DNA of 64,000 bases from Mycolicibacterium insubricum. Lineage in GTDB: Bacteria > Actinomycetota > Actinomycetes > Mycobacteriales > Mycobacteriaceae. The notes under the pieces were generated by a model. That model saw only the letters and a list, made by a program, of their open reading frames with translations. It was not told where the DNA came from and searched no databases. Positions 1 through 64,000 of this stretch are shown here, one piece after another. The DNA lies in NCBI RefSeq assembly GCF_010731615.1, contig NZ_AP022618.1:620001-684000 (forward strand). The letters are read 5' to 3'. Numbering within the stretch: the first letter of the stretch is position 1; every line of letters begins with the position of its first letter. The translations under genes were made by a program, and so were the position numbers.

Positions 1-108
1 GAGGGCTGGGTGCGTGTGGAAGTCCCCACGGCGAAGGATCGCCGCGGAAACCCGATGGTCGTGAAGCTCAACGGCACGGTCGAGCCGTACTTCCGCTCGG
101 CGGAATAG
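1..108 (+). CDS. DUF3297 family protein, C-terminal fragment
   Basis: The last 35 codons of a gene that begins before the window, ending at TAG 106-108. The visible residues (EGWVRV, DRRGNPM, KLNGTVEPYF) resemble the C-terminal end of the small DUF3297 family. No function is established for that family. The next gene starts 44 nt downstream on the same strand, so co-transcription is possible but not shown. Confidence 0.7.
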   Translation, partial: EGWVRVEVPTAKDRRGNPMVVKLNGTVEPYFRSAE

Positions 109-152
109 CCGGCGCGTTCGACACCAACCCCGGCGTCGAGTACACAAAGGAG

Positions 153-827
153 ATGCCGGAGCCAACCTCTGACGTCTGGGAAGTCCTGTCCACCGCGCGC
201 TCCATCCGCCGCTACACCGATGACCCGGTTGACGACGAGACACTGAATCGTTGCCTGGAGGCGGCGACTTGGGCGCCCAACGGGGCCAACGGCCAGTTGT
301 GGCGGTTCATCGTGCTCGATGCGCCGGAGCAGCGGGCTGCGGTTGCCGAGTGCGCGAAGATCGCCCTGCAGACGATCGAACCCGTCTACGGCATGACCCG
401 GCCCGCCGCCGACGATCAGAGTCGGTCGGCGCGCAATAACCGGGCCACCTATGAGTTGCATGACCGGGCCGGTGAGCGCACGTCGGTGCTGTTCACCGCC
501 TTCAAGACCGAGTTCGCTTCGGAATACTTGCAGGCCGGCTCGCTCTACCCGGCGATGCAGAACTTCTACCTGGCCGCACGAGCTCAGGGTCTGGGTGCGT
601 GCTTCACCGGTTGGGCGGCTTACGGCGGCGAGTCGATCCTGCGCGAATCGGTCGGGATTCCCGACGAATGGTTCCTGGCCGGGCACATCGTGGTGGGTTG
701 GCCGCGCGGGCATCATGGCCCGGTGCGGCGCCGCCCGATCTCCGACGTGGTGTTCCGCAATCGGTGGGATCCCGAGCGCGCCGACATCCTGTACGGCCGC
801 GGTGCCCGGTCCCGCGGGGGTAGCTGA
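153..827 (+). CDS. Nitroreductase family protein (FMN-dependent)
   Basis: A 224-aa protein with the nitroreductase opening RSIRRY (residues 17-22), then AATWAPNGANGQLWRF (38-53), the usual FMN-binding and dimer segment. GLGACFTG near residue 150 and the HIVVGWP segment are also typical. These enzymes use NAD(P)H and FMN to reduce nitro groups, quinones or enones; the substrate cannot be read from sequence. The chosen ATG has an AAAGGAG immediately before it, which is unusually close spacing, and there is no better in-frame start. Length is normal for the family. Confident family, unknown substrate. Confidence 0.85.
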   Translation: MPEPTSDVWEVLSTARSIRRYTDDPVDDETLNRCLEAATWAPNGANGQLWRFIVLDAPEQRAAVAECAKIALQTIEPVYGMTRPAADDQSRSARNNRATYELHDRAGERTSVLFTAFKTEFASEYLQAGSLYPAMQNFYLAARAQGLGACFTGWAAYGGESILRESVGIPDEWFLAGHIVVGWPRGHHGPVRRRPISDVVFRNRWDPERADILYGRGARSRGGS

Positions 828-925
828 GCTGAAGCGTAGGCGTAGGCGTCGGCGTCGTGCACGGTGAGGAGCGGCGAGTGCAGGCCACCCCGCGGGACAC
901 CTCGTGGCCACGAACCACCGCCGCG

Positions 926-1147
926 TCAATCGCCGAGTTGGCCCTCGAACTCGCCGAGTTGGCGCCGCAGCTCGGCCAGCCGCTCGGAGGCCGGGAGAGT
1001 CTGCTCGATGTGGGGACCGTACCCGTTGCACTCGTGGGTGCCCATACAGGCGCAGCCGGCGCCGTCAACGCTGCTGAAGGCTTTCGACTGAAGTGCTCGA
1101 ATCAGGTCGGGCATATTGTTCAGCGCGACCGGTCTTTCTTCGTTCAT
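926..1147 (-). CDS. Short Cys-containing peptide, candidate RiPP precursor 2
   Basis: A 73-aa product and the last gene of the four-gene minus-strand operon. It starts 3 nt after the stop of the helical-repeat gene, with a GGGAG ribosome site inside the end of that gene. Residues 6-10 are PVALN, followed by DLIRALQ (14-20) and then CACMGTHEC (32-40, Cys 32, 34, 40). The C-terminal third is a charged helix (ERLAELRRQLGEFEGQ). The PVALN block sits at the same residue numbers as in the 95-aa peptide gene upstream, and the CxCMGx3C pattern is shared. That is the arrangement expected of precursor peptides with a common leader. Inference: substrate of the radical SAM protein. Alternatively a small metal-binding protein. 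Confidence 0.7.
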   Translation of the reverse strand: MNEERPVALNNMPDLIRALQSKAFSSVDGAGCACMGTHECNGYGPHIEQTLPASERLAELRRQLGEFEGQLGD

Positions 1148-1150
1148 TGT

Positions 1151-2962
1151 TCAGACTCCCTGTCGTGGTTGTTGCTGAGTGCTAACCCCCGCCGTGACCG
1201 CAGATTTACGGGACATCTCGCCGCGGACGAGTTCGACGGCGGTGATCCATGCATCGGTGCCCAGCCTGCGCGCCAACGTCTGCAGTCTGGGCAGCTGGGC
1301 CGCGCACAGGTCGGGGTTGTTCTGGGCGAGCTGGGAGACTGCCAGTAAGAGGCGATCGTGGAACTCGTCGTCGACGGCTTCGATCGCCGACGACGCGGGA
1401 GGATAAAGCGGCGCGAGAACGTCGATCACCCGACCGAACTCGCCCTCGTCGAAATAGAACTGGCCGAGTGCACGGCGGATCAGCTCGCCATGATGGTCGG
1501 CCGTGGTCAATCTGAGCGCCATTTCCAGCTTCCTTCGTGCGCCAGCCCGATCATTGAAGCGGCCGGAGAGCAACTTGGCGGTGTTGACGCCGAGCAGCGC
1601 GTACGCCCATCGACCCAGGACCGGTGCGGCTTTCGCGAGTTGCTCGGCAAGTTGCTCGGCCCGCGTCTCAAGCACGAGTGCGGCCTCGTTCTTGCCCTCG
1701 TGGTAGTCGACCAACGCCAGGCCGTTCAACATCGCAATGTGGACCCGCAGTCTCTCGATGTCGTCATGCACATCGGCGAGGCCACCTAGTCCCTGCTCAT
1801 ACAGGTGTCGAGCGTGTGCGAGGAACCGTGGATGCCGCTGCACCGCATAGGCATTGGCCAGGTCTGCTGTCAGTTGGGACTTCTCGCCCGGGGCGCTGGC
1901 GAGTCGTCGAGCACATCCGAAGTGAAACACTGCTGTGGCGCGGGCGACTCTTGCCGGACGAAGGTGCGGGGCCAGCCGGGCCGCGCTGATGTGCGCCGAA
2001 ATGGCTCGTTCCCGTGCCCGGTCGTCGCTGTTGTGGGCGGGCGAGCAGGCCCGCGCGAGCGCGGCGCAATGTTGTTGCAACGACGGCTGACCCACGATGC
2101 GGTACCCGGCGAGAAGCGCCCCGTGCTGTCGCAGCAAGCCCGATCTATCAGCACCGAGTTGCGGTAGATGTGCGCGGCGCAGATAGCCCCAGCCATCGGG
2201 TGGCCATGCTGCGAATAGCGCTGTGGCATTGCGTCGCTGATCGGCCACGTCGAGTCGGCCCCACAGCCTCCGGCGGGTCCGGGCGCTCAGTCGAAGCCAT
2301 GGCTCACCACTCGGTCCCGGTATCGCGAGCGAGAAGGCCATATCGTCGCGAAGACCGAGGGCGACCACTGCGTCGAGGGGTGCACCGATCTGGGAGGCGG
2401 CGAGACAGTTCAACGCTTCGGTGCTCCGCGGATCCAGCCCGGTCGGAACAACTGTCGGACGGGTCGGTACCGCCTCCGTCGGGGTGGTGTGCCTTTTCAG
2501 AAAATCGTTGCCGGCCAGAACTGCCGGTCCGCCGACGCAGGCGACGGTGAAGCCGGTCTCCTCGGTGAACCTTGCCAGCCGTGTCACGAAGGTGTGCAGC
2601 AGACCCTCGGCGTCAGCAGGCAGCACGAGCGCGAGGCCATACCCATATCCCAGCTCCGCGATCGCACGTGCCGCCGCGTGCACCACGACTCGGGCCTCGG
2701 ACTGGTCGATGTTCTCCGGCGCGTCGTCACGCTGTGGCTCGGCCGCGTCGCGGGAGGAGTGGGCGAGCTCATCCCATCGTGGAGCGACGGCTCGGGTGGT
2801 CGCCCGCAGTAGCGCCGTCGACTGTCGACGATCCGCCGCGTCCAGGGCATCCAAAACAACCGGGTAGGGGGCCGCGCAACTCGGCGAGGGGTCACCCAGC
2901 CAGTCCAAGGATGGAAACGTCCGCTGCCAATCGGCCGGACGAGCTGACCAAAGGATGGGCAC
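1151..2962 (-). CDS. 603-aa helical-repeat (TPR-like) protein of the radical SAM operon
   Basis: Not recognised as a named family. It starts at GTG 14 nt after the first peptide gene; no strong ribosome site is visible, so translation may be coupled. Residues about 100-150 contain YGYGLALVLPADAEG and a hydrophobic strand TVACVGGPAVLAG, which suggests an N-terminal alpha/beta part. The C-terminal half (about 330-590) is alpha-helical with TPR-like spacing (AHARHLYEQGLGGL, NGLALVDYHEGKNEAALVLETRAEQLAEQL, ALGQFYFDEGEFGRVIDVLAPLY). No Walker A, transmembrane or signal sequence is seen. Its place between two peptide genes suggests a scaffold or partner in peptide recognition, but that is inference. 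Confidence 0.7.
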   Translation of the reverse strand: MPILWSARPADWQRTFPSLDWLGDPSPSCAAPYPVVLDALDAADRRQSTALLRATTRAVAPRWDELAHSSRDAAEPQRDDAPENIDQSEARVVVHAAARAIAELGYGYGLALVLPADAEGLLHTFVTRLARFTEETGFTVACVGGPAVLAGNDFLKRHTTPTEAVPTRPTVVPTGLDPRSTEALNCLAASQIGAPLDAVVALGLRDDMAFSLAIPGPSGEPWLRLSARTRRRLWGRLDVADQRRNATALFAAWPPDGWGYLRRAHLPQLGADRSGLLRQHGALLAGYRIVGQPSLQQHCAALARACSPAHNSDDRARERAISAHISAARLAPHLRPARVARATAVFHFGCARRLASAPGEKSQLTADLANAYAVQRHPRFLAHARHLYEQGLGGLADVHDDIERLRVHIAMLNGLALVDYHEGKNEAALVLETRAEQLAEQLAKAAPVLGRWAYALLGVNTAKLLSGRFNDRAGARRKLEMALRLTTADHHGELIRRALGQFYFDEGEFGRVIDVLAPLYPPASSAIEAVDDEFHDRLLLAVSQLAQNNPDLCAAQLPRLQTLARRLGTDAWITAVELVRGEMSRKSAVTAGVSTQQQPRQGV

Positions 2963-2976
2963 GACGCACTGCGCCG

Positions 2977-3264
2977 TCAGTCGGGTTGCGCGCTCGGCGC
3001 GGGGTCGCTCGCCAATTCCTGTTCAGCCTCTTCGAGCTGATGCTGGAGGTCGCGAATCTGCTGACGTGTCAGTTCAATTCGATCGGCCAGGCTCATCTTC
3101 GTCTGATCCAACGGGGTGGTCCGGTTCGTACAGGAGAACTGTCCCATGCAGAGGCAGTCATCGGGTGCTTCCAGGGCCATGATCTGTTGGTAGACGGTAT
3201 TCCTCTGCAACATGCGGAACAGGTCATTGAATTCGTTGAGCGCGACGGGTTCTGGCTCTGTCAT
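2977..3264 (-). CDS. Short Cys-containing peptide, candidate RiPP precursor 1
   Basis: A 95-aa product whose ATG lies 1 nt after the radical SAM stop codon. Its ribosome site AAGGGA lies inside the end of that gene, so translation is probably coupled. It shows PVALN at residues 6-10, DLFRMLQ (14-20) and CLCMGQFSC (37-45, Cys 37, 39, 45). A predicted amphipathic helix LADRIELTRQQIRDLQHQL follows at about 59-77. N-terminal block and Cys pattern match the 73-aa peptide gene downstream, while the segments between differ. Reading: leader plus modified core, with the radical SAM protein as likely enzyme. The long C-terminal helix is unusual for a classical core at the C-terminus. Confidence 0.75.
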   Translation of the reverse strand: MTEPEPVALNEFNDLFRMLQRNTVYQQIMALEAPDDCLCMGQFSCTNRTTPLDQTKMSLADRIELTRQQIRDLQHQLEEAEQELASDPAPSAQPD

Positions 3265-3265
3265 G

Positions 3266-4777
3266 TCATTCCCTTGTCATCGTGGCGGTACGGCCGCCGG
3301 TTACTTCGACGATCGGTAAGCGGTGGACGTGTGGTGGGCGATTGATGGCCGAGCCCAGCGCGGCAGCCTCGATTGCGGTGTAGCGATCCGCCAAGCTGCC
3401 GGGGAAATAGGACTGAAAGTCTTCGCATGCCGCCGCAAAGATGGTGTCATGGTTCGCGCGCGCATGATTGGCGCAACCCGATGTGTGGATCAATGCGTAT
3501 GGGCAGCGGGAGCATTGTTCGACGGCACCGGGAAACCGGGACAGCCAGGCGGGCGCGTTGTCGTCGTCGAGCCGCAGCACACCGTTGTGATAATCGCCGA
3601 CCCGGCGGTCTTTGATGCCGATTTCCTCCCAGCAGGCGTACACGTCGCCGTGCGGATCGAACATCAACATCCCGGTTTCGGCAGAGCAGTGTGCGACCCG
3701 CTGGAACGGATACTCCTCGGAGAGCGCCCGTCCGAGCACACCGTCCGCGTAGCCTTCGTAACTGCGCACGCATCCTCCGCCGGATTGGTCCGTAATCGAA
3801 AGCAGCTGTGCGTGAGAGACCAGGGACTCGTGTGTGCTCTCTCCGGTGACCACGGCGGCGTGCGCGGAGAACGACGAATGACCACTCCATCCGCGCAACG
3901 CGAAGAAGTCGTCGAGCAACTCGACCTGGTCGACGTTGCTCGAATCCACATTGATGCGGGCGCTGACGCGCGAGCCGGCTGACAGAGCCAAATCGATGTT
4001 GTCCGCGATCCGGTCGAACGATCGGCGAATCCCTGGCCCGATCCGCCGTCGATCATGTACGTCGGGCATGCCGTCGAGCGTTATCTGGAGGTCGGTGATG
4101 CCGTCACGGCCCATCAGATCGGTGAATGCGTCGAGTTCCACGCCGTTGGTGATCGCCCACAGGGCGGCACCTCGACGACGGGCCTGCTCGACGATGTATG
4201 CCACAACCGGCCGCGTCGCCCGGGTGAGCGGTTCGCCACCGAACAGGCCGACTCGACGCAGCGGACTGCGTTGATGACCCGGTGCCGGGTCATCAACGGC
4301 CAGCATCGACAGTTCCCGGGCCAGCGAGCCCGGCTCAGTGAACGCGTCGATCACACGAAAGGCGTCGTCGACTCGGGCTTCGTCCATCATCGACGCATAG
4401 ATGCCGCGGCCGGCATGCATGTCGTGAGACTGAAAACAGTAGGGACAGCGAAGATTACAGGTGTAGGCGGGCACGAAGACAAAACTCGGTTGGCTGGACG
4501 CGAGATCCGATTGATGAATAGCGGTCGCAACGTTCACCATGAGTTCGCGCTCTTGTTCTGCCGACAGGTCGGTTGTGTATCCACGCGCTTCGAGGTGTTT
4601 GCCCGTTGCGTCCAGCGGTGACCACGGTGGACGGGTCACCTCTGCGCCGCGGTGTTCGAGCAGGTAGGACCCCGTGGCCGCGGACACTTTGTCGAGGCTG
4701 CCGTTGAGGCCATGCATGAGAATGTAGAAGCGCTCGTCGGGGAGTTGAGCGCCGATGATATAGCTGCTAACTCTCAT
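3266..4777 (-). CDS. Radical SAM/SPASM peptide-maturase-like protein
   Basis: A 503-aa protein. The radical SAM cluster motif is CNLRCPYC (Cys 107, 111, 114) and GGEP lies at 180-183, as in the SAM-binding fold. The C-terminal region holds a SPASM-like Cys set (364, 382, 422, 425, 435, 451, including CSRC and HTSGC) expected to bind auxiliary [4Fe-4S] clusters. The N-terminal 50 residues (SSYIIGAQLPDERFYILMHG) resemble the start of peptide-modifying SPASM enzymes. The ATG at 4777 is chosen because it has an AGGGGG ribosome site; upstream in-frame extension is Arg/Gly/Pro-rich and not protein-like. First gene of the operon. Known relatives make Cys thioether, C-C or other crosslinks; the reaction here is unknown. 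Confidence 0.88.
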   Translation of the reverse strand: MRVSSYIIGAQLPDERFYILMHGLNGSLDKVSAATGSYLLEHRGAEVTRPPWSPLDATGKHLEARGYTTDLSAEQERELMVNVATAIHQSDLASSQPSFVFVPAYTCNLRCPYCFQSHDMHAGRGIYASMMDEARVDDAFRVIDAFTEPGSLARELSMLAVDDPAPGHQRSPLRRVGLFGGEPLTRATRPVVAYIVEQARRRGAALWAITNGVELDAFTDLMGRDGITDLQITLDGMPDVHDRRRIGPGIRRSFDRIADNIDLALSAGSRVSARINVDSSNVDQVELLDDFFALRGWSGHSSFSAHAAVVTGESTHESLVSHAQLLSITDQSGGGCVRSYEGYADGVLGRALSEEYPFQRVAHCSAETGMLMFDPHGDVYACWEEIGIKDRRVGDYHNGVLRLDDDNAPAWLSRFPGAVEQCSRCPYALIHTSGCANHARANHDTIFAAACEDFQSYFPGSLADRYTAIEAAALGSAINRPPHVHRLPIVEVTGGRTATMTRE

Positions 4778-4831
4778 GCGACCCCCTGGCCACTGCAGTC
4801 GTCCCCGCAAAATCCGAAGTCCGACCCAAGC

Positions 4832-4837
4832 ACTATA
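4832..4837 (-). promoter_or_regulatory. Possible -10 box of the radical SAM operon
   Basis: On the minus strand TATAGT lies about 55 nt before the radical SAM start in a locally AT-rich stretch. No convincing -35 is visible. Weak evidence. Confidence 0.3.
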
Positions 4838-4845
4838 GCTATTCG

Positions 4846-4971
4846 CTAGGCGACAGGGGATCGAATGAGGCCCCCGCATTCTTCGACCAGCTCGGTCCGG
4901 CCCAGGCCGTCGATCGGTCCGACGACGCCGGCCCTGACCCGGGATGCCTGCTGAACCCACAGGAGGCGCAT
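4846..4971 (-). CDS. Possible 41-aa small protein or gene remnant
   Basis: A minus-strand frame from ATG 4971 to TAG 4846-4848 upstream of the radical SAM gene. The product reads MRLLWVQQASRVRAGVVGPI and continues with DGLGRTELVEECGG. It looks protein-like, but it has no good ribosome site and only one Cys. A stop lies eight codons upstream in the same frame. It could be a remnant of a regulator, a small leader gene or chance. Confidence 0.22.
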   Translation of the reverse strand: MRLLWVQQASRVRAGVVGPIDGLGRTELVEECGGLIRSPVA

Positions 4972-5196
4972 AAGGCGCTCGGAGTGCTATCGGTCAGGTT
5001 GATGACCACCGATTGCTCTACTCAGAGCGCATACTATGGGTATGCCGACAACATCGCCGCCGTCGTCATTTCGGAGGCGGAGATCAGCCGTCGGGCGCTG
5101 CCCATTCTCGTGTTTGTCACCCGCAACGTCGGAGACGTCCAACGCGCGGACATGCGTCTGCTCAACCCTGGAAGCCCGCTCCCTGACGTACGGCGG

Positions 5197-6120
5197 CTAC
5201 GGCGACAGAATCTGCGTGATGCCGTCGCGATAGGTGGTGGCCCTGAACTCCGGGAATCGGGAGGCGAACTTGGACGAATCGAAGATGTTGTCCACGCCGT
5301 ACCGCGGCATGAGCTCTGAGACTTCCTTCGCCTTCTTGTTGACGAGGCTCGCCAGCGTGATGACCGCGAGCGGGATTGTGCTGTAAGGGATCTGTCGGCC
5401 GGTAACCTCGGCGGCGATCGCGATGATCTCGCGGTAGGTGAGGCGGTTCTGATCGATCGGCAGGTGCCAGGTCTGGCCGTAGGCGTCCGGGGTGTTGCCG
5501 ATCAGGCCCATGGCGCGGCTGGCGTCGGGAGTCCAGATCAGACTCCGCTTGGTATCGGCGCTGACGGGAACCAGAGGCCGCTTGCCGTCCTTGATTCGGT
5601 CGAAGACGACAGAATTGGTCAGGCTCTGCGTCTTGCCCGGGCCGTAGAACTCGGGGGCACGAGCGATCACCGCTTGGATGCGGCCCGCGTCCATCTCGGC
5701 CTGCAGCAGCGTCGCGATCTGCGCGCGAACGGCAGACTTGCGACCGCGCGGTTCGAAGGGGGTCTTCCCCTCGACCTGCGGGGTGGCGGTACGGGGATAC
5801 ATGTAGGTGTTGTCGAAGAACACCAGTTTGGCCCCGTGATTGCGGACCGCGGCGATGACGCTCTCCATCATTGGCGGGAACTGCGCCTCCCACAGCGCCG
5901 AGTCCATCGGCAGCCCGGCCGTCAGGTAGACGATGTCGCTGCCCGCGACGGCGCGGTCGGTCGCCTCCGGATCGGTCAGATCGGCCTTGACGAGTTCGTC
6001 GGTGTCGTGGTGCTTGCTGGGGTTGCGCCCGACCAGCCGGATGTCACGGGTCACGTTGTCGTGCAGGTAGCGCGCCAAACCCTCGCCGATCTGCCCGTTG
6101 GCACCCAGTACGGTCTGCAT
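5197..6120 (-). CDS. NAD-dependent epimerase/dehydratase family protein
   Basis: A 307-aa protein of the extended or atypical SDR (NAD(P)-binding Rossmann) type. It opens with MQTVLGANGQIGEGLARYL, a glycine-rich dinucleotide motif G-x-x-G-x-x-G. It continues with LTDPEATDRAVAGSDIVYLTAGLP and a catalytic-region FFDNTYMYPR, then GPGKTQS and a C-terminal substrate part. The start at ATG 6120 has a clear GGGGA ribosome site 7 nt upstream; longer in-frame extension lacks domain features. Substrate is unknown. It lies upstream of the radical SAM operon on the same strand, but 420 bp away. Confidence 0.82.
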   Translation of the reverse strand: MQTVLGANGQIGEGLARYLHDNVTRDIRLVGRNPSKHHDTDELVKADLTDPEATDRAVAGSDIVYLTAGLPMDSALWEAQFPPMMESVIAAVRNHGAKLVFFDNTYMYPRTATPQVEGKTPFEPRGRKSAVRAQIATLLQAEMDAGRIQAVIARAPEFYGPGKTQSLTNSVVFDRIKDGKRPLVPVSADTKRSLIWTPDASRAMGLIGNTPDAYGQTWHLPIDQNRLTYREIIAIAAEVTGRQIPYSTIPLAVITLASLVNKKAKEVSELMPRYGVDNIFDSSKFASRFPEFRATTYRDGITQILSP

Positions 6121-6357
6121 CGATTCCCCTATCGCCACTCGTTCAATGGTTGAAGTACATAGCATCCCGCTACGCACCCGTTTCCGTGGCGAGCCAGACT
6201 GCTCGTGGCCACGGCTTCCTCGCGGTGACCGCAATCGGAATACCTCAGCACGCACGCAGCGTCTCCATTCCAGGATAACCCGAGCTCGGGGGCTTGCGGC
6301 AAGGCCCGGCTGGTGCTGCACACTGGCCCGTCCCACCAGTACGGCAGGAGGATTCGG

Positions 6358-6780
6358 GTGTCCGAAGCGCTGGATGAAGGGCCGTTCTTCCACGGCACGA
6401 TCGCAAACCTGGGGGTCGGCGAGTTCCTCACCGCGGGCCGCCCGTCGAACTATCGCCCGGCGATCGTGATGAACCACATCTACTTCACTGCTCGCGTCGA
6501 CGGAGCCGGCCTTGCCGCGGAGATCGCCGCGGAACTCGCACCCGGTGACACCGTCCCGAGGGTCTATCAGGTGGAGCCCACCGGGGCCTTCGAGAACGAT
6601 CCGAACGTGACCGACAAGAAGTTCCCCGGCAACCCCACGCGTTCTTACCGCAGTGACGCCCCGTTGCGGATCGTCGGTGAGATCACCGAGTGGACGAGAC
6701 TGAGGCCCGAGGAACTGCAGTCCTGGCGGGAACGTCTCTCGGAGCTGCTGGCCGGCGAGCGCGGGGTGATCATCAACTGA
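6358..6780 (+). CDS. arr: Rifampin ADP-ribosyltransferase (Arr)
   Basis: A 140-aa enzyme that inactivates rifamycins by transferring ADP-ribose from NAD+ to the drug's ansa chain. The sequence follows the Arr family along its whole length: FFHGT (His12), SNYRPAIVMNHIYFTA (Tyr42), VEPTGAFENDPNVTDKKF, FPGNPTRSYRS, PLRIVGEITEW and the C-terminal GVIIN. The family's catalytic His, Tyr and Asp are all present. GTG 6358 is chosen because an AGGAGG lies 6 nt before it; M. smegmatis Arr has similar length. Chromosomal arr is common in rapid growers, so transfer need not be invoked. Confidence 0.95.
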   Translation: MSEALDEGPFFHGTIANLGVGEFLTAGRPSNYRPAIVMNHIYFTARVDGAGLAAEIAAELAPGDTVPRVYQVEPTGAFENDPNVTDKKFPGNPTRSYRSDAPLRIVGEITEWTRLRPEELQSWRERLSELLAGERGVIIN

Positions 6781-6869
6781 GCTCGACGGGAGGTGCCCGG
6801 CGTCTGGACCGGAAACGCGACCGCGTGACGCACCTGCGCGATGTCGGTGATGGAGACGGCGCCGCGCCA

Positions 6870-6875
6870 TACACT
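6870..6875 (+). promoter_or_regulatory. Leaderless-type -10 box for the decapeptide-repeat gene
   Basis: TACACT, then 6 nt, then GTG 6882. The spacing fits a transcript starting at or near the start codon; no Shine-Dalgarno is present. Confidence 0.45.
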
Positions 6876-6881
6876 CGCCGT

Positions 6882-7601
6882 GTGAACATCGTCGGGTTTG
6901 TTGCCGGCATCGCGCTCGGCCCGGTTCGGGCCGGCGTCGCGGTGGCAGATGCCGGGCTCAACGCTGCGGTCGTGGCGCTTGGTGTGGTCAAGCAATCCGT
7001 CGGTGTGGACGGCACGACGGCAGGCGGATCGATCACCGAGCTGGTCCCTCTACGAGGGGCGTTGGTCGGTGCGAACCGCGTCGCCGAATTCACCGAGAGG
7101 GATCGTGCGCTCGGGCGTGCCCTGGCCCCGGGCGGCCCGGCCGACCAGCTGATGCGCCCGGGTGGGGTCGTCGACCTGCTGACCTCGCCGGGCGGCCTGC
7201 TCGATCGGTTGGGCGACGGAGGCACGTCATCGCTGGAGCGGATTTTGACACCCGGTGGGCTCGCGGATCGGCTGATCGCCGAAGAAGGCCCGTTGGAGCG
7301 GTTGCTTGCCGAGGACGGAATTGTCGAGCGGATATTCGCCGAGGAAGGCGTCATCGACAAGCTACTGGCCAAGAACGGGCCACTGGACCAGCTCACCGAT
7401 GCCGCAGAGATTCTCAGCAAACTGCAGCCCGCGTTCGAGACCTTGATGCCCACCGCGGAGACCCTGGAGTCCGCTGTCGACAGCCTCAACAGGATGGTGG
7501 CGACGCTCGGTGGCTTCGCCGAGCGCATTCCTCGGCGCCGGTCGTCGCGGTCGGCCGTGCGCGCAAAACGCAGCGCGGACTTGCCCGCCATTGAGGAGTG
7601 A
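6882..7601 (+). CDS. Hypothetical protein with decapeptide repeats
   Basis: A 239-aa protein with no enzyme motif I can name. Residues 1-60 are Ala/Val/Gly-rich and could be membrane-associated (VGFVAGIALGPVRAGVAVAD). Residues 81-170 are near-regular ten-residue repeats of the type PGG(L/V)xDRL, changing to (A/E)E(D/E)G(P/I/V)xERL. A helix and a basic tail (PRRRSSRSAVRAKRS) follow. GTG 6882 is chosen because a TANNNT box ends 6 nt upstream; longer frame upstream overlaps arr and is Arg-rich. Function unknown; the repeat could form an elongated helical stack. Confidence 0.65.
   Translation: MNIVGFVAGIALGPVRAGVAVADAGLNAAVVALGVVKQSVGVDGTTAGGSITELVPLRGALVGANRVAEFTERDRALGRALAPGGPADQLMRPGGVVDLLTSPGGLLDRLGDGGTSSLERILTPGGLADRLIAEEGPLERLLAEDGIVERIFAEEGVIDKLLAKNGPLDQLTDAAEILSKLQPAFETLMPTAETLESAVDSLNRMVATLGGFAERIPRRRSSRSAVRAKRSADLPAIEE
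7122..7391 (+). repeat. Nine decapeptide-coding repeat units (30 bp period)
   Basis: Degenerate 30-bp coding repeats. Examples are MRPGGVVDLL, TSPGGLLDRL, LIAEEGPLER, LLAEDGIVER, IFAEEGVIDK and LLAKNGPLDQ. DNA-level identity is moderate, so the repeat is old. Confidence 0.7.
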
Positions 7602-7689
7602 TCCGGGCCCGCTACCGATAGCCGCGACGGGCGAGGATGAAATGTCCCGCCCAGTGGTCGATGGCAAGGCCGGCGCGGATCATGATTGC

Positions 7690-7695
7690 TAGCCT
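7690..7695 (+). promoter_or_regulatory. Leaderless-type -10 box for the PadR gene
   Basis: TAGCCT, then 6 nt, then GTG 7702, with no Shine-Dalgarno. Confidence 0.4.
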
Positions 7696-7701
7696 TGCCG
7701 C

Positions 7702-8364
7702 GTGGAGGAGCCCGGTGAGTCGGCACTGCCGTCGCTGTCGGCGACGGGGTGGGCGCTGCTGGGCATGCTGTCCTACGAGAAAGAGCTCTCGGGCTACGAC
7801 ATCCGCAAGTGGATCCACTGGAGCATGCGGTTCTTCTACGGCAGTCCGGCGTTCAGTCAGATCTACGCGGAGCTGAAGAAGCTGGAGGCGCTGGGGTTGC
7901 TGACCTCTCGCGTCGACGGCGGCGGCGCACGGAATCGCCGGCTGTACAAGATCACCGAGAGCGGCCTGACCGCCGTCGCGCGCTGGGCGCGGGAGACGCC
8001 GGTCGAGCCGCCGTCCCTCAAGCATCCGGCCATCCTGCGGATCACCCTGGGGCACCTCAGCGACCCCGCCGCGCTCAAGGCCATGCTGCGGGAGCACCTC
8101 GCTTATGTCGACGAGATGCAGCGCGACGCCGAGAAGGAAGTGCGCTCGGCCGACGCGGACCCGGCCTGGGCGTACGCCAAGATCGCCCTGAACTGGTCGG
8201 AGCGGTACTACCGGGCCGAGCGGCAGCTGACGCTGCAGCTGATCGAGGACCTCGAGGACGCCGAGGCCAGGTTCCCGGCGGTGGGCGACGGCGGGAAGGT
8301 TCCGTGGCCGGATCCGGCCTACTGGTATGAGATCGAGCGCAAGGCCGACGCCGAAGAAGACTGA
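7702..8364 (+). CDS. PadR family transcriptional regulator
   Basis: A 220-aa winged-helix regulator. Residues 15-90 carry the PadR fold signature: ALLGMLSYEKELSGYDIRK, SPAFSQIYAELKKLEALGLL and RRLYKITESGL. A long C-terminal dimerisation region (AKIALNWSERYYRAERQL) follows. Such proteins usually repress nearby genes and release DNA on binding an aromatic or other small ligand. It converges on the KstD-like gene, 5 nt apart. The dyad at 10116-10137, between the two steroid-type genes, has ATGT/ACAT ends like PadR operators, so it is a candidate target (inference). Confidence 0.88.
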   Translation: MEEPGESALPSLSATGWALLGMLSYEKELSGYDIRKWIHWSMRFFYGSPAFSQIYAELKKLEALGLLTSRVDGGGARNRRLYKITESGLTAVARWARETPVEPPSLKHPAILRITLGHLSDPAALKAMLREHLAYVDEMQRDAEKEVRSADADPAWAYAKIALNWSERYYRAERQLTLQLIEDLEDAEARFPAVGDGGKVPWPDPAYWYEIERKADAEED

Positions 8365-8369
8365 CGCGG

Positions 8370-10076
8370 CTACGTCTTCCCGGCCGCATCGCGGGCCGCG
8401 ATGTATCCGTAAACCAGTCCCTGGGCGACCGTCGCTCCCGCGCCGGGGTACTTGTCGCCGAACGCATTTGCCGCGGTGTTGCCGATCGCATACAGCCCGG
8501 CGATGGCGCTGCCGTCGGAGCGCAGCACCCGAGCCCGGTCGTCGGCGCGCAGACCGCCGCAGGTGCCGAGGTCGCTGAGCACCATCTTGACCGCATAGAA
8601 CGGGCCCCTGACCAGTGGGCGCAGATTCGGGTTGGGGGTGACGGTCGGATCGCCGTAGTACCGGTCGTAGGCGCTGCGTCCCCGTCCGAAGTCGGGGTCT
8701 TCGCCGGCGAAAGCGCTTTCGTTGAATCGGGTTGCGGTGATGGAGAATTCGTCATTCGGAACACGCATCCTGTCGGCCAACTCGGTGAAGCTTTCTGCGC
8801 GAACGGCGATCCCGGCGGCGTACCAGTCCTTGGGGATCGGCATTCGCGGAAACAGCTCGGCGGCAAAGACATAACTGTTCCGGTACTGCTGGTCGAAGAC
8901 GATCCACATGGTCTGTACCGGGGTTCCGGCTGCTTCCAGCGCCAGGAGGCGCTGTCCGAAGCTCATGTAGTCGGTGGACTCGTTGGCAAACCGGCGGCCG
9001 TGCTGGTCGACGATGAAGGAACCCGGCAGGGATCGTTCGGCCAGCATGACGGCCGGTGCGCTTCCGGGCATCGGCGCCACGGCGGGGAACCACCAGGACT
9101 GGTCCATCAACGCGGTATCGGCTCCGGCGGCCTGCCCGGCGCGAATGGCGTCACCGGTGTTGGAAGTGGCACCGAGGCTGAAGTTGGCTGCTAGCGAGGG
9201 GGATTGGAACTGCCACCGCATGTCCATGTTGTGGTCGAAGCCGCCGGCGGCGAGCACCACACCGCGGCGGGCAGTGACGGTGAGTCGGGTCCCGTCGTGC
9301 TCCACTACCGCACCGGTGACACCACGGTCATCGCTGATCAGCTCGATCAGCGAGGTGTTCAGCCAGATCGGGATTCCGGCGCGCAGCGCTCCGGCGAACA
9401 GCCCCGCTGCCAGCGCTTGACCGCCGGCGGCGTAGCGACGCCCCAGCGCCAGGCCACCGACGCCCTGAGCGAGTCTCTTGATGAACGTGGGTAAGCCCTT
9501 ACGCGGCACCCGGCTGACCAGGTTCATCCACCGGTAGTCCGCACCCGTCGTCGGCATCGGCAGTGCGGCTTCCATCAGGCCCGGTCGCAGATCCTTCCGG
9601 TACGGACCCAACACGGAGGTGTCCAGCGGCCGACACTCACAGGTTCGCCCGGCCGCCGATCCGCCGGGCCGCTCCGGGTGGTAGTCGGCGTAGTCCCGGG
9701 CCCAGAACAGTTTCATCGGCGTCGTCCGGCGCAGCATCTCCACGGTCGCGGCCACGTGGTCCAGATATGCCGTCGACCGCGAGGCCGGAGCAGATTCGCC
9801 GACGACGTCCTCGAGGTAGCTGCGGGCCCGATCGGCCGGATCGAGTCCGCCGCACTCGGCGATCACCGGGCTGGCGGGCAACCACAGTGCGCCGCCGGAG
9901 CGGGCCGTCGACCCGCCCACGTACTCCGACTTCTCCACCACCAGCACCGAAAGACCGAGTTCGCGGGCCGTCAGCGCGGCCGCGAGGCCGGTGCCCGATC
10001 CGACGACCACCAGGTCGACTTCGGTGTCGACGATCGCCTGGCCCGACGGGATGGTGCGGTGGCTGGTAGCGGTCAC
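8370..10076 (-). CDS. FAD-binding 3-ketosteroid delta1-dehydrogenase-like protein
   Basis: A 568-aa flavoprotein of the KstD/fumarate-reductase-like family. FAD-binding GSGTGLAAAL is at residues 26-35, followed by VVEKSEYVGGSTARSGGALW. Near the C-terminus DLGTCGGLRAD, LYAIGNTAANAFGDKYPGAGAT and GYIAARDAAG match the KstD ending. KstD introduces the C1-C2 double bond in the steroid A ring, one of two steps that open ring B. The start is GTG. It is divergent from a KshA-like gene, the other half of that reaction pair, which supports a steroid-like substrate. Specificity may differ from 4-androstenedione. Confidence 0.78.
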   Translation of the reverse strand: MTATSHRTIPSGQAIVDTEVDLVVVGSGTGLAAALTARELGLSVLVVEKSEYVGGSTARSGGALWLPASPVIAECGGLDPADRARSYLEDVVGESAPASRSTAYLDHVAATVEMLRRTTPMKLFWARDYADYHPERPGGSAAGRTCECRPLDTSVLGPYRKDLRPGLMEAALPMPTTGADYRWMNLVSRVPRKGLPTFIKRLAQGVGGLALGRRYAAGGQALAAGLFAGALRAGIPIWLNTSLIELISDDRGVTGAVVEHDGTRLTVTARRGVVLAAGGFDHNMDMRWQFQSPSLAANFSLGATSNTGDAIRAGQAAGADTALMDQSWWFPAVAPMPGSAPAVMLAERSLPGSFIVDQHGRRFANESTDYMSFGQRLLALEAAGTPVQTMWIVFDQQYRNSYVFAAELFPRMPIPKDWYAAGIAVRAESFTELADRMRVPNDEFSITATRFNESAFAGEDPDFGRGRSAYDRYYGDPTVTPNPNLRPLVRGPFYAVKMVLSDLGTCGGLRADDRARVLRSDGSAIAGLYAIGNTAANAFGDKYPGAGATVAQGLVYGYIAARDAAGKT

Positions 10077-10115
10077 GCCGCTGACGATAAGGCCGAGGTC
10101 GACACCGCAAGACGA

Positions 10116-10137
10116 AATGTCCTATTGAGCGGACATT
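10116..10137. promoter_or_regulatory. Dyad operator between KstD-like and KshA-like genes
   Basis: AATGTCC, 8 nt, GGACATT: perfect 7-bp arms in the 128-bp divergent promoter region. Its location suggests joint control of both genes. ATGT/ACAT ends recall PadR sites, but the spacing differs from the classical 8 nt. Confidence 0.55.
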
Positions 10138-10204
10138 CGGCTCCCCGCGCGCTGACCGGCGACGTTCAATGGGAAGGACGGCCCCGAAATTCGAAGGATG
10201 AGCT

Positions 10205-11350
10205 ATGACGACGCAACCGGAAGCCGGCGAGGTGCGGGCGATCGAGCGAGGCTCGGTTCCGACGAGGTTCGCCCGGGGCTGGCACTGCCTCGGCCTGACC
10301 CGCGACTTCGCCGACGGGAACCCACACCAGATCAATGCCTTCGGCCAGAAGCTCGTGGTGTTCCGCGGCGAGGACGGCACGATCAACGTGCTCGACGGGT
10401 ACTGCCGGCACATGGGCGGCGACCTGTCGCAGGGCACGGTGAAGGGCAACGAGATCGCCTGCCCGTTCCACGATTGGCGATGGGGTGGTGACGGACGCTG
10501 CAAGCTGGTGCCCTACGCCAAGCGCACCCCACGGCTCGCCCGGACCAACGCCTGGACGACGCTGCAGCAGGACGGCATGTTGTTCGTGTGGAACGACCCG
10601 GAGCGCAATCCGCCGCCCGACGACGTCGCCATCCCTCGTATCGAGGCGGCCGGCAGCGACGGCTGGACCGACTGGCACTGGTACACCACGGTGGTCCACA
10701 CCAACTGCCGCGAGCTCATCGACAACGTGGTCGACATGGCGCACTTCTATTACATTCACGGGTCGCTGCCCAACCACTTCAAGAACATCTTCGAAGGCCA
10801 TGTCGCGACCCAGTACATGAACGCCGGCCACCGGCCGGATGTCGAAGACGCCGAGGGCGCCAAGCTGTTGGGTACCACCTCCGTGGCCTCCTATTACGGG
10901 CCGTCGTTCATGATCGACGACCTGACCTACGCCTACGCGGAGTTCGACCAACGCACCATCCTGATCAACTGCCACTATCCGATCGACGCGAATTCTTTTG
11001 TGCTGCAATACGGCATTATGGTCGAGAAGAATGCGGCACTGCCCGAGGAGCTGGCCATGCAGATCGCGGTGGCGTTGGGCGACTGGGTGAAGATGGGGTT
11101 CGAGCAGGATGTCGAGATCTGGCGTAACAAGACCCGGATCGACAATCCGCTTCTGGTGGAGGAGGACGGCCCGGTCTACCAGCTCCGCCGCTGGTATGAG
11201 CAGTTCTACGTCGACGTCGCCGAGGTGACGGCGGACATGGTCGACCGGTTCGAGTTCGAACTCGACACCACCCGGCCGATGGAGGTCTGGAGCAAGGAAA
11301 TCGACGCGAACATGGCGGCGCGAGCGGGCGTGGCCGCGCCGCAGGGGTGA
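10205..11350 (+). CDS. kshA: Rieske oxygenase, 3-ketosteroid 9alpha-hydroxylase KshA-like
   Basis: A 381-aa terminal oxygenase. The Rieske cluster ligands Cys67, His69, Cys86 and His89 are visible in YCRHMGGDLSQG and CPFHDWRWGGDGRC. The mononuclear iron site follows as NVVDMAHFYYIHG (Asn174, Asp177, His180, His185). Length and motifs match KshA, which hydroxylates C9 of 3-ketosteroids with electrons from the reductase KshB; no reductase gene is in the window. An AAGGATGAG ribosome site precedes ATG 10205. Divergent from the KstD-like gene and coupled to a small Cys protein. A paralogue with a different steroid or terpenoid substrate is possible. Confidence 0.85.
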   Translation: MTTQPEAGEVRAIERGSVPTRFARGWHCLGLTRDFADGNPHQINAFGQKLVVFRGEDGTINVLDGYCRHMGGDLSQGTVKGNEIACPFHDWRWGGDGRCKLVPYAKRTPRLARTNAWTTLQQDGMLFVWNDPERNPPPDDVAIPRIEAAGSDGWTDWHWYTTVVHTNCRELIDNVVDMAHFYYIHGSLPNHFKNIFEGHVATQYMNAGHRPDVEDAEGAKLLGTTSVASYYGPSFMIDDLTYAYAEFDQRTILINCHYPIDANSFVLQYGIMVEKNAALPEELAMQIAVALGDWVKMGFEQDVEIWRNKTRIDNPLLVEEDGPVYQLRRWYEQFYVDVAEVTADMVDRFEFELDTTRPMEVWSKEIDANMAARAGVAAPQG

Positions 11351-11631
11351 CGGTGACGGTGCGCCGCGACAATCGACTCGACGACGCCCCGATGACGCCG
11401 GTAATGTGCCGACGCTGCGGGGCCGGGGTCCAGGTGCGCAAGAGCAGCTGGCAGCAGACTAGTGTGCAATGGACCGACATGGCGATGCGCCGATGCGAAG
11501 AACGCTGTGAGGCAGCATCATTGACCACGGGGGCCAGGCCGATGCTGTTCCTGGCCTGCTCGGCCCTGAATGATTCCATCGCCAATGCCGTGCGGACCGG
11601 GACACTCGCGCTCGTCGACGAATCCCGGTAG
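11347..11631 (+). CDS. Small Cys-rich protein coupled to the KshA-like gene
   Basis: A 94-aa protein whose GTG start overlaps the TGA of the Rieske oxygenase (GTGA), so translation is likely coupled. It contains MCRRCGAG (CxxC at about residues 20-24), then RRCEERCEA (CxxxC) and ACSALND. The Cys spacing suggests a small zinc-ribbon or iron-sulfur protein. I do not recognise a named family. Being coupled to an oxygenase, it might serve cluster assembly or electron transfer, but that is a guess. Confidence 0.65.
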   Translation: MTVTVRRDNRLDDAPMTPVMCRRCGAGVQVRKSSWQQTSVQWTDMAMRRCEERCEAASLTTGARPMLFLACSALNDSIANAVRTGTLALVDESR

Positions 11632-11648
11632 CCGCGCCGGCCGAGCGC

Positions 11649-12650
11649 TCAATCCGGCAACCGGGGCGGCTCCTGTCGGGTCAGCACCCGGGCGCGGTCG
11701 GCCATCGCCGACCCGACCTGCGCGGGCTGCCGATGCAGCGACTCGCGCAGCGCAGTGGCCACGTCGCGGTGCGCGCGCTGTGCGAGGTCGAGTGCCGGCA
11801 TGGTCAGGAAGCCGTGAATCGCGCCGTCGTAGTGCAGCCGCACGGTCGGCACCCCGGCGCGCGACAGCGCGTCGAGATAGGCCAGGCCCTCGTCGCGCAG
11901 CGGGTCGTGGCCGGCGATCACCACGACGGCCGGTGGCAGCCCGGTCAGATCCGCGTGCAGCGGTGCGGCATAGGGATGTTCGCGATCGCCGATGTTCGGC
12001 ACGTACTGATCCCAGTACCACTGCATGGCCGTGCGCGAGTTGTAGAACCCCTGCCCGAAGAGCCGGTAGGAGTCGGTGGTGAAATCGGCGTCGAGGACCG
12101 GATACAGCAGCAGTTGCGCGGCGATCGGCGGCCCACCCCGATCGCGGGCCATCAGCGCCGTGACGGCGGCCAGGTTGGCACCGGCGCTGTCGCCGCCCAC
12201 CACCACCCGCGACGGGTCGGCGCCGAGTTCGGCGGCGGCCGCCGCGGCCCAGCAGGTGGTGGCGTAGACGTCCTCGGCGGCGGTCGGCCAGCGGTGTTCC
12301 GGTGCACGGCGGTAGCCCACCGAAACCACCACGCACGACGCAAGGTTCGCCAGGCGACGGCACAGCCCGTCGTGGCTGTCGAGGTCGCAGAAGACGAACC
12401 CGCCGCCGTGCGCGTACACCAGCAGGGGCAGCGGACCGGGCGCGGAAGGCCGGTACACCCGCACGTCGATGTGCCCGTCGGACATGGGAATCCGATGGTC
12501 GGCGACGGAGGAGACGGCTTCCGGGTCCGGATTGAGGGCTAGGCGGCCACGGATCGCGGCGCGGGCCGCGGCGCCGGTCATGGTGTGCACCGGCGGGAAC
12601 CCGGCATCGAGATCGCCGAGCAGCGCGGCGATCTGGGGATCGAGGGTCAT
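11649..12650 (-). CDS. Alpha/beta hydrolase of the hormone-sensitive-lipase family
   Basis: A 333-aa esterase. HGGG (81-84) forms the oxyanion hole, GDSAG (153-157) holds the nucleophile Ser155, and Asp249 (AGHDPLRD) and His279 (AIHGF) complete the triad. This is the HSL or family IV pattern. ATG 12650 overlaps the stop of the upstream IclR gene as ATGA, which fixes the start and implies coupling. Next to a Baeyer-Villiger monooxygenase it could hydrolyse the ester that enzyme makes. That pairing is known for ketone and steroid side-chain breakdown, but it is inferred here. Confidence 0.9.
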   Translation of the reverse strand: MTLDPQIAALLGDLDAGFPPVHTMTGAAARAAIRGRLALNPDPEAVSSVADHRIPMSDGHIDVRVYRPSAPGPLPLLVYAHGGGFVFCDLDSHDGLCRRLANLASCVVVSVGYRRAPEHRWPTAAEDVYATTCWAAAAAAELGADPSRVVVGGDSAGANLAAVTALMARDRGGPPIAAQLLLYPVLDADFTTDSYRLFGQGFYNSRTAMQWYWDQYVPNIGDREHPYAAPLHADLTGLPPAVVVIAGHDPLRDEGLAYLDALSRAGVPTVRLHYDGAIHGFLTMPALDLAQRAHRDVATALRESLHRQPAQVGSAMADRARVLTRQEPPRLPD

Positions 12651-13471
12651 GCGAGCTGCAGGGCCGCCGTCGGCCGGGGTGCCGGAACGCCGCGCAGCGG
12701 CCGCAGCGACTGCAGGGTGGGCGGGACACCGTCTTGCGCTGTGCGCCAGATGCCCATGGCCGTCATCCGCACGGGTGCGCTCAGCCGCTGGTCGAAGGAC
12801 AGGCGATGGACCGGGCCGCACACCGAGACCGCGGCGACGGCGTGACCGGCCGGGCCGATCGGTGCGGCCACACAACCGAATCCGAGCACCGCCTCCTCGC
12901 GCTCGAAGGCCACCCCGTGTGCGCGGACCCGGGCCAGTTGCGCGGACAGTTGCGCCGCCGATCCGATCGAGAACCGGGTCCTGCGGGTCACCAAACCCGC
13001 GGCTGCGCCCGGATCGTCGGCCAGCAGAGCCTTGCCCACCGCCGTGCAGTGCGCCGGGTGCCGCTCGCCGACTCGGGTGGGGACCGCCGCCGCCAACTCG
13101 TCGCCGATCTTGTCCACGATGACCACGTCTGCGCCGTCGAGCACGGCGAGATGAACGACGAGGCCGGTCGCGCCGTGCAGGTCGCGCAGCAGCGGAGTCG
13201 CGGCGCGGTGCAGCCGATCCTGATGCAGCGCCAGCGAGCCCAGCTCGACCAGCCGCATTCCCAGCTGGTAGTCGCGTCCGTCCCGGCGCATCCAGCGCAG
13301 CTGGACGAGTCGTTCGAGCATGCGGTGCGCCGACGAGCGGGGCAGGCCGGTGCGGCGAACGATCTGGGCCAGGGTGAGCCGCCCGGGGCCGTCGAAGGCC
13401 TCCAGCAGCAACGCGACGCGGTCGATGATCGCGCTGGGTGTCTCGCCGACTGTCGTGGCAACCGGTGGCAT
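12647..13471 (-). CDS. IclR family transcriptional regulator
   Basis: A 274-aa regulator. An N-terminal winged helix (LLLEAFDGPGRLTLAQIVRRTGLPRSSAHRMLERL, about residues 20-55) is followed by the IclR effector domain (HLAVLDGADVVIVDKIG, HCTAVGKALLA, AVSVCGPVHRL). ATG 13471 is chosen for its AGGAG ribosome site; the longer upstream frame crosses the palindrome at 13497-13515 and is unlikely to be coding. It forms an operon with the downstream esterase (ATGA overlap). The effector is probably a metabolite of the local catabolic pathway. Confidence 0.9.
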   Translation of the reverse strand: MPPVATTVGETPSAIIDRVALLLEAFDGPGRLTLAQIVRRTGLPRSSAHRMLERLVQLRWMRRDGRDYQLGMRLVELGSLALHQDRLHRAATPLLRDLHGATGLVVHLAVLDGADVVIVDKIGDELAAAVPTRVGERHPAHCTAVGKALLADDPGAAAGLVTRRTRFSIGSAAQLSAQLARVRAHGVAFEREEAVLGFGCVAAPIGPAGHAVAAVSVCGPVHRLSFDQRLSAPVRMTAMGIWRTAQDGVPPTLQSLRPLRGVPAPRPTAALQLA

Positions 13472-13496
13472 TGGGCTCCTCCGCCTGATACGCGAT

Positions 13497-13515
13497 ATAT
13501 GACTAATAGTCATAT
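13497..13515. promoter_or_regulatory. Perfect 19-bp palindrome upstream of the IclR gene
   Basis: ATATGACTAATAGTCATAT: 9-bp arms around a central A, 26 nt before the IclR start codon. It is AT-rich in a GC-rich region. Best reading is the autoregulatory operator of the IclR protein. Confidence 0.7.
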
Positions 13516-13577
13516 TGGTACTCAAACCATAGCGGCTGTGGGCGGCATCACACAAGAGCCGTGGCGGTGACCCCCGG

Positions 13578-14759
13578 TCAGATCATCGCCCGCAGCGGAC
13601 CCTCGGGATCCACGCCCAGCGAGCTCAGTGCCGAGGCGTGGTAGACGGTGCTGGGAACGTGGATCGCGTGCAGATGCCCGACGTGCACATCGCGCCAGTA
13701 CCGCTGCAGTGGCTTGTCCATCCGGGCCGCGTTTCCGCCGCAGCGCGCAAAGATCTCGTCGACCGCGGAGACCGCGCGCCAGACCGAGCGGATCTGGGTG
13801 CGACGCCCCGCCGCGCGATCCTCGAACGACACCTCCCGCCCGGAGTCCACGATGTCGAAGATCCGGTCGGCGTTGGCCAGCAGTTCTTGGCGGGCGGCGT
13901 TGATGTCGGCGGCCGCCTCGGCGATCGCGAACATGACGTACGGGTCGTCCTTGATGGCCACCCCGCTGGAGTTCACCCGCTCCCGCTGGTAGTCGAGGGC
14001 GGCACCGAGTGCACCCTCGGCGATGCCGATGGTCGCTGCGCTGATCCCCAGGGGGAACATCGTGGACCACGGCATCAGGTACAGCGTCTCGGTCATCCCG
14101 GCCTCACGCTGGGCGGTGCCATCCATCACCTTCGTCGCGTCCATCGTCCGGTACGACGGGACGAACGCGTCCGTGACGATGACGTCCTTGGAACCGGTGC
14201 CGCGCAGCCCCACGACGTTCCACGAGTCCTCGACGATCTGGTAGTCGGCACGGGGCAGGATCATGTGCAACATTTGCGGCGGCATGACCGGCCGGCCCTC
14301 GTCGTCGCCGAGCAGCGCGCCCAGGAAGATCCACTCACAGTGGTCCGTGCCGGAACTGAACTGCCAGCGGCCGTTGAAGATATAGCCGCCGTCAACTGGG
14401 CGCGCCACACCCTGGGGCGCATACGGGGACGCCACCCAGGTGTCGACGTCTTCCGCCCAGATCTCCGCGGCGACAGCGGGATCTGCATAGGCGAGTTGAT
14501 AGGGGTGCACCCCGACGACACCGTTGATCCACCCGGCGGCCGGATCCAGTGCGGCGGTGGCCATGACGGTCTCGGCGAACTCGCGCGGGTGGACCTCGAG
14601 GCCGCCGTGCTTCTTGGGCTGCAGCAGGCGGATGTTGCCCGCGGTCTTCATCAGCGCGACGGTCTCATCGGTGAGCTTGCCGATCTCCTCGGCCTCGGCG
14701 GCCTGATCGCGCAGCCGGTCGGCGATGTCACGTACGCGGTCGATTACCAGGTCGGTCAT
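13578..14759 (-). CDS. HsaA-like flavin-dependent monooxygenase (acyl-CoA dehydrogenase fold)
   Basis: A 393-aa protein of the group D flavin monooxygenases. The sequence shows IRLLQPKKHGGLEVHPREFAE, WINGVVGVHPYQLA, a WQFSSGTDHCEWIFLGA strand, WNVVGLRGTGSKDV and a C-terminal DEIFARCGGNAAR helix. This layout and length match HsaA, the oxygenase that hydroxylates the 3-HSA phenol in steroid degradation with FMNH2 from HsaB. No HsaB-like reductase is seen nearby. It lies 106 nt upstream of the IclR gene on the same strand. Substrate is uncertain; a phenolic or other aromatic compound is likely. Confidence 0.78.
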   Translation of the reverse strand: MTDLVIDRVRDIADRLRDQAAEAEEIGKLTDETVALMKTAGNIRLLQPKKHGGLEVHPREFAETVMATAALDPAAGWINGVVGVHPYQLAYADPAVAAEIWAEDVDTWVASPYAPQGVARPVDGGYIFNGRWQFSSGTDHCEWIFLGALLGDDEGRPVMPPQMLHMILPRADYQIVEDSWNVVGLRGTGSKDVIVTDAFVPSYRTMDATKVMDGTAQREAGMTETLYLMPWSTMFPLGISAATIGIAEGALGAALDYQRERVNSSGVAIKDDPYVMFAIAEAAADINAARQELLANADRIFDIVDSGREVSFEDRAAGRRTQIRSVWRAVSAVDEIFARCGGNAARMDKPLQRYWRDVHVGHLHAIHVPSTVYHASALSSLGVDPEGPLRAMI

Positions 14760-14825
14760 CCTGTGGTCCTATCGTCGATGCCTGTAGTGGATGGTCTACC
14801 GCGCGGCGCGGCGCGGCGGGGCGGA

Positions 14826-14842
14826 TTCCCGGTCAGCGGGAA
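14826..14842. promoter_or_regulatory. Inverted repeat between HsaA-like and BVMO genes
   Basis: TTCCCG, 5 nt, CGGGAA in the 125-bp divergent promoter region. Possible operator shared by both genes; arms are short. Confidence 0.35.
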
Positions 14843-14870
14843 ATCTCGGCCGGCGACGGTTGCGAGCGCC

Positions 14871-14876
14871 TACCGT
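14871..14876 (+). promoter_or_regulatory. Leaderless-type -10 box for the BVMO gene
   Basis: TACCGT, then 8 nt, then GTG 14885, with no Shine-Dalgarno. Confidence 0.35.
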
Positions 14877-14884
14877 GAGGCGCC

Positions 14885-16501
14885 GTGAGCAGTGCAGCGC
14901 GGACCCAGGTTGACGTCGTCGTGGTGGGCGCCGGTTTCGCCGGCGTGTATGCGCTGCACAAGTTGCGGTCCCAAGGGCTGGCGGTCCGGGTGTTCGAGAG
15001 CGCACCCAGCGTCGGCGGTACCTGGTACTACAACCGTTATCCCGGTGCCCGCTGCGATGTGGAGAGTGTCGACTACTGCTACTCGTTTTCCGACGAACTG
15101 CAACAGGAATGGACGTGGACCGAGAAGTACGCCACCCAGGGTGAGATCCTGCGCTACATCAATTGGGTTGTCGACAAGCTGGATCTGCGGACGGCGATCA
15201 CGTTCGGCACCCGGGTCACCGGTGTGGTGCTCGACGAGGCGAACCTGCGCTGGACCGTGACGACCGACACCGGGGCGCGGGTGGAGGCACGGTTCGTCGT
15301 CATGGCCACCGGGCCGCTGTCGGCGGCGTTGACCCCGCAGTTTCCCGGGCTGGATAGCTTCGCCGGGGCGGTCTTTCACACCGCGTACTGGCCGGAGGAG
15401 CCCGTCGACTTCACCGGCAAGCGGGTGGCCGTCATCGGAACCGGGTCCTCGGGCATCCAGTGCATCCCGATCATCGCCGAACAGGCCGAGCAGCTCTACG
15501 TGTTCCAGCGAACCCCGAATTACAGTGTGCCGGCGGGGAATCGACCGCTATCCGCTGGGGAGATCAGCGAGATCAAGGCGAATTACCCAGAGCGGCGACG
15601 CAAATCGTGGCGCAGCGGCGGCGGGTCGCCACACGTCGCGCACCCGAAGCCGACCATGGAGGCCACACCTCAGGAGCGGCGCGCGGCATTCGAGGAGCGC
15701 TGGGAACTCGGGGGAGTGCTGTTCTCGAAGACCTTCGGTGACCAGATGATCTCGCTGGAGGCCAACGATCAGGCGCGGCTGTTCTACGAGGAGAAGATAC
15801 TCGCCCTGATCGACGATCCCGATGTCGCCGAACTGCTGATCCCCCGCGGCTATCCGATCGGAACCAAGCGAATCTGTACCGACACCAACTACTTTGCGAC
15901 GTTCAACAAGCCGAATGTGACGCTGATCAGTGTCCGGAACACACCCATCGAGTCCTTCGACAGCACCGGAATCAACACCACCGACGCCCACTACGACATC
16001 GACGCGTTGGTGCTGGCCACCGGATTCGACGCGTTGACGGGTGCGCTGGCCAAGATCGACATCGTCGGGCGTGGTGGCCGGACGCTCGCCGAGGACTGGG
16101 CGCAGGGCCCGCGCACCTATCTGGGACTGGCCACCGACGGCTTCCCCAACCTGTTCCTGATTTCCGGACCGGGTGCGCCGGCGGTGCTGGCGAATATGGT
16201 GCTGCACGCCGAGGCGCACGTGAACTGGATCTCCGAGGCCATCGCCTACCTCGACGACCGCGGCATCACCGCGCTGGAACCGACCGCCCGCGCCGTCGAA
16301 GACTGGCTCGCCGAATGCGCCGAGCGTGCCGAGGCCACCCTGTTCACCCGCGCGGACTCCTGGTACCTGGGCGCCAACGTGCCCGGCAAGCCGCGCACGT
16401 TCATGCTCTTCATCGGCGGCTTCGGGGTCTACCTGGATATCTGCGACGAGGTTGCCGCCGCCGGGTACCGGGGATTTGAGCTGGTGCGGGCGCCGAGCTG
16501 A
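14885..16501 (+). CDS. Flavin-containing Baeyer-Villiger monooxygenase
   Basis: A 538-aa enzyme with two Rossmann motifs: GAGFAG (residues 15-20) for FAD and GTGSSG near residue 188 for NADPH. Between them is the Baeyer-Villiger fingerprint FAGAVFHTAYWP (about 159-170). GGTWYYNRYPGARCDVES is also typical. These enzymes insert one oxygen next to a ketone to make an ester or lactone. The neighbouring HSL esterase could cleave the product. The GTG start fits a leaderless promoter. Natural substrates are not predictable; cyclic ketones or a steroid C20 ketone are reasonable in this context. Confidence 0.9.
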   Translation: MSSAARTQVDVVVVGAGFAGVYALHKLRSQGLAVRVFESAPSVGGTWYYNRYPGARCDVESVDYCYSFSDELQQEWTWTEKYATQGEILRYINWVVDKLDLRTAITFGTRVTGVVLDEANLRWTVTTDTGARVEARFVVMATGPLSAALTPQFPGLDSFAGAVFHTAYWPEEPVDFTGKRVAVIGTGSSGIQCIPIIAEQAEQLYVFQRTPNYSVPAGNRPLSAGEISEIKANYPERRRKSWRSGGGSPHVAHPKPTMEATPQERRAAFEERWELGGVLFSKTFGDQMISLEANDQARLFYEEKILALIDDPDVAELLIPRGYPIGTKRICTDTNYFATFNKPNVTLISVRNTPIESFDSTGINTTDAHYDIDALVLATGFDALTGALAKIDIVGRGGRTLAEDWAQGPRTYLGLATDGFPNLFLISGPGAPAVLANMVLHAEAHVNWISEAIAYLDDRGITALEPTARAVEDWLAECAERAEATLFTRADSWYLGANVPGKPRTFMLFIGGFGVYLDICDEVAAAGYRGFELVRAPS

Positions 16502-16830
16502 CCACCGGGCGGCGCGGCGGGTAGGCGCTCTTTCGCTGCCGAGGTTGCGCCGGCGAGGGCCGTGCTTTCTGAGGCGCGCCTGAGCTTTTGCGTTACAAAA
16601 CGCAACGAAACGTAACGGATTTACTTGACACATGTCGGGTTGAATTGGGCTATGGACACGGTCCCTACCTGCGGAGATAGGTCGAATTATGGCGGCTCGG
16701 CGTGAGTAGCCGACCGAAGGCGGAAAAGATATATGAGATGTTCATCACTTTCACAGGAAACTGTGAGGTAGCTTCCTGAGAACTAACTAAGGGTCGGAGT
16801 GGGTCCGGCCATGACTTCGGGGAGTCGTCT
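16502..16830. other. Long 5' region of the PGRS-like gene with dyads and a promoter
   Basis: A 329-bp region without a gene. It holds TTGCGTT-4 nt-AACGCAA (16588-16605) and CGTTAC/GTAACG (16591-16596/16612-16617), which overlap. TTGACA at 16625-16630 is a good -35 with GGCTAT 17 nt downstream. If transcription starts near 16660, the leader is about 170 nt and unusually AT-rich for this genome, so RNA-level control is possible. A GGGGAG ribosome site precedes ATG 16831. Confidence 0.45.
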
Positions 16831-19698
16831 ATGTCCGGTCGTCACCGTCCCGCGCACGCAGCTCGACATCATGCAGATGCGAAGGGAGGGTGTGCGCGCT
16901 ACATCGGTCGCGTGGGTGCGCTTGCCCTCGCATTGGGCATCGGCAGCGCGGTTACCGGATCCGGCTTTGCGCTTGCCGACCCGGGCGACGGCCATAAGGA
17001 CCGCACTCGGCCGAGCAACTCTTCGGAGCGGTCCGACAAGGGACAGCGCCAGATAGGTCGTAAGCAACAGGCCCGCACCCCCAATGCCAGTGCCGCCGGG
17101 GACAACGCCGGCGGAGGCACGCAAGGCGCCGGCGGCGCACCGACGACGGGCGGTGGTCAGGACGATCAGGGCGTGACCGGAAGCGGCGCGGGCGGTACAG
17201 ACGACACGGCCCCCCGCACCCGACGCGGCGGGCTCAAACGCAATGGCGTGGTCAAGCCCGGCCAGGGCGCGGACAAGACCCACCAGCGACTCACCGACAA
17301 GGCCGCCGCGGCAGGCGATGTCACGGAGGCCGCGCCGACGAACACGGGGACCACGCCGACAGACACGGGGACGACGCCCGCCGATCCGCCGGCGCAGCCG
17401 GAATCACCGACGCCATTCGATTCCGACGACCACGGGCAGATCAACCCGCAAGAGCAGACGCCGACGAAGCCCGAGCGCGGGACCAGGAGCTTCGGCCGCG
17501 GGCCCGCCGCCCTGACCCAAACCATGCTGGACCGACTGGCAGCCCGTGATGGTGGCCGGGTGGACGCTTCCGAAGAGTTGACCCCGGAGACTCGTGGTGC
17601 GGCGCGTGTGGTCAATCCGCTGCTGCGTCAGTTTGATTCGACCGCGGATGGTTCGACAAGCTACGCCGGAAGGCTCCTCGACGCGGTCAATCGGAACCTG
17701 ACTGATCCGGCTGGTGGACTTGACCTTACCGGTGCACGCCTGGTCGAACAGCGGCCCGCAGCATTCACCATGAACCTGGGCGAAGCTCAGATCCCCGATG
17801 AAATCATCGACGAACAGACCGACACGGACCTCAGGGGCACGACCCCGCCGGCGGCCGCGGTACGCCCGACCCCGATCACCGGTCTGCTGAGTGCCCTGAC
17901 CCTTGGGACCTTCCTGAACACCGGAAGCCCGGAGGCGCCCGCCGACTTGCCCGGCACCTGGGTGGTGCTCGCCTGGGTACGCCGTCAGTATGCGGTGGCG
18001 CTGAACAACGACAACCGACTGCTGCCCAACATTCAGCCGTCCATCGCGAGCAGCGAGCCGGCGACGTTGGGCGCCGAACCGGCGAGTGCGGGTATTGCAC
18101 CGGCGAACCTGGTGACGACCATGTCGCAGAGTCTGCTGCCCACGGCGGCGACGAACCTGCTGACGACACCGTCGACGTTGTCCGGCTTGGGCCCGTCGTC
18201 GTTCGACATCGCTTCGATCGTCAACTGGTTGGTGTACAACCCGCTGCATGCGATCGGCCAGCAGTTCTGGGTGGTCAGCCCGATCGGCTCCACCCTGGCC
18301 GCCGTGATCAACACCGTGACGGGGACGTACCTCATCGGAAATGGTGCCGACGGAACTCCTGACAATCCCGACGGCGGCAACGGCGGCTTGCTGTTCGGTG
18401 ACGGTGGCAAGGGCCTGGACGGCACTGCATATGGCGTGGCCGGTGGCAACGGTGGCCGGGCCGGCTATTTCGGCAACGGCGGTGACGGCGGCGTCGGCTT
18501 CGCCGGCCTCGACGGTGGCACCGGTGGCAAGGGCGGCAGGTTCATGGGCATCGGCGGCGACGGCGGTGACGGTGGCGCGGCACTCGACGGTGGAACCGCC
18601 GGCAACGGTGGCGACGGCGGCAAGGCCGTGGGTTGGGCCTTCGGCATCGGAGGTGACGGCGGCCGCGGCGGTCAGGGCTTGACCGGAAGCAAGGGCGCAG
18701 ACGGCGACTGGGCAATCGACTATCACGAAGGGTATGGACCGGGCGCCGGCCAGAAGGGGGGCGCTGGCGGCACCGGCGGTCAAGGCGGCAAGGGCGGCGA
18801 TGCGACCGGCTTCCTGGTCAACCGCGGCGGCAACGGCGGCGATGGTGGTGCGCAAGGCACGGGCGGCACCGGCGGTAAGGGTGCCGATGGCAGTGCCTTG
18901 CTGGTATCCGACTACAACGGTGGTCACGGCGGCGACGGCGGCGACGCCGGCGGGAGTGCTGGCGCCGCGGGCGCTGCCGGAATTGCCAGTGGCTTCTGGA
19001 TACTCGGCACGAACGGCCGCGCCGGTACCGGCGGAGCGCAGGGCGCCGGCCGAGCGGGCGATGGCGGCGCAGGCGGAAACGGCCTTGGCGACGTAACCAC
19101 GGGGAGAGCAGGCAGCGGTGGCACCGGTGGCACCGGTGGCACCGGTCCGATTGGTGGGAAGGGCGGTGCCGGCGGAACCGGTGGTAGTGCAGGCGACGGA
19201 GCTGTCGGAGGGGCCGGTGGTGCGGGGGGCGCTGGTGCGACGGGCACTTCCGCCAATCTCGGCCAGGGTGGCGGTGGTGGTGGTGGCGGCGGCGGCGCGC
19301 TCGTTATTAGCGCCAACGGTGGATCCGCCAGCGGCAAGGCAACAGGTGGTGAAGGTGGCCACGGCGGTGAAGGATCCCTCACCGCAGCCGGCGGCGAGGG
19401 TGGCGCCGGCGGCCTAGCCGAGATTTCAGCGAATGGGACCGGCAGCTCTGCGACAGGCAACGCCACTGGCGGCGCTGGGGGTAATTCCACGGGCACCGGT
19501 ACGGGTGGTGCTGGTGGTTACGGCAAGCTGATCGCCGATGGTGACAACGCGGTTGTGACGGGTGTGGGTGTCGGCGCCAAGGGTGGTGCTGGTGGTGCGG
19601 GCATCAATGGTGGTGTTGGTGGTGCCGGCGGTAACTCCGATGTCAATGCTGGGCGGCATTGTCAAGCGGTTAGTGCAACATCGCTGCTCTCGTGGTGA
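16831..19698 (+). CDS. PGRS-like glycine-rich secreted protein, 5' part, cut by an IS
   Basis: 955 codons as it stands, but the last 14 come from the inserted element. Residues about 26-50 form a signal-like segment (VGALALALGIGSAVTGSGFALAD). A Thr/Pro/Gly-rich linker follows, then a non-repetitive domain (about 215-500, with LLSALTLGTFLNTGSPEAPADL and FDIASIVNWLVYNPLHAIGQQFW). Next comes LIGNGADGTPDNPDGGNGG, the usual opening of PGRS repeats, and GGxGG repeats to the insertion. There is no PE domain, so this is a PGRS module on another N-terminus. The normal frame runs to about 19650 and resumes at 21247. Probably a surface or secreted protein; now truncated. Confidence 0.8.
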   Translation: MSGRHRPAHAARHHADAKGGCARYIGRVGALALALGIGSAVTGSGFALADPGDGHKDRTRPSNSSERSDKGQRQIGRKQQARTPNASAAGDNAGGGTQGAGGAPTTGGGQDDQGVTGSGAGGTDDTAPRTRRGGLKRNGVVKPGQGADKTHQRLTDKAAAAGDVTEAAPTNTGTTPTDTGTTPADPPAQPESPTPFDSDDHGQINPQEQTPTKPERGTRSFGRGPAALTQTMLDRLAARDGGRVDASEELTPETRGAARVVNPLLRQFDSTADGSTSYAGRLLDAVNRNLTDPAGGLDLTGARLVEQRPAAFTMNLGEAQIPDEIIDEQTDTDLRGTTPPAAAVRPTPITGLLSALTLGTFLNTGSPEAPADLPGTWVVLAWVRRQYAVALNNDNRLLPNIQPSIASSEPATLGAEPASAGIAPANLVTTMSQSLLPTAATNLLTTPSTLSGLGPSSFDIASIVNWLVYNPLHAIGQQFWVVSPIGSTLAAVINTVTGTYLIGNGADGTPDNPDGGNGGLLFGDGGKGLDGTAYGVAGGNGGRAGYFGNGGDGGVGFAGLDGGTGGKGGRFMGIGGDGGDGGAALDGGTAGNGGDGGKAVGWAFGIGGDGGRGGQGLTGSKGADGDWAIDYHEGYGPGAGQKGGAGGTGGQGGKGGDATGFLVNRGGNGGDGGAQGTGGTGGKGADGSALLVSDYNGGHGGDGGDAGGSAGAAGAAGIASGFWILGTNGRAGTGGAQGAGRAGDGGAGGNGLGDVTTGRAGSGGTGGTGGTGPIGGKGGAGGTGGSAGDGAVGGAGGAGGAGATGTSANLGQGGGGGGGGGGALVISANGGSASGKATGGEGGHGGEGSLTAAGGEGGAGGLAEISANGTGSSATGNATGGAGGNSTGTGTGGAGGYGKLIADGDNAVVTGVGVGAKGGAGGAGINGGVGGAGGNSDVNAGRHCQAVSATSLLSW
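19668..19689 (+). repeat. Left inverted repeat of the IS30 element
   Basis: GGTTAGTGCAAC followed by ATCGCTGCTC; pairs with 21213-21234 on the opposite strand, 17 of 22 bases identical. Confidence 0.65.
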
Positions 19699-19719
19699 TC
19701 AAGGGCCGGTGATTGGGCA

Positions 19720-19725
19720 TACGCT
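19720..19725 (+). promoter_or_regulatory. Leaderless-type -10 box of the IS passenger ORF
   Basis: TACGCT, then 6 nt, then GTG 19732. Confidence 0.35.
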
Positions 19726-19731
19726 GGGCGC

Positions 19732-19965
19732 GTGCAAGGGCGGCGGCAAGGGAGTCATCACTTGATGGCCGAGCACCCGTACGCGTGTCTTGGGGTGCCC
19801 GATGCTGAGGAACGTGCACGGCGCAACGCCGAGATGCTCCGCGGTGGCGAGGAGTCTGGCTTCTACGACGAGTCCAGCCGCACCAGCCTCTGGCCCGATG
19901 ACTTCAAGGACTGGGAGACCGTCGGTTCCGCGCCTCCCCTGGCACCCGGCAAGCGGCCTTTCTGA
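19732..19965 (+). CDS. Small acidic passenger protein inside the IS element
   Basis: 77 codons from GTG 19732, or 66 from ATG 19765 which has an AGGGAG site 10 nt upstream. The product is protein-like and acidic (MAEHPYACLG, DAEERARRNAEML, SLWPDDFKDWETVG) with one Cys. It lies between the left inverted repeat and the 3' end of the transposase, on the opposite strand. No family recognised. IS30 elements normally carry only a transposase, so a conserved passenger would be notable; it could also be host DNA picked up earlier. Confidence 0.45.
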   Translation: MQGRRQGSHHLMAEHPYACLGVPDAEERARRNAEMLRGGEESGFYDESSRTSLWPDDFKDWETVGSAPPLAPGKRPF

Positions 19966-21199
19966 GCCACTCGCGGCGAGCCGTGGGTGGGCCTTGGTTG
20001 CCCGGGGTCAGGCGGCGTCGTTGAGCAGGGCGGCGAGCCGTTGGGCGGGGTGTCGAGGTCGAGGTGGGCCGGGGTCGTTTGTTGAGGGTGTCCTGGACCC
20101 GCTTGAGGTCGGCCTTGGTGAATTTCGACAGGTCAGCGCCCTTTTCGAACCAGTGCCGCAGCAGTCGGTTGGTGTTCTCGTTGCTGCCGCGCTGCCACGG
20201 TGAATGCGGATCGCAGAAGTAGACCGGGGCCTGCAGCTGCATGTCGATGTCGCGCCAGCGAGCCATCTCCGCGCCTCGGTCCCAGGTGATGGTGCGACGC
20301 AGATGCTGGGGCAGGTCGCTCATGGCCTCGATCATCGTCGTGGCCACTGACTCTGCGGTGTGGTCGACCGGCAGGTGCAGCAGGATCGTGAACCGGGTGC
20401 TGCGCTCCACCAGCGTGCCGATCGCGCTGGCGCACTCCTTCCCCAGGATCAGATCACCTTCCCAATGCCCGGGTACCGCCCGGTCTTCGGCTTCGGCCGG
20501 GCGGTCGCGGATGGTGTACACATCGTGGAACTTGCCGCGGCGCTCCTGATGTCCCCGGGACTTGCGCGCGGCACGTTTAGTCGACAGGCACTTGTTCAGA
20601 TCAGCGCGCAGCTGGCCCCGTCCCTGCACGTAGAGGCACTGGTAGATCGTTTCGTGGCTCACCTGCGCCAGCTTGTCATCCGGGTGGTCGCGGGCCAACA
20701 CATCGGCGATCAGCTTCGGACTCCACCCGTCGTCCATCCAGTTTTCGATCTGGGCGCACAATGCGCGGTCTTGAAGCTTGAATTCCTTGGGCCGCTTGGC
20801 TTTCAGGGCAGCACGAGAATGTGCCATCCCAGCGTGGTAATCGCCGTCGGCGTTGCGGTTGCGCTGTACCTCGCGCCACACGACGCTACGGTCACGGCCG
20901 ATCTTCTCAGCAATCTCCTGATACGTCTGCCCAGCGTCGCGGCCGCGCATGATCGCGATGCGCTCATCGAGGCTGAGTCGATGCCCATACCCACCTGGCC
21001 TGTCAGGATCACCAGGCTCAGCCAGACCCGTGGCCGAACCCGTTCCGCATCGCAAGGGCATCGACCCAGCTTCATCCCACCACCTCCAACCGGTCTGGAT
21101 TGACACGCCAACCTGGTACCCGGCCTCACGAAGCGTCGCGCCCAGGCACACCCGATCGAAAAACTCTCGCCGCATCGCACGCGGATAAGCCGGAGTCAT
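19904..21199 (-). CDS. IS30-family transposase, C-terminus apparently frameshifted
   Basis: Starts at ATG 21199 with an AGGAAGG ribosome site. The N-terminal helix-turn-helix region includes HRLSLDERIAIMRGRDAGQTYQEIAEKIGRDRSVVWREVQRN. The DDE core is visible: HWEGDLILG, TWDRGAEMARW and HSPWQRGSNENTNRLLRHWF. After LNKRPRPT the expected IS30 ending is spread over two other frames: LDLDTP in one, and AQRLAALLNDAA then TGA at 20008-20010 in another. The open frame instead runs on to 19904 with a Pro/Arg-rich tail. Two single-base losses explain this. The catalytic core is intact, so activity is possible but uncertain. Confidence 0.8.
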   Translation of the reverse strand: MTPAYPRAMRREFFDRVCLGATLREAGYQVGVSIQTGWRWWDEAGSMPLRCGTGSATGLAEPGDPDRPGGYGHRLSLDERIAIMRGRDAGQTYQEIAEKIGRDRSVVWREVQRNRNADGDYHAGMAHSRAALKAKRPKEFKLQDRALCAQIENWMDDGWSPKLIADVLARDHPDDKLAQVSHETIYQCLYVQGRGQLRADLNKCLSTKRAARKSRGHQERRGKFHDVYTIRDRPAEAEDRAVPGHWEGDLILGKECASAIGTLVERSTRFTILLHLPVDHTAESVATTMIEAMSDLPQHLRRTITWDRGAEMARWRDIDMQLQAPVYFCDPHSPWQRGSNENTNRLLRHWFEKGADLSKFTKADLKRVQDTLNKRPRPTSTSTPRPTARRPAQRRRLTPGNQGPPTARREWLRKAACRVPGEARNRRSPSP

Positions 21200-21212
21200 A
21201 CGCAACCTTCCT

Positions 21213-21234
21213 GAACAGGGACGTTGCAATGACC
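21213..21234 (-). repeat. Right inverted repeat of the IS30 element
   Basis: Read on the minus strand: GGTCATTGCAAC followed by GTCCCTGTTC; pairs with 19668-19689. It lies just upstream of the transposase start. Confidence 0.65.
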
Positions 21235-21279
21235 ATATGAATCTAAGGGCTCAATGGCTCGGCCAGTGGTACCTCCACC

Positions 21280-21942
21280 GGTGGTGCGGGTGGCTCGGCG
21301 ACGGGTGCGGGTAGCACTGGCGGTAAGGGTGGCTGGTCCACAGTGCAAGCCGGTTTCCTTTATCGCGGCGAGACGGGCGGCGATACCAGTGGTACGGCGA
21401 TCGGCGGCCTGGGTGGTAATGCCACGGTCGCTGGCAGCACCGGTGGTGCCGGTGGTGGCGCGTTGCTGATGTCTTCGGAGACCGGTGAGGTGTCCCGTAC
21501 CAGTGCCGAGGGTGGCGCGGGTGGTAATGCCACGGCGGCCGGTGCTACTGGTGGTGTGGGTGGCTGGACCAATGTGTTTGCAGCCGATGGCAGTTCGATC
21601 ACCGACAGTTCCGCAGTCTCCGGTGCCGGTGGTGAGGGCCGTGGTGGTGATGGCGGGGCCGGCAACCAGGGTTGGATCCAGGCCGAGGGTGCTGTTATCT
21701 CCGATGCAACTGTTACCGGTGGTGCCGGTGGTCACGGTGGCCTCAACGGCGGTGGTAAACAGGGCGGCAAGGGCGGAACTGGTGGCCAGGCGCTTGTTGG
21801 CGGCGGGGTCGTCGCTGTGTCCGGCGGGGCCGCCGGTGTGGTCGATGGTGCGACCGCGACCGGTGGTGCCGGCGGTAACGGTGGCAATGGTTCTGCGGCC
21901 GGTGTCGGTGGCATCGGCGGTGACGGTGGTAAGGCTGATCTT
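21280..21942 (+). repeat. PGRS module A (about 220 codons)
   Basis: Opens GGAGGSATGAGSTGGKGGW and runs colinearly with module B through ATVAGSTGG, GGNATAAGA, GWIQA and GGKGG blocks. Confidence 0.65.
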
Positions 21943-23331
21943 TGGGCCGATCCGGGCAGCGCGGCTGATGGCACGGTGACCGGTGGTGCCGGTGGTCATT
22001 CGATCGGTACCGGTACTGGTGGTGCCGGCGGGATGGGTCATGTGCTTGCCCAAAACGGTGGGCACGCTTCGGCGACCGGTGACGGTGCTGTTGGTGGTGC
22101 CGGTGGAGAGGGCAAGGACGGCGGCACCGGTGGAAACGGTGCTGAGGGCGTCGTCCGTGCGATAGCCCATGGCAGCTCGGCCCAGGGCAGCGCGACGGGC
22201 GGCGCCGGCGGGGCCGCCAAGACTGGAGGCATCGGTGGAGACGGTGGTCGGGGCCGGATTTCCGCGCTCAAGACCGGGACGCAAGCCCGGGGCACCGCTA
22301 TCGGTGGCGTCGGTGGTAAGGCAGAGGATGCCAACAGCACGGGCGGCAACGGCAATTCGGGTTTGATCGAGGCTGGTTACGGCACAAACCCACTCCTCGG
22401 TGACAACAGCAAGGCAAGTGGCTACGCCTTGGGCGGTGCTGGCGGTGACGCGACCACAGGGGGGCATGGCGGCGCTGGACGTTTCGGGACCATCTACGCG
22501 TCGGGAACAGGTTCCAACGCCAGCGGCGCCGCTTACGGTGGCTCCGGTGGATCCGCCTCGAACGGAGGTTACGGGGCGGCCGGCGGACGAGGTCAGATAA
22601 CAGCGTGGGGCAACAAATCCACCGCCGGCGGAACTGTTCGAGCCGGCACCGGCGGCAGCGGTACCGGGAGCAACGTGACCGGTGGCGACGGTGGGGATGC
22701 CCTTATCGGCTCGGGCCAATCCTCGGGCACTGCTGGTGCTGAATCTGTCTCGACAGGTATTGCCACGGGTGGTACCGGTGGGGCAGGCCAGGATGGCGTC
22801 AACGGCGGTGCCGGTGGCACAGCAAAGCTCTACGCCCGGGGCAACAAGGACAAGGCCACCGGCAACACGGCGATTGGTGGTAACGGAGGCCTCCATGGCG
22901 CCACGGGCGGCGCGGCTACCATCGACTTCAATGGGGGCGGCGGCGCCGGTGGCTCAATCACCAATTCCACTGCGGTCGGCGGCAACGCCGGTGCGGGTGA
23001 TGCCGACGGCAGCACCGGCGGCAACGGCGGTGCCGCCTCAATCGGGGCGACAAACGGGACCACCGTCACCGGCGGCCATGCCAACGCCGGCAACGGCGGC
23101 GCAGGGGTCGAGGGCGGTAAGGGCGGCGCAGGTGGCGACGCCACGATCGCGGCCAAGCCGGCAACGGGGAACTTGACCGGTACGACTACCGGTGGTGAAG
23201 GCGGTACGGGCACGGGGGTTGGTGCCACCGGTGGTGCCGGCGGCGCGGCGACCAATGGTGGTACCGGCGGTGCCGGAGGCATTGCCAAGATCGGCTCTGA
23301 CGCGACCGGAACCGCAACCGGCACCGCGACC

Positions 23332-24027
23332 GGTGGTGCCGGCGGCACGGCCACCGGAGCCGGCAGTGCCGGTGGTGAGGGCGGCTGGGCGCAGATCAAG
23401 GCTGGCAACTACCAGGGGCTGAGCGGTGGAATGGCCAGCGGCACCACCACGGGCGGCAAGGGTGGTGACGCCACTGTTGCTGGTAGCACCGGCGGTGACG
23501 GTGGCGGTTCGCTCATCATGGCCGCAGGAACCGGCAGTGTCGCGACCGGGAACACCGCCAAAGGTGGCAACGGTGGGAACGCCACCGCGGCTGGTGCCAA
23601 AGGCGGCGAGGGCGGTTTCACCAATATTGCGGCGCTCAACAACAGCATCACCGCCAGTACCGCGACCTCCGGCAATGGCGGTATCGGTAAGGGCGGTGAC
23701 GGTGGTAAGGGCGGTGACGGGTGGATTCAGGCTTACCCCTGGGATGACCCCACAGCCGATCCTCAGGGGACCACTATCGTCAACGGCCAGTCGACCGCTG
23801 GCAACGGCGGCGACGGCGGTACAAACGGAAGCGGCGGTGCTATCGGTGGCAAGGGCGGTGACGGCGGCAACAGTACCTTCTGGCAGTCTGGCAATGTGAC
23901 GTCCACCAACGGAGTCAACGCCGGCGGCCACGGAGGCAGTGGCGGAAACGCCACCGCGCCCGGAGTTAGCGGCGACGGTAGTGGAGGTGCCGGCGGTAAT
24001 GGTGGCGTTGGCGGCAACCTTGCCGGC
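23332..24027 (+). repeat. PGRS module B, related to module A
   Basis: Opens GGAGGTATGAGSAGGEGGW and repeats the block order of module A (ATVAGSTGG, GGNATAAGA, GWIQA, IGGKGGDGG) with diverged spacers. Confidence 0.65.
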
Positions 24028-24155
24028 GTGCTCGGCACTGGCGGCAACGGCACGAACGGCGGCAACGCGCAGCCCAACGGTACAGCCGGCACCACCGGCT
24101 CCAATGGTGCAAATATTCCGGGCTAACGACCCAAACCCATGATTGACAGCACGTG

Positions 24156-24187
24156 AAAGAGAGGCCCGCTCCTGCGGGCCTCTCTTT
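24156..24187 (+). terminator. Strong hairpin after the PGRS-like gene
   Basis: Perfect 14-bp stem AAAGAGAGGCCCGC, loop TCCT, complementary arm ending CTCTTT. It sits between the PGRS stop and the end of the convergent sulfotransferase gene, so it can serve both strands. Confidence 0.85.
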
Positions 24188-24206
24188 CGTCCGTCGTACC
24201 AGGTTC

Positions 24207-25016
24207 TCAGACCACCCGCAGACCCTCCGGCACATTGTTCGAATCGGTCCAAAATGCGTCGTTCACAAAGCGATTGAACAGATCCGGCGGCAACACTGTT
24301 TCCCGGGGTTCCGCCTTCACCTCGCCGCGCACGGTGTGCAACCCGGGGGTCCCGGCCCGCTCATCGAACTCGGTGACGTCGTAGCCCACGTGGCCGAAGT
24401 CGTGTTCGAAAGTCGGTTCTCCGATGAACTCGTAGAGGGTGTTCATCACCCGGGCCGGCTCGGTGGTTAGGGTTTCGTACTGCACCAGCAGCAGCCGGTC
24501 ACGCTGGGCGCCGTAGCAGGCCTGCTTGAGAGCATCGTAGGGGGCGCCCACCATTCCCTCCTGGCCGGCGACCGCGCTGGCCCTGGTGTAGACGGTGCCG
24601 CCCGGGCTGTAGTCGAACATCGATGAGGGGCTGAATACGTTGCGCTGCACCAGCCGCTCAATGCTGTCGATCACCCACGGCAGTTCCCGAACGCAGGCAA
24701 TGACTTTCGCCTCTGGGAATAACTGGGCGAGAGCGGGCATCCGAGCGCACCAGGCGCGACTGGTGTCGAAGACGACGTCGGCCGGACAGTCGGCGTAGTA
24801 GCTCTCGAACAGTCCGCGAAGGATGCGTTCGCGCTTGGCGTCGTCGAGGAACACCGAAAACTCATTGCGGGCACTCATCTGCGCGATCAAGGCGTCGAAC
24901 AGTCCGGCGACCGGGCCCGACATTCCGGCCTGGAAGCGGGGGTTCTGACGCAGCAGTGCAGCCAACAGCGTCGAGCCGGAGCGCGGAAGACCAGAGATGA
25001 AATGAAGTGCGGTCAC
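24207..25016 (-). CDS. Sulfotransferase family protein
   Basis: A 269-aa protein with the P-loop-like PAPS 5'-phosphosulfate motif LPRSGSTLL (residues 10-18) and a later 3'-phosphate region (VIACVRELPWVIDSIERL). The first residues HFISGLPRSGST are typical of bacterial sulfotransferases that use PAPS. The acceptor is unknown; mycobacteria sulfate trehalose, glycopeptidolipids and menaquinone. The start is GTG. It lies 29 nt after a DUF6941-like gene on the same strand, which probably shares its promoter. Confidence 0.85.
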   Translation of the reverse strand: MTALHFISGLPRSGSTLLAALLRQNPRFQAGMSGPVAGLFDALIAQMSARNEFSVFLDDAKRERILRGLFESYYADCPADVVFDTSRAWCARMPALAQLFPEAKVIACVRELPWVIDSIERLVQRNVFSPSSMFDYSPGGTVYTRASAVAGQEGMVGAPYDALKQACYGAQRDRLLLVQYETLTTEPARVMNTLYEFIGEPTFEHDFGHVGYDVTEFDERAGTPGLHTVRGEVKAEPRETVLPPDLFNRFVNDAFWTDSNNVPEGLRVV

Positions 25017-25045
25017 CGCGTTTGTCCCCGTTCTCCTACGAGCCC

Positions 25046-25405
25046 CTACTCAACAACGTTGAGCGGCAGCTCAATCACCCCAGTGCCGGTGCTCACCGCA
25101 ACCACATACCGACCGTTCACCGGAACGCTGAACGGCAGCGGGGTGTACATGAAGCCGATCTCGCCGCCGAGGCTGGATTCGGGCACCGGAACCTGGACCG
25201 GGACGGACTCACCCGTCGGGGCGCTCACGGTCACGTCGATCACGGCGGAAGTCTCTCCGGGCTCGGGCTTGAGCAGTAGCACCAGCGTGACCGGGGCGAC
25301 CCGATCGGGGCCGGGCCGGAAAGCCGAGGCCACGCCGCCCTGAATGTTGAGCTTGTTATCGACGGCCGAAGCGGATTCGGCCAGCAGCGCACCAGTGACA
25401 ATCAC
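25046..25405 (-). CDS. Hypothetical protein, DUF6941-like
   Basis: A 119-aa protein starting MIVTGALLAESASAVDNKLNI, a pattern I associate with the DUF6941 family of small beta-rich proteins. Beta strands with an even hydrophobic pattern follow (APVTLVLLLKPEPGETSAVIDVTV, GRYVVAVSTGTGVIELPLNV). The GTG start follows a TAGGTT box by 6 nt, so the gene has its own leaderless promoter, which supports its reality. No function known. Probably co-transcribed with the downstream sulfotransferase. Confidence 0.6.
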   Translation of the reverse strand: MIVTGALLAESASAVDNKLNIQGGVASAFRPGPDRVAPVTLVLLLKPEPGETSAVIDVTVSAPTGESVPVQVPVPESSLGGEIGFMYTPLPFSVPVNGRYVVAVSTGTGVIELPLNVVE

Positions 25406-25411
25406 TCGCTT

Positions 25412-25417
25412 AACCTA
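25412..25417 (-). promoter_or_regulatory. Leaderless-type -10 box for the DUF6941-like gene
   Basis: On the minus strand TAGGTT, then 6 nt, then GTG 25405. Confidence 0.4.
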
Positions 25418-25479
25418 CAGGCCCAGAGGCCTCGTTCGAGGCGGTACGGCGCGCTTCACCCTCCTCAAACGGACATCAA

Positions 25480-25498
25480 TACCGTATGTTCTACGGTA
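25480..25498. promoter_or_regulatory. Perfect dyad upstream of the SDR gene
   Basis: TACCGTATGTTCTACGGTA: 7-bp arms with a 5-nt centre, 26 nt before ATG 25525. It looks like a TetR-type operator; the cognate regulator is not identified. Confidence 0.6.
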
Positions 25499-25524
25499 AG
25501 AGTCCGACCACCAGCGGAGGAAAC

Positions 25525-26328
25525 ATGGATCTTGGTCTGTCCGGCGCAAAAGCCATCGTCACCGGCGGCAGCAAGGGCATGGGCCTGGCCATCGCCGAAT
25601 CCCTGGCCGCCGAGGGCGCCTCGGTGGCCATCATGGCTCGCGGCCTGGAAGCACTCGAATCCGCCGCCGAGCGGGTCAAGGCCGCCGGCGCCCCCGAGGT
25701 GATCCCCGTCGGCGTCGACATGTCCGACCCCGACTCGATCATCGACGCCTTCGCCGAGATCTCCCGGCGCTGGAACGAGGTCAACGTCCTGGTGCACACC
25801 GTCGGCCCCGGCGACGGCAAGTTCGAAGACCTCACCGACGCGGACTGGCAGGCCGCCTTCGACATGGGCACCATGTCCGCGGTCCGCAGCATCCGAGAAG
25901 CGCTGCCACTGTTGCGCGCCGCCGAGTGGGCCCGCATCGTCACCCTGTCGGCGCACTCCATCCAGCGCCAATCCCCACGGCTGATCGCCTACACCGCCGC
26001 CAAGGCCGCACTGTCCAGCCTGACCAAGAACCTCTCGAAAAGCCTGGGCCCCGAAGGCATCCTGGTCAACTGCGTCTGCCCCGGCACCATCGTCACCGCC
26101 AGCTTCACCGAAAACCTCAAGGACATCCTCGCGGCCCAGGGCTTCGACTCCGCTGATACCCACGACGTCATGCGCTGGGTGGAAACGAACTTCGGGCACC
26201 CCTGCGACCTCGGCCGAGCCGGCCTACCCGAGGAGATCGCCTCGGCGACCACCTACCTGGCGTCGCGGCGCAACGGTTATGTCACCGGCGCGACGGTGAA
26301 CGTCGACGGCGGCACCGACTTCATCTGA
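25525..26328 (+). CDS. SDR family oxidoreductase
   Basis: A 267-aa classical short-chain dehydrogenase. The cofactor motif is TGGSKGMG near residue 12. A VGPGDG segment replaces the usual NNAG. Catalytic residues are Ser in LSAHS and YTAAK (Tyr, Lys); the ending is GATVNVDGGTDFI. ATG 25525 has a GGAGG ribosome site 5 nt upstream. A longer frame would begin inside the palindrome and is rejected. Substrate unknown; many such mycobacterial enzymes act on hydroxyacyl or steroid alcohols. Convergent with the next gene, 15 nt apart. Confidence 0.9.
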   Translation: MDLGLSGAKAIVTGGSKGMGLAIAESLAAEGASVAIMARGLEALESAAERVKAAGAPEVIPVGVDMSDPDSIIDAFAEISRRWNEVNVLVHTVGPGDGKFEDLTDADWQAAFDMGTMSAVRSIREALPLLRAAEWARIVTLSAHSIQRQSPRLIAYTAAKAALSSLTKNLSKSLGPEGILVNCVCPGTIVTASFTENLKDILAAQGFDSADTHDVMRWVETNFGHPCDLGRAGLPEEIASATTYLASRRNGYVTGATVNVDGGTDFI

Positions 26329-26343
26329 GCACCGAAGGACGGC

Positions 26344-27093
26344 CTACTGCGCGGATAGCGCGGCGTTGACCTCCGCGGCGGCCCGGGCGAATTCGGCTGC
26401 CTCGGCCGCCGTCAGTGCAGCGGAAAGAATCTCGGAGATCCGGCGATTCGTCGTCTGCTCGACGTCGGCCAGCAGCTGCTTCTTGTCCGCACCATCGGGG
26501 AACGGTTCGGACCAGCCGAACGTCTTCGCGTACTGGGCACCCTTGTTGAGCACGTGCGCCTCCACCGGCGTCACACCCGAGATGGTGAGTGCGTTGAAAT
26601 GCACACTGCCCCGCAGTTCGCGCAGCACGAAGATCACCTGCATCGCACGCGCCGGAGTGTCCTCGGCCAGCGGCATGGTTGCCCAGCCGGCGAACAGCGG
26701 AAGCCCGGCACCGGAGGTCGCGGCGATGATCTTCGCCCCGAGCTCGGCGACCACGTCGATCCCCGACACATCCGCGAGGTGCCGTCGGCCGAAGCCGGCG
26801 GCCTGATCCCAGTAGGTGCCGGCAGCGGCCAGGGCGCCGCGGACCTTCAGCCCCTCGTCCCACATGGCCTTGATGAAGCTGGGCTCGAACACCGCGAAGA
26901 CCGAAGCCACCGTTCCGCCGGTGGCATCGCCGAGGACCCCGCCGCGGCCCACCACGTACCCGGCGAACGGGTTGGTGTAGCCGGCCGCAGCGCTTTCGGC
27001 GAAGGTCTCCGGGTGCAACATGAACGCCGCACCGGCCTGCTCGACGGAGGATCCGGAGGTACGAGCCGCATCGAGAAAAGCGTTGTCGATCAA
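26344..27093 (-). CDS. SCO6745-family-like protein
   Basis: A 249-aa protein resembling the SCO6745 group of actinobacteria: FMLHPETFAESAAAGYTNPFAGYVVGRGGVLGD, then VFAVFEPSFIKAMWDEG and a helical C-terminus (NRRISEILSAALTAAEAAEF). That family has no firm function. TTG 27093 is chosen because GGGGAA lies 5 nt before it; a second TTG at 27144 has no such site. Same strand as the TauD gene but about 130 nt downstream of it. Confidence 0.6.
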   Translation of the reverse strand: MIDNAFLDAARTSGSSVEQAGAAFMLHPETFAESAAAGYTNPFAGYVVGRGGVLGDATGGTVASVFAVFEPSFIKAMWDEGLKVRGALAAAGTYWDQAAGFGRRHLADVSGIDVVAELGAKIIAATSGAGLPLFAGWATMPLAEDTPARAMQVIFVLRELRGSVHFNALTISGVTPVEAHVLNKGAQYAKTFGWSEPFPDGADKKQLLADVEQTTNRRISEILSAALTAAEAAEFARAAAEVNAALSAQ

Positions 27094-27222
27094 GGATTCC
27101 CCTTCGTTCGGAGCCGGCCGCGTTGAACGTGCCAACGCCGGCAATCAGGACAGGTGCGCATAACCGCGCTTATCCGAGGCTACTGGCGTCGCCGCGGGCC
27201 CGAGGTGAAAAGGGGCCGAACG

Positions 27223-28182
27223 TCAGACCACCATCTCCAGGATCTTGTCGCCGACGGCGTTGTTCTCGAAGTACCCCAGGCCGTAGTCGCCGTCGATGGT
27301 GGTGCGGTGCATGACCCGTGGCTCGTCCGGGTCGTGGCCGGTCACCGCGTGCAGCATCCGCAGGTTGTCCCAGATCACCATGTCGGTGGGTCGCCAGGTG
27401 TGGAAGTACGGCGTGATGGTCGCCAGCAGTTCCCGGCACACCGCTTCCAGCAGCTCGTCACCCTCAGGGGTCTCGGCGCCCTCGATGCCCTCGGCCATCC
27501 ACGGGGACACGTGCAGCACCTTCTCGCCGGTGTCGCGGGTCCACACCGCCGGATGCACGGCGCGCGGCAGGTTGTCCCGGCCGTAGTCGATGGTCTCCTG
27601 CAGGCGCTTGTGCGGCTGGACCTCCCGGAAGCCGTCGGCGAGACCGAAGCGCATGTCCCGGAACCGCAGGTTCAGGCTGTAGAGGATATTGCGGTCCTCG
27701 ATCTTGGCACGTAGCTCCGGGGACAGCGCGCGGTAGAGGTCGATGCCGTCGGCGAAGCCGGTCTGGCCGCCCTCGGTGACGCCGACGAGGCAGCGCAGCA
27801 CGCCGGCCCGGTTCAGCTTGTCGTTGTAGCAGTGGTCGAAATGCCAGGGCAGCCAGGAGGTCACCTCTTTGCCGTCGACGATGACGATGTTGCCCTCGCG
27901 CGGAGCCTGGCCGATCTCGATGACACCGGGGTGCAGCGCACCGCCGGCCCGCGGCACGGTGGGCACGGGGTGGTCCTTTAACGGACCGAACACCGTGCTG
28001 ATCTCGACCTGCAGCGCGCCGTCGGGCTCGACGTCCTCGAACAGGATCATGCCGCGGTCGTCGAAGACCTGGCGCAGCTGTTCGCGCACCGACGGGTCCT
28101 CGAGGACCCCCAGCGTGACGCCGGTGACCCGGGCGCCGAACGACAGGTCCTCGCGCAGAGGTGCGACGTGAATCGATGACAT
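27223..28182 (-). CDS. TauD/TfdA family 2-oxoglutarate dioxygenase
   Basis: A 319-aa Fe(II)/2-oxoglutarate dioxygenase. Iron ligands are H114-x-D116 in WHFDHCY and the distal His292 in RVMHRTT; the following Arg fits 2-oxoglutarate binding. Other family features are FFDDRGMILFED-like entry, GQTGFAD and WDNLRMLHAVTG. ATG 28182 has a GGAGG site 8 nt upstream. It is divergent from an IclR gene 79 nt away, the usual pattern of a regulated catabolic dioxygenase. Substrates of relatives include taurine, alkylsulfates and aryloxy acids; not predictable here. Confidence 0.9.
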   Translation of the reverse strand: MSSIHVAPLREDLSFGARVTGVTLGVLEDPSVREQLRQVFDDRGMILFEDVEPDGALQVEISTVFGPLKDHPVPTVPRAGGALHPGVIEIGQAPREGNIVIVDGKEVTSWLPWHFDHCYNDKLNRAGVLRCLVGVTEGGQTGFADGIDLYRALSPELRAKIEDRNILYSLNLRFRDMRFGLADGFREVQPHKRLQETIDYGRDNLPRAVHPAVWTRDTGEKVLHVSPWMAEGIEGAETPEGDELLEAVCRELLATITPYFHTWRPTDMVIWDNLRMLHAVTGHDPDEPRVMHRTTIDGDYGLGYFENNAVGDKILEMVV

Positions 28183-28261
28183 GGCGTGTTCCTCCGAGCG
28201 GTTGTACATAGATCACTATCTGATACAGTAATGTCATTAATCAACACTAGTGAGGTTGTGG

Positions 28262-28984
28262 ATGGCCGTCAAGGGCAGTTCCACCGCCGCGCGCGTGCTC
28301 ACCGTCTTCGAGGCGGTCGCCGCCCACCAGCCGGTCGGTGTCGCCACGCTGTCGCGGATGCTGGAGATGGACAAGAGCGCGGTGCAGCGCGCATTGGTGA
28401 CGCTGGCCGAGCAGGGCTGGATCCGGGCGCGCGAGGAATCGTCGACGCGGTGGGAGACCACTCCTCGGATCTTGAACATCGCGCACAGTTCGCGGTCGAA
28501 ATCCGATCGGCGCCAACGTATTCAGCAGGTGCTGGAACAGCTCGCCGAACAGACCGGTGAGACCGCGATGTTCAACGAGCCGGACGGTTCGGGGCTGACG
28601 GTGTCCCAGGTGGCCGAAAGCCGCCAGGCGTTGCGGATGGTGCCGCGCATCGGCGCTGCGGTTCCGGTGCGTGAAAGTGCGACCGGGCGTGTGCTGTTTC
28701 CGCATTTGAGCGCCGAGCGACAACGCGAATTGCTCAGCGGGCCGGCCGATGCCGAGTTCCGGAAACTCGTTGACGATGCGGGTGAGCGCGGATACTCCGC
28801 CAGTAGTGAGGTGAACGAGGCCAGCATGACGATCGCCGCCCCGGTCTTCGAGGCCGACGGTCGGGCGCTCGGCGCGATCGCGATCAGCGGGCCCGCCGAG
28901 CGCATGGTGCCCGAACAACACCCCGAACTCGCCACCGCCGTACGACGGGCGGCCGCCGAGTTGTCCCGGGACCTCGCCGACTAG
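28262..28984 (+). CDS. IclR family regulator, divergent from TauD dioxygenase
   Basis: A 240-aa regulator. The HTH region reads TVFEAVAAHQPVGVATLSRMLEMDKSAVQRALVTLAEQGW (about residues 14-53). The effector domain shows VPVRESATGRVLFPHL and FEADGRALGAIAISGPAERM. ATG 28262 with GAGG 6 nt upstream is preferred to GTG 28250. It probably controls the divergent dioxygenase gene from the AT-rich 79-bp gap. Its stop codon is shared with the convergent hydrolase gene within CTAG. Confidence 0.88.
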   Translation: MAVKGSSTAARVLTVFEAVAAHQPVGVATLSRMLEMDKSAVQRALVTLAEQGWIRAREESSTRWETTPRILNIAHSSRSKSDRRQRIQQVLEQLAEQTGETAMFNEPDGSGLTVSQVAESRQALRMVPRIGAAVPVRESATGRVLFPHLSAERQRELLSGPADAEFRKLVDDAGERGYSASSEVNEASMTIAAPVFEADGRALGAIAISGPAERMVPEQHPELATAVRRAAAELSRDLAD

Positions 28985-30510
28985 CTCCCGTAGAGATGTA
29001 GCGCTCGGCCGGCCAGTGTGGCGATGTCTCCGCTGAGCCCGGTGATCGGCGGGCCGCCCCGCTGGTGGATCACGTTGGCCAGCACCACCACATAGGTATC
29101 GGTGCCCGGGTCGACCCACATCGTGACGCCAGTGAACCCGGTGTGCCCGAAGCTGCCGATCGGAAAGACCATGCCCCGCGGGCGCGAATGCGGTGTGTCG
29201 ATGTCCCACCCGAAGCCGCGCAGGTTCACCCCGGCGACGGCCGGATAGCTCGGCGCAAGAAGCGGATCGGATCCACGGCCCCCGGCGGCGATCGCCGCGC
29301 GCGTCGCCGCGTTGGCCAGGGCCACCTGCCCGGGAAAGTGGCCGGGCTGCTGGGGCGTCGTCATCAACTCCAGCGTGGCCTGTTGCAGCGGAAACGGGCT
29401 CGGGCGCCCGGCCAGCCGATCCAGCAGAGCCTGCAGGTACTTCCCGACGTCGGCGGCCGTCGAGAACACCCCGGCGCTGCCGGCCACTCCGCCCATCCGC
29501 CGCGCGGTCGGATCGTGCACGGTGCCGCGCAGCAGGTCGTCGAAGTCGGGGTTGATGCCCGGGGTGTCCTCATCGCGGGCGGTGGGGGCGATCCGGGCCA
29601 GCAGGTCGGTGCTCCACGAATCCTCCGGACAGTCGGCGACGGCCGCCTCATCCTTGTCGAACCCGACGGCCGTGCCGCGGATCCGATGCGGCCCACACAC
29701 CTTGGCCGCGGGCAGGTAACGGGTATCGGTCATCTGCAGCGGGGCGAACACGTGCTGCTGCACGTATTCGTCCAACGGCTGACCGGTGAGCTGCTCGACC
29801 AGGGTGCCGAGAATGATGAAGCCGATGTCGGAGTAGTGGAACAGCTCGCCGGGCGCGAACTCCAGTGGCGCGGTGAGCGCGCGATGGATGCCGTCGGCCT
29901 TGTCCGGCGCGGTCAGGCCCCACGGTCCCTGGTGGCTCAGGTCGCCGCCGATGCCGGAGGTATGGGTGAGCAGCATGCGCAGCGTCACTCGCGCCCGCAC
30001 CGGATCGCCGGTGGCATTGAAGCCGGGCAGATAGGTCTGCACCGGATCGTCGATGTGCACCCGCCCCTGTTCGTAGAGCTGCAGCACCGCGGTGGCGGTG
30101 CCGAGGATCTTGGTCAGCGAGGCCAAATCGAAGATGGTGTCGACGGTCATCGGCTCGGCGGCCGCCGGCTCACCGTCGAGTCCGGGTTCGCCCGCCAGCT
30201 TGCGTTCACCGAATGCCCGGCGCAGAACGACTTTCCCGTCGTGCCCGATCTGCACGACGGCGCCCGGCAGCCGGGGCGCGGCGATTGCGTCGTTGACCAC
30301 TTGGGAGATGGACGGGATATCGCCGACGGTCGCCACGTTGGGTGCGGGTGCCGTCGGCAGCGGATGCGGAAGTTGCGGGGCGGGGGAGCCGGTGGTCACC
30401 GGCGCGGGGCCGGAGTCGTCGCGACGGGCACAGGACGGTACGGCGAAAAGGGTGAACAGGACGACGCCGAGAACGGCAGCCCGGGTGACGCGTGAACCCG
30501 CTGCACTCAC
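28981..30510 (-). CDS. Beta-lactamase-fold serine hydrolase, probable lipoprotein
   Basis: A 509-aa class C beta-lactamase-like protein. SLTK holds the nucleophile Ser and Lys, YSD replaces the usual Tyr-x-Asn, and GHTGFTG is the third motif. The N-terminus has a hydrophobic stretch ending VPSC, a possible lipobox. GTG 30510 follows TACCGT by 7 nt (leaderless pattern); ATG 30546 is the alternative. Such proteins act as esterases, D-Ala peptidases or lipid hydrolases at the envelope rather than true beta-lactamases. Substrate unknown. Overlaps the convergent IclR gene by 4 nt. Confidence 0.83.
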   Translation of the reverse strand: MSAAGSRVTRAAVLGVVLFTLFAVPSCARRDDSGPAPVTTGSPAPQLPHPLPTAPAPNVATVGDIPSISQVVNDAIAAPRLPGAVVQIGHDGKVVLRRAFGERKLAGEPGLDGEPAAAEPMTVDTIFDLASLTKILGTATAVLQLYEQGRVHIDDPVQTYLPGFNATGDPVRARVTLRMLLTHTSGIGGDLSHQGPWGLTAPDKADGIHRALTAPLEFAPGELFHYSDIGFIILGTLVEQLTGQPLDEYVQQHVFAPLQMTDTRYLPAAKVCGPHRIRGTAVGFDKDEAAVADCPEDSWSTDLLARIAPTARDEDTPGINPDFDDLLRGTVHDPTARRMGGVAGSAGVFSTAADVGKYLQALLDRLAGRPSPFPLQQATLELMTTPQQPGHFPGQVALANAATRAAIAAGGRGSDPLLAPSYPAVAGVNLRGFGWDIDTPHSRPRGMVFPIGSFGHTGFTGVTMWVDPGTDTYVVVLANVIHQRGGPPITGLSGDIATLAGRALHLYGS

Positions 30511-30517
30511 CGGATCG

Positions 30518-30523
30518 ACGGTA
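30518..30523 (-). promoter_or_regulatory. Leaderless-type -10 box for the serine hydrolase gene
   Basis: On the minus strand TACCGT, then 7 nt, then GTG 30510. Confidence 0.35.
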
Positions 30524-30684
30524 GTCGGGCGCCGGACCGGTGTCATGCGCGCCGATCCGGGCGATCCGCGGCGCGCAGCATGCTGGGAAAACTACGGTAC
30601 GCGCTGTACGGCGGCGGTCGGGAAAGACCGATTCACTGCCGGAGCAGGGCGATTCCGGGTGCGCAACAGATTGATCTACCAGAG

Positions 30685-30690
30685 TATTCT
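30685..30690 (+). promoter_or_regulatory. -10 box and overlapping dyad of the TetR (LmrA-like) gene
   Basis: TATTCT, then 6 nt, then GTG 30697. The box sits inside CAGAGTATTCTG (30681-30692), a near-palindrome (10 of 12), so autoregulation by the TetR protein is likely. Confidence 0.5.
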
Positions 30691-30696
30691 GAACGC

Positions 30697-31338
30697 GTGT
30701 CCGCAACCACGACCGGCAACGGAAAGCCGGTGTCTACCAGGGTCCGACTGCTGGAATCCGCCACGGATCTGTTCAGTCGGCAGGGCTTCGGGGCGACGGG
30801 GATCAAGGCGGTCCTCGCGGCCGCCGAGGCGCCGTACGGCTCGCTGTACCACTTCTTCCCCGGCGGGAAGCAGGAGCTCGGCGCGGCCGCCCTCGCCTAC
30901 GGCGGCGAGCGGTACCGGGTGATCCTGGCTTCGGTGTACCCCGAGAACTCCGACGTCGTGCAGGACACAGCTGATTCGTTTGCCCGGGCAACTGAGATGT
31001 TGGAGGAAACCGACTTCGGCTACGCCTGCCCGATCGCGACCATCGCCCTGGAAACTGCCGACAACGACGAGGTGATGCGCGAGGCTGCCGCCGCGGCGTT
31101 CGAGTCTTGGCTGGAGCTTCTCCAGGAGCGCTTCGTCGGTGCCGGGATGACCGATGGTCGTGCGCGTGACGTCGCGATCGAGGTTTTCTGCCTGATCGAG
31201 GGCGCGGTGCTGCTTGCCAGAACCACCCGCTCTGTGGCCCCGATGCACACCGCCGGGAAAGCGGCCACCACGCTGGTCACCGCGGCGCTCGAACAGTCGC
31301 GCAAAAGCCGGTCCGCCGGTAAGAAGCAGGCGAACTGA
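30697..31338 (+). CDS. TetR/AcrR regulator, LmrA/YxaF type
   Basis: A 213-aa regulator. The HTH region (TRVRLLESATDLFSRQGFGATGIKAVLAAAEAPYGSLYHFFPGGKQELG, about 13-58) includes the GSLYHFFPGGK of the LmrA/YxaF subgroup. The start is fixed by a leaderless promoter. A 20-nt gap separates it from the glutathione peroxidase gene, which it may control in one operon. The ligand is unknown; relatives sense drugs or flavonoids. Confidence 0.88.
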   Translation: MSATTTGNGKPVSTRVRLLESATDLFSRQGFGATGIKAVLAAAEAPYGSLYHFFPGGKQELGAAALAYGGERYRVILASVYPENSDVVQDTADSFARATEMLEETDFGYACPIATIALETADNDEVMREAAAAAFESWLELLQERFVGAGMTDGRARDVAIEVFCLIEGAVLLARTTRSVAPMHTAGKAATTLVTAALEQSRKSRSAGKKQAN

Positions 31339-31358
31339 ATTAGCGAGAGGATGACCGT

Positions 31359-31895
31359 ATGACCGTCCATGATTTCTCGGTGAAGGCCGCCGATGGCTCG
31401 GCGAAATCACTCCGCGACCTTGCCGGCAAGGTGGCGCTGATCGTCAACGTCGCCAGCAAGTGCGGATTCACCCCGCAGTACCAGGGGCTGGAGGCGCTGT
31501 ACCAGCAGAGCCGGGATCGGGGGCTGGAGGTTCTGGGCTTCCCGTGCAACCAGTTCGGCGCACAGGAGCCCGGCACCGATGCCGAGATCCAGGAGTTCTG
31601 TTCGCTGAACTACGGCGTCAGTTTCCCCGTCTACGGCAAGATCGACGTCAACGGTCCCGACGCGGATCCGCTGTATGTCTATCTGCGTAAAGAGGCCCCC
31701 GGCGAATTCGGTCCCGAGCAGGGCCCGATGTATGAGCACATCAAGGCCATGCGCCCGGAGGCCATCGGCAGCGACGAGGTCAAGTGGAACTTCACCAAGT
31801 TCCTGGTCGGCCGCGACGGCTCGGTGATCCGCCGGTACGAGTCGACGGCCACTCCCGAGCAGATCGGCACAGACCTCGCAGAACTGTTGGACTGA
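31359..31895 (+). CDS. Glutathione peroxidase family, Cys-dependent (thioredoxin-linked type)
   Basis: A 178-aa peroxidase. Peroxidatic Cys35 lies in NVASKCGFTPQY; FPCNQFGAQEPG holds Cys63, Asn64 and Gln65; KWNFTKFL holds Trp143. Cys81 in QEFCSLNYG is a candidate resolving Cys. Cys rather than selenocysteine, and the absence of glutathione in mycobacteria, suggest thioredoxin as the reductant. It reduces lipid and hydrogen peroxides in the cytoplasm. A GAGAGG site precedes the ATG. It follows the LmrA-type TetR gene. Confidence 0.93.
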   Translation: MTVHDFSVKAADGSAKSLRDLAGKVALIVNVASKCGFTPQYQGLEALYQQSRDRGLEVLGFPCNQFGAQEPGTDAEIQEFCSLNYGVSFPVYGKIDVNGPDADPLYVYLRKEAPGEFGPEQGPMYEHIKAMRPEAIGSDEVKWNFTKFLVGRDGSVIRRYESTATPEQIGTDLAELLD

Positions 31896-31942
31896 GGGTG
31901 GTGCGGGATGAGGCGTCCAGTGCGACCCGCGTATACGGGGGA

Positions 31943-32533
31943 GTGACCGGCGAGGAGCGAGTGGCGGAGCGGCGCCGGAAGCTCATCGAGGCCGGTATGG
32001 TCCTGTTCGGGTCCGGGGGCTCCGTGCAGGTCCGGGTCAAGGACATCGTCGTTGAGGCCGGCCTGACCGAACGCTACTTCTACGAGAGTTTCAGTGACCT
32101 GGGGGACTTGTTTGATGCGGTCTTCGAAGACGCCGCTGAAGTACTGGAGAGCAAGGTGAAAGCGGCGGTCCCGAAGACATCGGAGGACGCCCTTGCCCAG
32201 GTATCTGTCGTGCTGCGAACCACTGTCGACACGCTGACCGCAGATCCGCGGATGATCCGGATCTTCTTCGTCGAGGCACTGGGCAAGGGCGGACGACCCG
32301 CCAGCCGGCACGGCCACATTCTGAACCGGGCCACCGGACACGTCCTGCAGTGGCCGTCGCCGGAAGACCGGCTGTTGTTGGAGGCACCGGCGGAGGACCA
32401 GATGAAAGCCTTCGCATTGTCCGGTGCGGCTTCGGAGTTGCTCGTCGCTTGGGCCGAAGGCGTCTTGGAGGTGACCCCTTCGGAGTTGTCGGACTTTCTG
32501 GTGGGCCTGTACTGCCGCACCAATCTGCCCTGA
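31943..32533 (+). CDS. TetR family transcriptional regulator
   Basis: About 196 aa from GTG 31943; GTG at 31901 or 31961 are alternatives, because none has a clean ribosome site. The HTH region reads ERRRKLIEAGMVLFGSGGSVQVRVKDIVVEAGLTERYFYESFSDLGDLFDAVF. YFYESFSDLGDLF is the third helix and turn. The C-terminal part is a typical ligand-binding helix bundle. It starts 47 nt after the peroxidase stop and may belong to that operon. Target unknown. Confidence 0.82.
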   Translation: MTGEERVAERRRKLIEAGMVLFGSGGSVQVRVKDIVVEAGLTERYFYESFSDLGDLFDAVFEDAAEVLESKVKAAVPKTSEDALAQVSVVLRTTVDTLTADPRMIRIFFVEALGKGGRPASRHGHILNRATGHVLQWPSPEDRLLLEAPAEDQMKAFALSGAASELLVAWAEGVLEVTPSELSDFLVGLYCRTNLP

Positions 32534-32589
32534 CTCGATCACCTTGTACCGTCGCAGATATCGTGGCGAGCAAAGACTGGGCTGGTCGG

Positions 32590-33189
32590 TTACTCGGTGA
32601 CCGCCGGCGCGGGCGGTCGCAGCAGGCCCAGCTGCTGCTCGACCAGCGCGCGCAACTCGGCGTGGCCCGCGGTGACGCCGACCGCGGCCTCATTGCTCAG
32701 GCTCCGCGCGGTCTGCGCGATCAACATCGAGACGGCCACCGGCGGATAGCGGTCGAGATCGACCCCGTTGGCCCGCAACACCAGCGTGACCGCTGCCGTC
32801 TCGATCTCCCGCACCCGCTCGGCGTAGGCCCGCAACTCCGCGCGAATCACCTTGCGGTGGTTGGCCAGCGCCATGAACTCGGTGTTCAGGATCGTCAGCC
32901 GCGGATCGCTGTTGATCGACCAGAGCGCGTGCAACGGATCGTCGGCGGTCAGCAGCGTCCGGATCCGGGCCAGCGCGGCGTCGGCGCCGCTGCGCAGCAC
33001 CTCGACGAACAGATCGTCCATGGTGGGGAAGTAGTAGTAGACCAGCGCCTGTTTCACCCCGGCCTCCGCGGCCACCCGCCGCGACGTGGCCGCCGCGTAG
33101 CCCTCGTCGCGCATCACCCGCGCCGTGGCCTCCAGCAGCCGGTCACGCGCGTTGCTCTCCGCGGTGTTGGGCGACGAACGGCGAGCCAT
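32590..33189 (-). CDS. TetR family transcriptional regulator, divergent from methyltransferase
   Basis: A 199-aa regulator. The HTH region reads ARDRLLEATARVMRDEGYAAATSRRVAAEAGVKQALVYYYFPTMDDLFVEVL. ATG 33189 follows TAAAGT by 7 nt; longer frame upstream runs through the divergent gene. It probably regulates the methyltransferase that starts 55 nt away in the opposite direction. The two -10 boxes are about 30 nt apart, so one bound repressor could block both. Confidence 0.87.
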   Translation of the reverse strand: MARRSSPNTAESNARDRLLEATARVMRDEGYAAATSRRVAAEAGVKQALVYYYFPTMDDLFVEVLRSGADAALARIRTLLTADDPLHALWSINSDPRLTILNTEFMALANHRKVIRAELRAYAERVREIETAAVTLVLRANGVDLDRYPPVAVSMLIAQTARSLSNEAAVGVTAGHAELRALVEQQLGLLRPPAPAVTE

Positions 33190-33196
33190 TCCCGGC

Positions 33197-33202
33197 ACTT
33201 TA
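33197..33202 (-). promoter_or_regulatory. Leaderless-type -10 box for the TetR gene
   Basis: On the minus strand TAAAGT, then 7 nt, then ATG 33189. Confidence 0.4.
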
Positions 33203-33232
33203 CGCTCACCGGTTCGCCCGCCGGAGCGCTTG

Positions 33233-33238
33233 TAGGGT
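33233..33238 (+). promoter_or_regulatory. Leaderless-type -10 box for the methyltransferase gene
   Basis: TAGGGT, then 6 nt, then ATG 33245. Confidence 0.45.
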
Positions 33239-33244
33239 GGGTTC

Positions 33245-34324
33245 ATGACCGGCAGCCGAACCTCCGACACCCCTGGTGAGACCGCCGAGGAGTTCGCCGA
33301 CCGGATCGCCGCAACCATGGACGCCGCCGCGTTGGCCATGCTGCTCAGCATCGGCCACCAGGTCGGGCTGCTGGAGACGCTGGGCGACCTGCCGCCGGCC
33401 ACCAGCACCGAGATCGCCGACGCGGCAGGCCTCAACGAACGCTACGTGCGGGAGTGGCTGGGCGGCATGGCCGCGGCCGACGTCGTCGAATACCACCCCG
33501 ACACCGGGCGCTACCGGCTGCCCGCGCATCGCGCCGAGGTGCTGACCAATGCCGGCGGTGCCCGCAACCTCGCGCCGGCCACCCAGTACATCCCGCTGCT
33601 GGCCGAGGTCGAGCAGAAGGTCATCGGTTGCGTGCGCGACGGCGGCGGGCTGAGCTACGCGGACTACCCGCGCTTCCACACCGTGATGGCCCAGCGCAGC
33701 GGCGAGATGTACGACCGGGCACTCGTGGACGAGGTGATCCCGCTGGTCGACGGGCTGCCCGAACGTCTGCGCGCCCGTGCCGTCGTCGCCGACTTCGGCT
33801 GCGGCAGTGGGCATGCCATCAACCTGATGGCGAGGGCGTTCCCGGCCAGCACCTTCACCGGCGTCGACTTCTCCGCCGCCGCGACGGCCACCGGTGCGGC
33901 CGAGGCGGCCCGACTCGGGCTGACCAACGTCGGCTTCGTCGAACACGACCTCGCCGAGTTCGACGCCCGCGACGTCTACGACCTCATCACCGCCTTCGAC
34001 ACCATCCACGACCAGGCCCGGCCCGAGAAGGTGCTGGCCAACATCCACCGCGCGCTACGCCCCGGCGGGGTGCTGCTGATGATGGACGTCAAGGCGTCCA
34101 GCCGCCTGGAGGACAACATCGGCCGGCCCCTGTCGACCTACCGGTACACGGTGTCGCTGATGCACTGCATGTCGGTGTCGCTGGGGCTCGACGGTGCGGG
34201 GCTGGGCACCATGTGGGGGCACCAGCGCGCCACCGCGATGCTGGCCGACGCCGGGTTCACCGACGTCACGATCGCCGAGACCGCCGCCGACCCGCTCAGC
34301 AACTTCTACATCGCCCGTCGGTAG
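33245..34324 (+). CDS. Class I SAM-dependent methyltransferase (Rv2258c-like)
   Basis: A 359-aa protein. An N-terminal winged-helix dimerisation domain ([43 protein letters not shown], about 30-72) precedes the SAM domain, with motif [18 protein letters not shown] near residue 180 and [11 protein letters not shown]. The layout matches the M. tuberculosis protein Rv2258c and related O-methyltransferase-like enzymes. Substrate unknown. Divergent from a TetR gene that probably controls it. Confidence 0.88.
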
Positions 34325-34400
34325 GGTCGAACCCCGCGGGCGAAGCGGTTCATCACCGTCCCCCCGCGTCCGACATCCCCGCAGGACGGAGCATCCGGCA

Positions 34401-35873
34401 GTGGCCCTTGATCCCCGCACCCCGGTGCTCGTCGGCTACGGGCAGGTCAATCAGCGCGACGAGAACCCCGGCGGGGAACCGGTCGAGCTGATGGAGGCCG
34501 CCGTCCGGGCCGCCGCCTCGCCCGAGGCTCTGGCGGCCGTCGACGCCGTGCGCATCGTGAACCTGCTGTCGGTGAACTACCGCGATCCCGGCCTGCTGCT
34601 GGCCCAGCGAATCGGCGCGCCCGATGCGTCGACCCGGTACACGCCGATCGGCGGCAACGTCCCGCAATCCCTGGTCAACCAGGCCTGCCTGGACATCCAG
34701 AGCGGCCGCAACGACGCGGTGCTGATCGCCGGTGCGGAGACCTGGCGCACCCGGAACCGGCTGAAGGCCCGCGGCGAGCGACTGACCGCGACGGAGCAGG
34801 ATCCCTCGGTGCCGAAGGCGCCCAGCGATCCGGAAATCCCGCTGGCCGGCCCGGCCGACATCCGCATCGGACTGGTCGCCCCGTCGCACATCTACCCGAT
34901 GTTCGAGCAGGCGCTGCGCATCGAAGCCGGCGAGGCGACCGAGGAGCATCGCCGTCGCATCGGCGAGCTGTGGTCGCGCTTCAGCGCGGTCGCGGTGGAA
35001 AACCCGCACGCCTGGAGCCGGGAGGCGGTGCCGGCCGAGCAGATCTGGCAGCCCGGCCCGGACAACCGGATGGTCAGCTGGCCGTACACCAAGCTGATGA
35101 ACTCCAACAACATGGTCGACCAGGGCGCGGCGCTGCTGCTGACCTCCGTGGAGAAGGCGACCGCCCTGGGCATCCCGCGGGAACGCTGGGTCTTCCCGCA
35201 CGCCGGCACCGACGCGCACGACACCTACCCGATCGGCGAGCGGGCGAGCTTCGCGGGATCACCGGCGATCCGGATTGCCGGGCGCCGGGTGCTGGAACTG
35301 GCCGGGTGCGGCATGGACGACATCGGCCTGGTCGACGTCTACTCCTGCTTCCCGTCCGCGGTGCAGGTCGCTGCCGGCGAACTCGGGCTTGCCCTCTACG
35401 ACCCGCAGCGGCCACTGACGGTGACCGGTGGCCTGACCTTCGCCGGTGGGCCGTGGAACAACTACGTGACGCACTCCATCGCCACCATGGCCGAGCGGCT
35501 GACCGCCACCCCCGGTCAGATCGGACTGATCACCGCCAACGGCGGCTACCTGACCAAGCACAGCTTCGGCGTGTACAGCACCGAACCGCCCAGCGGGGCC
35601 TTCCGCTGGGCGGACGTGCAGCCGGCGGTGGACGCCGAACCGACCGTCGTCGCCGAGGACGGCTGGTCCGGGACGGCAACCGTGGAGACCTGGACCGTGC
35701 CGTTCGATCGCGACGGCAACCCCGAGAAGGTGTTCGTCGCCGCCCGCACCCCGGCCGGCACCCGCGTACTGGCCGTCGTCAACGACGTCTCGCAGGCGCT
35801 GGCCGCCACCGGCGAGGACATCGCCGGGGCGCCGGTGACCGTCGCGCCCGACGGCACCGCCGCTCTGGGCTGA
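34401..35873 (+). CDS. Thiolase-superfamily acetyl-CoA acetyltransferase-like protein
   Basis: A 490-aa protein resembling the mycobacterial thiolase-like family (Rv1867 type). The N-terminus TPVLVGYGQVNQRDE, QACLDIQSGRNDAVLIAGAE and the later GMDDIGLVDVYSCFPSAVQVAAGELGL and GGLTFAGGPWNNYVTHSIATM fit the thiolase fold. The usual nucleophile Cys segment is modified (NVPQSLVNQACLDIQ has Cys). About 100 extra C-terminal residues look like a beta-barrel DUF35-like domain (GTATVETWTVPFDRDGNPEK). GTG 34401 has GGAG about 11 nt upstream. Role in lipid or steroid CoA-thioester metabolism is likely; the reaction is uncertain. Confidence 0.82.
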   Translation: MALDPRTPVLVGYGQVNQRDENPGGEPVELMEAAVRAAASPEALAAVDAVRIVNLLSVNYRDPGLLLAQRIGAPDASTRYTPIGGNVPQSLVNQACLDIQSGRNDAVLIAGAETWRTRNRLKARGERLTATEQDPSVPKAPSDPEIPLAGPADIRIGLVAPSHIYPMFEQALRIEAGEATEEHRRRIGELWSRFSAVAVENPHAWSREAVPAEQIWQPGPDNRMVSWPYTKLMNSNNMVDQGAALLLTSVEKATALGIPRERWVFPHAGTDAHDTYPIGERASFAGSPAIRIAGRRVLELAGCGMDDIGLVDVYSCFPSAVQVAAGELGLALYDPQRPLTVTGGLTFAGGPWNNYVTHSIATMAERLTATPGQIGLITANGGYLTKHSFGVYSTEPPSGAFRWADVQPAVDAEPTVVAEDGWSGTATVETWTVPFDRDGNPEKVFVAARTPAGTRVLAVVNDVSQALAATGEDIAGAPVTVAPDGTAALG

Positions 35874-35949
35874 CCCGCCCGGTTTGATGGGGCGGTCCGG
35901 CGAGGGGAAGCCGGGGTCGCCCGGTTTGCCGATGGGCGGGCGGTGGCGA

Positions 35950-35955
35950 TAGTTT
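35950..35955 (+). promoter_or_regulatory. Leaderless-type -10 box for the GH6 gene
   Basis: TAGTTT, then 7 nt, then GTG 35963. Confidence 0.4.
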
Positions 35956-35962
35956 CGGGCAC

Positions 35963-36973
35963 GTGATCTCCTCCGTTTCCGGCCTGCTCACCCGCTGCAT
36001 CGCCCCCGTGCTGACCGTCGTCGCGCTCGCCCTGGCCGTGAGTCCGATGTCGCCGGAACCCTCGGCCATCCGCCTGGTCAGCGACGGCAACCCGCTGGCC
36101 GGGATGCCGTTCTACGTCGACCCGGCCTCCAAGGCGATGGCGGCCGCTCGGGCCAACCCGGACAGCGCCGAACTGAACCGGGTCGCCAACACCCCGCAGG
36201 CCTTCTGGCTGGACCAGGCGTGGGGACCGGGAGCGGTCACCGGCGTGGTGTCGCGATACACCGGTGCCGCCCAGGCCGCCGGCGCCATGCCGGTCTTCGC
36301 CGTCTACGGCATCCCGCACCGCGACTGCGGCAGCTACGCCGCGGGCGGGTTCGCCTCCGGAGCCGACTACCGCGCCTGGATCGACGGCATCTCCGCCGGA
36401 CTGGGCGGCGCGCCCGCGACGTTCATCGTGGAGCCCGACGCGATCGCCATGGCCGGCTGCCTCTCCGCCGACCAGCGGCAGGAACGCTTCGACCTGATCC
36501 GCTACGCCGCCCAGACTCTGAGCCAGAACCCGGGTGCGGTGGTCTACATCGACGCCGGACACCCGCGCTGGCTGAGCGCCGGAGATGTCGCGGCCGGACT
36601 GAACGCCTCGGGCATCGAGCACGCCCGGGGATTCAGCCTCAACACCACGAACTACTACACCACCGACGAGTCGATCGGCTATGGCGAGGCGGTGTCCGGG
36701 TTGACCGGCGGTTCGCACTACGTGATCGACACCTCCCGCAACGGCTCCGGGCCGGTCGATGATTCGCCGATGAACTGGTGCAATCCGCCCGGTCGCGCGC
36801 TCGGCGTCGCCCCGACCACCGATACCGCCGGTGAGCACGCCGACGCCTACCTGTGGATCAAGCGCGTCGGTGAATCCGACGGGTCTTGCGGCCGTGGGGA
36901 ACCCGGCGCCGGCGTCTTCGTCAACCAGTACGCCATCGACCTGGCCCGCAACGCGGGGCAGCAGAGCTCCTGA
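35963..36973 (+). CDS. Secreted glycoside hydrolase family 6 (cellulase CelA1-like)
   Basis: A 336-aa protein. The first 35 residues are a signal peptide (VLTVVALALAVSPMSPEPSA). GH6 features follow: PFYVDPASKA, QAFWLDQAWG, YGIPHRDCGSYAAGG with the catalytic-loop Asp, FIVEPDAIAMAGC, GAVVYIDAGHPRW, HYVIDTSRNGSG and WCNPPGRALG. These match endoglucanase/cellobiohydrolase-type enzymes, including mycobacterial CelA1 (Rv0062). In mycobacteria they may cut cellulose-like polymers in biofilm or environmental cellulose. No carbohydrate-binding module is present. Confidence 0.92.
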   Translation: MISSVSGLLTRCIAPVLTVVALALAVSPMSPEPSAIRLVSDGNPLAGMPFYVDPASKAMAAARANPDSAELNRVANTPQAFWLDQAWGPGAVTGVVSRYTGAAQAAGAMPVFAVYGIPHRDCGSYAAGGFASGADYRAWIDGISAGLGGAPATFIVEPDAIAMAGCLSADQRQERFDLIRYAAQTLSQNPGAVVYIDAGHPRWLSAGDVAAGLNASGIEHARGFSLNTTNYYTTDESIGYGEAVSGLTGGSHYVIDTSRNGSGPVDDSPMNWCNPPGRALGVAPTTDTAGEHADAYLWIKRVGESDGSCGRGEPGAGVFVNQYAIDLARNAGQQSS

Positions 36974-37133
36974 TCGCACGCGCCCTCGCCCGGCGCCCCC
37001 ATGGTGTCTGTGTGGTGTCCGAACCGTGATGGATCCTTAACCGAAACACCAATGCGCGCAAGGCCTATTTGCCTCCGCGATTTCCTACGATGGCACCGTT
37101 GCGGGTGGGGTCGGTAGTTGAGAGAGCGGGTCG

Positions 37134-37928
37134 ATGCGGACGAATTTTCGGTCTGTGCTGGCAGTCGGCGTCGTCGTCGCCACGTTCACCGGCGGCGCGA
37201 CGAGCGTCGACATCGCAGCCGTACGCCTGCCACTGGACTCCGGGATCACCTCGATCGAGCCCAGCGGGCTCACACCGGTCGGCATCGCCCATCCCGTCGT
37301 TGTCGGTTTCGGCGCGCCGGTCCGGGACCGGGCCGCCGCCGAGGCGGCGCTGCACATCGAATCCTCGCCGGCCACCACCGGCCGCACCGAATGGCTCGAC
37401 GACCGCACCCTGTCCTGGCAACCCGACCACTTCTGGCCGGCGCACGCCACCGTGAAACTCTTTGTGGCGGGCCGGAAGACGGAATTCCAGACCGGCCCGG
37501 CCGTGGTGGGCGTCGCCAGCATCTCCCAGCACACGTTCACCGTGACCGTCGACGGGTCCTCGGCCGGTCTGCCCGCGCCGCACCATCAGGTGCACGCCGG
37601 CGAGGAGGGCACCCTGCTGGCGAGCCTCGGCCGGCCGGAATACGCGACACCCGTCGGCACCTACCCGGTACTGGCTAAAGACCGTTCGGTCACCATGGAT
37701 TCCAGCAGCGTCGGCATCCCGGTCACCGAGGACGACGGGTACCGGATGAAGGTCGACTACGCCGTCCGGATCAGCCGGCGGGGACTGTACGTGCATTCCG
37801 CGCCGTGGGCCGTGGCGTCGATGGGCCTGGACAACGTCAGCCACGGCTGCATCAGCCTCGCGCCGACCGAGGCTGAGTGGTACTACAACACCGTCAGCGT
37901 CGGTGACCCGGTCATCGTGCAGGAGTAG
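37134..37928 (+). CDS. L,D-transpeptidase (YkuD domain)
   Basis: A 264-aa secreted or membrane-anchored enzyme that makes 3-3 crosslinks in peptidoglycan. A signal-like N-terminus (VLAVGVVVATFTGGATS) precedes an Ig-like domain (about 40-120, PVVVGFGAPVRDRAAAE). The catalytic domain has GTYPVLAKD, LYVHSAPWAVASMG and SHGCISL with catalytic Cys239. It is shorter than LdtB-type enzymes and closest in layout to LdtA. A GAGAGCGGG site precedes the ATG. This family is the target of carbapenems. Confidence 0.93.
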   Translation: MRTNFRSVLAVGVVVATFTGGATSVDIAAVRLPLDSGITSIEPSGLTPVGIAHPVVVGFGAPVRDRAAAEAALHIESSPATTGRTEWLDDRTLSWQPDHFWPAHATVKLFVAGRKTEFQTGPAVVGVASISQHTFTVTVDGSSAGLPAPHHQVHAGEEGTLLASLGRPEYATPVGTYPVLAKDRSVTMDSSSVGIPVTEDDGYRMKVDYAVRISRRGLYVHSAPWAVASMGLDNVSHGCISLAPTEAEWYYNTVSVGDPVIVQE

Positions 37929-37937
37929 CGAATCCGG

Positions 37938-38408
37938 TCAGCGCAGCGCTTCGCCGGGGCCGGCCGGGGTGGGCACGCCCGACGCCGGGCCGTCGTTGGC
38001 GGGAGCCACGGTCGGAGCACCCTTGCCGGTCGCGACGCCCCCGACGGGGGCGCCCGGAGCGGCCGCCGGCACCGCGGCGGGCGCGGCGACCGGCACCACC
38101 GGGGCGGCGGCGGGAACGACCGGAGCCGCGGCGGGAACCACGGGCGGGACGACCGGCGCCGCGGCGGGAACCACCGGGACGACCGGTGCCGCGACGGGCG
38201 CGGGGGCCACCGGCGCGGCGACCGGGGCGGGGGCGATGGCCGCGGCGGCCACCGCGCACGGGGCTCCGTCGGCCCCGACGGCCTCGACGCAGTGGTACCC
38301 GCCGGTGCTCAGCGGATCCGCCGAGGCCTGCGCACCGAGGGTGAGCGCCGCGGCGCACAGGCCGATGCCCAGTGCGGCATGGACGCTGATGTGGGCGGGC
38401 TTGAACAC
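37938..38408 (-). CDS. Secreted Pro/Ala/Val-rich protein
   Basis: A 156-aa protein. GTG 38408 has GAGG 6 nt upstream. A signal peptide (AALGIGLCAAALTLGAQASA) is followed by DPLSTGGYHCVEAVGADGAPCAV with two Cys likely forming a disulfide. About 80 residues of APVVP/AAAPV repeats and a short Gly/Pro tail follow. No enzymatic motif. Such low-complexity stretches span the cell wall or bind partners in mycobacteria. Convergent with the L,D-transpeptidase gene, 9 nt apart. Function unknown. Confidence 0.7.
   Translation of the reverse strand: MFKPAHISVHAALGIGLCAAALTLGAQASADPLSTGGYHCVEAVGADGAPCAVAAAAIAPAPVAAPVAPAPVAAPVVPVVPAAAPVVPPVVPAAAPVVPAAAPVVPVAAPAAVPAAAPGAPVGGVATGKGAPTVAPANDGPASGVPTPAGPGEALR
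38091..38240 (-). repeat. Short degenerate repeats coding APVVP/AAAPV
   Basis: Units of roughly 21 bp based on gcggcgggaac(g/c)ac(c)gg on the plus strand. The array may vary in length between strains. Confidence 0.55.
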
Positions 38409-38592
38409 GGCAACCTCTTCTCGTCGGACGCGCTCGGCCGCCGCGATGGGGGCGTCGGATCTGCGCAACCGGGCAACGCGCGGGCGCGCGATGACTCTGC
38501 AATCAGGATCGACTGTGATGGCCGTCTAGGCGAGAGGCCGAATCGCTTTGTGACTGTGTCGTTTTCAAGTTGTGACGACAAGGCCGTACCAG

Positions 38593-40860
38593 TCAGCTGA
38601 ACGGCTGGGTCCGCGTGGCCGTGAAGCTCCGCAGCCGCAGGCTGTTCCCGACGACGAAGGCGCTGGAGAGTGCCATCGCGGCACCGGCGAGCATCGGGTT
38701 GAGCATGCCGAGGGCGGCAACCGGGATGGCGGCGATGTTGTAGGCGAACGCCCAGAACAGGTTTCCCCTGATGGTGCTCAGCGTCCGTCGAGACAGTCGA
38801 ATCGCGTCGAGGACACCGGTCAGGTCGTCGCGGACCAGGGTGATGTCGGCGGCCTCGATGGCGACGTCGGTGCCGGTCCCCATGGCCAGGCCCAGATCCG
38901 CGGCGGCGAGCGCGGGGGCGTCGTTGACGCCGTCGCCGACCATCGCCACCACCTTGCCCGCGGCCTGCAGCTGGGACACCGCATCGACCTTGCCTGCGGG
39001 CAGCACCTCGGCGACCACTTCGTCGATACCGACTTCCCCGGCGACCCGCCGGGCCGCGGCGGAGTTGTCGCCGGTCAGCAGGATCGGGGTGAGACCGAGG
39101 CGGCGCAGCCCGGCGATCGCCTCGGCGCTGGAGGGTTTGACCGCATCGGCGATCAGCAGGATGCCGCGGGCTGCACCATCCCAACCGACGGCGACGACGG
39201 TCCGGCCGTCGTCCTCGGCGGCAGACTTCGCAGCGGCCAGCCCCGGGCTCAGCCGCTGCGACCTGTCGACCAGTAGCGATTCCCGCCCGACGACGACGGC
39301 ATGGCCGTCCACGGTTCCCTCGACGCCCCGGCCCGCCGCGCTGGCAAAATCCTCCGGCTGCGGGAGCGCTCCGGTCTCCGCGGTGGCGGCTGCCGCGATG
39401 GCCGCGGCGATCGGGTGCTCGGAGGCGCTCTCCAGTGCCCCGGCCAGCCGCAGCACCTCGCCCCGGTCGGTCCCGGGTTCGGTGACCACATCGACCAGCG
39501 TCATCTTGCCGGTGGTCACGGTGCCGGTCTTGTCCAGCACGATGGTGTCGACCTTGCGCGTCGACTCCAGGACTTCGGGCCCCTTGATCAGGATGCCCAG
39601 CTGGGCGCCGCGGCCGGTGCCGACCAGCAGCGCCGTCGGGGTGGCCAGACCCAGCGCGCACGGGCAGGCGATCACCAGCACCGCGACGGCGGCGGTGCAG
39701 GCGGCGGTGACCGGGAATCCCGCACCCAGCCAGGCGCCGAGAGTCATCACGGCCACCGCGATGACGATCGGGACGAACACCCCGGAGATCCGGTCGGCCA
39801 GCCGTTGCACCGGCGCTTTGCCGGTCTGCGCGTCGGCGACCATCCGGGCCATCTGGGCCAGTTGGGTATTCGATCCGACGCGGGTGGCGCGCACCACCAG
39901 CCGCCCGCCGGCGTTCACGGTGGCCCCGGCCACCGGGTCCCCGGGGCCGACCTCGACCGGTAGGGATTCCCCGGTCAGCATGGACGCGTCGACGGCCGAG
40001 GTGCCCGACACCACCCGGCCGTCGGTGGCGATCTTCTCCCCGGGCCGGACGACGAACTCGTCGCCGACGGCCAGGTCTCCGATAGCGATGCGGTGCTCGG
40101 TGCCGTCCCGCAATACCGCCACGTCCTTGGCGCCTAGTTCCAGCAGAGCGCGCAGCGCCGCTCCCGCCCGGCGCTTGGACCGCTTCTCGAAGTAGCGGCC
40201 GGCCAGGACGAACACGGTGACCCCGGCGCCGACCTCCAAATAGATGTTCGCCGCTCCGTCCGAGGGCGCCAGTGTCAGGGTGAACGGGTGGGTCATCCCC
40301 GGGACGCCGGCGGTGCCGAAGAACAACGCGTACAGCGACCACAGGAACGCGCTGAGGGTGCCCAGCGAGATGAGGGTGTCCATGGTGGCCGCGCCGTGGC
40401 GCAGGTTGATCCAGGCTGCGCGATGGAACGGCCAAGCGCCCCAGATGATCACCGGCGCGGCCAGTGTCAGCGAGGCCCACTGCCAGTAGGTGAACTGCCA
40501 CGCCGGGATCATCGCGGTCGCGATCACCGGAATTGCCAGTGCCGCCGACACGATGAGCCGGGTGCGCAGGGACGCCAGTTCCGGGTCGGCGTCGTCCGGG
40601 TCGGCGTCGTCGGTGCCGGCGGTCTCGGGCGGCAGCGCGGCGGTGTAGCCGGTCTTCTCCACCTCGGCGATCAGCCGGGCGGGGCCGTAGCCGGTGGGAA
40701 CCCGGGCGGAGGCCTTCTCGGTGGCGTAGTTGACCGTGGCCACCACGCCGTCGAGCTTGTTGAGCCGGCGCTCGATCCGGTTGGCGCACGACACGCAGGT
40801 CATACCGCCGATGTCGAGCTCGACGACATCGGAGTCGTGGGCCGAAGCGGTGGTGCTCAT
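38593..40860 (-). CDS. Copper-translocating P1B-type ATPase (CtpV/CtpA-like)
   Basis: A 755-aa membrane pump. The N-terminal heavy-metal domain has GMTCVSC (Cys22, Cys25). Transmembrane segments include the ion-site CPC near residue 401. The phosphorylation motif DKTGT is near 442; later GDNS and [10 protein letters not shown] complete the ATPase. CPC with a GMTCxxC domain indicates Cu(I) export. ATG 40860 overlaps the stop of the upstream His-rich gene (ATGA). Two CsoR-type dyads lie before that operon, supporting copper induction. Exact CtpV or CtpA orthology is not settled by sequence alone. Confidence 0.92.
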
Positions 40861-41786
40861 GGGTTCTCGGCGCTCACATTCCTTGGCGCGGCGGCGGCGT
40901 CGACGACGAATGTCGCGGTGTGCACCCGGCCGTCGACCTGGAAGTCCAGGTACAGCAGGTACCGGCCGGACGTCGGGGCCTGCGCGGCAAAGGAAATCGC
41001 GGGCCCGCCACGACTACCGGGGGCCGGCTCGGCGCCGGTGGGGTGCACGTGCAGGAAGGCCAGATCGCCCTCCCTCAGGGCGACGAGGTGCCCGAATGCG
41101 CCCAGGTAGGGCGACAACTCGGTGACCGGTTCACCACCGCGGGAGAACTCGGCGGTCAACGGCGCGGTGGCGCCGGCGGTGAGGTCGCCGGTCAGGGTGA
41201 CCGTGTAGCCGTCGACCTCAGAGGCGTTGCGAACCGGGCCGGGCTCGGTCGGCGACATCGCGCCGGCGACTTCGACGGTTCTCGATAAGGTCAGCGCGGG
41301 AGCGTCTTTCGTGTCCTCCGGCTGGAAATCGGTGAAGACTCGATAGGTTCCGGCCCGTTCCCACCGCCACGGCAACGACCACACGCCGGTGTCCCGATCC
41401 AGCTGCGGGTGAACGTGGCGGAACCCCGAGCCGTCGGTACGGACCACCATGAGATGCATATCGCGGTCGTGGGTGCTTGCGTAGTCCCGCAGCGGCGCGC
41501 CGCTCGGTCCGAGGACGGTGAAACTCAATCGCCCGTCGACGCCGGGAGTCCCGGGCGCCTGCACGGGGGCCAACAGGTATCCGTCCCGGCTCAGTGACAG
41601 GCCCGCCGGGGTCCCGTCCGTGTGGGTCCCGTCCGTGTGGGGCCCGTGTGCGTCGGAGTGCTCGCTGCGGGCCTGCCACGAGGCGGCCGTGCCGTCCGGG
41701 ACGAATGCAGCGCCCGCGGCGTATGCGCCGGCGAACGCGACCGTCAGCGCTGCGCCGAAGGCCGCGATGCGTCCCGCCGCGCTCAT
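40857..41786 (-). CDS. Secreted His-rich protein of the copper operon
   Basis: A 309-aa protein, probably anchored by one N-terminal segment ([25 protein letters not shown]). A His/Asp-rich stretch follows ([18 protein letters not shown]), then a beta-rich domain with further His motifs ([27 protein letters not shown]). Paired HxH motifs suggest copper binding outside the membrane. ATG 41786 has a GGAG site 8 nt upstream; GTG 41795 is an alternative. It precedes the copper ATPase with an ATGA overlap. Likely role: periplasmic copper buffering or hand-over; inferred from context. Confidence 0.78.
41611..41640 (-). repeat. 15-bp tandem duplication in the His-rich region
   Basis: GTCCCGTCCGTGTGG occurs twice in a row on the plus strand and codes two THTDG-like units. 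Confidence 0.7.
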
Positions 41787-41818
41787 CCGTTGCACTCCGT
41801 CATCATCAGACCTCTTTC

Positions 41819-41835
41819 ATACCCCCCTAGGGTAT
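41819..41835. promoter_or_regulatory. CsoR-type dyad, copy 1
   Basis: ATACCC, 5 nt, GGGTAT, with CCCTAGGG at its centre, 33 nt upstream of the His-rich gene. The arms match the usual CsoR/RcnR operator form. Confidence 0.6.
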
Positions 41836-41848
41836 ATATCCGACCATA

Positions 41849-41863
41849 TACCCCACCGGGGTA
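41849..41863. promoter_or_regulatory. CsoR-type dyad, copy 2
   Basis: TACCCCACCGGGGTA: perfect 6-bp arms with a 3-nt centre, 13 nt beyond copy 1. No csoR gene is in the window. Confidence 0.6.
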
Positions 41864-42023
41864 GCAGGCAAGGGCGGAGAAGGGTGCGGTGAAACGGCTA
41901 GGGCGAGAAATCCGGGATGGACGCGGCGCGAAGGACCGTCGGCGGGCCGCCCATCCACTTACGTACCGCGATCGCGCTCGATCGGCAGCGGCGCGCCGCG
42001 TCCCGGCGAAACCGCCCGGGTCG

Positions 42024-43406
42024 TCAGACCGTGTAGCCGTCGGCGACGGTCAGTGCGTCGTCGAGGATGCGCAGGCCCTCGGCGACCTCGTCGTCGGAGA
42101 CGTTGCACGGCGGCACGGCGTGAATGCGGTTGTAGTTGGCGAACGGCAGCATGCCGCCGGCCTTGCAGGCGGCGACCACGGCGTTCATCGCCGGACTGGT
42201 ACCGCCGTAGGGCGCCAACGGTTCCCGGGTCTCCCCGTTGGTGACCAGCTCGATCGCCCAGAACACACCAAGGCCGCGGACCTCGCCGACCGACGGGTGG
42301 CGGGTGGCCAGCTCGGCCAGGCCGGGACCGAGCACCTGCTCGCCGATTCGGGCGGCGTTGGTGACCATGCCCTCGTCCTCCATCGCGTTGATGGTGGCCA
42401 CCGCGGCCGCCGTGGCCAGCGGATGACCAGAGTAGGTCAGCCCGCCCGGGTAGGGGCGATCGGCGAAGGTCTTGTAGATGGCGTCGCTGAGGGCCACCCC
42501 ACCCAGAGGCACATAGCCGGAGTTGATGCCCTTGGCGAAGGTGATCAGGTCCGGGACGACGTTGAAGTTGTCGATCGCGAACCATTTGCCGGTGCGGCCG
42601 AAACCGGCCATCACCTCGTCAGCGATGAACATGATGCCGTGGCGGTCGCAGATCTCCCGGACCCCGGCCATATAGCCGGGCGGAGGAACCATGATGCCGG
42701 CGGTACCCGGCACCGATTCCAGGATGATGGCGGCGATGGTGTCCGGGCCCTCCATCTGCACCAGCCGGTCGAGGTACTCCAGGGCCCGCTGCGATTCCTG
42801 CTCGGGGGTCTCGGCGTAGAACGACGACCGGTAGAGGAACGGGCCGTTGAAATGCACGACGCCCGCGGCACCGCGGTCGCTGGCGAACCGGCGCGGGTCA
42901 CCGGTCAGGTTGACCGCCGTATCGGTACCGCCGTGATAGCCGCGGTAGCGGGCCAGCACCTTGTAGCGGCCGGTGTGCAGCCGGGCCATCCGCACGGCGT
43001 GCTCGACGGCGTCGGCGCCGGCGTTGGTGAAGAACACGTGGTTCAGGTCGCCCGGGGTGCGCTCGGCGACCAGCCGGGCGCACTCGGAGCGGGCGGCGTT
43101 GACGTACTGCGGTGCCACCGTGCACAGCTTGGCCGCCTGCTCGGCGATGGCGGCGACCACTTTCGGGTGCTGATGACCGATGTTGGTGTTGACCAGCTGG
43201 CTGGAGAAGTCGAGCAGCTTGTTGCCGTCGCCGTCCCAGACATAGGAGCCCTCGGCGGCCAGAATGGTCATCGGGTTGATCTGCGCCTGCGCCGACCAGG
43301 AGTGGAAGACGTGCGCGCGGTCCAGCTGGTAGGCGCGCCGTCCCTCGGCGATGGCGTTGTCGAGATCTTGACCGGAGGGCAGCGCGGCGCCGGAGGTAGA
43401 GGTCAT
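42024..43406 (-). CDS. Class III aminotransferase
   Basis: A 460-aa PLP enzyme. Key segments are FFTNAGADAVEHAVRMAR, YRGYHGGTDTAVNLTG, MFIADEVMAGFGRTGKWF (Asp binding the PLP nitrogen) and LITFAKGINSGYVPLGG with the PLP Lys. Omega-amino acid or diamine transaminases share this layout; Rv3329 is a similar mycobacterial protein. ATG 43406 follows TAGACT by 7 nt. Amino donor and acceptor are not predictable. No operon partner on either side. Confidence 0.9.
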   Translation of the reverse strand: MTSTSGAALPSGQDLDNAIAEGRRAYQLDRAHVFHSWSAQAQINPMTILAAEGSYVWDGDGNKLLDFSSQLVNTNIGHQHPKVVAAIAEQAAKLCTVAPQYVNAARSECARLVAERTPGDLNHVFFTNAGADAVEHAVRMARLHTGRYKVLARYRGYHGGTDTAVNLTGDPRRFASDRGAAGVVHFNGPFLYRSSFYAETPEQESQRALEYLDRLVQMEGPDTIAAIILESVPGTAGIMVPPPGYMAGVREICDRHGIMFIADEVMAGFGRTGKWFAIDNFNVVPDLITFAKGINSGYVPLGGVALSDAIYKTFADRPYPGGLTYSGHPLATAAAVATINAMEDEGMVTNAARIGEQVLGPGLAELATRHPSVGEVRGLGVFWAIELVTNGETREPLAPYGGTSPAMNAVVAACKAGGMLPFANYNRIHAVPPCNVSDDEVAEGLRILDDALTVADGYTV

Positions 43407-43413
43407 GATGGCA

Positions 43414-43419
43414 AGTCTA
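43414..43419 (-). promoter_or_regulatory. Leaderless-type -10 box for the aminotransferase gene
   Basis: On the minus strand TAGACT, then 7 nt, then ATG 43406. Confidence 0.4.
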
Positions 43420-43546
43420 TGGTCCTTAGCCCTGCTACCGAGGGCCGAGGTCCCCTCGCCGCGAGGGATCGGCCGATCCCGGCTCGACGCCGGTGATCGC
43501 GTCATAGGGTGAAACATGAAGGCACGGCAAAGGAATAGGAGATCCG

Positions 43547-43900
43547 GTGAGTGACCACGAAGTGAAGATGATCATTCTGTCCACCGACGACCTGGACGAG
43601 TCGATCAAGTTCTACAGCGAGACCCTCGGCATGGGATTGAAGTTCCGCGACGGCGCGCACTTCGCGGCGCTCGACGGCGGGCCGGTGACCCTGGCACTGG
43701 CCACCGACATCGACCACCCGATTCCCGGGCGGGTCGTCGTGGGCATCAAGACCGCCGACGTCGACGGTGCGGCCAAGGCCATCGAGGCCAGCGGCGGCGC
43801 GATTGTGAAGGGCCCGTACGACGATGCGCACGAGCGCCGCGCCGTGGTGTACGACAACAAGGGCAATGGGCTGGTGTTCTACAGTCCGCTCAAGCGCTGA
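43547..43900 (+). CDS. VOC (glyoxalase/bleomycin resistance) family protein
   Basis: A 117-aa protein of one vicinal-oxygen-chelate unit with paired beta-alpha-beta-beta-beta modules: STDDLDESIKFYSETLGMGLKFRDG and VDGAAKAIEASGGAIVKGPYD, ending VYDNKGNGLVFYSP. GTG 43547 has a GGAG site 5 nt upstream. Members bind metals and act as lyases, dioxygenases or drug binders; the usual His/Glu metal set is not complete, so catalytic function is uncertain. Confidence 0.85.
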   Translation: MSDHEVKMIILSTDDLDESIKFYSETLGMGLKFRDGAHFAALDGGPVTLALATDIDHPIPGRVVVGIKTADVDGAAKAIEASGGAIVKGPYDDAHERRAVVYDNKGNGLVFYSPLKR

Positions 43901-43921
43901 GCGGATGCGGCGCCGCCGGTC

Positions 43922-44674
43922 TCAGCCGGTGGCGCCGCGCTGCAGATAGGCCACGATCCCGGAAGTGACGGCTTCGGCGTAGCGGGCCCGGCCGTCGGCG
44001 GAGGTCATCGCGGCGGCATCGCCGGGATTGCGCATATTGCCGAGCTCGACCAGCACCGCCGGGTAGTCCGCGAGATTGAGCCCGGCCAGATCCGAGCGGC
44101 CGTAGAGACCGTTGCTGCCCAGATAGGTGGATTCGGCCAGGCCGGCGCCGGCCAGCGCGTCGCGCATGGTGGTGGCCAGCTGCACGGCGGGCCCGGACTG
44201 GGCGTCGTTGAGCGGCGGCGCGGAATAGTTGACGTGGAAGCCGTGGCCACCGGCGGGCGCGCCGTCGGCGTGGATGCTGACGATGGCGTCGGGGTGCGCG
44301 GCATTGGCGGTGGCGGCGCGGGAGTCGACGCACGGCCCGGGGCTGGTGTCGTCGGAACGGGTCAGCACGGTGTGCACGCCGAGGGCACGCAGTTCGGCGT
44401 CGATGCGTTGCACGACATCCCAGTTGAACGAATGCTCCGGGTACCCGCCGTCGGTGCTGGTGCCGGTGGTCTGGCAGTCCTTGGTGCCGCCGCGGCCGTT
44501 GGGAACCTGCCGGCTCAGGTTGCCGTCGTTGCCGCCGGCGTGGCCGGGATCGAGGACGACGGTCTTTCCGGCGACCCCGGTGTCGGCGCGCGCACCCGGG
44601 GCTGCGGGGGAGCCCGGCCAACAACTCAGCACCAGGCCGGCGATGACGGCGACGGTACGCATTCGCAGAGACAT
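43922..44674 (-). CDS. Secreted N-acetylmuramoyl-L-alanine amidase (Ami1/Rv3717-like)
   Basis: A 250-aa zinc amidase of the Amidase_3 family. A signal peptide (TVAVIAGLVLSCWPGSPAAPGARA) precedes VVLDPGHAGGNDG with the first zinc His. PEHSFNWDVVQ supplies the Glu, and IVSIHADG the second His. VLVELGNMRNPGDAA carries the catalytic Glu. It cleaves between MurNAc and the stem peptide. The layout matches mycobacterial Rv3717. ATG 44674 follows TAGCCT by 7 nt, so translation probably starts leaderless there. Confidence 0.92.
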   Translation of the reverse strand: MSLRMRTVAVIAGLVLSCWPGSPAAPGARADTGVAGKTVVLDPGHAGGNDGNLSRQVPNGRGGTKDCQTTGTSTDGGYPEHSFNWDVVQRIDAELRALGVHTVLTRSDDTSPGPCVDSRAATANAAHPDAIVSIHADGAPAGGHGFHVNYSAPPLNDAQSGPAVQLATTMRDALAGAGLAESTYLGSNGLYGRSDLAGLNLADYPAVLVELGNMRNPGDAAAMTSADGRARYAEAVTSGIVAYLQRGATG

Positions 44675-44681
44675 GGACGTG

Positions 44682-44687
44682 AGGCTA
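44682..44687 (-). promoter_or_regulatory. Leaderless-type -10 box for the amidase gene
   Basis: On the minus strand TAGCCT, then 7 nt, then ATG 44674. Confidence 0.4.
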
Positions 44688-44914
44688 CGCATGCGCGGTG
44701 GGCGCATGCACGAAGGGGCGAATGCACAAGGGGTCTTACATTGTTGTGATTCCTGGTTGCGACATGGTCACGGGTCCATCGCCTTTACGCATCGCGTGCC
44801 CCATGGGACTCATTCGTCACTAGTGTCACAGGAAGTGTTGCCCGTCCGGCAACACTGCCGACGTCGATACCCCGCAGTGCTGCGCGACGTCCGAACTCCC
44901 CGGAAAGGTGAGAG

Positions 44915-46336
44915 ATGCCGCCGCGCACCCGGATTGCCCTGGCCGCGACCACGGTCGCCGTGCTGGGAATCAACTCGCTGGTCGGAGTCCTGCCTCAGGC
45001 TGCCGCCGATCCCTGCTCGGGCGCAGCCGCCGGTGCGATGCCGCCGCAAGCCTCGCCGTCGGTGCTGGGTGGAAACGGCGGCGAGGCGCCGTCGGGGCAC
45101 CGGCCGGCCAACGCGAACAACAATGCGCCGCTGCCCAAGCTGGGCAAGCTGTCCCGGGATCTCATCGACGCGTTCAACCCGACCAAGGCGCGCCAGCGCG
45201 CGGCCGTCACCCCCGCACCCCAACCCGCTCCGCAGACCGTGCCGCAGCAGCGCGCCGTCGAACCGACCGTGCCCACCCAGGAGGTTCCGCACCCAGAGAT
45301 GGGAGCCGGGCCGGGCACCTCGATCATCGGCTGGGTCACCGGCGTCGACAGCGCCGCCAACACCTTGAACAAGTTCGGGGTTTCAGGCACCGACCTCGGA
45401 ATCATGTGGGACAACGGCGATCCCGGCAACAACCAGGTACTGATGGCGTTCGGTGACACCTACGGCTACTGCGGCGTGCGCGGCCAGCAGTGGCGCTACA
45501 ACGTGCTGCTGCGGACCCAGGACCGCAGCCTGTCCCGCGGCATCAACGTCGCGCCGGGGTCGATGACCAACCGGTACGCCGGAACGCCGGAGGTCGCCAC
45601 CGGGTACTCCAAGCAGGTGGTCAACAGCATCAAGTGGGCGCCGACGGAGAAGGGCATCATCCCGACGGCCGGTATCTCGGTCGGCAACGTGCAGTACATG
45701 AACTTCATGTCGATCCGCAGCTGGGACAGCCCGGGCCACTGGACCACCAACTTCTCGGCCATCGCGGTGTCCCCGGACAACGGGCAGAACTGGGGTGTTT
45801 ACCCCGGTACGGTCCGCACACCCGAGCCCAATAACGTTGCCAATACCCAATACACGCCCGGCAACGAAAGATTCCAGCAGGGCGCCTTCGTCAAGGGCGG
45901 CGACGGTTTCGTCTACTCGTTCGGCACCCCGGCCGGCCGCAGCGGCCCGGCATATGTGTCCCGGGTGCCCCAGGGCCAGGTGCCCGATCTGCGCCACTAC
46001 CAGTACTGGGACGGCGGCAACTGGGTGCCGGGCAATCCCGGTGCCGCGGCACCCATCGTCGACGGTTCGGTGGGCGAGATGTCAGCCCAGTACAACACCT
46101 ACCTCAAGCAATTCCTGATGATGTACGGCAATGAGGCCGGCGACGTCGAACTGCGCACCGCGCCGGCGCCCCAGGGTCCGTGGAGCCCGCCGACGCGCGT
46201 GGTGTCCGCGGGGGACACCCCGGGTGGCGCGTACGCGCCGTACCTGCACCCGTGGTCGACGGGCAAGGAGCTGTACTACAACCTGTCGCTGTGGTCGGCC
46301 TACAACGTCATGCTGATGAAGACGACGCTGCCGTAG
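44915..46336 (+). CDS. Secreted DUF4185-domain protein
   Basis: A 473-aa protein. A signal peptide (ALAATTVAVLGINSLVGVLPQAAA) leads into a Pro/Ala/Gln-rich linker (to about residue 125). A beta-propeller-like DUF4185 domain follows (MWDNGDPGNNQVLMAFGDTYGYCG, SPDNGQNWGVYPGT, FVKGGDGFVYSFGTPAGRSGPAYVSRV). The domain resembles carbohydrate-active five-bladed propellers, and related mycobacterial proteins have been linked to arabinan hydrolysis, so envelope glycan processing is possible. An AAAGGTGAG site precedes the ATG. Divergent from the amidase gene, which also suggests a cell-wall role. Confidence 0.87.
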   Translation: MPPRTRIALAATTVAVLGINSLVGVLPQAAADPCSGAAAGAMPPQASPSVLGGNGGEAPSGHRPANANNNAPLPKLGKLSRDLIDAFNPTKARQRAAVTPAPQPAPQTVPQQRAVEPTVPTQEVPHPEMGAGPGTSIIGWVTGVDSAANTLNKFGVSGTDLGIMWDNGDPGNNQVLMAFGDTYGYCGVRGQQWRYNVLLRTQDRSLSRGINVAPGSMTNRYAGTPEVATGYSKQVVNSIKWAPTEKGIIPTAGISVGNVQYMNFMSIRSWDSPGHWTTNFSAIAVSPDNGQNWGVYPGTVRTPEPNNVANTQYTPGNERFQQGAFVKGGDGFVYSFGTPAGRSGPAYVSRVPQGQVPDLRHYQYWDGGNWVPGNPGAAAPIVDGSVGEMSAQYNTYLKQFLMMYGNEAGDVELRTAPAPQGPWSPPTRVVSAGDTPGGAYAPYLHPWSTGKELYYNLSLWSAYNVMLMKTTLP

Positions 46337-46373
46337 ACCTGCCGGAGCAGGGCCCGGGCAGTCGCGGGTAGCG

Positions 46374-47105
46374 CTACATCCGGGCGCGGCGCGCCAGCTT
46401 CGCCGGATCGGTGATCCAGGTGGTCCGGCCCTGCTGACGAATCCAGCCGCGCTGGGCGAAATCCGACAGCGCCTTGTTGATGGTCTCCCGCGACGAACCG
46501 ACCAGCTGCGCGATCTCATGCTGGGTCAGCACCAGGTCGATGCGCACGGCCCCGTCGTCGGGGCTGCCGAAGCGATTGGCCAGATCCAGCAGTTGCTTGG
46601 CGACCCGGCCGGGCACATCGGTGAAAATCAGGTCGCACAGTGCGTTGTTGGTGCGGCGCAGCCGTCGGGCCAGTACCCGCAGCAGCTGTTCGGCGATCTG
46701 CGGGCGGCCGGTGATCCAACTGTGCAGGGCCTCGCGGTCCATGCTGACCGCCTCCACCTCGGTCAGCGCGGTCACCGTCGAGGTGCGCGGGCCCGGATCG
46801 AAGATCGCCAGCTCGCCGAAGATGTCCGACGGCCCGAGCAGCGCCAGTAGGCTCTCCCGGCCGTCGGGGGAGGTGCGGCCGATCTTCACCGTTCCGGAGG
46901 TGATGATGAACAGCCGGTCGCCCGGCTCTCCTTCGCGGAACACCCGATGGCCGCGCGGGAACGACACCGGCTGCAGTTGTTCGTACAGGGCGGCGACGGC
47001 ATCGGGATCGACACCCTGGAAAATGCTGGCGCGAAGCAGAACGTCGCTCATGGCTGCAGCCGGCGCGGCGGCCTCACCCGTGGCCTTCGCCGGCGATACA
47101 TCCAT
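46374..47105 (-). CDS. Crp/Fnr family regulator, close paralogue of mycobacterial Crp
   Basis: A 243-aa protein. The cNMP-binding domain ([61 protein letters not shown]) and the HTH ([30 protein letters not shown]) follow M. tuberculosis Crp (Rv3676) closely. [14 protein letters not shown] is the cAMP pocket. The N-terminus carries about 18 extra residues ([15 protein letters not shown]) not in Crp. ATG 47105 follows TAGGGT by 6 nt; ATG 47051 would give a Crp-like length. Whether it is the main Crp or a second copy cannot be decided in this window. Confidence 0.85.
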
Positions 47106-47111
47106 GGGTCC

Positions 47112-47117
47112 ACCCTA
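47112..47117 (-). promoter_or_regulatory. Leaderless-type -10 box for the Crp-like gene
   Basis: On the minus strand TAGGGT, then 6 nt, then ATG 47105. Confidence 0.4.
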
Positions 47118-47190
47118 CGAGAACCCGGTCACCTTGGCCCGCCTGGGGTGGTTCTGATCACTGCCGCGCGATGGGCGGATGGTTGATCAG

Positions 47191-48231
47191 TCAGATGCTC
47201 AGCCGCTTATAGCGTTGCAGCCGTTTGACCGCGGTGGATGACGCGGGTCCGGCAACGGCGGCCAGTGCGGTGCGCAGAGCCGCGGCCACCGCGTCGGTAT
47301 CGAGCTCCGCGCCGATGGCCACCAGCTGAGTCTGCGTCGAACCGGCCGGTGCGGGTGCGATGTGCACGGCCGAACCGACCAGGTTCACCAGATAGCGGCG
47401 CACCGTATTCGGGTACTGCACGGCGATGGTGCCCTTCATCCGGTAGACGCTGGGCGGCGGATTCTCCAGGAGGTCGAACACCGCATTCGCGTCGACGCAA
47501 CCGGTGCCGGCGACGGTGACCGCGTCGGCGTGCACGTGGTGGTCGTGCCCGCAGTGATCGTGCCCGTGGTCGTCGGATTCGACCAGCAGATCCCGCAGGG
47601 AGAGTTGACCGTCGGGGGCGTCGTCGGCGATGTCGTAAAGCAACGCGGGGTCGATCCGGCCGCCGGATGTGCCTATCACCGTCACGCCGGGATTGCGCTC
47701 GTGCACCCGTTCGGTGATCCGGTCCAGCAGTTCGGATCGCTCGCCGTCGGGCACCGCATCGAGCTTGTTGACGATGACCAGCGACGCCGCCGCATAGCGG
47801 GCCGGCGGCATCCCGTCGCGGTCCACGGTGTCGAAGTGGTTGACCGCGTCGATGACGTCGACGACTCCGCCGGGGCGCACATTGTCGACGCCGGAGAACC
47901 GGATGATCCGGGCCAGTGCGGCCGGCTCGGCGACACCGCTGGCCTCCACGATGATGACGTCGAGGCGCAGCTTGGGATCGGCCAGCCGGGCCAGCGCCTC
48001 GTCCAGGCCGCCGTCGTCGGGCAGGCAGCAGATGCAGCCGCCAGTGATCGACGCGGGCTCGTCGATCTGCCCGGTGACCAGCCCGGCGTCGACGTTGATG
48101 GCGCCGAAGTCGTTGATCACCAACCCGATTCGGGCGTCCGGGCGGCGCAGCACATGGTTGAGCAGAGTGGTCTTGCCCGCGCCCAGGAACCCCGTCAGCG
48201 CGATCACCGGTACCGTCGTCGTGGAGGCCAT
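47191..48231 (-). CDS. CobW/G3E-family metallochaperone GTPase
   Basis: A 346-aa protein. Walker A GFLGAGKTT (14-22), the metal motif CICC (66-69), NKLD and a His-rich loop DDHGHDHCGHDHHVHAD (about 215-235) are visible. A CobW C-terminal domain (FDLLENPPPSVYRMKGTIAV) follows. G3E GTPases deliver Zn or Co to target enzymes. ATG 48231 overlaps the TGA of the SDR gene as TGATG, so translation is coupled. Pairing with an SDR is unusual; a Zur-controlled zinc role is common for such genes, but no Zur box was identified. Confidence 0.9.
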   Translation of the reverse strand: MASTTTVPVIALTGFLGAGKTTLLNHVLRRPDARIGLVINDFGAINVDAGLVTGQIDEPASITGGCICCLPDDGGLDEALARLADPKLRLDVIIVEASGVAEPAALARIIRFSGVDNVRPGGVVDVIDAVNHFDTVDRDGMPPARYAAASLVIVNKLDAVPDGERSELLDRITERVHERNPGVTVIGTSGGRIDPALLYDIADDAPDGQLSLRDLLVESDDHGHDHCGHDHHVHADAVTVAGTGCVDANAVFDLLENPPPSVYRMKGTIAVQYPNTVRRYLVNLVGSAVHIAPAPAGSTQTQLVAIGAELDTDAVAAALRTALAAVAGPASSTAVKRLQRYKRLSI

Positions 48232-48977
48232 CACATGAACCGGCCGCCGGTCACCTCCAGCACCGTGCCGGTCATGTACGACGACAGGTCCGAAGCCAGG
48301 AACAGTGCCACCTTGGCGACCTCGTCGATCTCACCGGCGCGGCCCATCGGGATCTCGGCCATCTTCTGCTCCCACACCTTGGCCGGCATGGCCTCGGTCA
48401 TCGCGGTGCGGATCAGACCCGGCTGGATGGCGTTGACCCGCACGCCCAGATGGGCGAGTTCTTTGGCGGCGGCCTTGGTCAACCCGACGATGCCGGCCTT
48501 GGCCGCCGAATAGTTCGTCTGCCCGGCCAGGCCGATCTTGCCCGACAGCGACGACATGTTGACGATGGTGCCGCCGCCGTTGGCGCGCATGATCGCCCCG
48601 GCCAACCGGGTGCCGTTCCAGGTGCCCTTCAGATGCACCGCGATGACCTGGTCGAACATCTCCTCGGTCATGGTGCGCATGGTGGCGTCCCGGGTGATGC
48701 CGGCGTTGTTGACCATCACGTCCACCGGGGTGAAGCGCTCGGCCGCCACCGCCAGCAGCGCCTCGACATCGGCGGCCGAGGTGACATCGCAACCCGCCCC
48801 GACGGCCACCGCGTCACCGCCGAGCTCACGGGCTGCCGCCACGGCGGCCTCGGCGTTGATGTCGCCGATCACCACCCGGGCGCCCTCGTCGATGAACCGT
48901 GCGGCGATGGCGAACCCGATACCCTGCGCCGCGCCGGTGATGACCGCCGTCCTATCCGCCAACAGCCCTGAACTCAT
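48231..48977 (-). CDS. SDR family oxidoreductase, FabG-like
   Basis: A 248-aa dehydrogenase with TGAAQGIG (cofactor), NNAG, the catalytic Ser in MSSLSG, YSAAK and the ending LEVTGGRFM. This is the 3-oxoacyl-(ACP or CoA) reductase-like pattern. A GAGGGAG site precedes ATG 48977. It is divergent from an acyl-CoA dehydrogenase gene 108 nt away and so may belong to the same fatty acid pathway. Overlaps the downstream CobW gene. Confidence 0.9.
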
Positions 48978-49085
48978 CGTGTGTCTCCCTCGCTAGCCTG
49001 CCCCTGCATGTAACCACGGACGGCAGGCAGGACGAAGATGGGCGGGTATGAGTCCCCGCGGGAGTCGAGGTCAGGAGAAAAGAGC

Positions 49086-50234
49086 ATGAACCTCACCGGC
49101 GACGAACAGCAGATGGTGGAACTGGTCGCCGACTTCGTCGACCGGCGGGTCCGGCCCGGGGTCCGCGACTTCGAGGCCGACGACATCTACCCCGAGGAGT
49201 TCATCGAGGAGATGAAGGCCCTCGGCTTCTTCGGGCTGTTGGTACCGGCCGAGTTCGGTGGTGTCGACGTCTCCACCGCATGCTTCGCCCTGGTCACCGA
49301 GCAACTGGCCCGCGGGTGGATGAGCCTGGCCGGGGCGATCGGTGGGCATTCGGTGATCAGCTACCTGATCCGCACCTTCGGCACCGCCGAACAGCAGCGC
49401 CGCTACCTGCCGGGTATGGCCGACGGTTCCATCCGGGCGACCATGGCGCTCACCGAACCCGGCGGTGGGTCGGACCTACAGGCCATGCGCACCGGCGCGG
49501 TGCGCGACGGCGACCACTGGGTCATCGATGGGTCGAAGACCTGGATCTCCAATGCCGCGCACGCGCAGCTGTTCGGCTTGCTGTGCATCACCGACCGCGG
49601 GGCCTGCCCGGCGCACCGGGGGATGAGCGTGATCCTGGCGGAGCCCGGCGACGGTCTGATCGTGTCGAAGAAGCTGCCCAAGTTGGGCTACCGCGGGGTC
49701 GAGGCGTGCGAGGTCGTCTTCGACGGCTACCGAGTCGCCGGTGCCGACATCCTCGGTGGGGTGCCCAACGCCGGGTGGGGGCAGATGATGCGGGGGCTGG
49801 AGGTCGGCCGCATCCAGGTCGCCGCCCGCGCGCTGGGCGTCGGCCAGGCCGCCCTCGACGACGCCGTCCGCTACGCCCAGCAGCGCGAGTCGTTCGGCAA
49901 ACCCATCTGGCGGCATCAGTCGGTGGGAAACCTGCTGGCCGACATGGCCACCAAACAACAGGCGGCGCGGCTGCTGACGCTGAACGCCGCCGAGAAGCTC
50001 GATGCCGGCGAGCGGGCGGACATGGAGGCCGGGATGGCCAAGCTGTTCGCCTCGGAGGCCGCCATGCAGATCGCGCTGGACGCCATCCGGGTGCACGGGG
50101 GCTACGGCTACTCCAAGGAGTACGACGTCGAACGCTACTTCCGCGACGCCCCGTTGATGATCGTCGGCGAGGGCACCAACGAGATCCAGCGCAATGTCAT
50201 TGCCGCGCAGCTGATCGCCCGCAACAAGATCTGA
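49086..50234 (+). CDS. Acyl-CoA dehydrogenase (FadE-like)
   Basis: A 382-aa FAD enzyme. ALTEPGGGSDLQAMRTGA and DGSKTWISNAAHA form the FAD and substrate sites. RESFGKPIWRHQSV and the C-terminal VHGGYGYSKEYDVERYFRDAPLMIVGEGTNEIQRNVIA, with the expected catalytic Glu in GEGTNEIQ, complete the family pattern. ATG 49086 has an AGGAGA site. It introduces the alpha-beta double bond in an acyl-CoA. Leads into the CoA-transferase, transhydrogenase and thioesterase genes. Confidence 0.93.
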   Translation: MNLTGDEQQMVELVADFVDRRVRPGVRDFEADDIYPEEFIEEMKALGFFGLLVPAEFGGVDVSTACFALVTEQLARGWMSLAGAIGGHSVISYLIRTFGTAEQQRRYLPGMADGSIRATMALTEPGGGSDLQAMRTGAVRDGDHWVIDGSKTWISNAAHAQLFGLLCITDRGACPAHRGMSVILAEPGDGLIVSKKLPKLGYRGVEACEVVFDGYRVAGADILGGVPNAGWGQMMRGLEVGRIQVAARALGVGQAALDDAVRYAQQRESFGKPIWRHQSVGNLLADMATKQQAARLLTLNAAEKLDAGERADMEAGMAKLFASEAAMQIALDAIRVHGGYGYSKEYDVERYFRDAPLMIVGEGTNEIQRNVIAAQLIARNKI

Positions 50235-50239
50235 AACGT

Positions 50240-50245
50240 TACGGT
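50240..50245 (+). promoter_or_regulatory. Leaderless-type -10 box of the uORF
   Basis: TACGGT, then 6 nt, then ATG 50252. Confidence 0.4.
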
Positions 50246-50251
50246 GATCCG

Positions 50252-50311
50252 ATGAGTTGTAACTTCCGGCTTCGCGGCGCCCGACCCGACCGCGGCGGTG
50301 CGCCGCGATGA
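50252..50311 (+). CDS. Leaderless 19-codon uORF coupled to the CoA-transferase gene
   Basis: Starts at ATG 50252, codes [19 protein letters not shown] and stops at TGA 50309-50311, which overlaps the CoA-transferase ATG (ATGA). A TANNNT box lies 6 nt upstream. The CoA-transferase lacks its own Shine-Dalgarno, so translation may depend on this uORF. Cys at codon 3 recalls mycobacterial Cys-responsive leader peptides, though only one Cys is present. Below the usual length cut-off; the coupling geometry is its main support. Confidence 0.5.
   Translation: MSCNFRLRGARPDRGGAPR
50291..50307 (+). promoter_or_regulatory. Hairpin abutting the CoA-transferase start codon
   Basis: CGCGGCG, loop GTG, CGCCGCG, ending at the base before ATG 50308. 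It would block initiation unless opened, for example by ribosomes finishing the uORF. Confidence 0.5.
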
Positions 50312-51513
50312 CCACGCAACCACTGCGCGGCCTGCGCATCGTCGAATTCGCCAGCTTCGTCGCCGGCCCCTCGGCCGGCATGACCCTGGCGCAACTCGGT
50401 GCCGAGGTCATCCGCATCGATCCGACCGGCGGCGCGCCGGACTACCACCGGTGGCCGGTGTCGGCGCGCACCGGCGCCAGCCTGTACTGGTCCGCGCTCA
50501 ACCGCGGCAAACGGTCGGTGCAGATCGACGTGCGCAGCCCGCAGGGCCGGGAACTGGTGCTGGCGCTGGCGACCGCCCCGGGACCCGACGCCGGGATCGT
50601 CGTCGACAACCAGGTGGGCCGGCCGTGGCTGGCGTACGACGAATTGGCCAAGCGGCGGGGCGATGTCATCCGGATGCACATCGGCGGACGAGCCGACGGC
50701 GGCCCGGCCGTCGACTACACGGTCAACACCGAGGTCGGCATCACCGCGCTGACCGGACCGGCCGACACCGACACCCCGGTCAACCACGTGTTGCCGGCCT
50801 GGGACCTGATCGCCGGGATGACGGCGACCACCGGGTTGCTGGCCGCGCTGCGCCACCGCGACCGCACCGGCGAGGGATCCGATCTCGCACTGGCGCTGGC
50901 CGACGTCGCGCTGGCCGGGGTCGCCAACATGGGCTGGCTGACCGAGGCCCGGGAGCAGGGTGACCGGCCCCGCCACGGCAACTACATGTACGGCACCTTC
51001 GGCGTCGACTTCGTCGCCGGTGATGGCGCCCGGGTGATGGTGGTCGCGCTGACCGGCCGCCAATGGCAGGCACTGTGCGCCGCCACCGGGATCACCGACG
51101 CGGCCGCGTCGGTGGCGACCGTGCTGGGCACCGACTTCACCGACGAGGCGCAGCGCTACGAGCACCGCGAGGTGCTCGCGGCGCTGATGCGGCCCTGGTT
51201 CGCCGCACGCACCGGCGCCGAGGTCGCCGACGGCCTGGACGCCGCCGGCGTGCTGTGGAGCCGCTACCGCCGGGTGAGCGACGTCGTCGCCGACCTGGCG
51301 GCCGGACGCTCCTCGGCGGTGGTCGCCGACGTCGACCAGCCGGGCATCGGGCAGGTGATCTCGGCGCGAAACCCATTGCGGGAACACGGGGATTACGGCC
51401 CGACGGCGGTCGCCGAAGGGCTGGGTGACAGCACCGACCGGGTGCTCGGCGAGGTGCTGGGCCTGGACGCGGCCGAGCTCGCCCGACTGCACGACGCGGG
51501 TGTGATCGGCTGA
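50308..51513 (+). CDS. Family III CoA-transferase
   Basis: A 401-aa protein of the CaiB/BaiF class. [53 protein letters not shown] and [26 protein letters not shown] fit. The usual catalytic Asp position falls in the [17 protein letters not shown] segment. It moves CoA between organic acids; the relatives MCT/mesaconyl-CoA and 2-methylcitrate-type enzymes share the fold. No ribosome site precedes the ATG; see the uORF and hairpin. 22 nt before the transhydrogenase gene, so one operon. Confidence 0.9.
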
Positions 51514-51535
51514 CTGGCAGCGGGATGGAGACACG

Positions 51536-52837
51536 GTGAGTTGTTGCGAGCACGGGGATCTGGCCGGCGACGGCGCATTCACCGTCGATGCCTCCCGGAT
51601 CACCTTCGGGCGCGGCTGCATCGCCGAACTCGGCGAGCGCGCCCGCTCGCTGGGCATGTCGCGGGTGGCGGTGTTCACCGATCCGGTTATCGCCGGGCTG
51701 CCGTTCTTCGCTGCGGCCACCGACTCACTGCGCGCCGCCGGGCTCGATGTCCTCGTCTACGCCGAGGTACGCGTAGAACCCACCGATGAATCCTTTTCCG
51801 CTGCCGTGGCATTCGCCGTCGATGCGCGCGCCGACGGGTACGTCTCGGTGGGCGGTGGGTCGGTGATCGACACCGCCAAGGCCGCCAATCTCTACGCCAG
51901 CCACCCGGCGGACCTGCTGCACTACGTGAACGCACCGGTCGGCGCGGGCGCGCCGGTGCCCGGCCCGCTGGCCCCGCACATCGCCTGCCCCACCACCTCG
52001 GGCACCGGCAGCGAGGTCACCGGCATCGCGATCTTCGACCTGCTGTCCATGGGTGCCAAGACCGGAATCGCCGCACCGGCGCTGCGGCCGTCCGAGGCAC
52101 TGATCGACCCGGACGCCACTGACACGCTGCCCGGTGCCGTCGTCGCCTGCAGCGGTCTGGACGTACTGTCGCACGCCCTGGAATCCTTCACCGCGCGACC
52201 GTATTTCCGACGACCGGTCACCGGTGCACCGCAGCTGAGGCCGATGAGCCAGGGGGCCAACCCATGGAGCGACTTCGGTGCCCGGGAGGCGCTGCGACTG
52301 CTCGGGATTTACCTGCAGCGTGCCGTCGACGACGACTCCGACCGCGAGGCACGGGAACAGACCATGTGGGCCGCCACCCTGGCCGGCATCGCCTTCGGCA
52401 ACGCCGGGGTGCACGTTCCGCACGCCATGTCCTATGCGGTGGCCGGGCTGGTCAGAGACTTCACGCCCGCGGGCTACCTCAGCACCGAGCCGTTGGTGCC
52501 GCACGGCATGGCCGTCGTGCTCAACGCGCCGGCGGTGTTCCGGACGCTGGCGCCCACCGCACCGCAGCGTCACCTGGAGGCCGCCGCGTTGCTGGGCGCG
52601 GACACCCGGTCGGCCACCCCCGATGATGCCGGAGAGGTACTGGCCGGCGAGCTGATCCGGATCATCCGCGATGTCGGACTGCCCAACGGTCTGGCCGGCG
52701 TCGGCTACGGCGAAACCGATTGCGCCGCATTGGTAGCGGGCACCTGGCCGCAGCAGCGACTGCTGAGCAACGCTCCGGTGGACATCACCCGCGAACAACT
52801 CGCCGACCTGTTCGGCGCCGCCCTGCGATACTGGTGA
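51536..52837 (+). CDS. Hydroxyacid-oxoacid transhydrogenase (iron-containing ADH family)
   Basis: A 433-aa enzyme of the ADHFE1/HOT type. [17 protein letters not shown] binds the cofactor, [17 protein letters not shown] follows, and the metal site includes Asp/His in [18 protein letters not shown] and a later [16 protein letters not shown] oxidises gamma-hydroxybutyrate while reducing 2-oxoglutarate to 2-hydroxyglutarate without free NAD. GTG 51536 has a GGAG site. Between a CoA-transferase and a thioesterase, it suggests a hydroxyacid pathway. Confidence 0.88.
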
Positions 52838-52842
52838 GCGCC

Positions 52843-53292
52843 ATGACCGACGACAACGCAAAGACCGACAACGCGGTGACCATCGACGACTACCGGTACG
52901 TACTGCCCATCACCACCCGCTGGATGGACAACGACGTCTACGGGCACGTCAACAACGTCACCTACTACAGTTACTTCGACACCGTCGCCAACCACTACCT
53001 GATCACCGAGGGCGGACTGGACATCGCCACGTCACCGGTGATCGGCCTGGTGGTCGAATCCAAATGCAACTACCGGGCGCCGCTGGCCTACCCGGACCAG
53101 GTCCGCGCGGCACTACGGGTGGACCGGCTTTCGGCCCGCTCGGTCACCTACGGCATTGCCATCTTCGGCCGGGACGTCGAATCACCCTCGGCAGAAGGAT
53201 ATTTCGTGCACGTCTTCGTCGACCGGGACAGCCGTCGGGCCGTGCCCATCCCGGATCGGATCCGCGAGGCGCTAACCTGGATCCAGGCCTGA
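52843..53292 (+). CDS. Acyl-CoA thioesterase (hot-dog fold, 4HBT)
   Basis: A 149-aa protein. [29 protein letters not shown] is the 4-hydroxybenzoyl-CoA thioesterase signature with the catalytic Asp. [16 protein letters not shown] follows. ATG 52843 is 5 nt after the transhydrogenase stop with GGTGAG as ribosome site; GTG 52834 is an alternative. It hydrolyses short or medium acyl-CoA. Last gene of the operon starting with the CoA-transferase. Confidence 0.9.
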
Positions 53293-53297
53293 GCGCG

Positions 53298-54227
53298 TCA
53301 TCGCGCGGTGGCCGCGACCTCGTCCAACGAGGGGGCGTAAGACCCGGAATGGCCGACGGTCAGAGCGCTGGTCAGCAGTCCCCGCTGCAGCGCGGGGCGC
53401 ACCTGTGACCAATCGGCTCCGCACAACCGGCTGCGCGCGGACACCGAACCGAGCAGTTCGCTGTCCAACAACCCCGATAGCAGCCCGGCCATGAAAGAGT
53501 CCCCGGCGCCCACGGTGTCGACGACGGCGACCGGGCGCTGGGGGAGGTGAACGATCTCCGGGTGGCCGGCCAACAGGGCGCTGACACCCTGGGGTCCCCG
53601 GGTGATCACCACCAGCGCCGGACCGGTCTTGGCCCAGGTGTGCATGACCTCGGAGATCGTGGAGCCGGGGTACAGCCAGTCCAGATCCTCCTCGCTGGCC
53701 TTGGCCAGATCGGCTGCCCGCACCATGGCTTCGACCCGATCACGCACCACCGCGGGCGTTTTCATCAGCGCCGGCCGGATGTTGGCGTCATAGGACACGG
53801 TGCCGTGATGGCGCATCCGTCGGGCCAGCTCCAGTACGGTCGAACCTCCTGGCTCCAGTGTCACGGCGAAGCTGCCGGTGTGCAGGTGCCCGAACCGGGA
53901 CGGCTCCGGCGGCAGGGGGACCGCCCAGGTGAGGTCGAATTCGTAGCTGGCCACACCGTCGGCGTCCAGCCGCGCGTGCGCCACCGGGGTGCTGGTGGCG
54001 GTCTCGGTGCCGGGGGTGATCTCGACACCGGCCTGGCGCGCGTACTGGGCGAGTACCTCGCCGTGCGGGTCGTGGGCCCACCACGAGCAGAGGCTCACGG
54101 GCTGGCCCAGCGTCGCCAGCCCGACCGCCACGTTGAGCATGCTGCCGCCGATGTGTTCAGAGGTGGAGTCCGGACCGATCACGATGTCGAACACCGCCTC
54201 GCCGACGCTGAGCACCCGGGCGGTCAC
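53298..54227 (-). CDS. PfkB-family sugar kinase (fructokinase-like)
   Basis: A 309-aa kinase. The N-terminus has [17 protein letters not shown] and [17 protein letters not shown]. The C-terminal signature [19 protein letters not shown] holds the catalytic Asp. [16 protein letters not shown] is also typical. GTG 54227 has a GGAG site 8 nt upstream. Phosphorylates fructose or a similar sugar with ATP. Convergent with the thioesterase gene. Confidence 0.9.
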
Positions 54228-54403
54228 CGGTGCGCTCCGAAGGTGGCGACGAGGGCGCTGCGGATCACGAGCGCATTCATGGCCTCGACCGTAGAGGGTG
54301 CAGCCCGGGCAGGGGGGCGATTCGGACCCACGCCCAAGACGACGAAACCTGAGCACGCCAAGGATGAGGAGTCCGGTAGCAGGGCCTGAACCCCACCCCG
54401 AAT

Positions 54404-54422
54404 GAAAGTAAGGCTAACCTTA
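54404..54422 (+). promoter_or_regulatory. IdeR-like iron box upstream of irtA
   Basis: Matches the IdeR/DtxR consensus at 14 of 19 positions, with an intact GGCTAACCT core, 52 nt before the irtA start. Suggests repression when iron is plentiful. Confidence 0.75.
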
Positions 54423-54474
54423 GGGTAGGTGGGGGTCGTGGCGTTGCGACGGCACTACGACGGGAAGGACCGAC

Positions 54475-57099
54475 ATGGCCCGCGGTTTACAGGGTGCGCT
54501 TCTGCGCGGATTCGGGGCGCGTGACCATCAGGTCACCGTCACCGACACGGTGATGGTGGCTCCGCACGTGGTGCGGGTCAGGTTCACCGCCCCGACGGTC
54601 TTCGAGGACCTCGCCGTCGAACCCACCGCCTGGTTGCGGTTCTGGTTCCCCGACCCCGACGGCGGCTCCACCGAGTTTCAGCGCGCCTACACCCTCTCCG
54701 AGGCCGACGAGCCAGCGGGCACCTTCGCCGTCGACGTCGTGCTGCACGAACCGTCCGGCCCAGCTACCGCCTGGGCGCGCACGGCCACCTCCGGCGACAC
54801 CCTGGCCGTGATGGTGATGGGTTCGGTCGGGTTCCACGTCGCCGACGAACCACCCGCCGGGTACCTGCTGATCGGCGACTCCGCCTCACTGCCCGCGATC
54901 AACAGCATCCTGGAGGTCATCCCGCCGTCGATCCCCGTCGAGTGCTACCTGGAAACCCACGACGCCGACGACGAACTGATCCCCATCCGAGAGCACCCGC
55001 GGCTGCGGCTGCACCGGGTGCAGCGCCACGACACCGGCTCGCTGGCCGCCGCCGTCGAGGCCCGCGACTGGTCGAACTGGTACGCCTGGGTCGGCTGCGA
55101 AGCCGGATCCCTCAAGGCCCTGCGCCCCCGGTTGCGCAACGACTTCGGTTTCCCGAAGACCGAGATCCACGCGCAGGCCTATTGGACGGTGGGCCGGGAG
55201 ATGGGTAAACGCCGCGGGGACGAGCCGGCGGCGGTTGAACCGGCCGCCGATTCAGTGCGGCCGGAATCAGCGGTCGAGCCGGCACCGGATGTCGCCCAAG
55301 CCGAGGCCGTGCCCCGCGGCAACTGGAAGGAGCAGGGTGCCGGCCGGCTGCTGTCGCCGCTGCGCACCCAATTGATCCTGTCCGGCGTGCTGCAGGCCGT
55401 CATCACCCTCGTCCAGCTGGCACCCTTCGTCCTGTTGGTCGAACTGTCCCGGCTGCTGCTGTCCGGCGCCGAACCGGATCGGCTGCGCACCCTGGGCCTG
55501 GTCGCCGTCGGGCTGTTGGGTACCGGCACCCTGTTGGGTGCGGCGCTGACCCTGTGGCTGCACGTCGTCGACGCCCGATTCGCGCGCAGTCTGCGGGTCC
55601 GGTTGCTGGACAAGCTGTCCCGGATGCCGCTGGGCTGGTTCACCGAACGCGGGTCGGCCGGCGTCAAGCAGCTGGTATCCGACGATCCGCTGGCGCTGCA
55701 CTACCTGATCACCCACGCCATCCCGGACGCCGTCAACGCCGTAGTGGCCCCGGTCGCCGTGTTGGTCTACCTGTTCGTGGTCGACTGGCGAATCGCCCTG
55801 CTGCTGCTGGCACCGGTGCTGGTGTACATCGTGCTGATGGTCACCATGTCGATCCAGTCCGGCCCGAAGATCCCGCAGTCCCAGCGCTGGGCCGAGAAGA
55901 TGGGCACCGAGGCCGGGGGTTACCTGGCCGGGCAACCGGTGGTGCGGATCTTCGGCGGTGCCGCCGCCTCGGGCTTCCGCCGCCGTCTCGACGAGTACCT
56001 CGCGTTCCTGGTGGACTGGCAGCGCCCGTTCGTCGGGAAGAAGACGTGGATGGACCTGGTCACCAGGCCGTCGACGTTCCTCTGGCTGATCGCGGCGCTG
56101 GGCACCGCGCTGATCGTCACGCACCGGATGAACCCGGTGGATCTGCTGCCGTTCCTGTTGCTGGGCACCACCTTCGGTGCCCGGCTGCTGGGCATCGGCT
56201 ACGGGCTGTCCGGTATCAGCACCGGAATGCAGGCCGCCCGCCGAATCCAGGGCACCCTCGATGCGCCGGAGCTTGGCACCCCGACCCACGCCCCGGCGGC
56301 GCCGGCACGGGACGCGATGGGAACCCGGGCGGGAACCGTCGAATACCGCGACGTCACCTTCGGCTACCGACCCGACGTTCCGGTGGTCTGCGATGTCAAC
56401 CTGACCCTGCGGCCCGGTACCGTCACCGCGCTGGTCGGCCCGTCCGGCTCGGGCAAGTCGACGCTCGCCGCACTGCTGGCCCGCTTCCACGATGTCCAGC
56501 GCGGCGCAATCACCGTCGGCGGCACCGATATTCGCGAGTTCCCCGCCGACGACCTGTACGCCCGGGTCGGATTCGTGCTGCAGGACACCCAGCTGATCCA
56601 TGGCACCGTCGCCGAGAACATCGCGCTCGCCGATCCGGACGCCGGGCTCGAGAAGATCCGCGAAGCCGCCCGCGACGCCCAGATCCACGACCGCATCATG
56701 GCCCTGCCGGACGGCTACGACACCGTCCTGGGCCCGGACGCCGCGCTGTCCGGCGGCGAGCGGCAGCGGCTGACCATCGCCCGGGCGATCCTGGCCGACA
56801 CCGCGATCCTCATCCTCGACGAAGCCACCTCGTTCGCCGACCCGGAATCGGAGTACCAGGTGCAACAGGCACTGGACCGGCTGACCCGCGACCGCACCGT
56901 CCTGGTGATCGCCCACCGCCTGCACACCATCACCGGAGCCGACCAGATCGTCGTGCTCGACTCCGGATCGATCGTCGAAACCGGGACGCACGACGAACTT
57001 TTCGCCGCGAGGGGCCGCTACCGGGCACTGTGGGACTCCGGCCGCTCGATGGCCGGCGCGGGCACCGAAGCCGCCGTCACCGAGGGGAGTCACCGATGA
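54475..57099 (+). CDS. irtA: Mycobactin import ABC transporter subunit IrtA
   Basis: An 874-aa inner-membrane protein. Residues 1-245 are a siderophore-interacting (SIP) flavin reductase domain ([11 protein letters not shown], with RAYT at 70-73). An ABC exporter-type fold follows: six-helix membrane region (about 300-590), Walker [10 protein letters not shown] near 655, LSGGERQR near 757 and Walker [10 protein letters not shown]. This SIP-ABC fusion is diagnostic for IrtA, which imports Fe-mycobactin/carboxymycobactin and reduces the iron. A GGAAGG site precedes ATG 54475 and an IdeR-like box the promoter. ATGA-coupled to irtB. Confidence 0.97.
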
Positions 57100-58838
57100 T
57101 CCGCACCCTGCTGGCCCTGATGCCGCCCGGCAGCCGCGGCCGGGTGTACGGCTATCTGACACTGACGATGCTGTCGGTGCTGCTGCGCGCCGCATCGGCG
57201 GTGCTGCTGGTGCCGTTCGTCGCGGCGCTGTTCGGCGACGATTCCCACCGGGCGGTGCCCTGGCTGGGGTGGCTGACCGTCGCTACCGTCGGCGGCTGGA
57301 TCATCGACGCCGCGGCGTCGCGCCTGGGCTTCACGCTCGGCTTCGGCGTCCTGGACTCCAGCCAGCGCGACCTCGCCGAGCGGCTGCCACAGGTGCAGCT
57401 GCGCTGGTTCACCGCCGAGAACACCGCCACCACCCGGTCGGCGATCGCGGCGACCGGACCGGAGCTGGTCGGCATGATCGTTTACCTGCTGACCCCGCTG
57501 CTCGGGGCGATGGCCCTGCCGGCGGTGATCGCGCTGGCGCTGGCGGCCACCGTCTCGGTTCCGCTGGGGCTGGCGGCGCTGGCCGGTGTGGTGGTGCTGT
57601 TCGCCGCCATGTGGGCCTCGATCCGGCTCAGCCGCAACGCCGATGCCCTGGCCGATGAGAGCAACACCGAATTGACCGAGCGGATCATCGAATTCGCCCG
57701 CACCCAGGCCGCGTTGCGCGCCGCCCGACGGGTGGCGCCCGCCCGCAGCATGGCCGGCGCCGCGCTGGACGCCCAGCACGGCGCGACCATGCGGCTGCTG
57801 GCCATGCAGATCCCGGGGCAGATCCTGTTCAGCATCGCCAGCCAGCTCGCGCTGATCCTGTTCGCCGGGGCCGCCGCGGTGCTGACCGTGCGCGGCCAGC
57901 TCGGCGCACCGGAAGCCGTCGCCCTGATCGTCGTGCTGGTGCGCTACCTCGAACCGTTCACCGCGCTGAGCGAGCTGGCCCCCGGCATTGACACCACCCG
58001 CGCGACGCTGCGCCGCATCCAGGCGGTGCTGGACGCGCCGACGTTGGCCGCCGGAGACCGCGGACCGGCCGGGACCGGTGCGCCCCGAATCGAATTCGAC
58101 TCCGTCGGCTTCGGCTACTCCGACGACGACCGGGTGCTCGACGACATCAGCTTCGCACTGGAGCCGGGCACCACGACCGCCATCGTCGGCCCGTCCGGAT
58201 CGGGCAAGAGCACCGTGTTGTCGCTCATCGCCGGGCTCTACCAACCCGACCGCGGCGCGGTCCGGTTCGACGGCGTCGACCTGGCCCAGATGGATCCGGA
58301 GGCGCGGCGCGAGGCGGTGTCCATGGTGTTCCAGCACTCGTATCTGTTCGACGGCACCATTGCCGACAACGTCCTCGTCGGCCATCCGGGCGCCGACGAC
58401 GCCGCACTGCGGGAGGCGTTCGGCCTGGCCCGAGTCGACGAGCTGCTGGCCCGGCTGCCCGACGGCGACCGGTCGCCGGTCGGGGAGGGCGGATCGGCGC
58501 TGTCCGGTGGCGAGCGACAGCGGGTGGGCATCGCCCGGGCACTGCTCAAACCGGCACCGGTGCTGCTGGTGGACGAGGCGACCAGCGCCCTGGACACCGA
58601 GAACGAGGCGGCGATCGTCGCGGCCCTGACCGACGACGCACGCCCGCGCACCCGGGTGATCGTTGCCCACCGGCTGGCCAGCATCGCCGGCGCCGACCGG
58701 GTGCTATTCATCGAGGGCGGCCGGATCGTCGAGGACGGCGGCATCGACGAGCTGCTCGCCGGGGGCGGCCGATTCGCCGAGTTCTGGGACCAGCGCCGGG
58801 CCGCCGCGGACTGGCAGATCGCCGGCGCCCCGCACTAG
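57096..58838 (+). CDS. irtB: Mycobactin import ABC transporter subunit IrtB
   Basis: A 580-aa ABC half-transporter that pairs with IrtA. The membrane region lies at residues 15-310. The nucleotide-binding domain has Walker [10 protein letters not shown] near 365, LSGGERQR and [12 protein letters not shown]. No SIP domain, as expected for IrtB. ATG 57096 overlaps the irtA stop (ATGA). Length agrees with M. tuberculosis IrtB (Rv1349). Confidence 0.97.
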
Positions 58839-58907
58839 AACCTGCGCCCGACGTCGGTGCGGGTGTTCACCGGCGAGGGTTGTCCGAACGTACGCCGGCG
58901 CCGGAGC

Positions 58908-60440
58908 TCAGGCGGAGTCGGCCGCGTTCCAGCCGCCCGGCAACAGCGGCATCCGGACGTCCGAACCGTACTCGTCGCCGGGCAGTTCGGTGAGTCCGGC
59001 CGCGGTCGACGCGCCCAGTGTCCCGGCGCCGTGTCGCCCGGCCCGGGCGGTGGCCGCCGGATCGGCGGCGAAGCTACCCGTGGCCGTCGTGCCGACCGCC
59101 GGCGTCGCCGTCGGTGGCGGGCCGTCGTCCATCGTGAGGTATTCGTCGCGGTGGCCGCGTTCGGCCATCGCCGCGCCGCGACGGCGCCGTGCCCGGCGCC
59201 GCGCGACCTGGAGCGCAGCGGCGGCGGCCGGTGCGGCTACCGGCTCACCGGCCGCCGGTGCGGAAGCGTCGTCGCGGTCGGTGAGCGTCGGGCCGTTGCG
59301 ATCGTCGGGGGCTGCGGTGGCGACCGCGTAGGCGAGCACGGCGCTCACCGCCGGCGTGGCGGGTGTGGCGCTCACCGGGGCGGCGGCCGAACCGGTGGCC
59401 GCGGTACCGGCCGCGGGAGCCGTGGGTGCGGTCAGCCCGGCGACGGGTGTGAGCCGGTCGGGGGCGGGCCGGACCGGTTGCCCGGGTGCCGGTGTGTCAC
59501 CGGGAGTATCGGCCGGAACGTCGGCGTTCACTGGGGCCAGGCCCGCCAGGCCGATCATGCCCAGCGCGGTGGCCAGCAGCAGCGGCGCGGCCATCAGCAT
59601 CCCGTAGAGGGTCCACCACAGCGGCCAGCCCCAGAAGTTGTAGCTGATCAGAAAGATCGTCGGACCCCAGGTGACCAGTGCCAGCAGGGGATTGGCGGCG
59701 AAGTCGGTCAGGAACGCCTGGACGAACGCGGTGGGGTTGCGGAGGAATTCCAGCGTGTCGGCGCCGCCGGGGGCGGTGGACAGGTACGACTCGAGGAAGT
59801 CGGTGATGATCTTGGCCAGGTCCAGGCTCGACCCGGAGTCCGCGGCCTGCGCCGCCGCGCCGGCGTCGGACGCGGCGGTGAGTGCGACGGCCGACTCGCC
59901 GGCGACCGGCGCCAGAACCGGGGGTGCCGCCGGCGTCTGCGGGGTGGCGGCCAGCGCACCGTCGGTGACGCCCTGGTAGACCGCCATGGTGGTGGCCGCC
60001 TGAATCCACATCCGCACGTAGTCGGCCTCGTTGAGCGCGATCGGAATGGTGTTGATGCCGAGGAAGTTCGTTCCGATCAGCACCGCGTGGACGACGTGGT
60101 TGACGGCCAGCTCGGCCAGGCTCGGCATCGTCGCCAAGGCTCCCGCATAGGCGCCCGCGGCCGAATCCTGCGCGACGGCGGTGGCCACGGCGTCGACGGC
60201 GGCCTGCTGCAACCAGGCCAGGTAGGGGCCGTGAGCGGCGACGTACTGTTCGGCCGACGGGCCCTGCCAGGCGCCGGCGGTGACCGTGGTGAGGATCGCC
60301 GCCAGTTCGGCGGCGGCATCGGCGTACTGGCTGCCCAGCGTCGCCCAGGCGCCGGCCGCGGCGAGCAGGGCGCCGGCTCCGGGGCCCGCCGACAGTAGCG
60401 CCGAATGCACTTCCGGCGGCGCGGCCAACCAGATGGTCAT
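58908..60440 (-). CDS. PPE family protein, PPW subgroup
   Basis: A 510-aa PPE protein. PPE is at residues 8-10 and WQG at 58-60 is the WxG turn of the helical PPE domain. A central segment (about 215-300) contains hydrophobic helices ([37 protein letters not shown]). The C-terminus has [43 protein letters not shown] and RMPLLPGGW, the PPW-type ending. ATG 60440 overlaps the DUF998 gene stop (ATGA). No PE partner is present, unusual for a secreted PPE. Beside irtAB and behind an IdeR-like box, it may aid siderophore or heme passage (inference). Confidence 0.9.
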
Positions 60441-61114
60441 CGGGAACCGTCGCGCACGAGGTGCGCGCAGACCGCGCTCACGTACAACCACAGGGCGGTG
60501 CCGACGGCCCAGGTCGGGATGTAGTTGTAGTGGGTGGTCGGGATGGCGCTGTTGGCGGCCAGGTGGACGACGACGGCGATCACGGCGGTGCCGGTCCCGG
60601 CCGACGCCGCGGCCCAGCCCCGGCGCCCGCCGCGGGCGAAGTAGCGGGCGAACAGGAAGCAGGCCACCGTCATTGCGGTGAAACCGATGGCTCCGGAGAC
60701 GCCGTGCACCCGGGCGGCGACGCTGACCTCGGCGTAGCCGGGGAAGTCGGGGCGCGATCCGGGCGGGAAGCCCAGTTGGGGATCGGCCGGATTGACGCCG
60801 ACGACGACCGAGGACGCGCCGTAGAGCCACATCCCGACGGCGGCGCCCCGCCCGGCCTTGGACGGGGCGGTCGCCCGCGCGACCCCGACCGCCGCCCCGG
60901 TCACCAACACCCCGAAGGTGATGAAGTTCAGTGTCTGAACCCAGCCCCAGTCGCCGAGGGCCAGCATGCTGTTGGCATGCCGGCGCACGTCGAAGCCCGG
61001 GCGCAGCAGCGCCAGAGTCCAGGACACCGCGGCGACCAGGAGCCCGGCCAGCGTCCCCGCGCTCAGCAGGGCACGGGTTCGGGCATCGAGCCTCGGCGGC
61101 GCAGCGGTGTCCAT
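60437..61114 (-). CDS. DUF998 membrane protein
   Basis: A 225-aa integral membrane protein with about six hydrophobic segments ([69 protein letters not shown] and two more). The HxxxG-rich loops with [11 protein letters not shown] and [11 protein letters not shown] are typical of DUF998. ATG 61114 has a GAGGAG site. It is coupled to the PPE gene. The function of the family is unknown. An IdeR-like box overlaps its promoter region. Confidence 0.88.
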
Positions 61115-61133
61115 GCGGGTCTCCTCGTCAAAC

Positions 61134-61152
61134 TTAGGAGAGGCTAACAGCA
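61134..61152 (-). promoter_or_regulatory. IdeR-like box upstream of the DUF998-PPE operon
   Basis: Matches the IdeR consensus at 14 of 19 positions with TTAGG and GGCTAAC intact, 20 nt before the DUF998 start. Mismatches fall in one half-site. Confidence 0.5.
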
Positions 61153-61153
61153 A

Positions 61154-61174
61154 AACATGAGCATTGTTCATGTT
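61154..61174. promoter_or_regulatory. Perfect TetR-type dyad in the divergent promoter
   Basis: AACATGA, 7 nt, TCATGTT: 7-bp arms between DUF998-PPE and the TetR gene, one base from the IdeR-like box. Confidence 0.65.
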
Positions 61175-61196
61175 CGTCGTGTGTCACGATGGTCAC

Positions 61197-61811
61197 ATGG
61201 CCGTCTCCGCAGAACTCCGGCGCCGCCAGCCGGTCCAGGAGCGCAGCCGCAAACGTGTCGAGCGCATCCTGGCGTCGGCCCTGAATCTGCTGAACGCCGG
61301 CGGCGCCGACGCCGTGACCACCCGCGCGATCGCCTCGGCGGCGGGAATTCCGGTGGCGACCGTCTACCAGTTCTTTCCGAATCGGGAGGCCATCCTGGTG
61401 GAGCTGCTGGAGGCGTTCCTGGCCCGCCGCGACGTCGCGGGTCTGGCGCTTCTCGCCGAGCTGACACCGGCGACCCTCGACGAGGTGTTCGGCGAAATCT
61501 GCCGGTTCCACCGCGACGGACTGGCGGAGCACCCGCACATGGCCGACCTGTACTACACGTATCGGGCGAACGGGATGGTGCCCGATGCGCGGGATCTGCG
61601 GGCGGCATTCGCGAAGTATCTGCATTCCCGGCTGACGGAGTGGGGTCTCATCGACGCGGCGGTGCCGCGCACGGCCCTGCAGTTCGCCGTCGAGCTGGGC
61701 GATCACATCATCGAGCTCGCGCACCATTCCGGCCCCGACGCCGCTCGCATCCTGGACGAGGGAGTGCGCGCCATAACCAGCTACCTGCGCAGCTACGACG
61801 CTCCCGACTAA
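61197..61811 (+). CDS. TetR family transcriptional regulator
   Basis: A 204-aa regulator. The HTH region reads RSRKRVERILASALNLLNAGGADAVTTRAIASAAGIPVATVYQFFPNREAILVELL. ATG 61197 is chosen because the longer frame would start inside the dyad. It lies divergent from DUF998-PPE; the perfect dyad at 61154-61174 is its likely operator, controlling itself and that operon. The ligand is unknown. Confidence 0.88.
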   Translation: MAVSAELRRRQPVQERSRKRVERILASALNLLNAGGADAVTTRAIASAAGIPVATVYQFFPNREAILVELLEAFLARRDVAGLALLAELTPATLDEVFGEICRFHRDGLAEHPHMADLYYTYRANGMVPDARDLRAAFAKYLHSRLTEWGLIDAAVPRTALQFAVELGDHIIELAHHSGPDAARILDEGVRAITSYLRSYDAPD

Positions 61812-61877
61812 CGACGTGCGTTACGTTTATGTGCGAAGATGTCACGGTGTGGCAGGGTGTCGCGAACGGAGTGCGTC

Positions 61878-63032
61878 ATGGATTTTTCCCGGGTGGAACT
61901 CTCGGACGACGACGCCGCCTTCCAGCGTGACCTGAGGGCCTTCCTCGCCAAGATCGTCACCGACGAGGTGATCGAACGCGACCGCGTCACCGGGGAGAAC
62001 TTCGACGAGGCGGTGCACCTGGCGCTGGGCGCCGCGGGCTACCTCGCCGCCGACTACCGCAGCGAGGACGACGGGGGCTTCACCCCGGTGCGCCGCCGGA
62101 TCTGGCAACTGGAGCTGGGCCGCTCGCGGGCCCCGTGGTTCCACTCGGGCACCACGTTCATGGCCGCCCGCACGGTGGAGGCCTTCGCCGATTCCGACCT
62201 GCGCGAGCAGGTGCTGCCCGGGGTGCTCACCGGCGAGATCCGGATCTGTCTGGGCTATACCGAGCCCGAGGGCGGCTCCGACGTGGCGACCTGCAAGACC
62301 CGGGCGGTGCGCGACGGCGACGAGTGGATCATCAACGGCGCCAAGATGTTCACCTCCAACGCGCAGAACGCGCGGTACGTCTTCCTGCTGACCAACACCG
62401 ACCCGTCGGCACCGAAACACCGCAGCCTCACCATGTTCCTGGTGCCGCTGGACACCGACGGCGTGGAGATCCAGCCGATCCGCACCGTCGACGGAGACCG
62501 CACCAACATCGTCTACTACAGCGACGTCCGCGTTCCCGACTCCTACCGGATCGGCGGCGTCAACGACGGCTGGACCGTCATGCGGCACGCGCTGGACGCC
62601 GAACACGGTGTGGTAGAAGCTGATTCGGCCGGACTGCAGAAGATCGCGGTGATGTCCGAACACGCCACCCTGCTGGCCGAGGCGCTCGACGCCACCGCCG
62701 CGGTCGTCGACGTCGACGACGACTCGATCGCCTACCGGCTCGGCCGGGACACGGCGCGCACCGAGGCCGCACTGAGCACCCCGGACATGTACGGCCGGGT
62801 GGCCAACGCGACCGCACTGCGCGAGGTCGCGCCGGACCTGATGGAACTGTTGGGCGCCACCGCGGTACTGCCGACCGGGACGCCCGGCGCCGCCGACGAC
62901 GGTCGCAGCGAATACGTCTTCCGGCTGGCGGGGCCGATGGGTATATACGGTGGAACCCTGGAGGTATTCCGCAATATGATCGCCCAGCACGCGCTGGGGC
63001 TGCCGCGCCCGACCTACACCGGACGGTCCTAG
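61878..63032 (+). CDS. Acyl-CoA dehydrogenase (FadE-like)
   Basis: A 384-aa protein. CLGYTEPEGGSDVATCKTRAV and NGAKMFTSNAQNARYVFLL are the FAD/substrate motifs; the C-terminus reads GPMGIYGGTLEVFRNMIAQHALGLPR. The GGTLEVFRNMIA ending resembles steroid-type FadE subunits that form heterotetramers. ATG 61878 has a GGAG site 7 nt upstream. Shares its stop codon with the convergent DUF427 gene within CTAG. Substrate unknown. Confidence 0.88.
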   Translation: MDFSRVELSDDDAAFQRDLRAFLAKIVTDEVIERDRVTGENFDEAVHLALGAAGYLAADYRSEDDGGFTPVRRRIWQLELGRSRAPWFHSGTTFMAARTVEAFADSDLREQVLPGVLTGEIRICLGYTEPEGGSDVATCKTRAVRDGDEWIINGAKMFTSNAQNARYVFLLTNTDPSAPKHRSLTMFLVPLDTDGVEIQPIRTVDGDRTNIVYYSDVRVPDSYRIGGVNDGWTVMRHALDAEHGVVEADSAGLQKIAVMSEHATLLAEALDATAAVVDVDDDSIAYRLGRDTARTEAALSTPDMYGRVANATALREVAPDLMELLGATAVLPTGTPGAADDGRSEYVFRLAGPMGIYGGTLEVFRNMIAQHALGLPRPTYTGRS

Positions 63033-63739
63033 ACCGCGCAGCCGCAGTCGCCGGAAGGCCCTGCACTGCCCGGTAGTTCGGCCAGCACCTCGGCGCGGTC
63101 GGCGTCGAAACTGAAGAACCCGGCGATCGCCTGACTTTCCGGCAGTACGTCGTGGTAGCTCCACGCCACGTCGGGAACCAGCACGTCGCCGATCATCGCC
63201 GACCAGTAGGTCGCGTATCCCTTGTAATTGCAGTAAGAGGTGGTGTCCGAGCGGCGCAGCAGATCGGTGCGCACATGCTCGGGCGCCACGTACAGCCGCG
63301 GATCCAGTGCGGTCTCGAACAGGATCACGGTGTCGGTGGTGTCGACCAGTGTCTGGCCCCCGACGCTGACCCGCAGGCCGCGGTTGGTGGGCCGGCAGTC
63401 CACCCGGTGATAGGGGTTGGGCGGGTAATGCACCAGCACCCGGCCTTCCTCCAGCCAGGTGTCGACACCGTCCCACGGCACCCGGACGTAGCCGGGCGCC
63501 AACGGTTCCGGCTCACCCGGCAGATCGCCGACGATGTCGGCGGGAAACAGGTAGCTCAGCGGCCGGCCGGCCTGATGTGCCATCAGCGCGGCCTCGGTGT
63601 CGATCACCGTCGCACCGGCCTTGATTGCCTGAACCCGCCGGGGATGCGGTTCGATGTAAACCAGCCCGTCGGGCACGGGCTTCGAAAACCAGCCGGCCCG
63701 ATCCGGGCCCAGCGGCCCGCGTCCGAACACCAGGGTCAT
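63029..63739 (-). CDS. DUF427 protein with two domain copies
   Basis: A 236-aa protein with two DUF427 units (about 20-115 and 125-225). The first has a HPRRVQAIKAGATVIDTEAALMAH entry, and the second TDTVILFETALDPRLYVAPEHVR with SYCNYKGYATYWS. DUF427 is a small beta-fold of unknown function, common in actinobacteria. The C-terminus GDCGCAV has two Cys. Start ATG 63739. Overlaps the acyl-CoA dehydrogenase gene by 4 nt. Confidence 0.85.
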   Translation of the reverse strand: MTLVFGRGPLGPDRAGWFSKPVPDGLVYIEPHPRRVQAIKAGATVIDTEAALMAHQAGRPLSYLFPADIVGDLPGEPEPLAPGYVRVPWDGVDTWLEEGRVLVHYPPNPYHRVDCRPTNRGLRVSVGGQTLVDTTDTVILFETALDPRLYVAPEHVRTDLLRRSDTTSYCNYKGYATYWSAMIGDVLVPDVAWSYHDVLPESQAIAGFFSFDADRAEVLAELPGSAGPSGDCGCAV

Positions 63740-63772
63740 CGTCGTAACTCCTTGTCAGGCAAACATATTGGA

Positions 63773-64000
63773 TCAGACATTCACGAAACGCTCGACATAC
63801 GGCGAGAACCGGGCGCGCAGCTCCTCGCGGTCCAGACCAAGATCGGCCGGCCGGTAGTCCACGCTGCCGAGCCGCCCACGGGTATGACCGGCCAGATAGT
63901 CGGCCACGGCCCGCCTCGACCGGGCATCGGGGGAGTAGCCGGCGACATCCCAAACCCGCTGCACCATCGCCAGATCGTCGGCCATGAACTCGTCGAACCG
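63773..64000 (-). CDS. Sulfotransferase family protein, C-terminal fragment
   Basis: Open to the window edge; 75 codons visible, ending at TGA 63773-63775. RFDEFMADDLAMVQRVWDVAG, then FLAGH-like YLAGHTRGRLGSVDY and DLGLDREELRARFSPYVERF, resembles the end of mycobacterial PAPS sulfotransferases. The catalytic part lies outside the window. Confidence 0.65.
   Translation of the reverse strand, partial: RFDEFMADDLAMVQRVWDVAGYSPDARSRRAVADYLAGHTRGRLGSVDYRPADLGLDREELRARFSPYVERFVNV

Follow-up and report, generated by a model that had tools for sequence, protein, structure and literature searches.

A four-gene radical SAM operon in Mycolicibacterium insubricum encoding two Cys-containing small proteins and a helical-repeat partner, a candidate RiPP-like maturation system of new architecture

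The stretch analysed here, referred to as the window, is a 64,000-nt segment of the Mycolicibacterium insubricum genome (contig NZ_AP022618.1, positions 620,001 to 684,000). Four genes on one strand were investigated: a radical SAM (rSAM) gene, a gene for a short Cys-containing protein (peptide 1), a helical-repeat gene and a gene for a second Cys-containing protein (peptide 2). The first-pass annotation had described this arrangement, and the open reading frames were confirmed at their places and lengths, with successive gaps of 1, 14 and 3 nt. Its ribosome sites nested in the preceding genes were also present, AAGGGA ahead of peptide 1 within the rSAM gene and AGGGAG ahead of peptide 2 in the final part of the helical gene, and neither a transporter nor a peptidase lies within the operon, again as described. 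A longer 564-aa frame is possible for the rSAM gene, extending upstream of the 503-aa start; the shorter form was preferred because homologues begin at the same MRxS. Between positions 750 and 5300, neither a sigma-70-like promoter (0.6 expected by chance) nor an intrinsic terminator (1.9 expected by chance) was found, and Rfam gave no match in positions 1–9000. The GC content is 57.6% for peptide 1, 62.4% for the rSAM gene and 68.5% for the window.

Table 1. Genes and features of the operon (positions within the window).
Feature	Position	Strand	Description
rSAM gene	3266..4777	minus	Radical SAM/SPASM peptide maturase, 503 aa from ATG
Predicted RiPP recognition element (RRE)	4493..4777	minus	Residues 1-95; three strands and three helices in the model; full-length CteB match
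His431 codon, SPASM Aux II ligand position	3485..3487	minus	CX2CX5HX3C; from alignment to CteB
Peptide 1 (precursor / mini-protein)	2977..3264	minus	95 aa; ORF, homologues P0125-P0128, L018, L116, alignment A3
VALN leader motif	3235..3246	minus	Peptide 1 residues 7-10; V7, L9 and N10 invariant in 9/9 A3 peptides
Putative modified segment CLCMGQFSC	3130..3156	minus	Peptide 1 residues 37-45; C37, C39 and G41 invariant in 9/9 A3 peptides
Helical-repeat (TPR superhelix) partner	1151..2962	minus	603 aa, GTG start
Peptide 2 (precursor / mini-protein)	926..1147	minus	73 aa; ORF; VALN and CACMGTHEC

As the sole query against 12,632 ORFs from 142 loci, peptide 1 recovered peptides of Streptoalloteichus (E 4.3e-7 and 2.1e-5) as well as peptide 2 (E 5.4e-6; 5.9e-6 in a phmmer match between the two window peptides), which argues that the peptides are not chance ORFs. 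Peptides 1 and 2 are 37% identical in alignment A3. Between two Streptoalloteichus species, dN was lower than dS for the peptide gene (0.127 and 0.311), the rSAM gene (0.105 and 0.346) and the helical gene (0.124 and 0.448) alike. The Sphingomonas peptide gave no match to peptide 1 as sole query and was recognised by its position and motif. The first-pass annotation had expected homologues to be paired with PVALN...CxCMG peptides; the peptide motif is indeed conserved, but not in that exact form, and what all nine A3 peptides have in common is VxLN plus C-X(1-2)-C-X-G. Its proposal of a two-precursor system is true of the window, which has two peptide genes, but this layout was seen in the window's genome only; the stretches searched near the operon's counterparts at loci L018, L116 and L019 held no second peptide with both motifs. 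Each window peptide contains three Cys and the Sphingomonas peptide six. In five peptides from these loci and the window, 33–51 residues follow the last Cys, versus 4–14 in six others measured. A RapZ identity for peptide 1 (21.9 bits against a cut-off of 244) was rejected as coiled-coil similarity, and so was the source name of homologue P0126, which matches RapZ.

Across the loci examined, a Cys peptide gene and a helical gene lie directly behind the rSAM gene in all four genomes, the window's included, that encode an rSAM protein at least 43% identical. These four genomes span two phyla and are a minimum, since the contig scan probably missed close relatives. By sequence comparison, then, the trio layout recurs in unrelated bacteria. 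The co-occurrence bears out the predicted pairing of rSAM homologues with a Cys peptide and a helical-repeat gene, and supports the earlier idea that maturase, Cys precursors and helical partner form one RiPP-like system. Flanking genes differ among the trio loci, and no peptidase, C39 or ABC domain was detected in the 15 flanking proteins scanned at the three non-window loci; we therefore regard the trio as a conserved unit.

Occurrence of the rSAM locus was sporadic. Within the window's genus it was found in one of 297 genomes, its own. A genus sample of Streptomyces genomes gave 0 of 343, though named Streptomyces homologues exist, so carriers were possibly missed. In a search for an empty site, 17 of 61 genomes, counting the window's own, had the flanking nitroreductase gene (E 1e-60); within its 1.5-kb flanks no close epimerase orthologue was found beside it, two loci giving weak 24% matches. 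Relatives of the rSAM gene occurred in 24 plasmid records; none reached 60% identity, and the 20 listed did not exceed 31%. No TPR homologue was found on plasmids, and the two Rhodococcus plasmid loci gave no TPR match; at one of them, L120, there is a Cys ORF of 38 aa together with a weak M50 match, and L121 has neither. Viral contigs contained no close rSAM relative, and two loci gave partial matches of 25–28%. Weaker rSAM matches in 14 other relatives, and a second one in the window's own genome (E 1e-6 to 2e-4), were attributed to other radical SAM enzymes. PADLOC gave only a weak viperin-type similarity of the rSAM protein, rejected as superfamily noise.

The rSAM protein passed the cut-offs of both PF04055 (39.4 bits vs. 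29.5) and the SPASM family TIGR04085 (36.3 bits vs. 27). Conservation was assessed in alignments A1 and A2, which hold 47 and 44 of the 120 homologues listed plus the window protein, with fragments and near-copies excluded. The CX3CX2C cluster (C107, C111 and C114) was present in 48 of 48 aligned rows. The seven-Cys SPASM motif, CX9-15GX4C-CX2CX5CX3C-C, is incomplete: the domain residues are C364, C382, C422, C425, H431, C435 and C451, that is, six Cys with His431 at the middle position of CX5CX3C. This Aux II position carries His in 39 of the 48 aligned sequences and Cys in the other nine. The position, taken from PMC5715301, is Cys in anSME and CteB and a non-Cys residue, Asp319, in PqqE; because PqqE is a founding SPASM member, the missing seventh Cys is still compatible with a SPASM enzyme. 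His431 may serve as the fourth Aux II ligand. PMC5491770 reports His as one of several residues that can replace a Cys at Aux I rather than at Aux II, and in a literature search, read mostly at the level of listings, no entry named His at Aux II or the trio layout. A midpoint-rooted rSAM tree of 66 rows, one lacking a readable motif, placed the plasmid row L121 outside the His clade, yet this row has His.

The predicted structure of the rSAM protein is CteB-like over its full length, including the N-terminal domain, which in CteB is an RRE according to PMC6231123. CteB, the SCIFF ranthipeptide maturase (TIGR03974; PDB 5wgg, 5why), has the same whole-length arrangement of RRE, radical SAM core and SPASM domain, and both systems have a Cys-containing precursor beside the enzyme. 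Also CteB-like is the single Cys before the GX4C element, which fits an open Aux I site. The window enzyme is nevertheless not a member of TIGR03974 (50.7 bits vs. 425); SCIFF precursors have six Cys in about 45 residues, whereas the window peptides have three each, located internally and followed by a long C-terminal tail. Unlike CteB, the enzyme has His rather than Cys at one Aux II ligand and is accompanied by a TPR partner. The best NCBIfam match, among those listed, of both the window enzyme and its Microcystis relative was TIGR04463, at 100.5 and 140.7 bits, which places both below the membership cut-off of 525, and the mycofactocin MftC model gave 29.5 bits against a cut-off of 265. PqqE forms a C–C bond in PqqA and relies on an RRE that is a separate protein, PqqD; the window enzyme differs in its fused RRE and its Cys-containing candidate substrates.

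The helical gene, earlier called helical-repeat and TPR-like, could be refined: its product is, in the predicted structure, a TPR superhelix of helix-turn-helix repeats, well modelled at about residues 341–590 and poorly predicted at residues 1–290. Among the structure matches listed, the nearest was LGN, and Rap and NprR also appeared. These are likewise TPR superhelices, and several matched entries are peptide complexes by title; the likeness is one of predicted fold, without demonstrated sequence relation.

Taken together, we consider it fairly likely that the locus is a radical-SAM RiPP-like maturation operon of new architecture, in which a modified mini-protein acts intracellularly with its TPR partner. 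The small Cys proteins are probably modified by the iron-sulfur rSAM enzyme, and may dock on the dedicated helical-repeat partner. Each small protein would be captured by the RRE through its N-terminal VxLN strand. Within the internal Cys segment the enzyme would form a radical crosslink, in all likelihood a Cys thioether if any one linkage is to be named, with Aux I as the substrate site and Aux II potentially ligated by His431. The C-terminal amphipathic helix, which would not belong to a secreted core, could let the mini-protein, once modified, dock on the TPR protein co-translated with it, a putative chaperone, scaffold or receptor, so that the product would work inside the cell.

An overlapping explanation that differs in the role assigned, and which we judge rather unlikely, is a conflict or signalling module with FxSxx-like logic, its TPR protein being a STAND remnant without the ATPase. 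According to PMC7159879, actinobacterial peptide-processing systems tie SPASM rSAM enzymes to AP-ATPases with C-terminal TPRs, and FxSxx-COOH systems link a SPASM rSAM, a small variable protein and a TPR-bearing partner, as seen here. Occurrence is rare and patchy, as would suit such a module, and the STAND-TPR structure 6mfv ranked second in Foldseek (TM 0.31/0.29), but that likeness depends on the N-terminal half of the TPR model, which has low pLDDT. Unlike FxSxx-COOH systems, the operon has no FxSxx C-terminus (the window peptides end in ...SAQPD and ...GQLGD), zincin peptidase gene, AP-ATPase or vWA protein. It also lacks an NTPase, TIR or metallopeptidase gene; the TPR protein has no Pfam NTPase match, no PADLOC family was found for it or the peptides, and the NCBIfam matches listed included none for the TPR proteins.

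Unlikely, in our assessment, is a conventional rSAM RiPP, in which host proteases would cut out the Cys core, unlinked or neighbouring transporters would export it as a bacteriocin or signal, and the TPR protein would confer immunity or regulation. Relatives at 28–36% identity (L113/L117, L025, L026, L029 and L036) carry, behind the rSAM gene, short Cys peptides whose leader is of the LN type, which also speaks for the favoured reading. Several wider relatives do look conventional, with C-terminal Cys cores and M50-like genes. Seven proteins near such relatives gave five M50 matches, all under the Pfam cut-off, one C39/ABC match, in Nostoc, and one without a match. At L018 and L019, genes for MFS or SBF transporters are found some 2 kb from the trios, and the sporadic distribution and lower GC would suit a mobile accessory cluster. 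Against this explanation stand the 15 flanking proteins scanned, free of peptidase, C39 and ABC domains, the tail after the Cys segment in five of five trio peptides and the TPR gene behind the peptide gene in four of four trio loci. A further alternative, very unlikely in our view, treats the small proteins as unmodified and as serving the enzyme in metal binding or redox chemistry (e.g., as electron or cluster donors), with the substrate elsewhere. Metal could be bound by CxCMGx3C and by the Cys-rich segment of the Sphingomonas peptide, and the Cys number varies (three or six); the full-length RRE-bearing maturase fold, the invariant VxLN leader and the Cys peptides beside several wider rSAM relatives speak against it.

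The favoured reading of an intracellular maturation operon can be extended, tentatively and at less than even odds, to a new class. Here, a SPASM clade with a His-ligated Aux II would crosslink a coiled-coil mini-protein within its internal Cys segment. Never cut out or exported, the mini-protein would serve a dedicated TPR receptor as a ligand or subunit made rigid by the covalent link, and together they would form a signalling or conflict module, self-contained within the cell and derived from an exporting RiPP ancestor. If the reading as an intracellular maturation operon holds, radical-SAM peptide maturation would reach beyond exported peptides to a segment inside an intact, TPR-paired small protein. 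The natural His clade, set beside Cys in anSME and CteB and Asp in PqqE, would offer a direct test of SPASM Aux II function, and the Streptoalloteichus and Sphingomonas orthologues open the system to study in E. coli. Separately, one gene model (P0122, 703 aa) joins peptide 1 and the TPR protein in a single frame; it represents either a natural fusion or a sequence error and carried no weight in the assessment.

The first-pass annotation had grouped four genes into one operon, and all four ORFs were recovered on the minus strand as described. The gaps were re-measured at 1, 14 and 3 nt, as claimed, and a purine-rich stretch lies ahead of each of the two peptide genes where ribosome sites had been proposed. 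GC content was below the window's 68.5% across the operon (peptide 1, 57.6%; radical SAM gene, 62.4%; TPR gene, 66.3%). A rifampin ADP-ribosyltransferase family gene (window 6313-6780, plus strand; NF033144, 135.6 bits against a cut-off of 130) is located close to the operon and outside it.

Genes of the operon and its surroundings in the window
Feature	Coordinates	Strand	Remarks
Radical SAM/SPASM enzyme (rSAM)	4777-3266	-	503 aa ORF
Peptide 1	3264-2977	-	95 aa ORF
Helical (TPR) protein	2962-1151	-	603 aa ORF, GTG start
Peptide 2	1147-926	-	73 aa ORF
NAD-dependent epimerase family ORF	6120-5197	-	Upstream of the operon, 419 nt away
Nitroreductase family gene		+	Opposite side of the operon from the epimerase ORF

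The rSAM peptide system is real and conserved, falls outside the curated families against which it was tested, and has a putative chemistry and role. The fetched loci gave 98 different rSAM rows, and the pairing of enzyme, peptide and helical gene, suggested earlier as a check, held in all four that were at least 43% identical, the window included. Streptoalloteichus tenebrarius (L018), a second Streptoalloteichus (scored through its longer locus, L116) and Sphingomonas colocasiae (L019) each place a Cys protein of 91-96 aa immediately behind the rSAM gene, with a helical gene next in line. The window TPR protein as a lone query matched these loci at E values of 2e-131, 3e-124 and 3e-11, respectively, and a genome search recovered L018 (4e-131) and L019 (5e-10). 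A TPR profile, trained on these sequences and run on loci many of which are short, found no further locus at E ≤10. Neighboring genes differed among the three. Upstream on the opposite strand, L018 carries a regulator of the AsnC type together with an MFS gene; L116 is flanked by a DUF6461 gene plus a TetR-type regulator, and L019 by genes for an FMN reductase and SBF transporter. None of the 15 scanned flanking proteins carried a peptidase, C39 or ABC domain.

The system is rare and patchy, as expected of an accessory cluster. Matches were found in one of 297 genomes of the window's genus (its own), 2/397 of its order at E 1e-30 (its own and one 33% relative) and 3/394 of its class at E 1e-40 (its own and two distant). 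Both Streptoalloteichus genomes were positive, and the TPR gene occurred in 2 of 63 genomes of their family, the same two. The Sphingomonas genome was the only one of five in its genus, and a Streptomyces sample without a positive control gave 0/343. The phylum of an Acidobacteria MAG yielded 3/297, all distant, their Aux II position being occupied by Cys.

At that auxiliary cluster position, the window rSAM reads CX2CX5HX3C in place of the SPASM motif CX2CX5CX3C. In an alignment of 48 sequences (the window and 47 of the 120 homologues listed), 39 had His and nine had Cys, while nine other Cys were invariant. H431 aligned onto the corresponding Cys of CteB; the same place is Cys326 in anSME and Asp319 in PqqE, each an Aux II ligand according to PMC5715301. 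H431 may likewise be a cluster ligand, and C364, a single Cys before the GX4C element, appears to resemble the open Aux I of CteB. A 66-row tree placed 42 of 43 His rows in one group (support 98/90), and judged from these sequences the His is a marker of this clade. The sole His row outside it, L121:5785-7221, belongs to an rSAM relative encoded by a plasmid of Rhodococcus qingshengii.

V-x-L-N and C-X(1-2)-C-X-G were both invariant in nine aligned peptides. The Sphingomonas peptide was assigned by place and motifs only, and peptide 1 as a lone query did not match it. One peptide 1 homologue is labelled in its source 'RNase adaptor protein for sRNA GlmZ degradation', which probably reflects misannotation via coiled-coil similarity to RapZ. 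Enzymes 28-36% identical adjoin short Cys peptides whose leader is of the LN type in Acidobacteriota-type genomes, Chloroflexales, Paenibacillus and Melioribacteraceae; small proteins in Microcystis and Nostoc were noted by inspection only, and such peptides were absent from many more distant loci among the 45 rows listed. Ten aligned peptides of both kinds shared only M1 and one Cys. Residues after the last Cys numbered 33-51 in five trio peptides and 4-14 in six wider-family peptides, the latter picked by us from the loci. Seven proteins near wider relatives were scanned: five gave M50 matches that stayed below Pfam's cut-off (E 7e-5 to 0.03), the Nostoc one was a C39/ABC gene, and that of L121 matched nothing.

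The window's type therefore looks like a RiPP system in which the Cys segment became internal and a tail and TPR partner were gained, presumably in that order. The VxLN strand would be captured by the RiPP recognition element predicted at the rSAM N-terminus, Cys of the internal segment would be crosslinked by the radical SAM core, the tail would dock onto the TPR protein, and the modified mini-protein would act within the cell. A published parallel is offered by FxSxx-type rSAM peptide systems, which PMC7159879 ties to TPR-bearing AP-ATPases. Competing readings are a RiPP that is exported after processing by other enzymes of the host, a module for conflict or signalling that keeps a STAND remnant, and metal-binding partners that go unmodified.

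Other arrangements were observed among the relatives. An Acidobacteriota-type genome encodes a tandem pair of nearly identical short Cys peptides after a related rSAM (L117:8054-8242 and 8328-8522), and three different ones are listed behind a single related rSAM in Paenibacillus piscarius (L026:9403-9600 and following). In an Azospirillaceae MAG (L048), a 108-aa ORF about 46 nt behind a distant rSAM ORF (1405-2697) repeats a Cys-Pro-x-Val-Cys type pattern and may be a repeat-core precursor. A 38-aa ORF ending in MCSCFSFGG follows the rSAM on a Rhodococcus rhodochrous plasmid (L120:7274-7390, with a weak M50 match nearby) and in the window's family (L122:6324-6440), possibly a separate small RiPP system.
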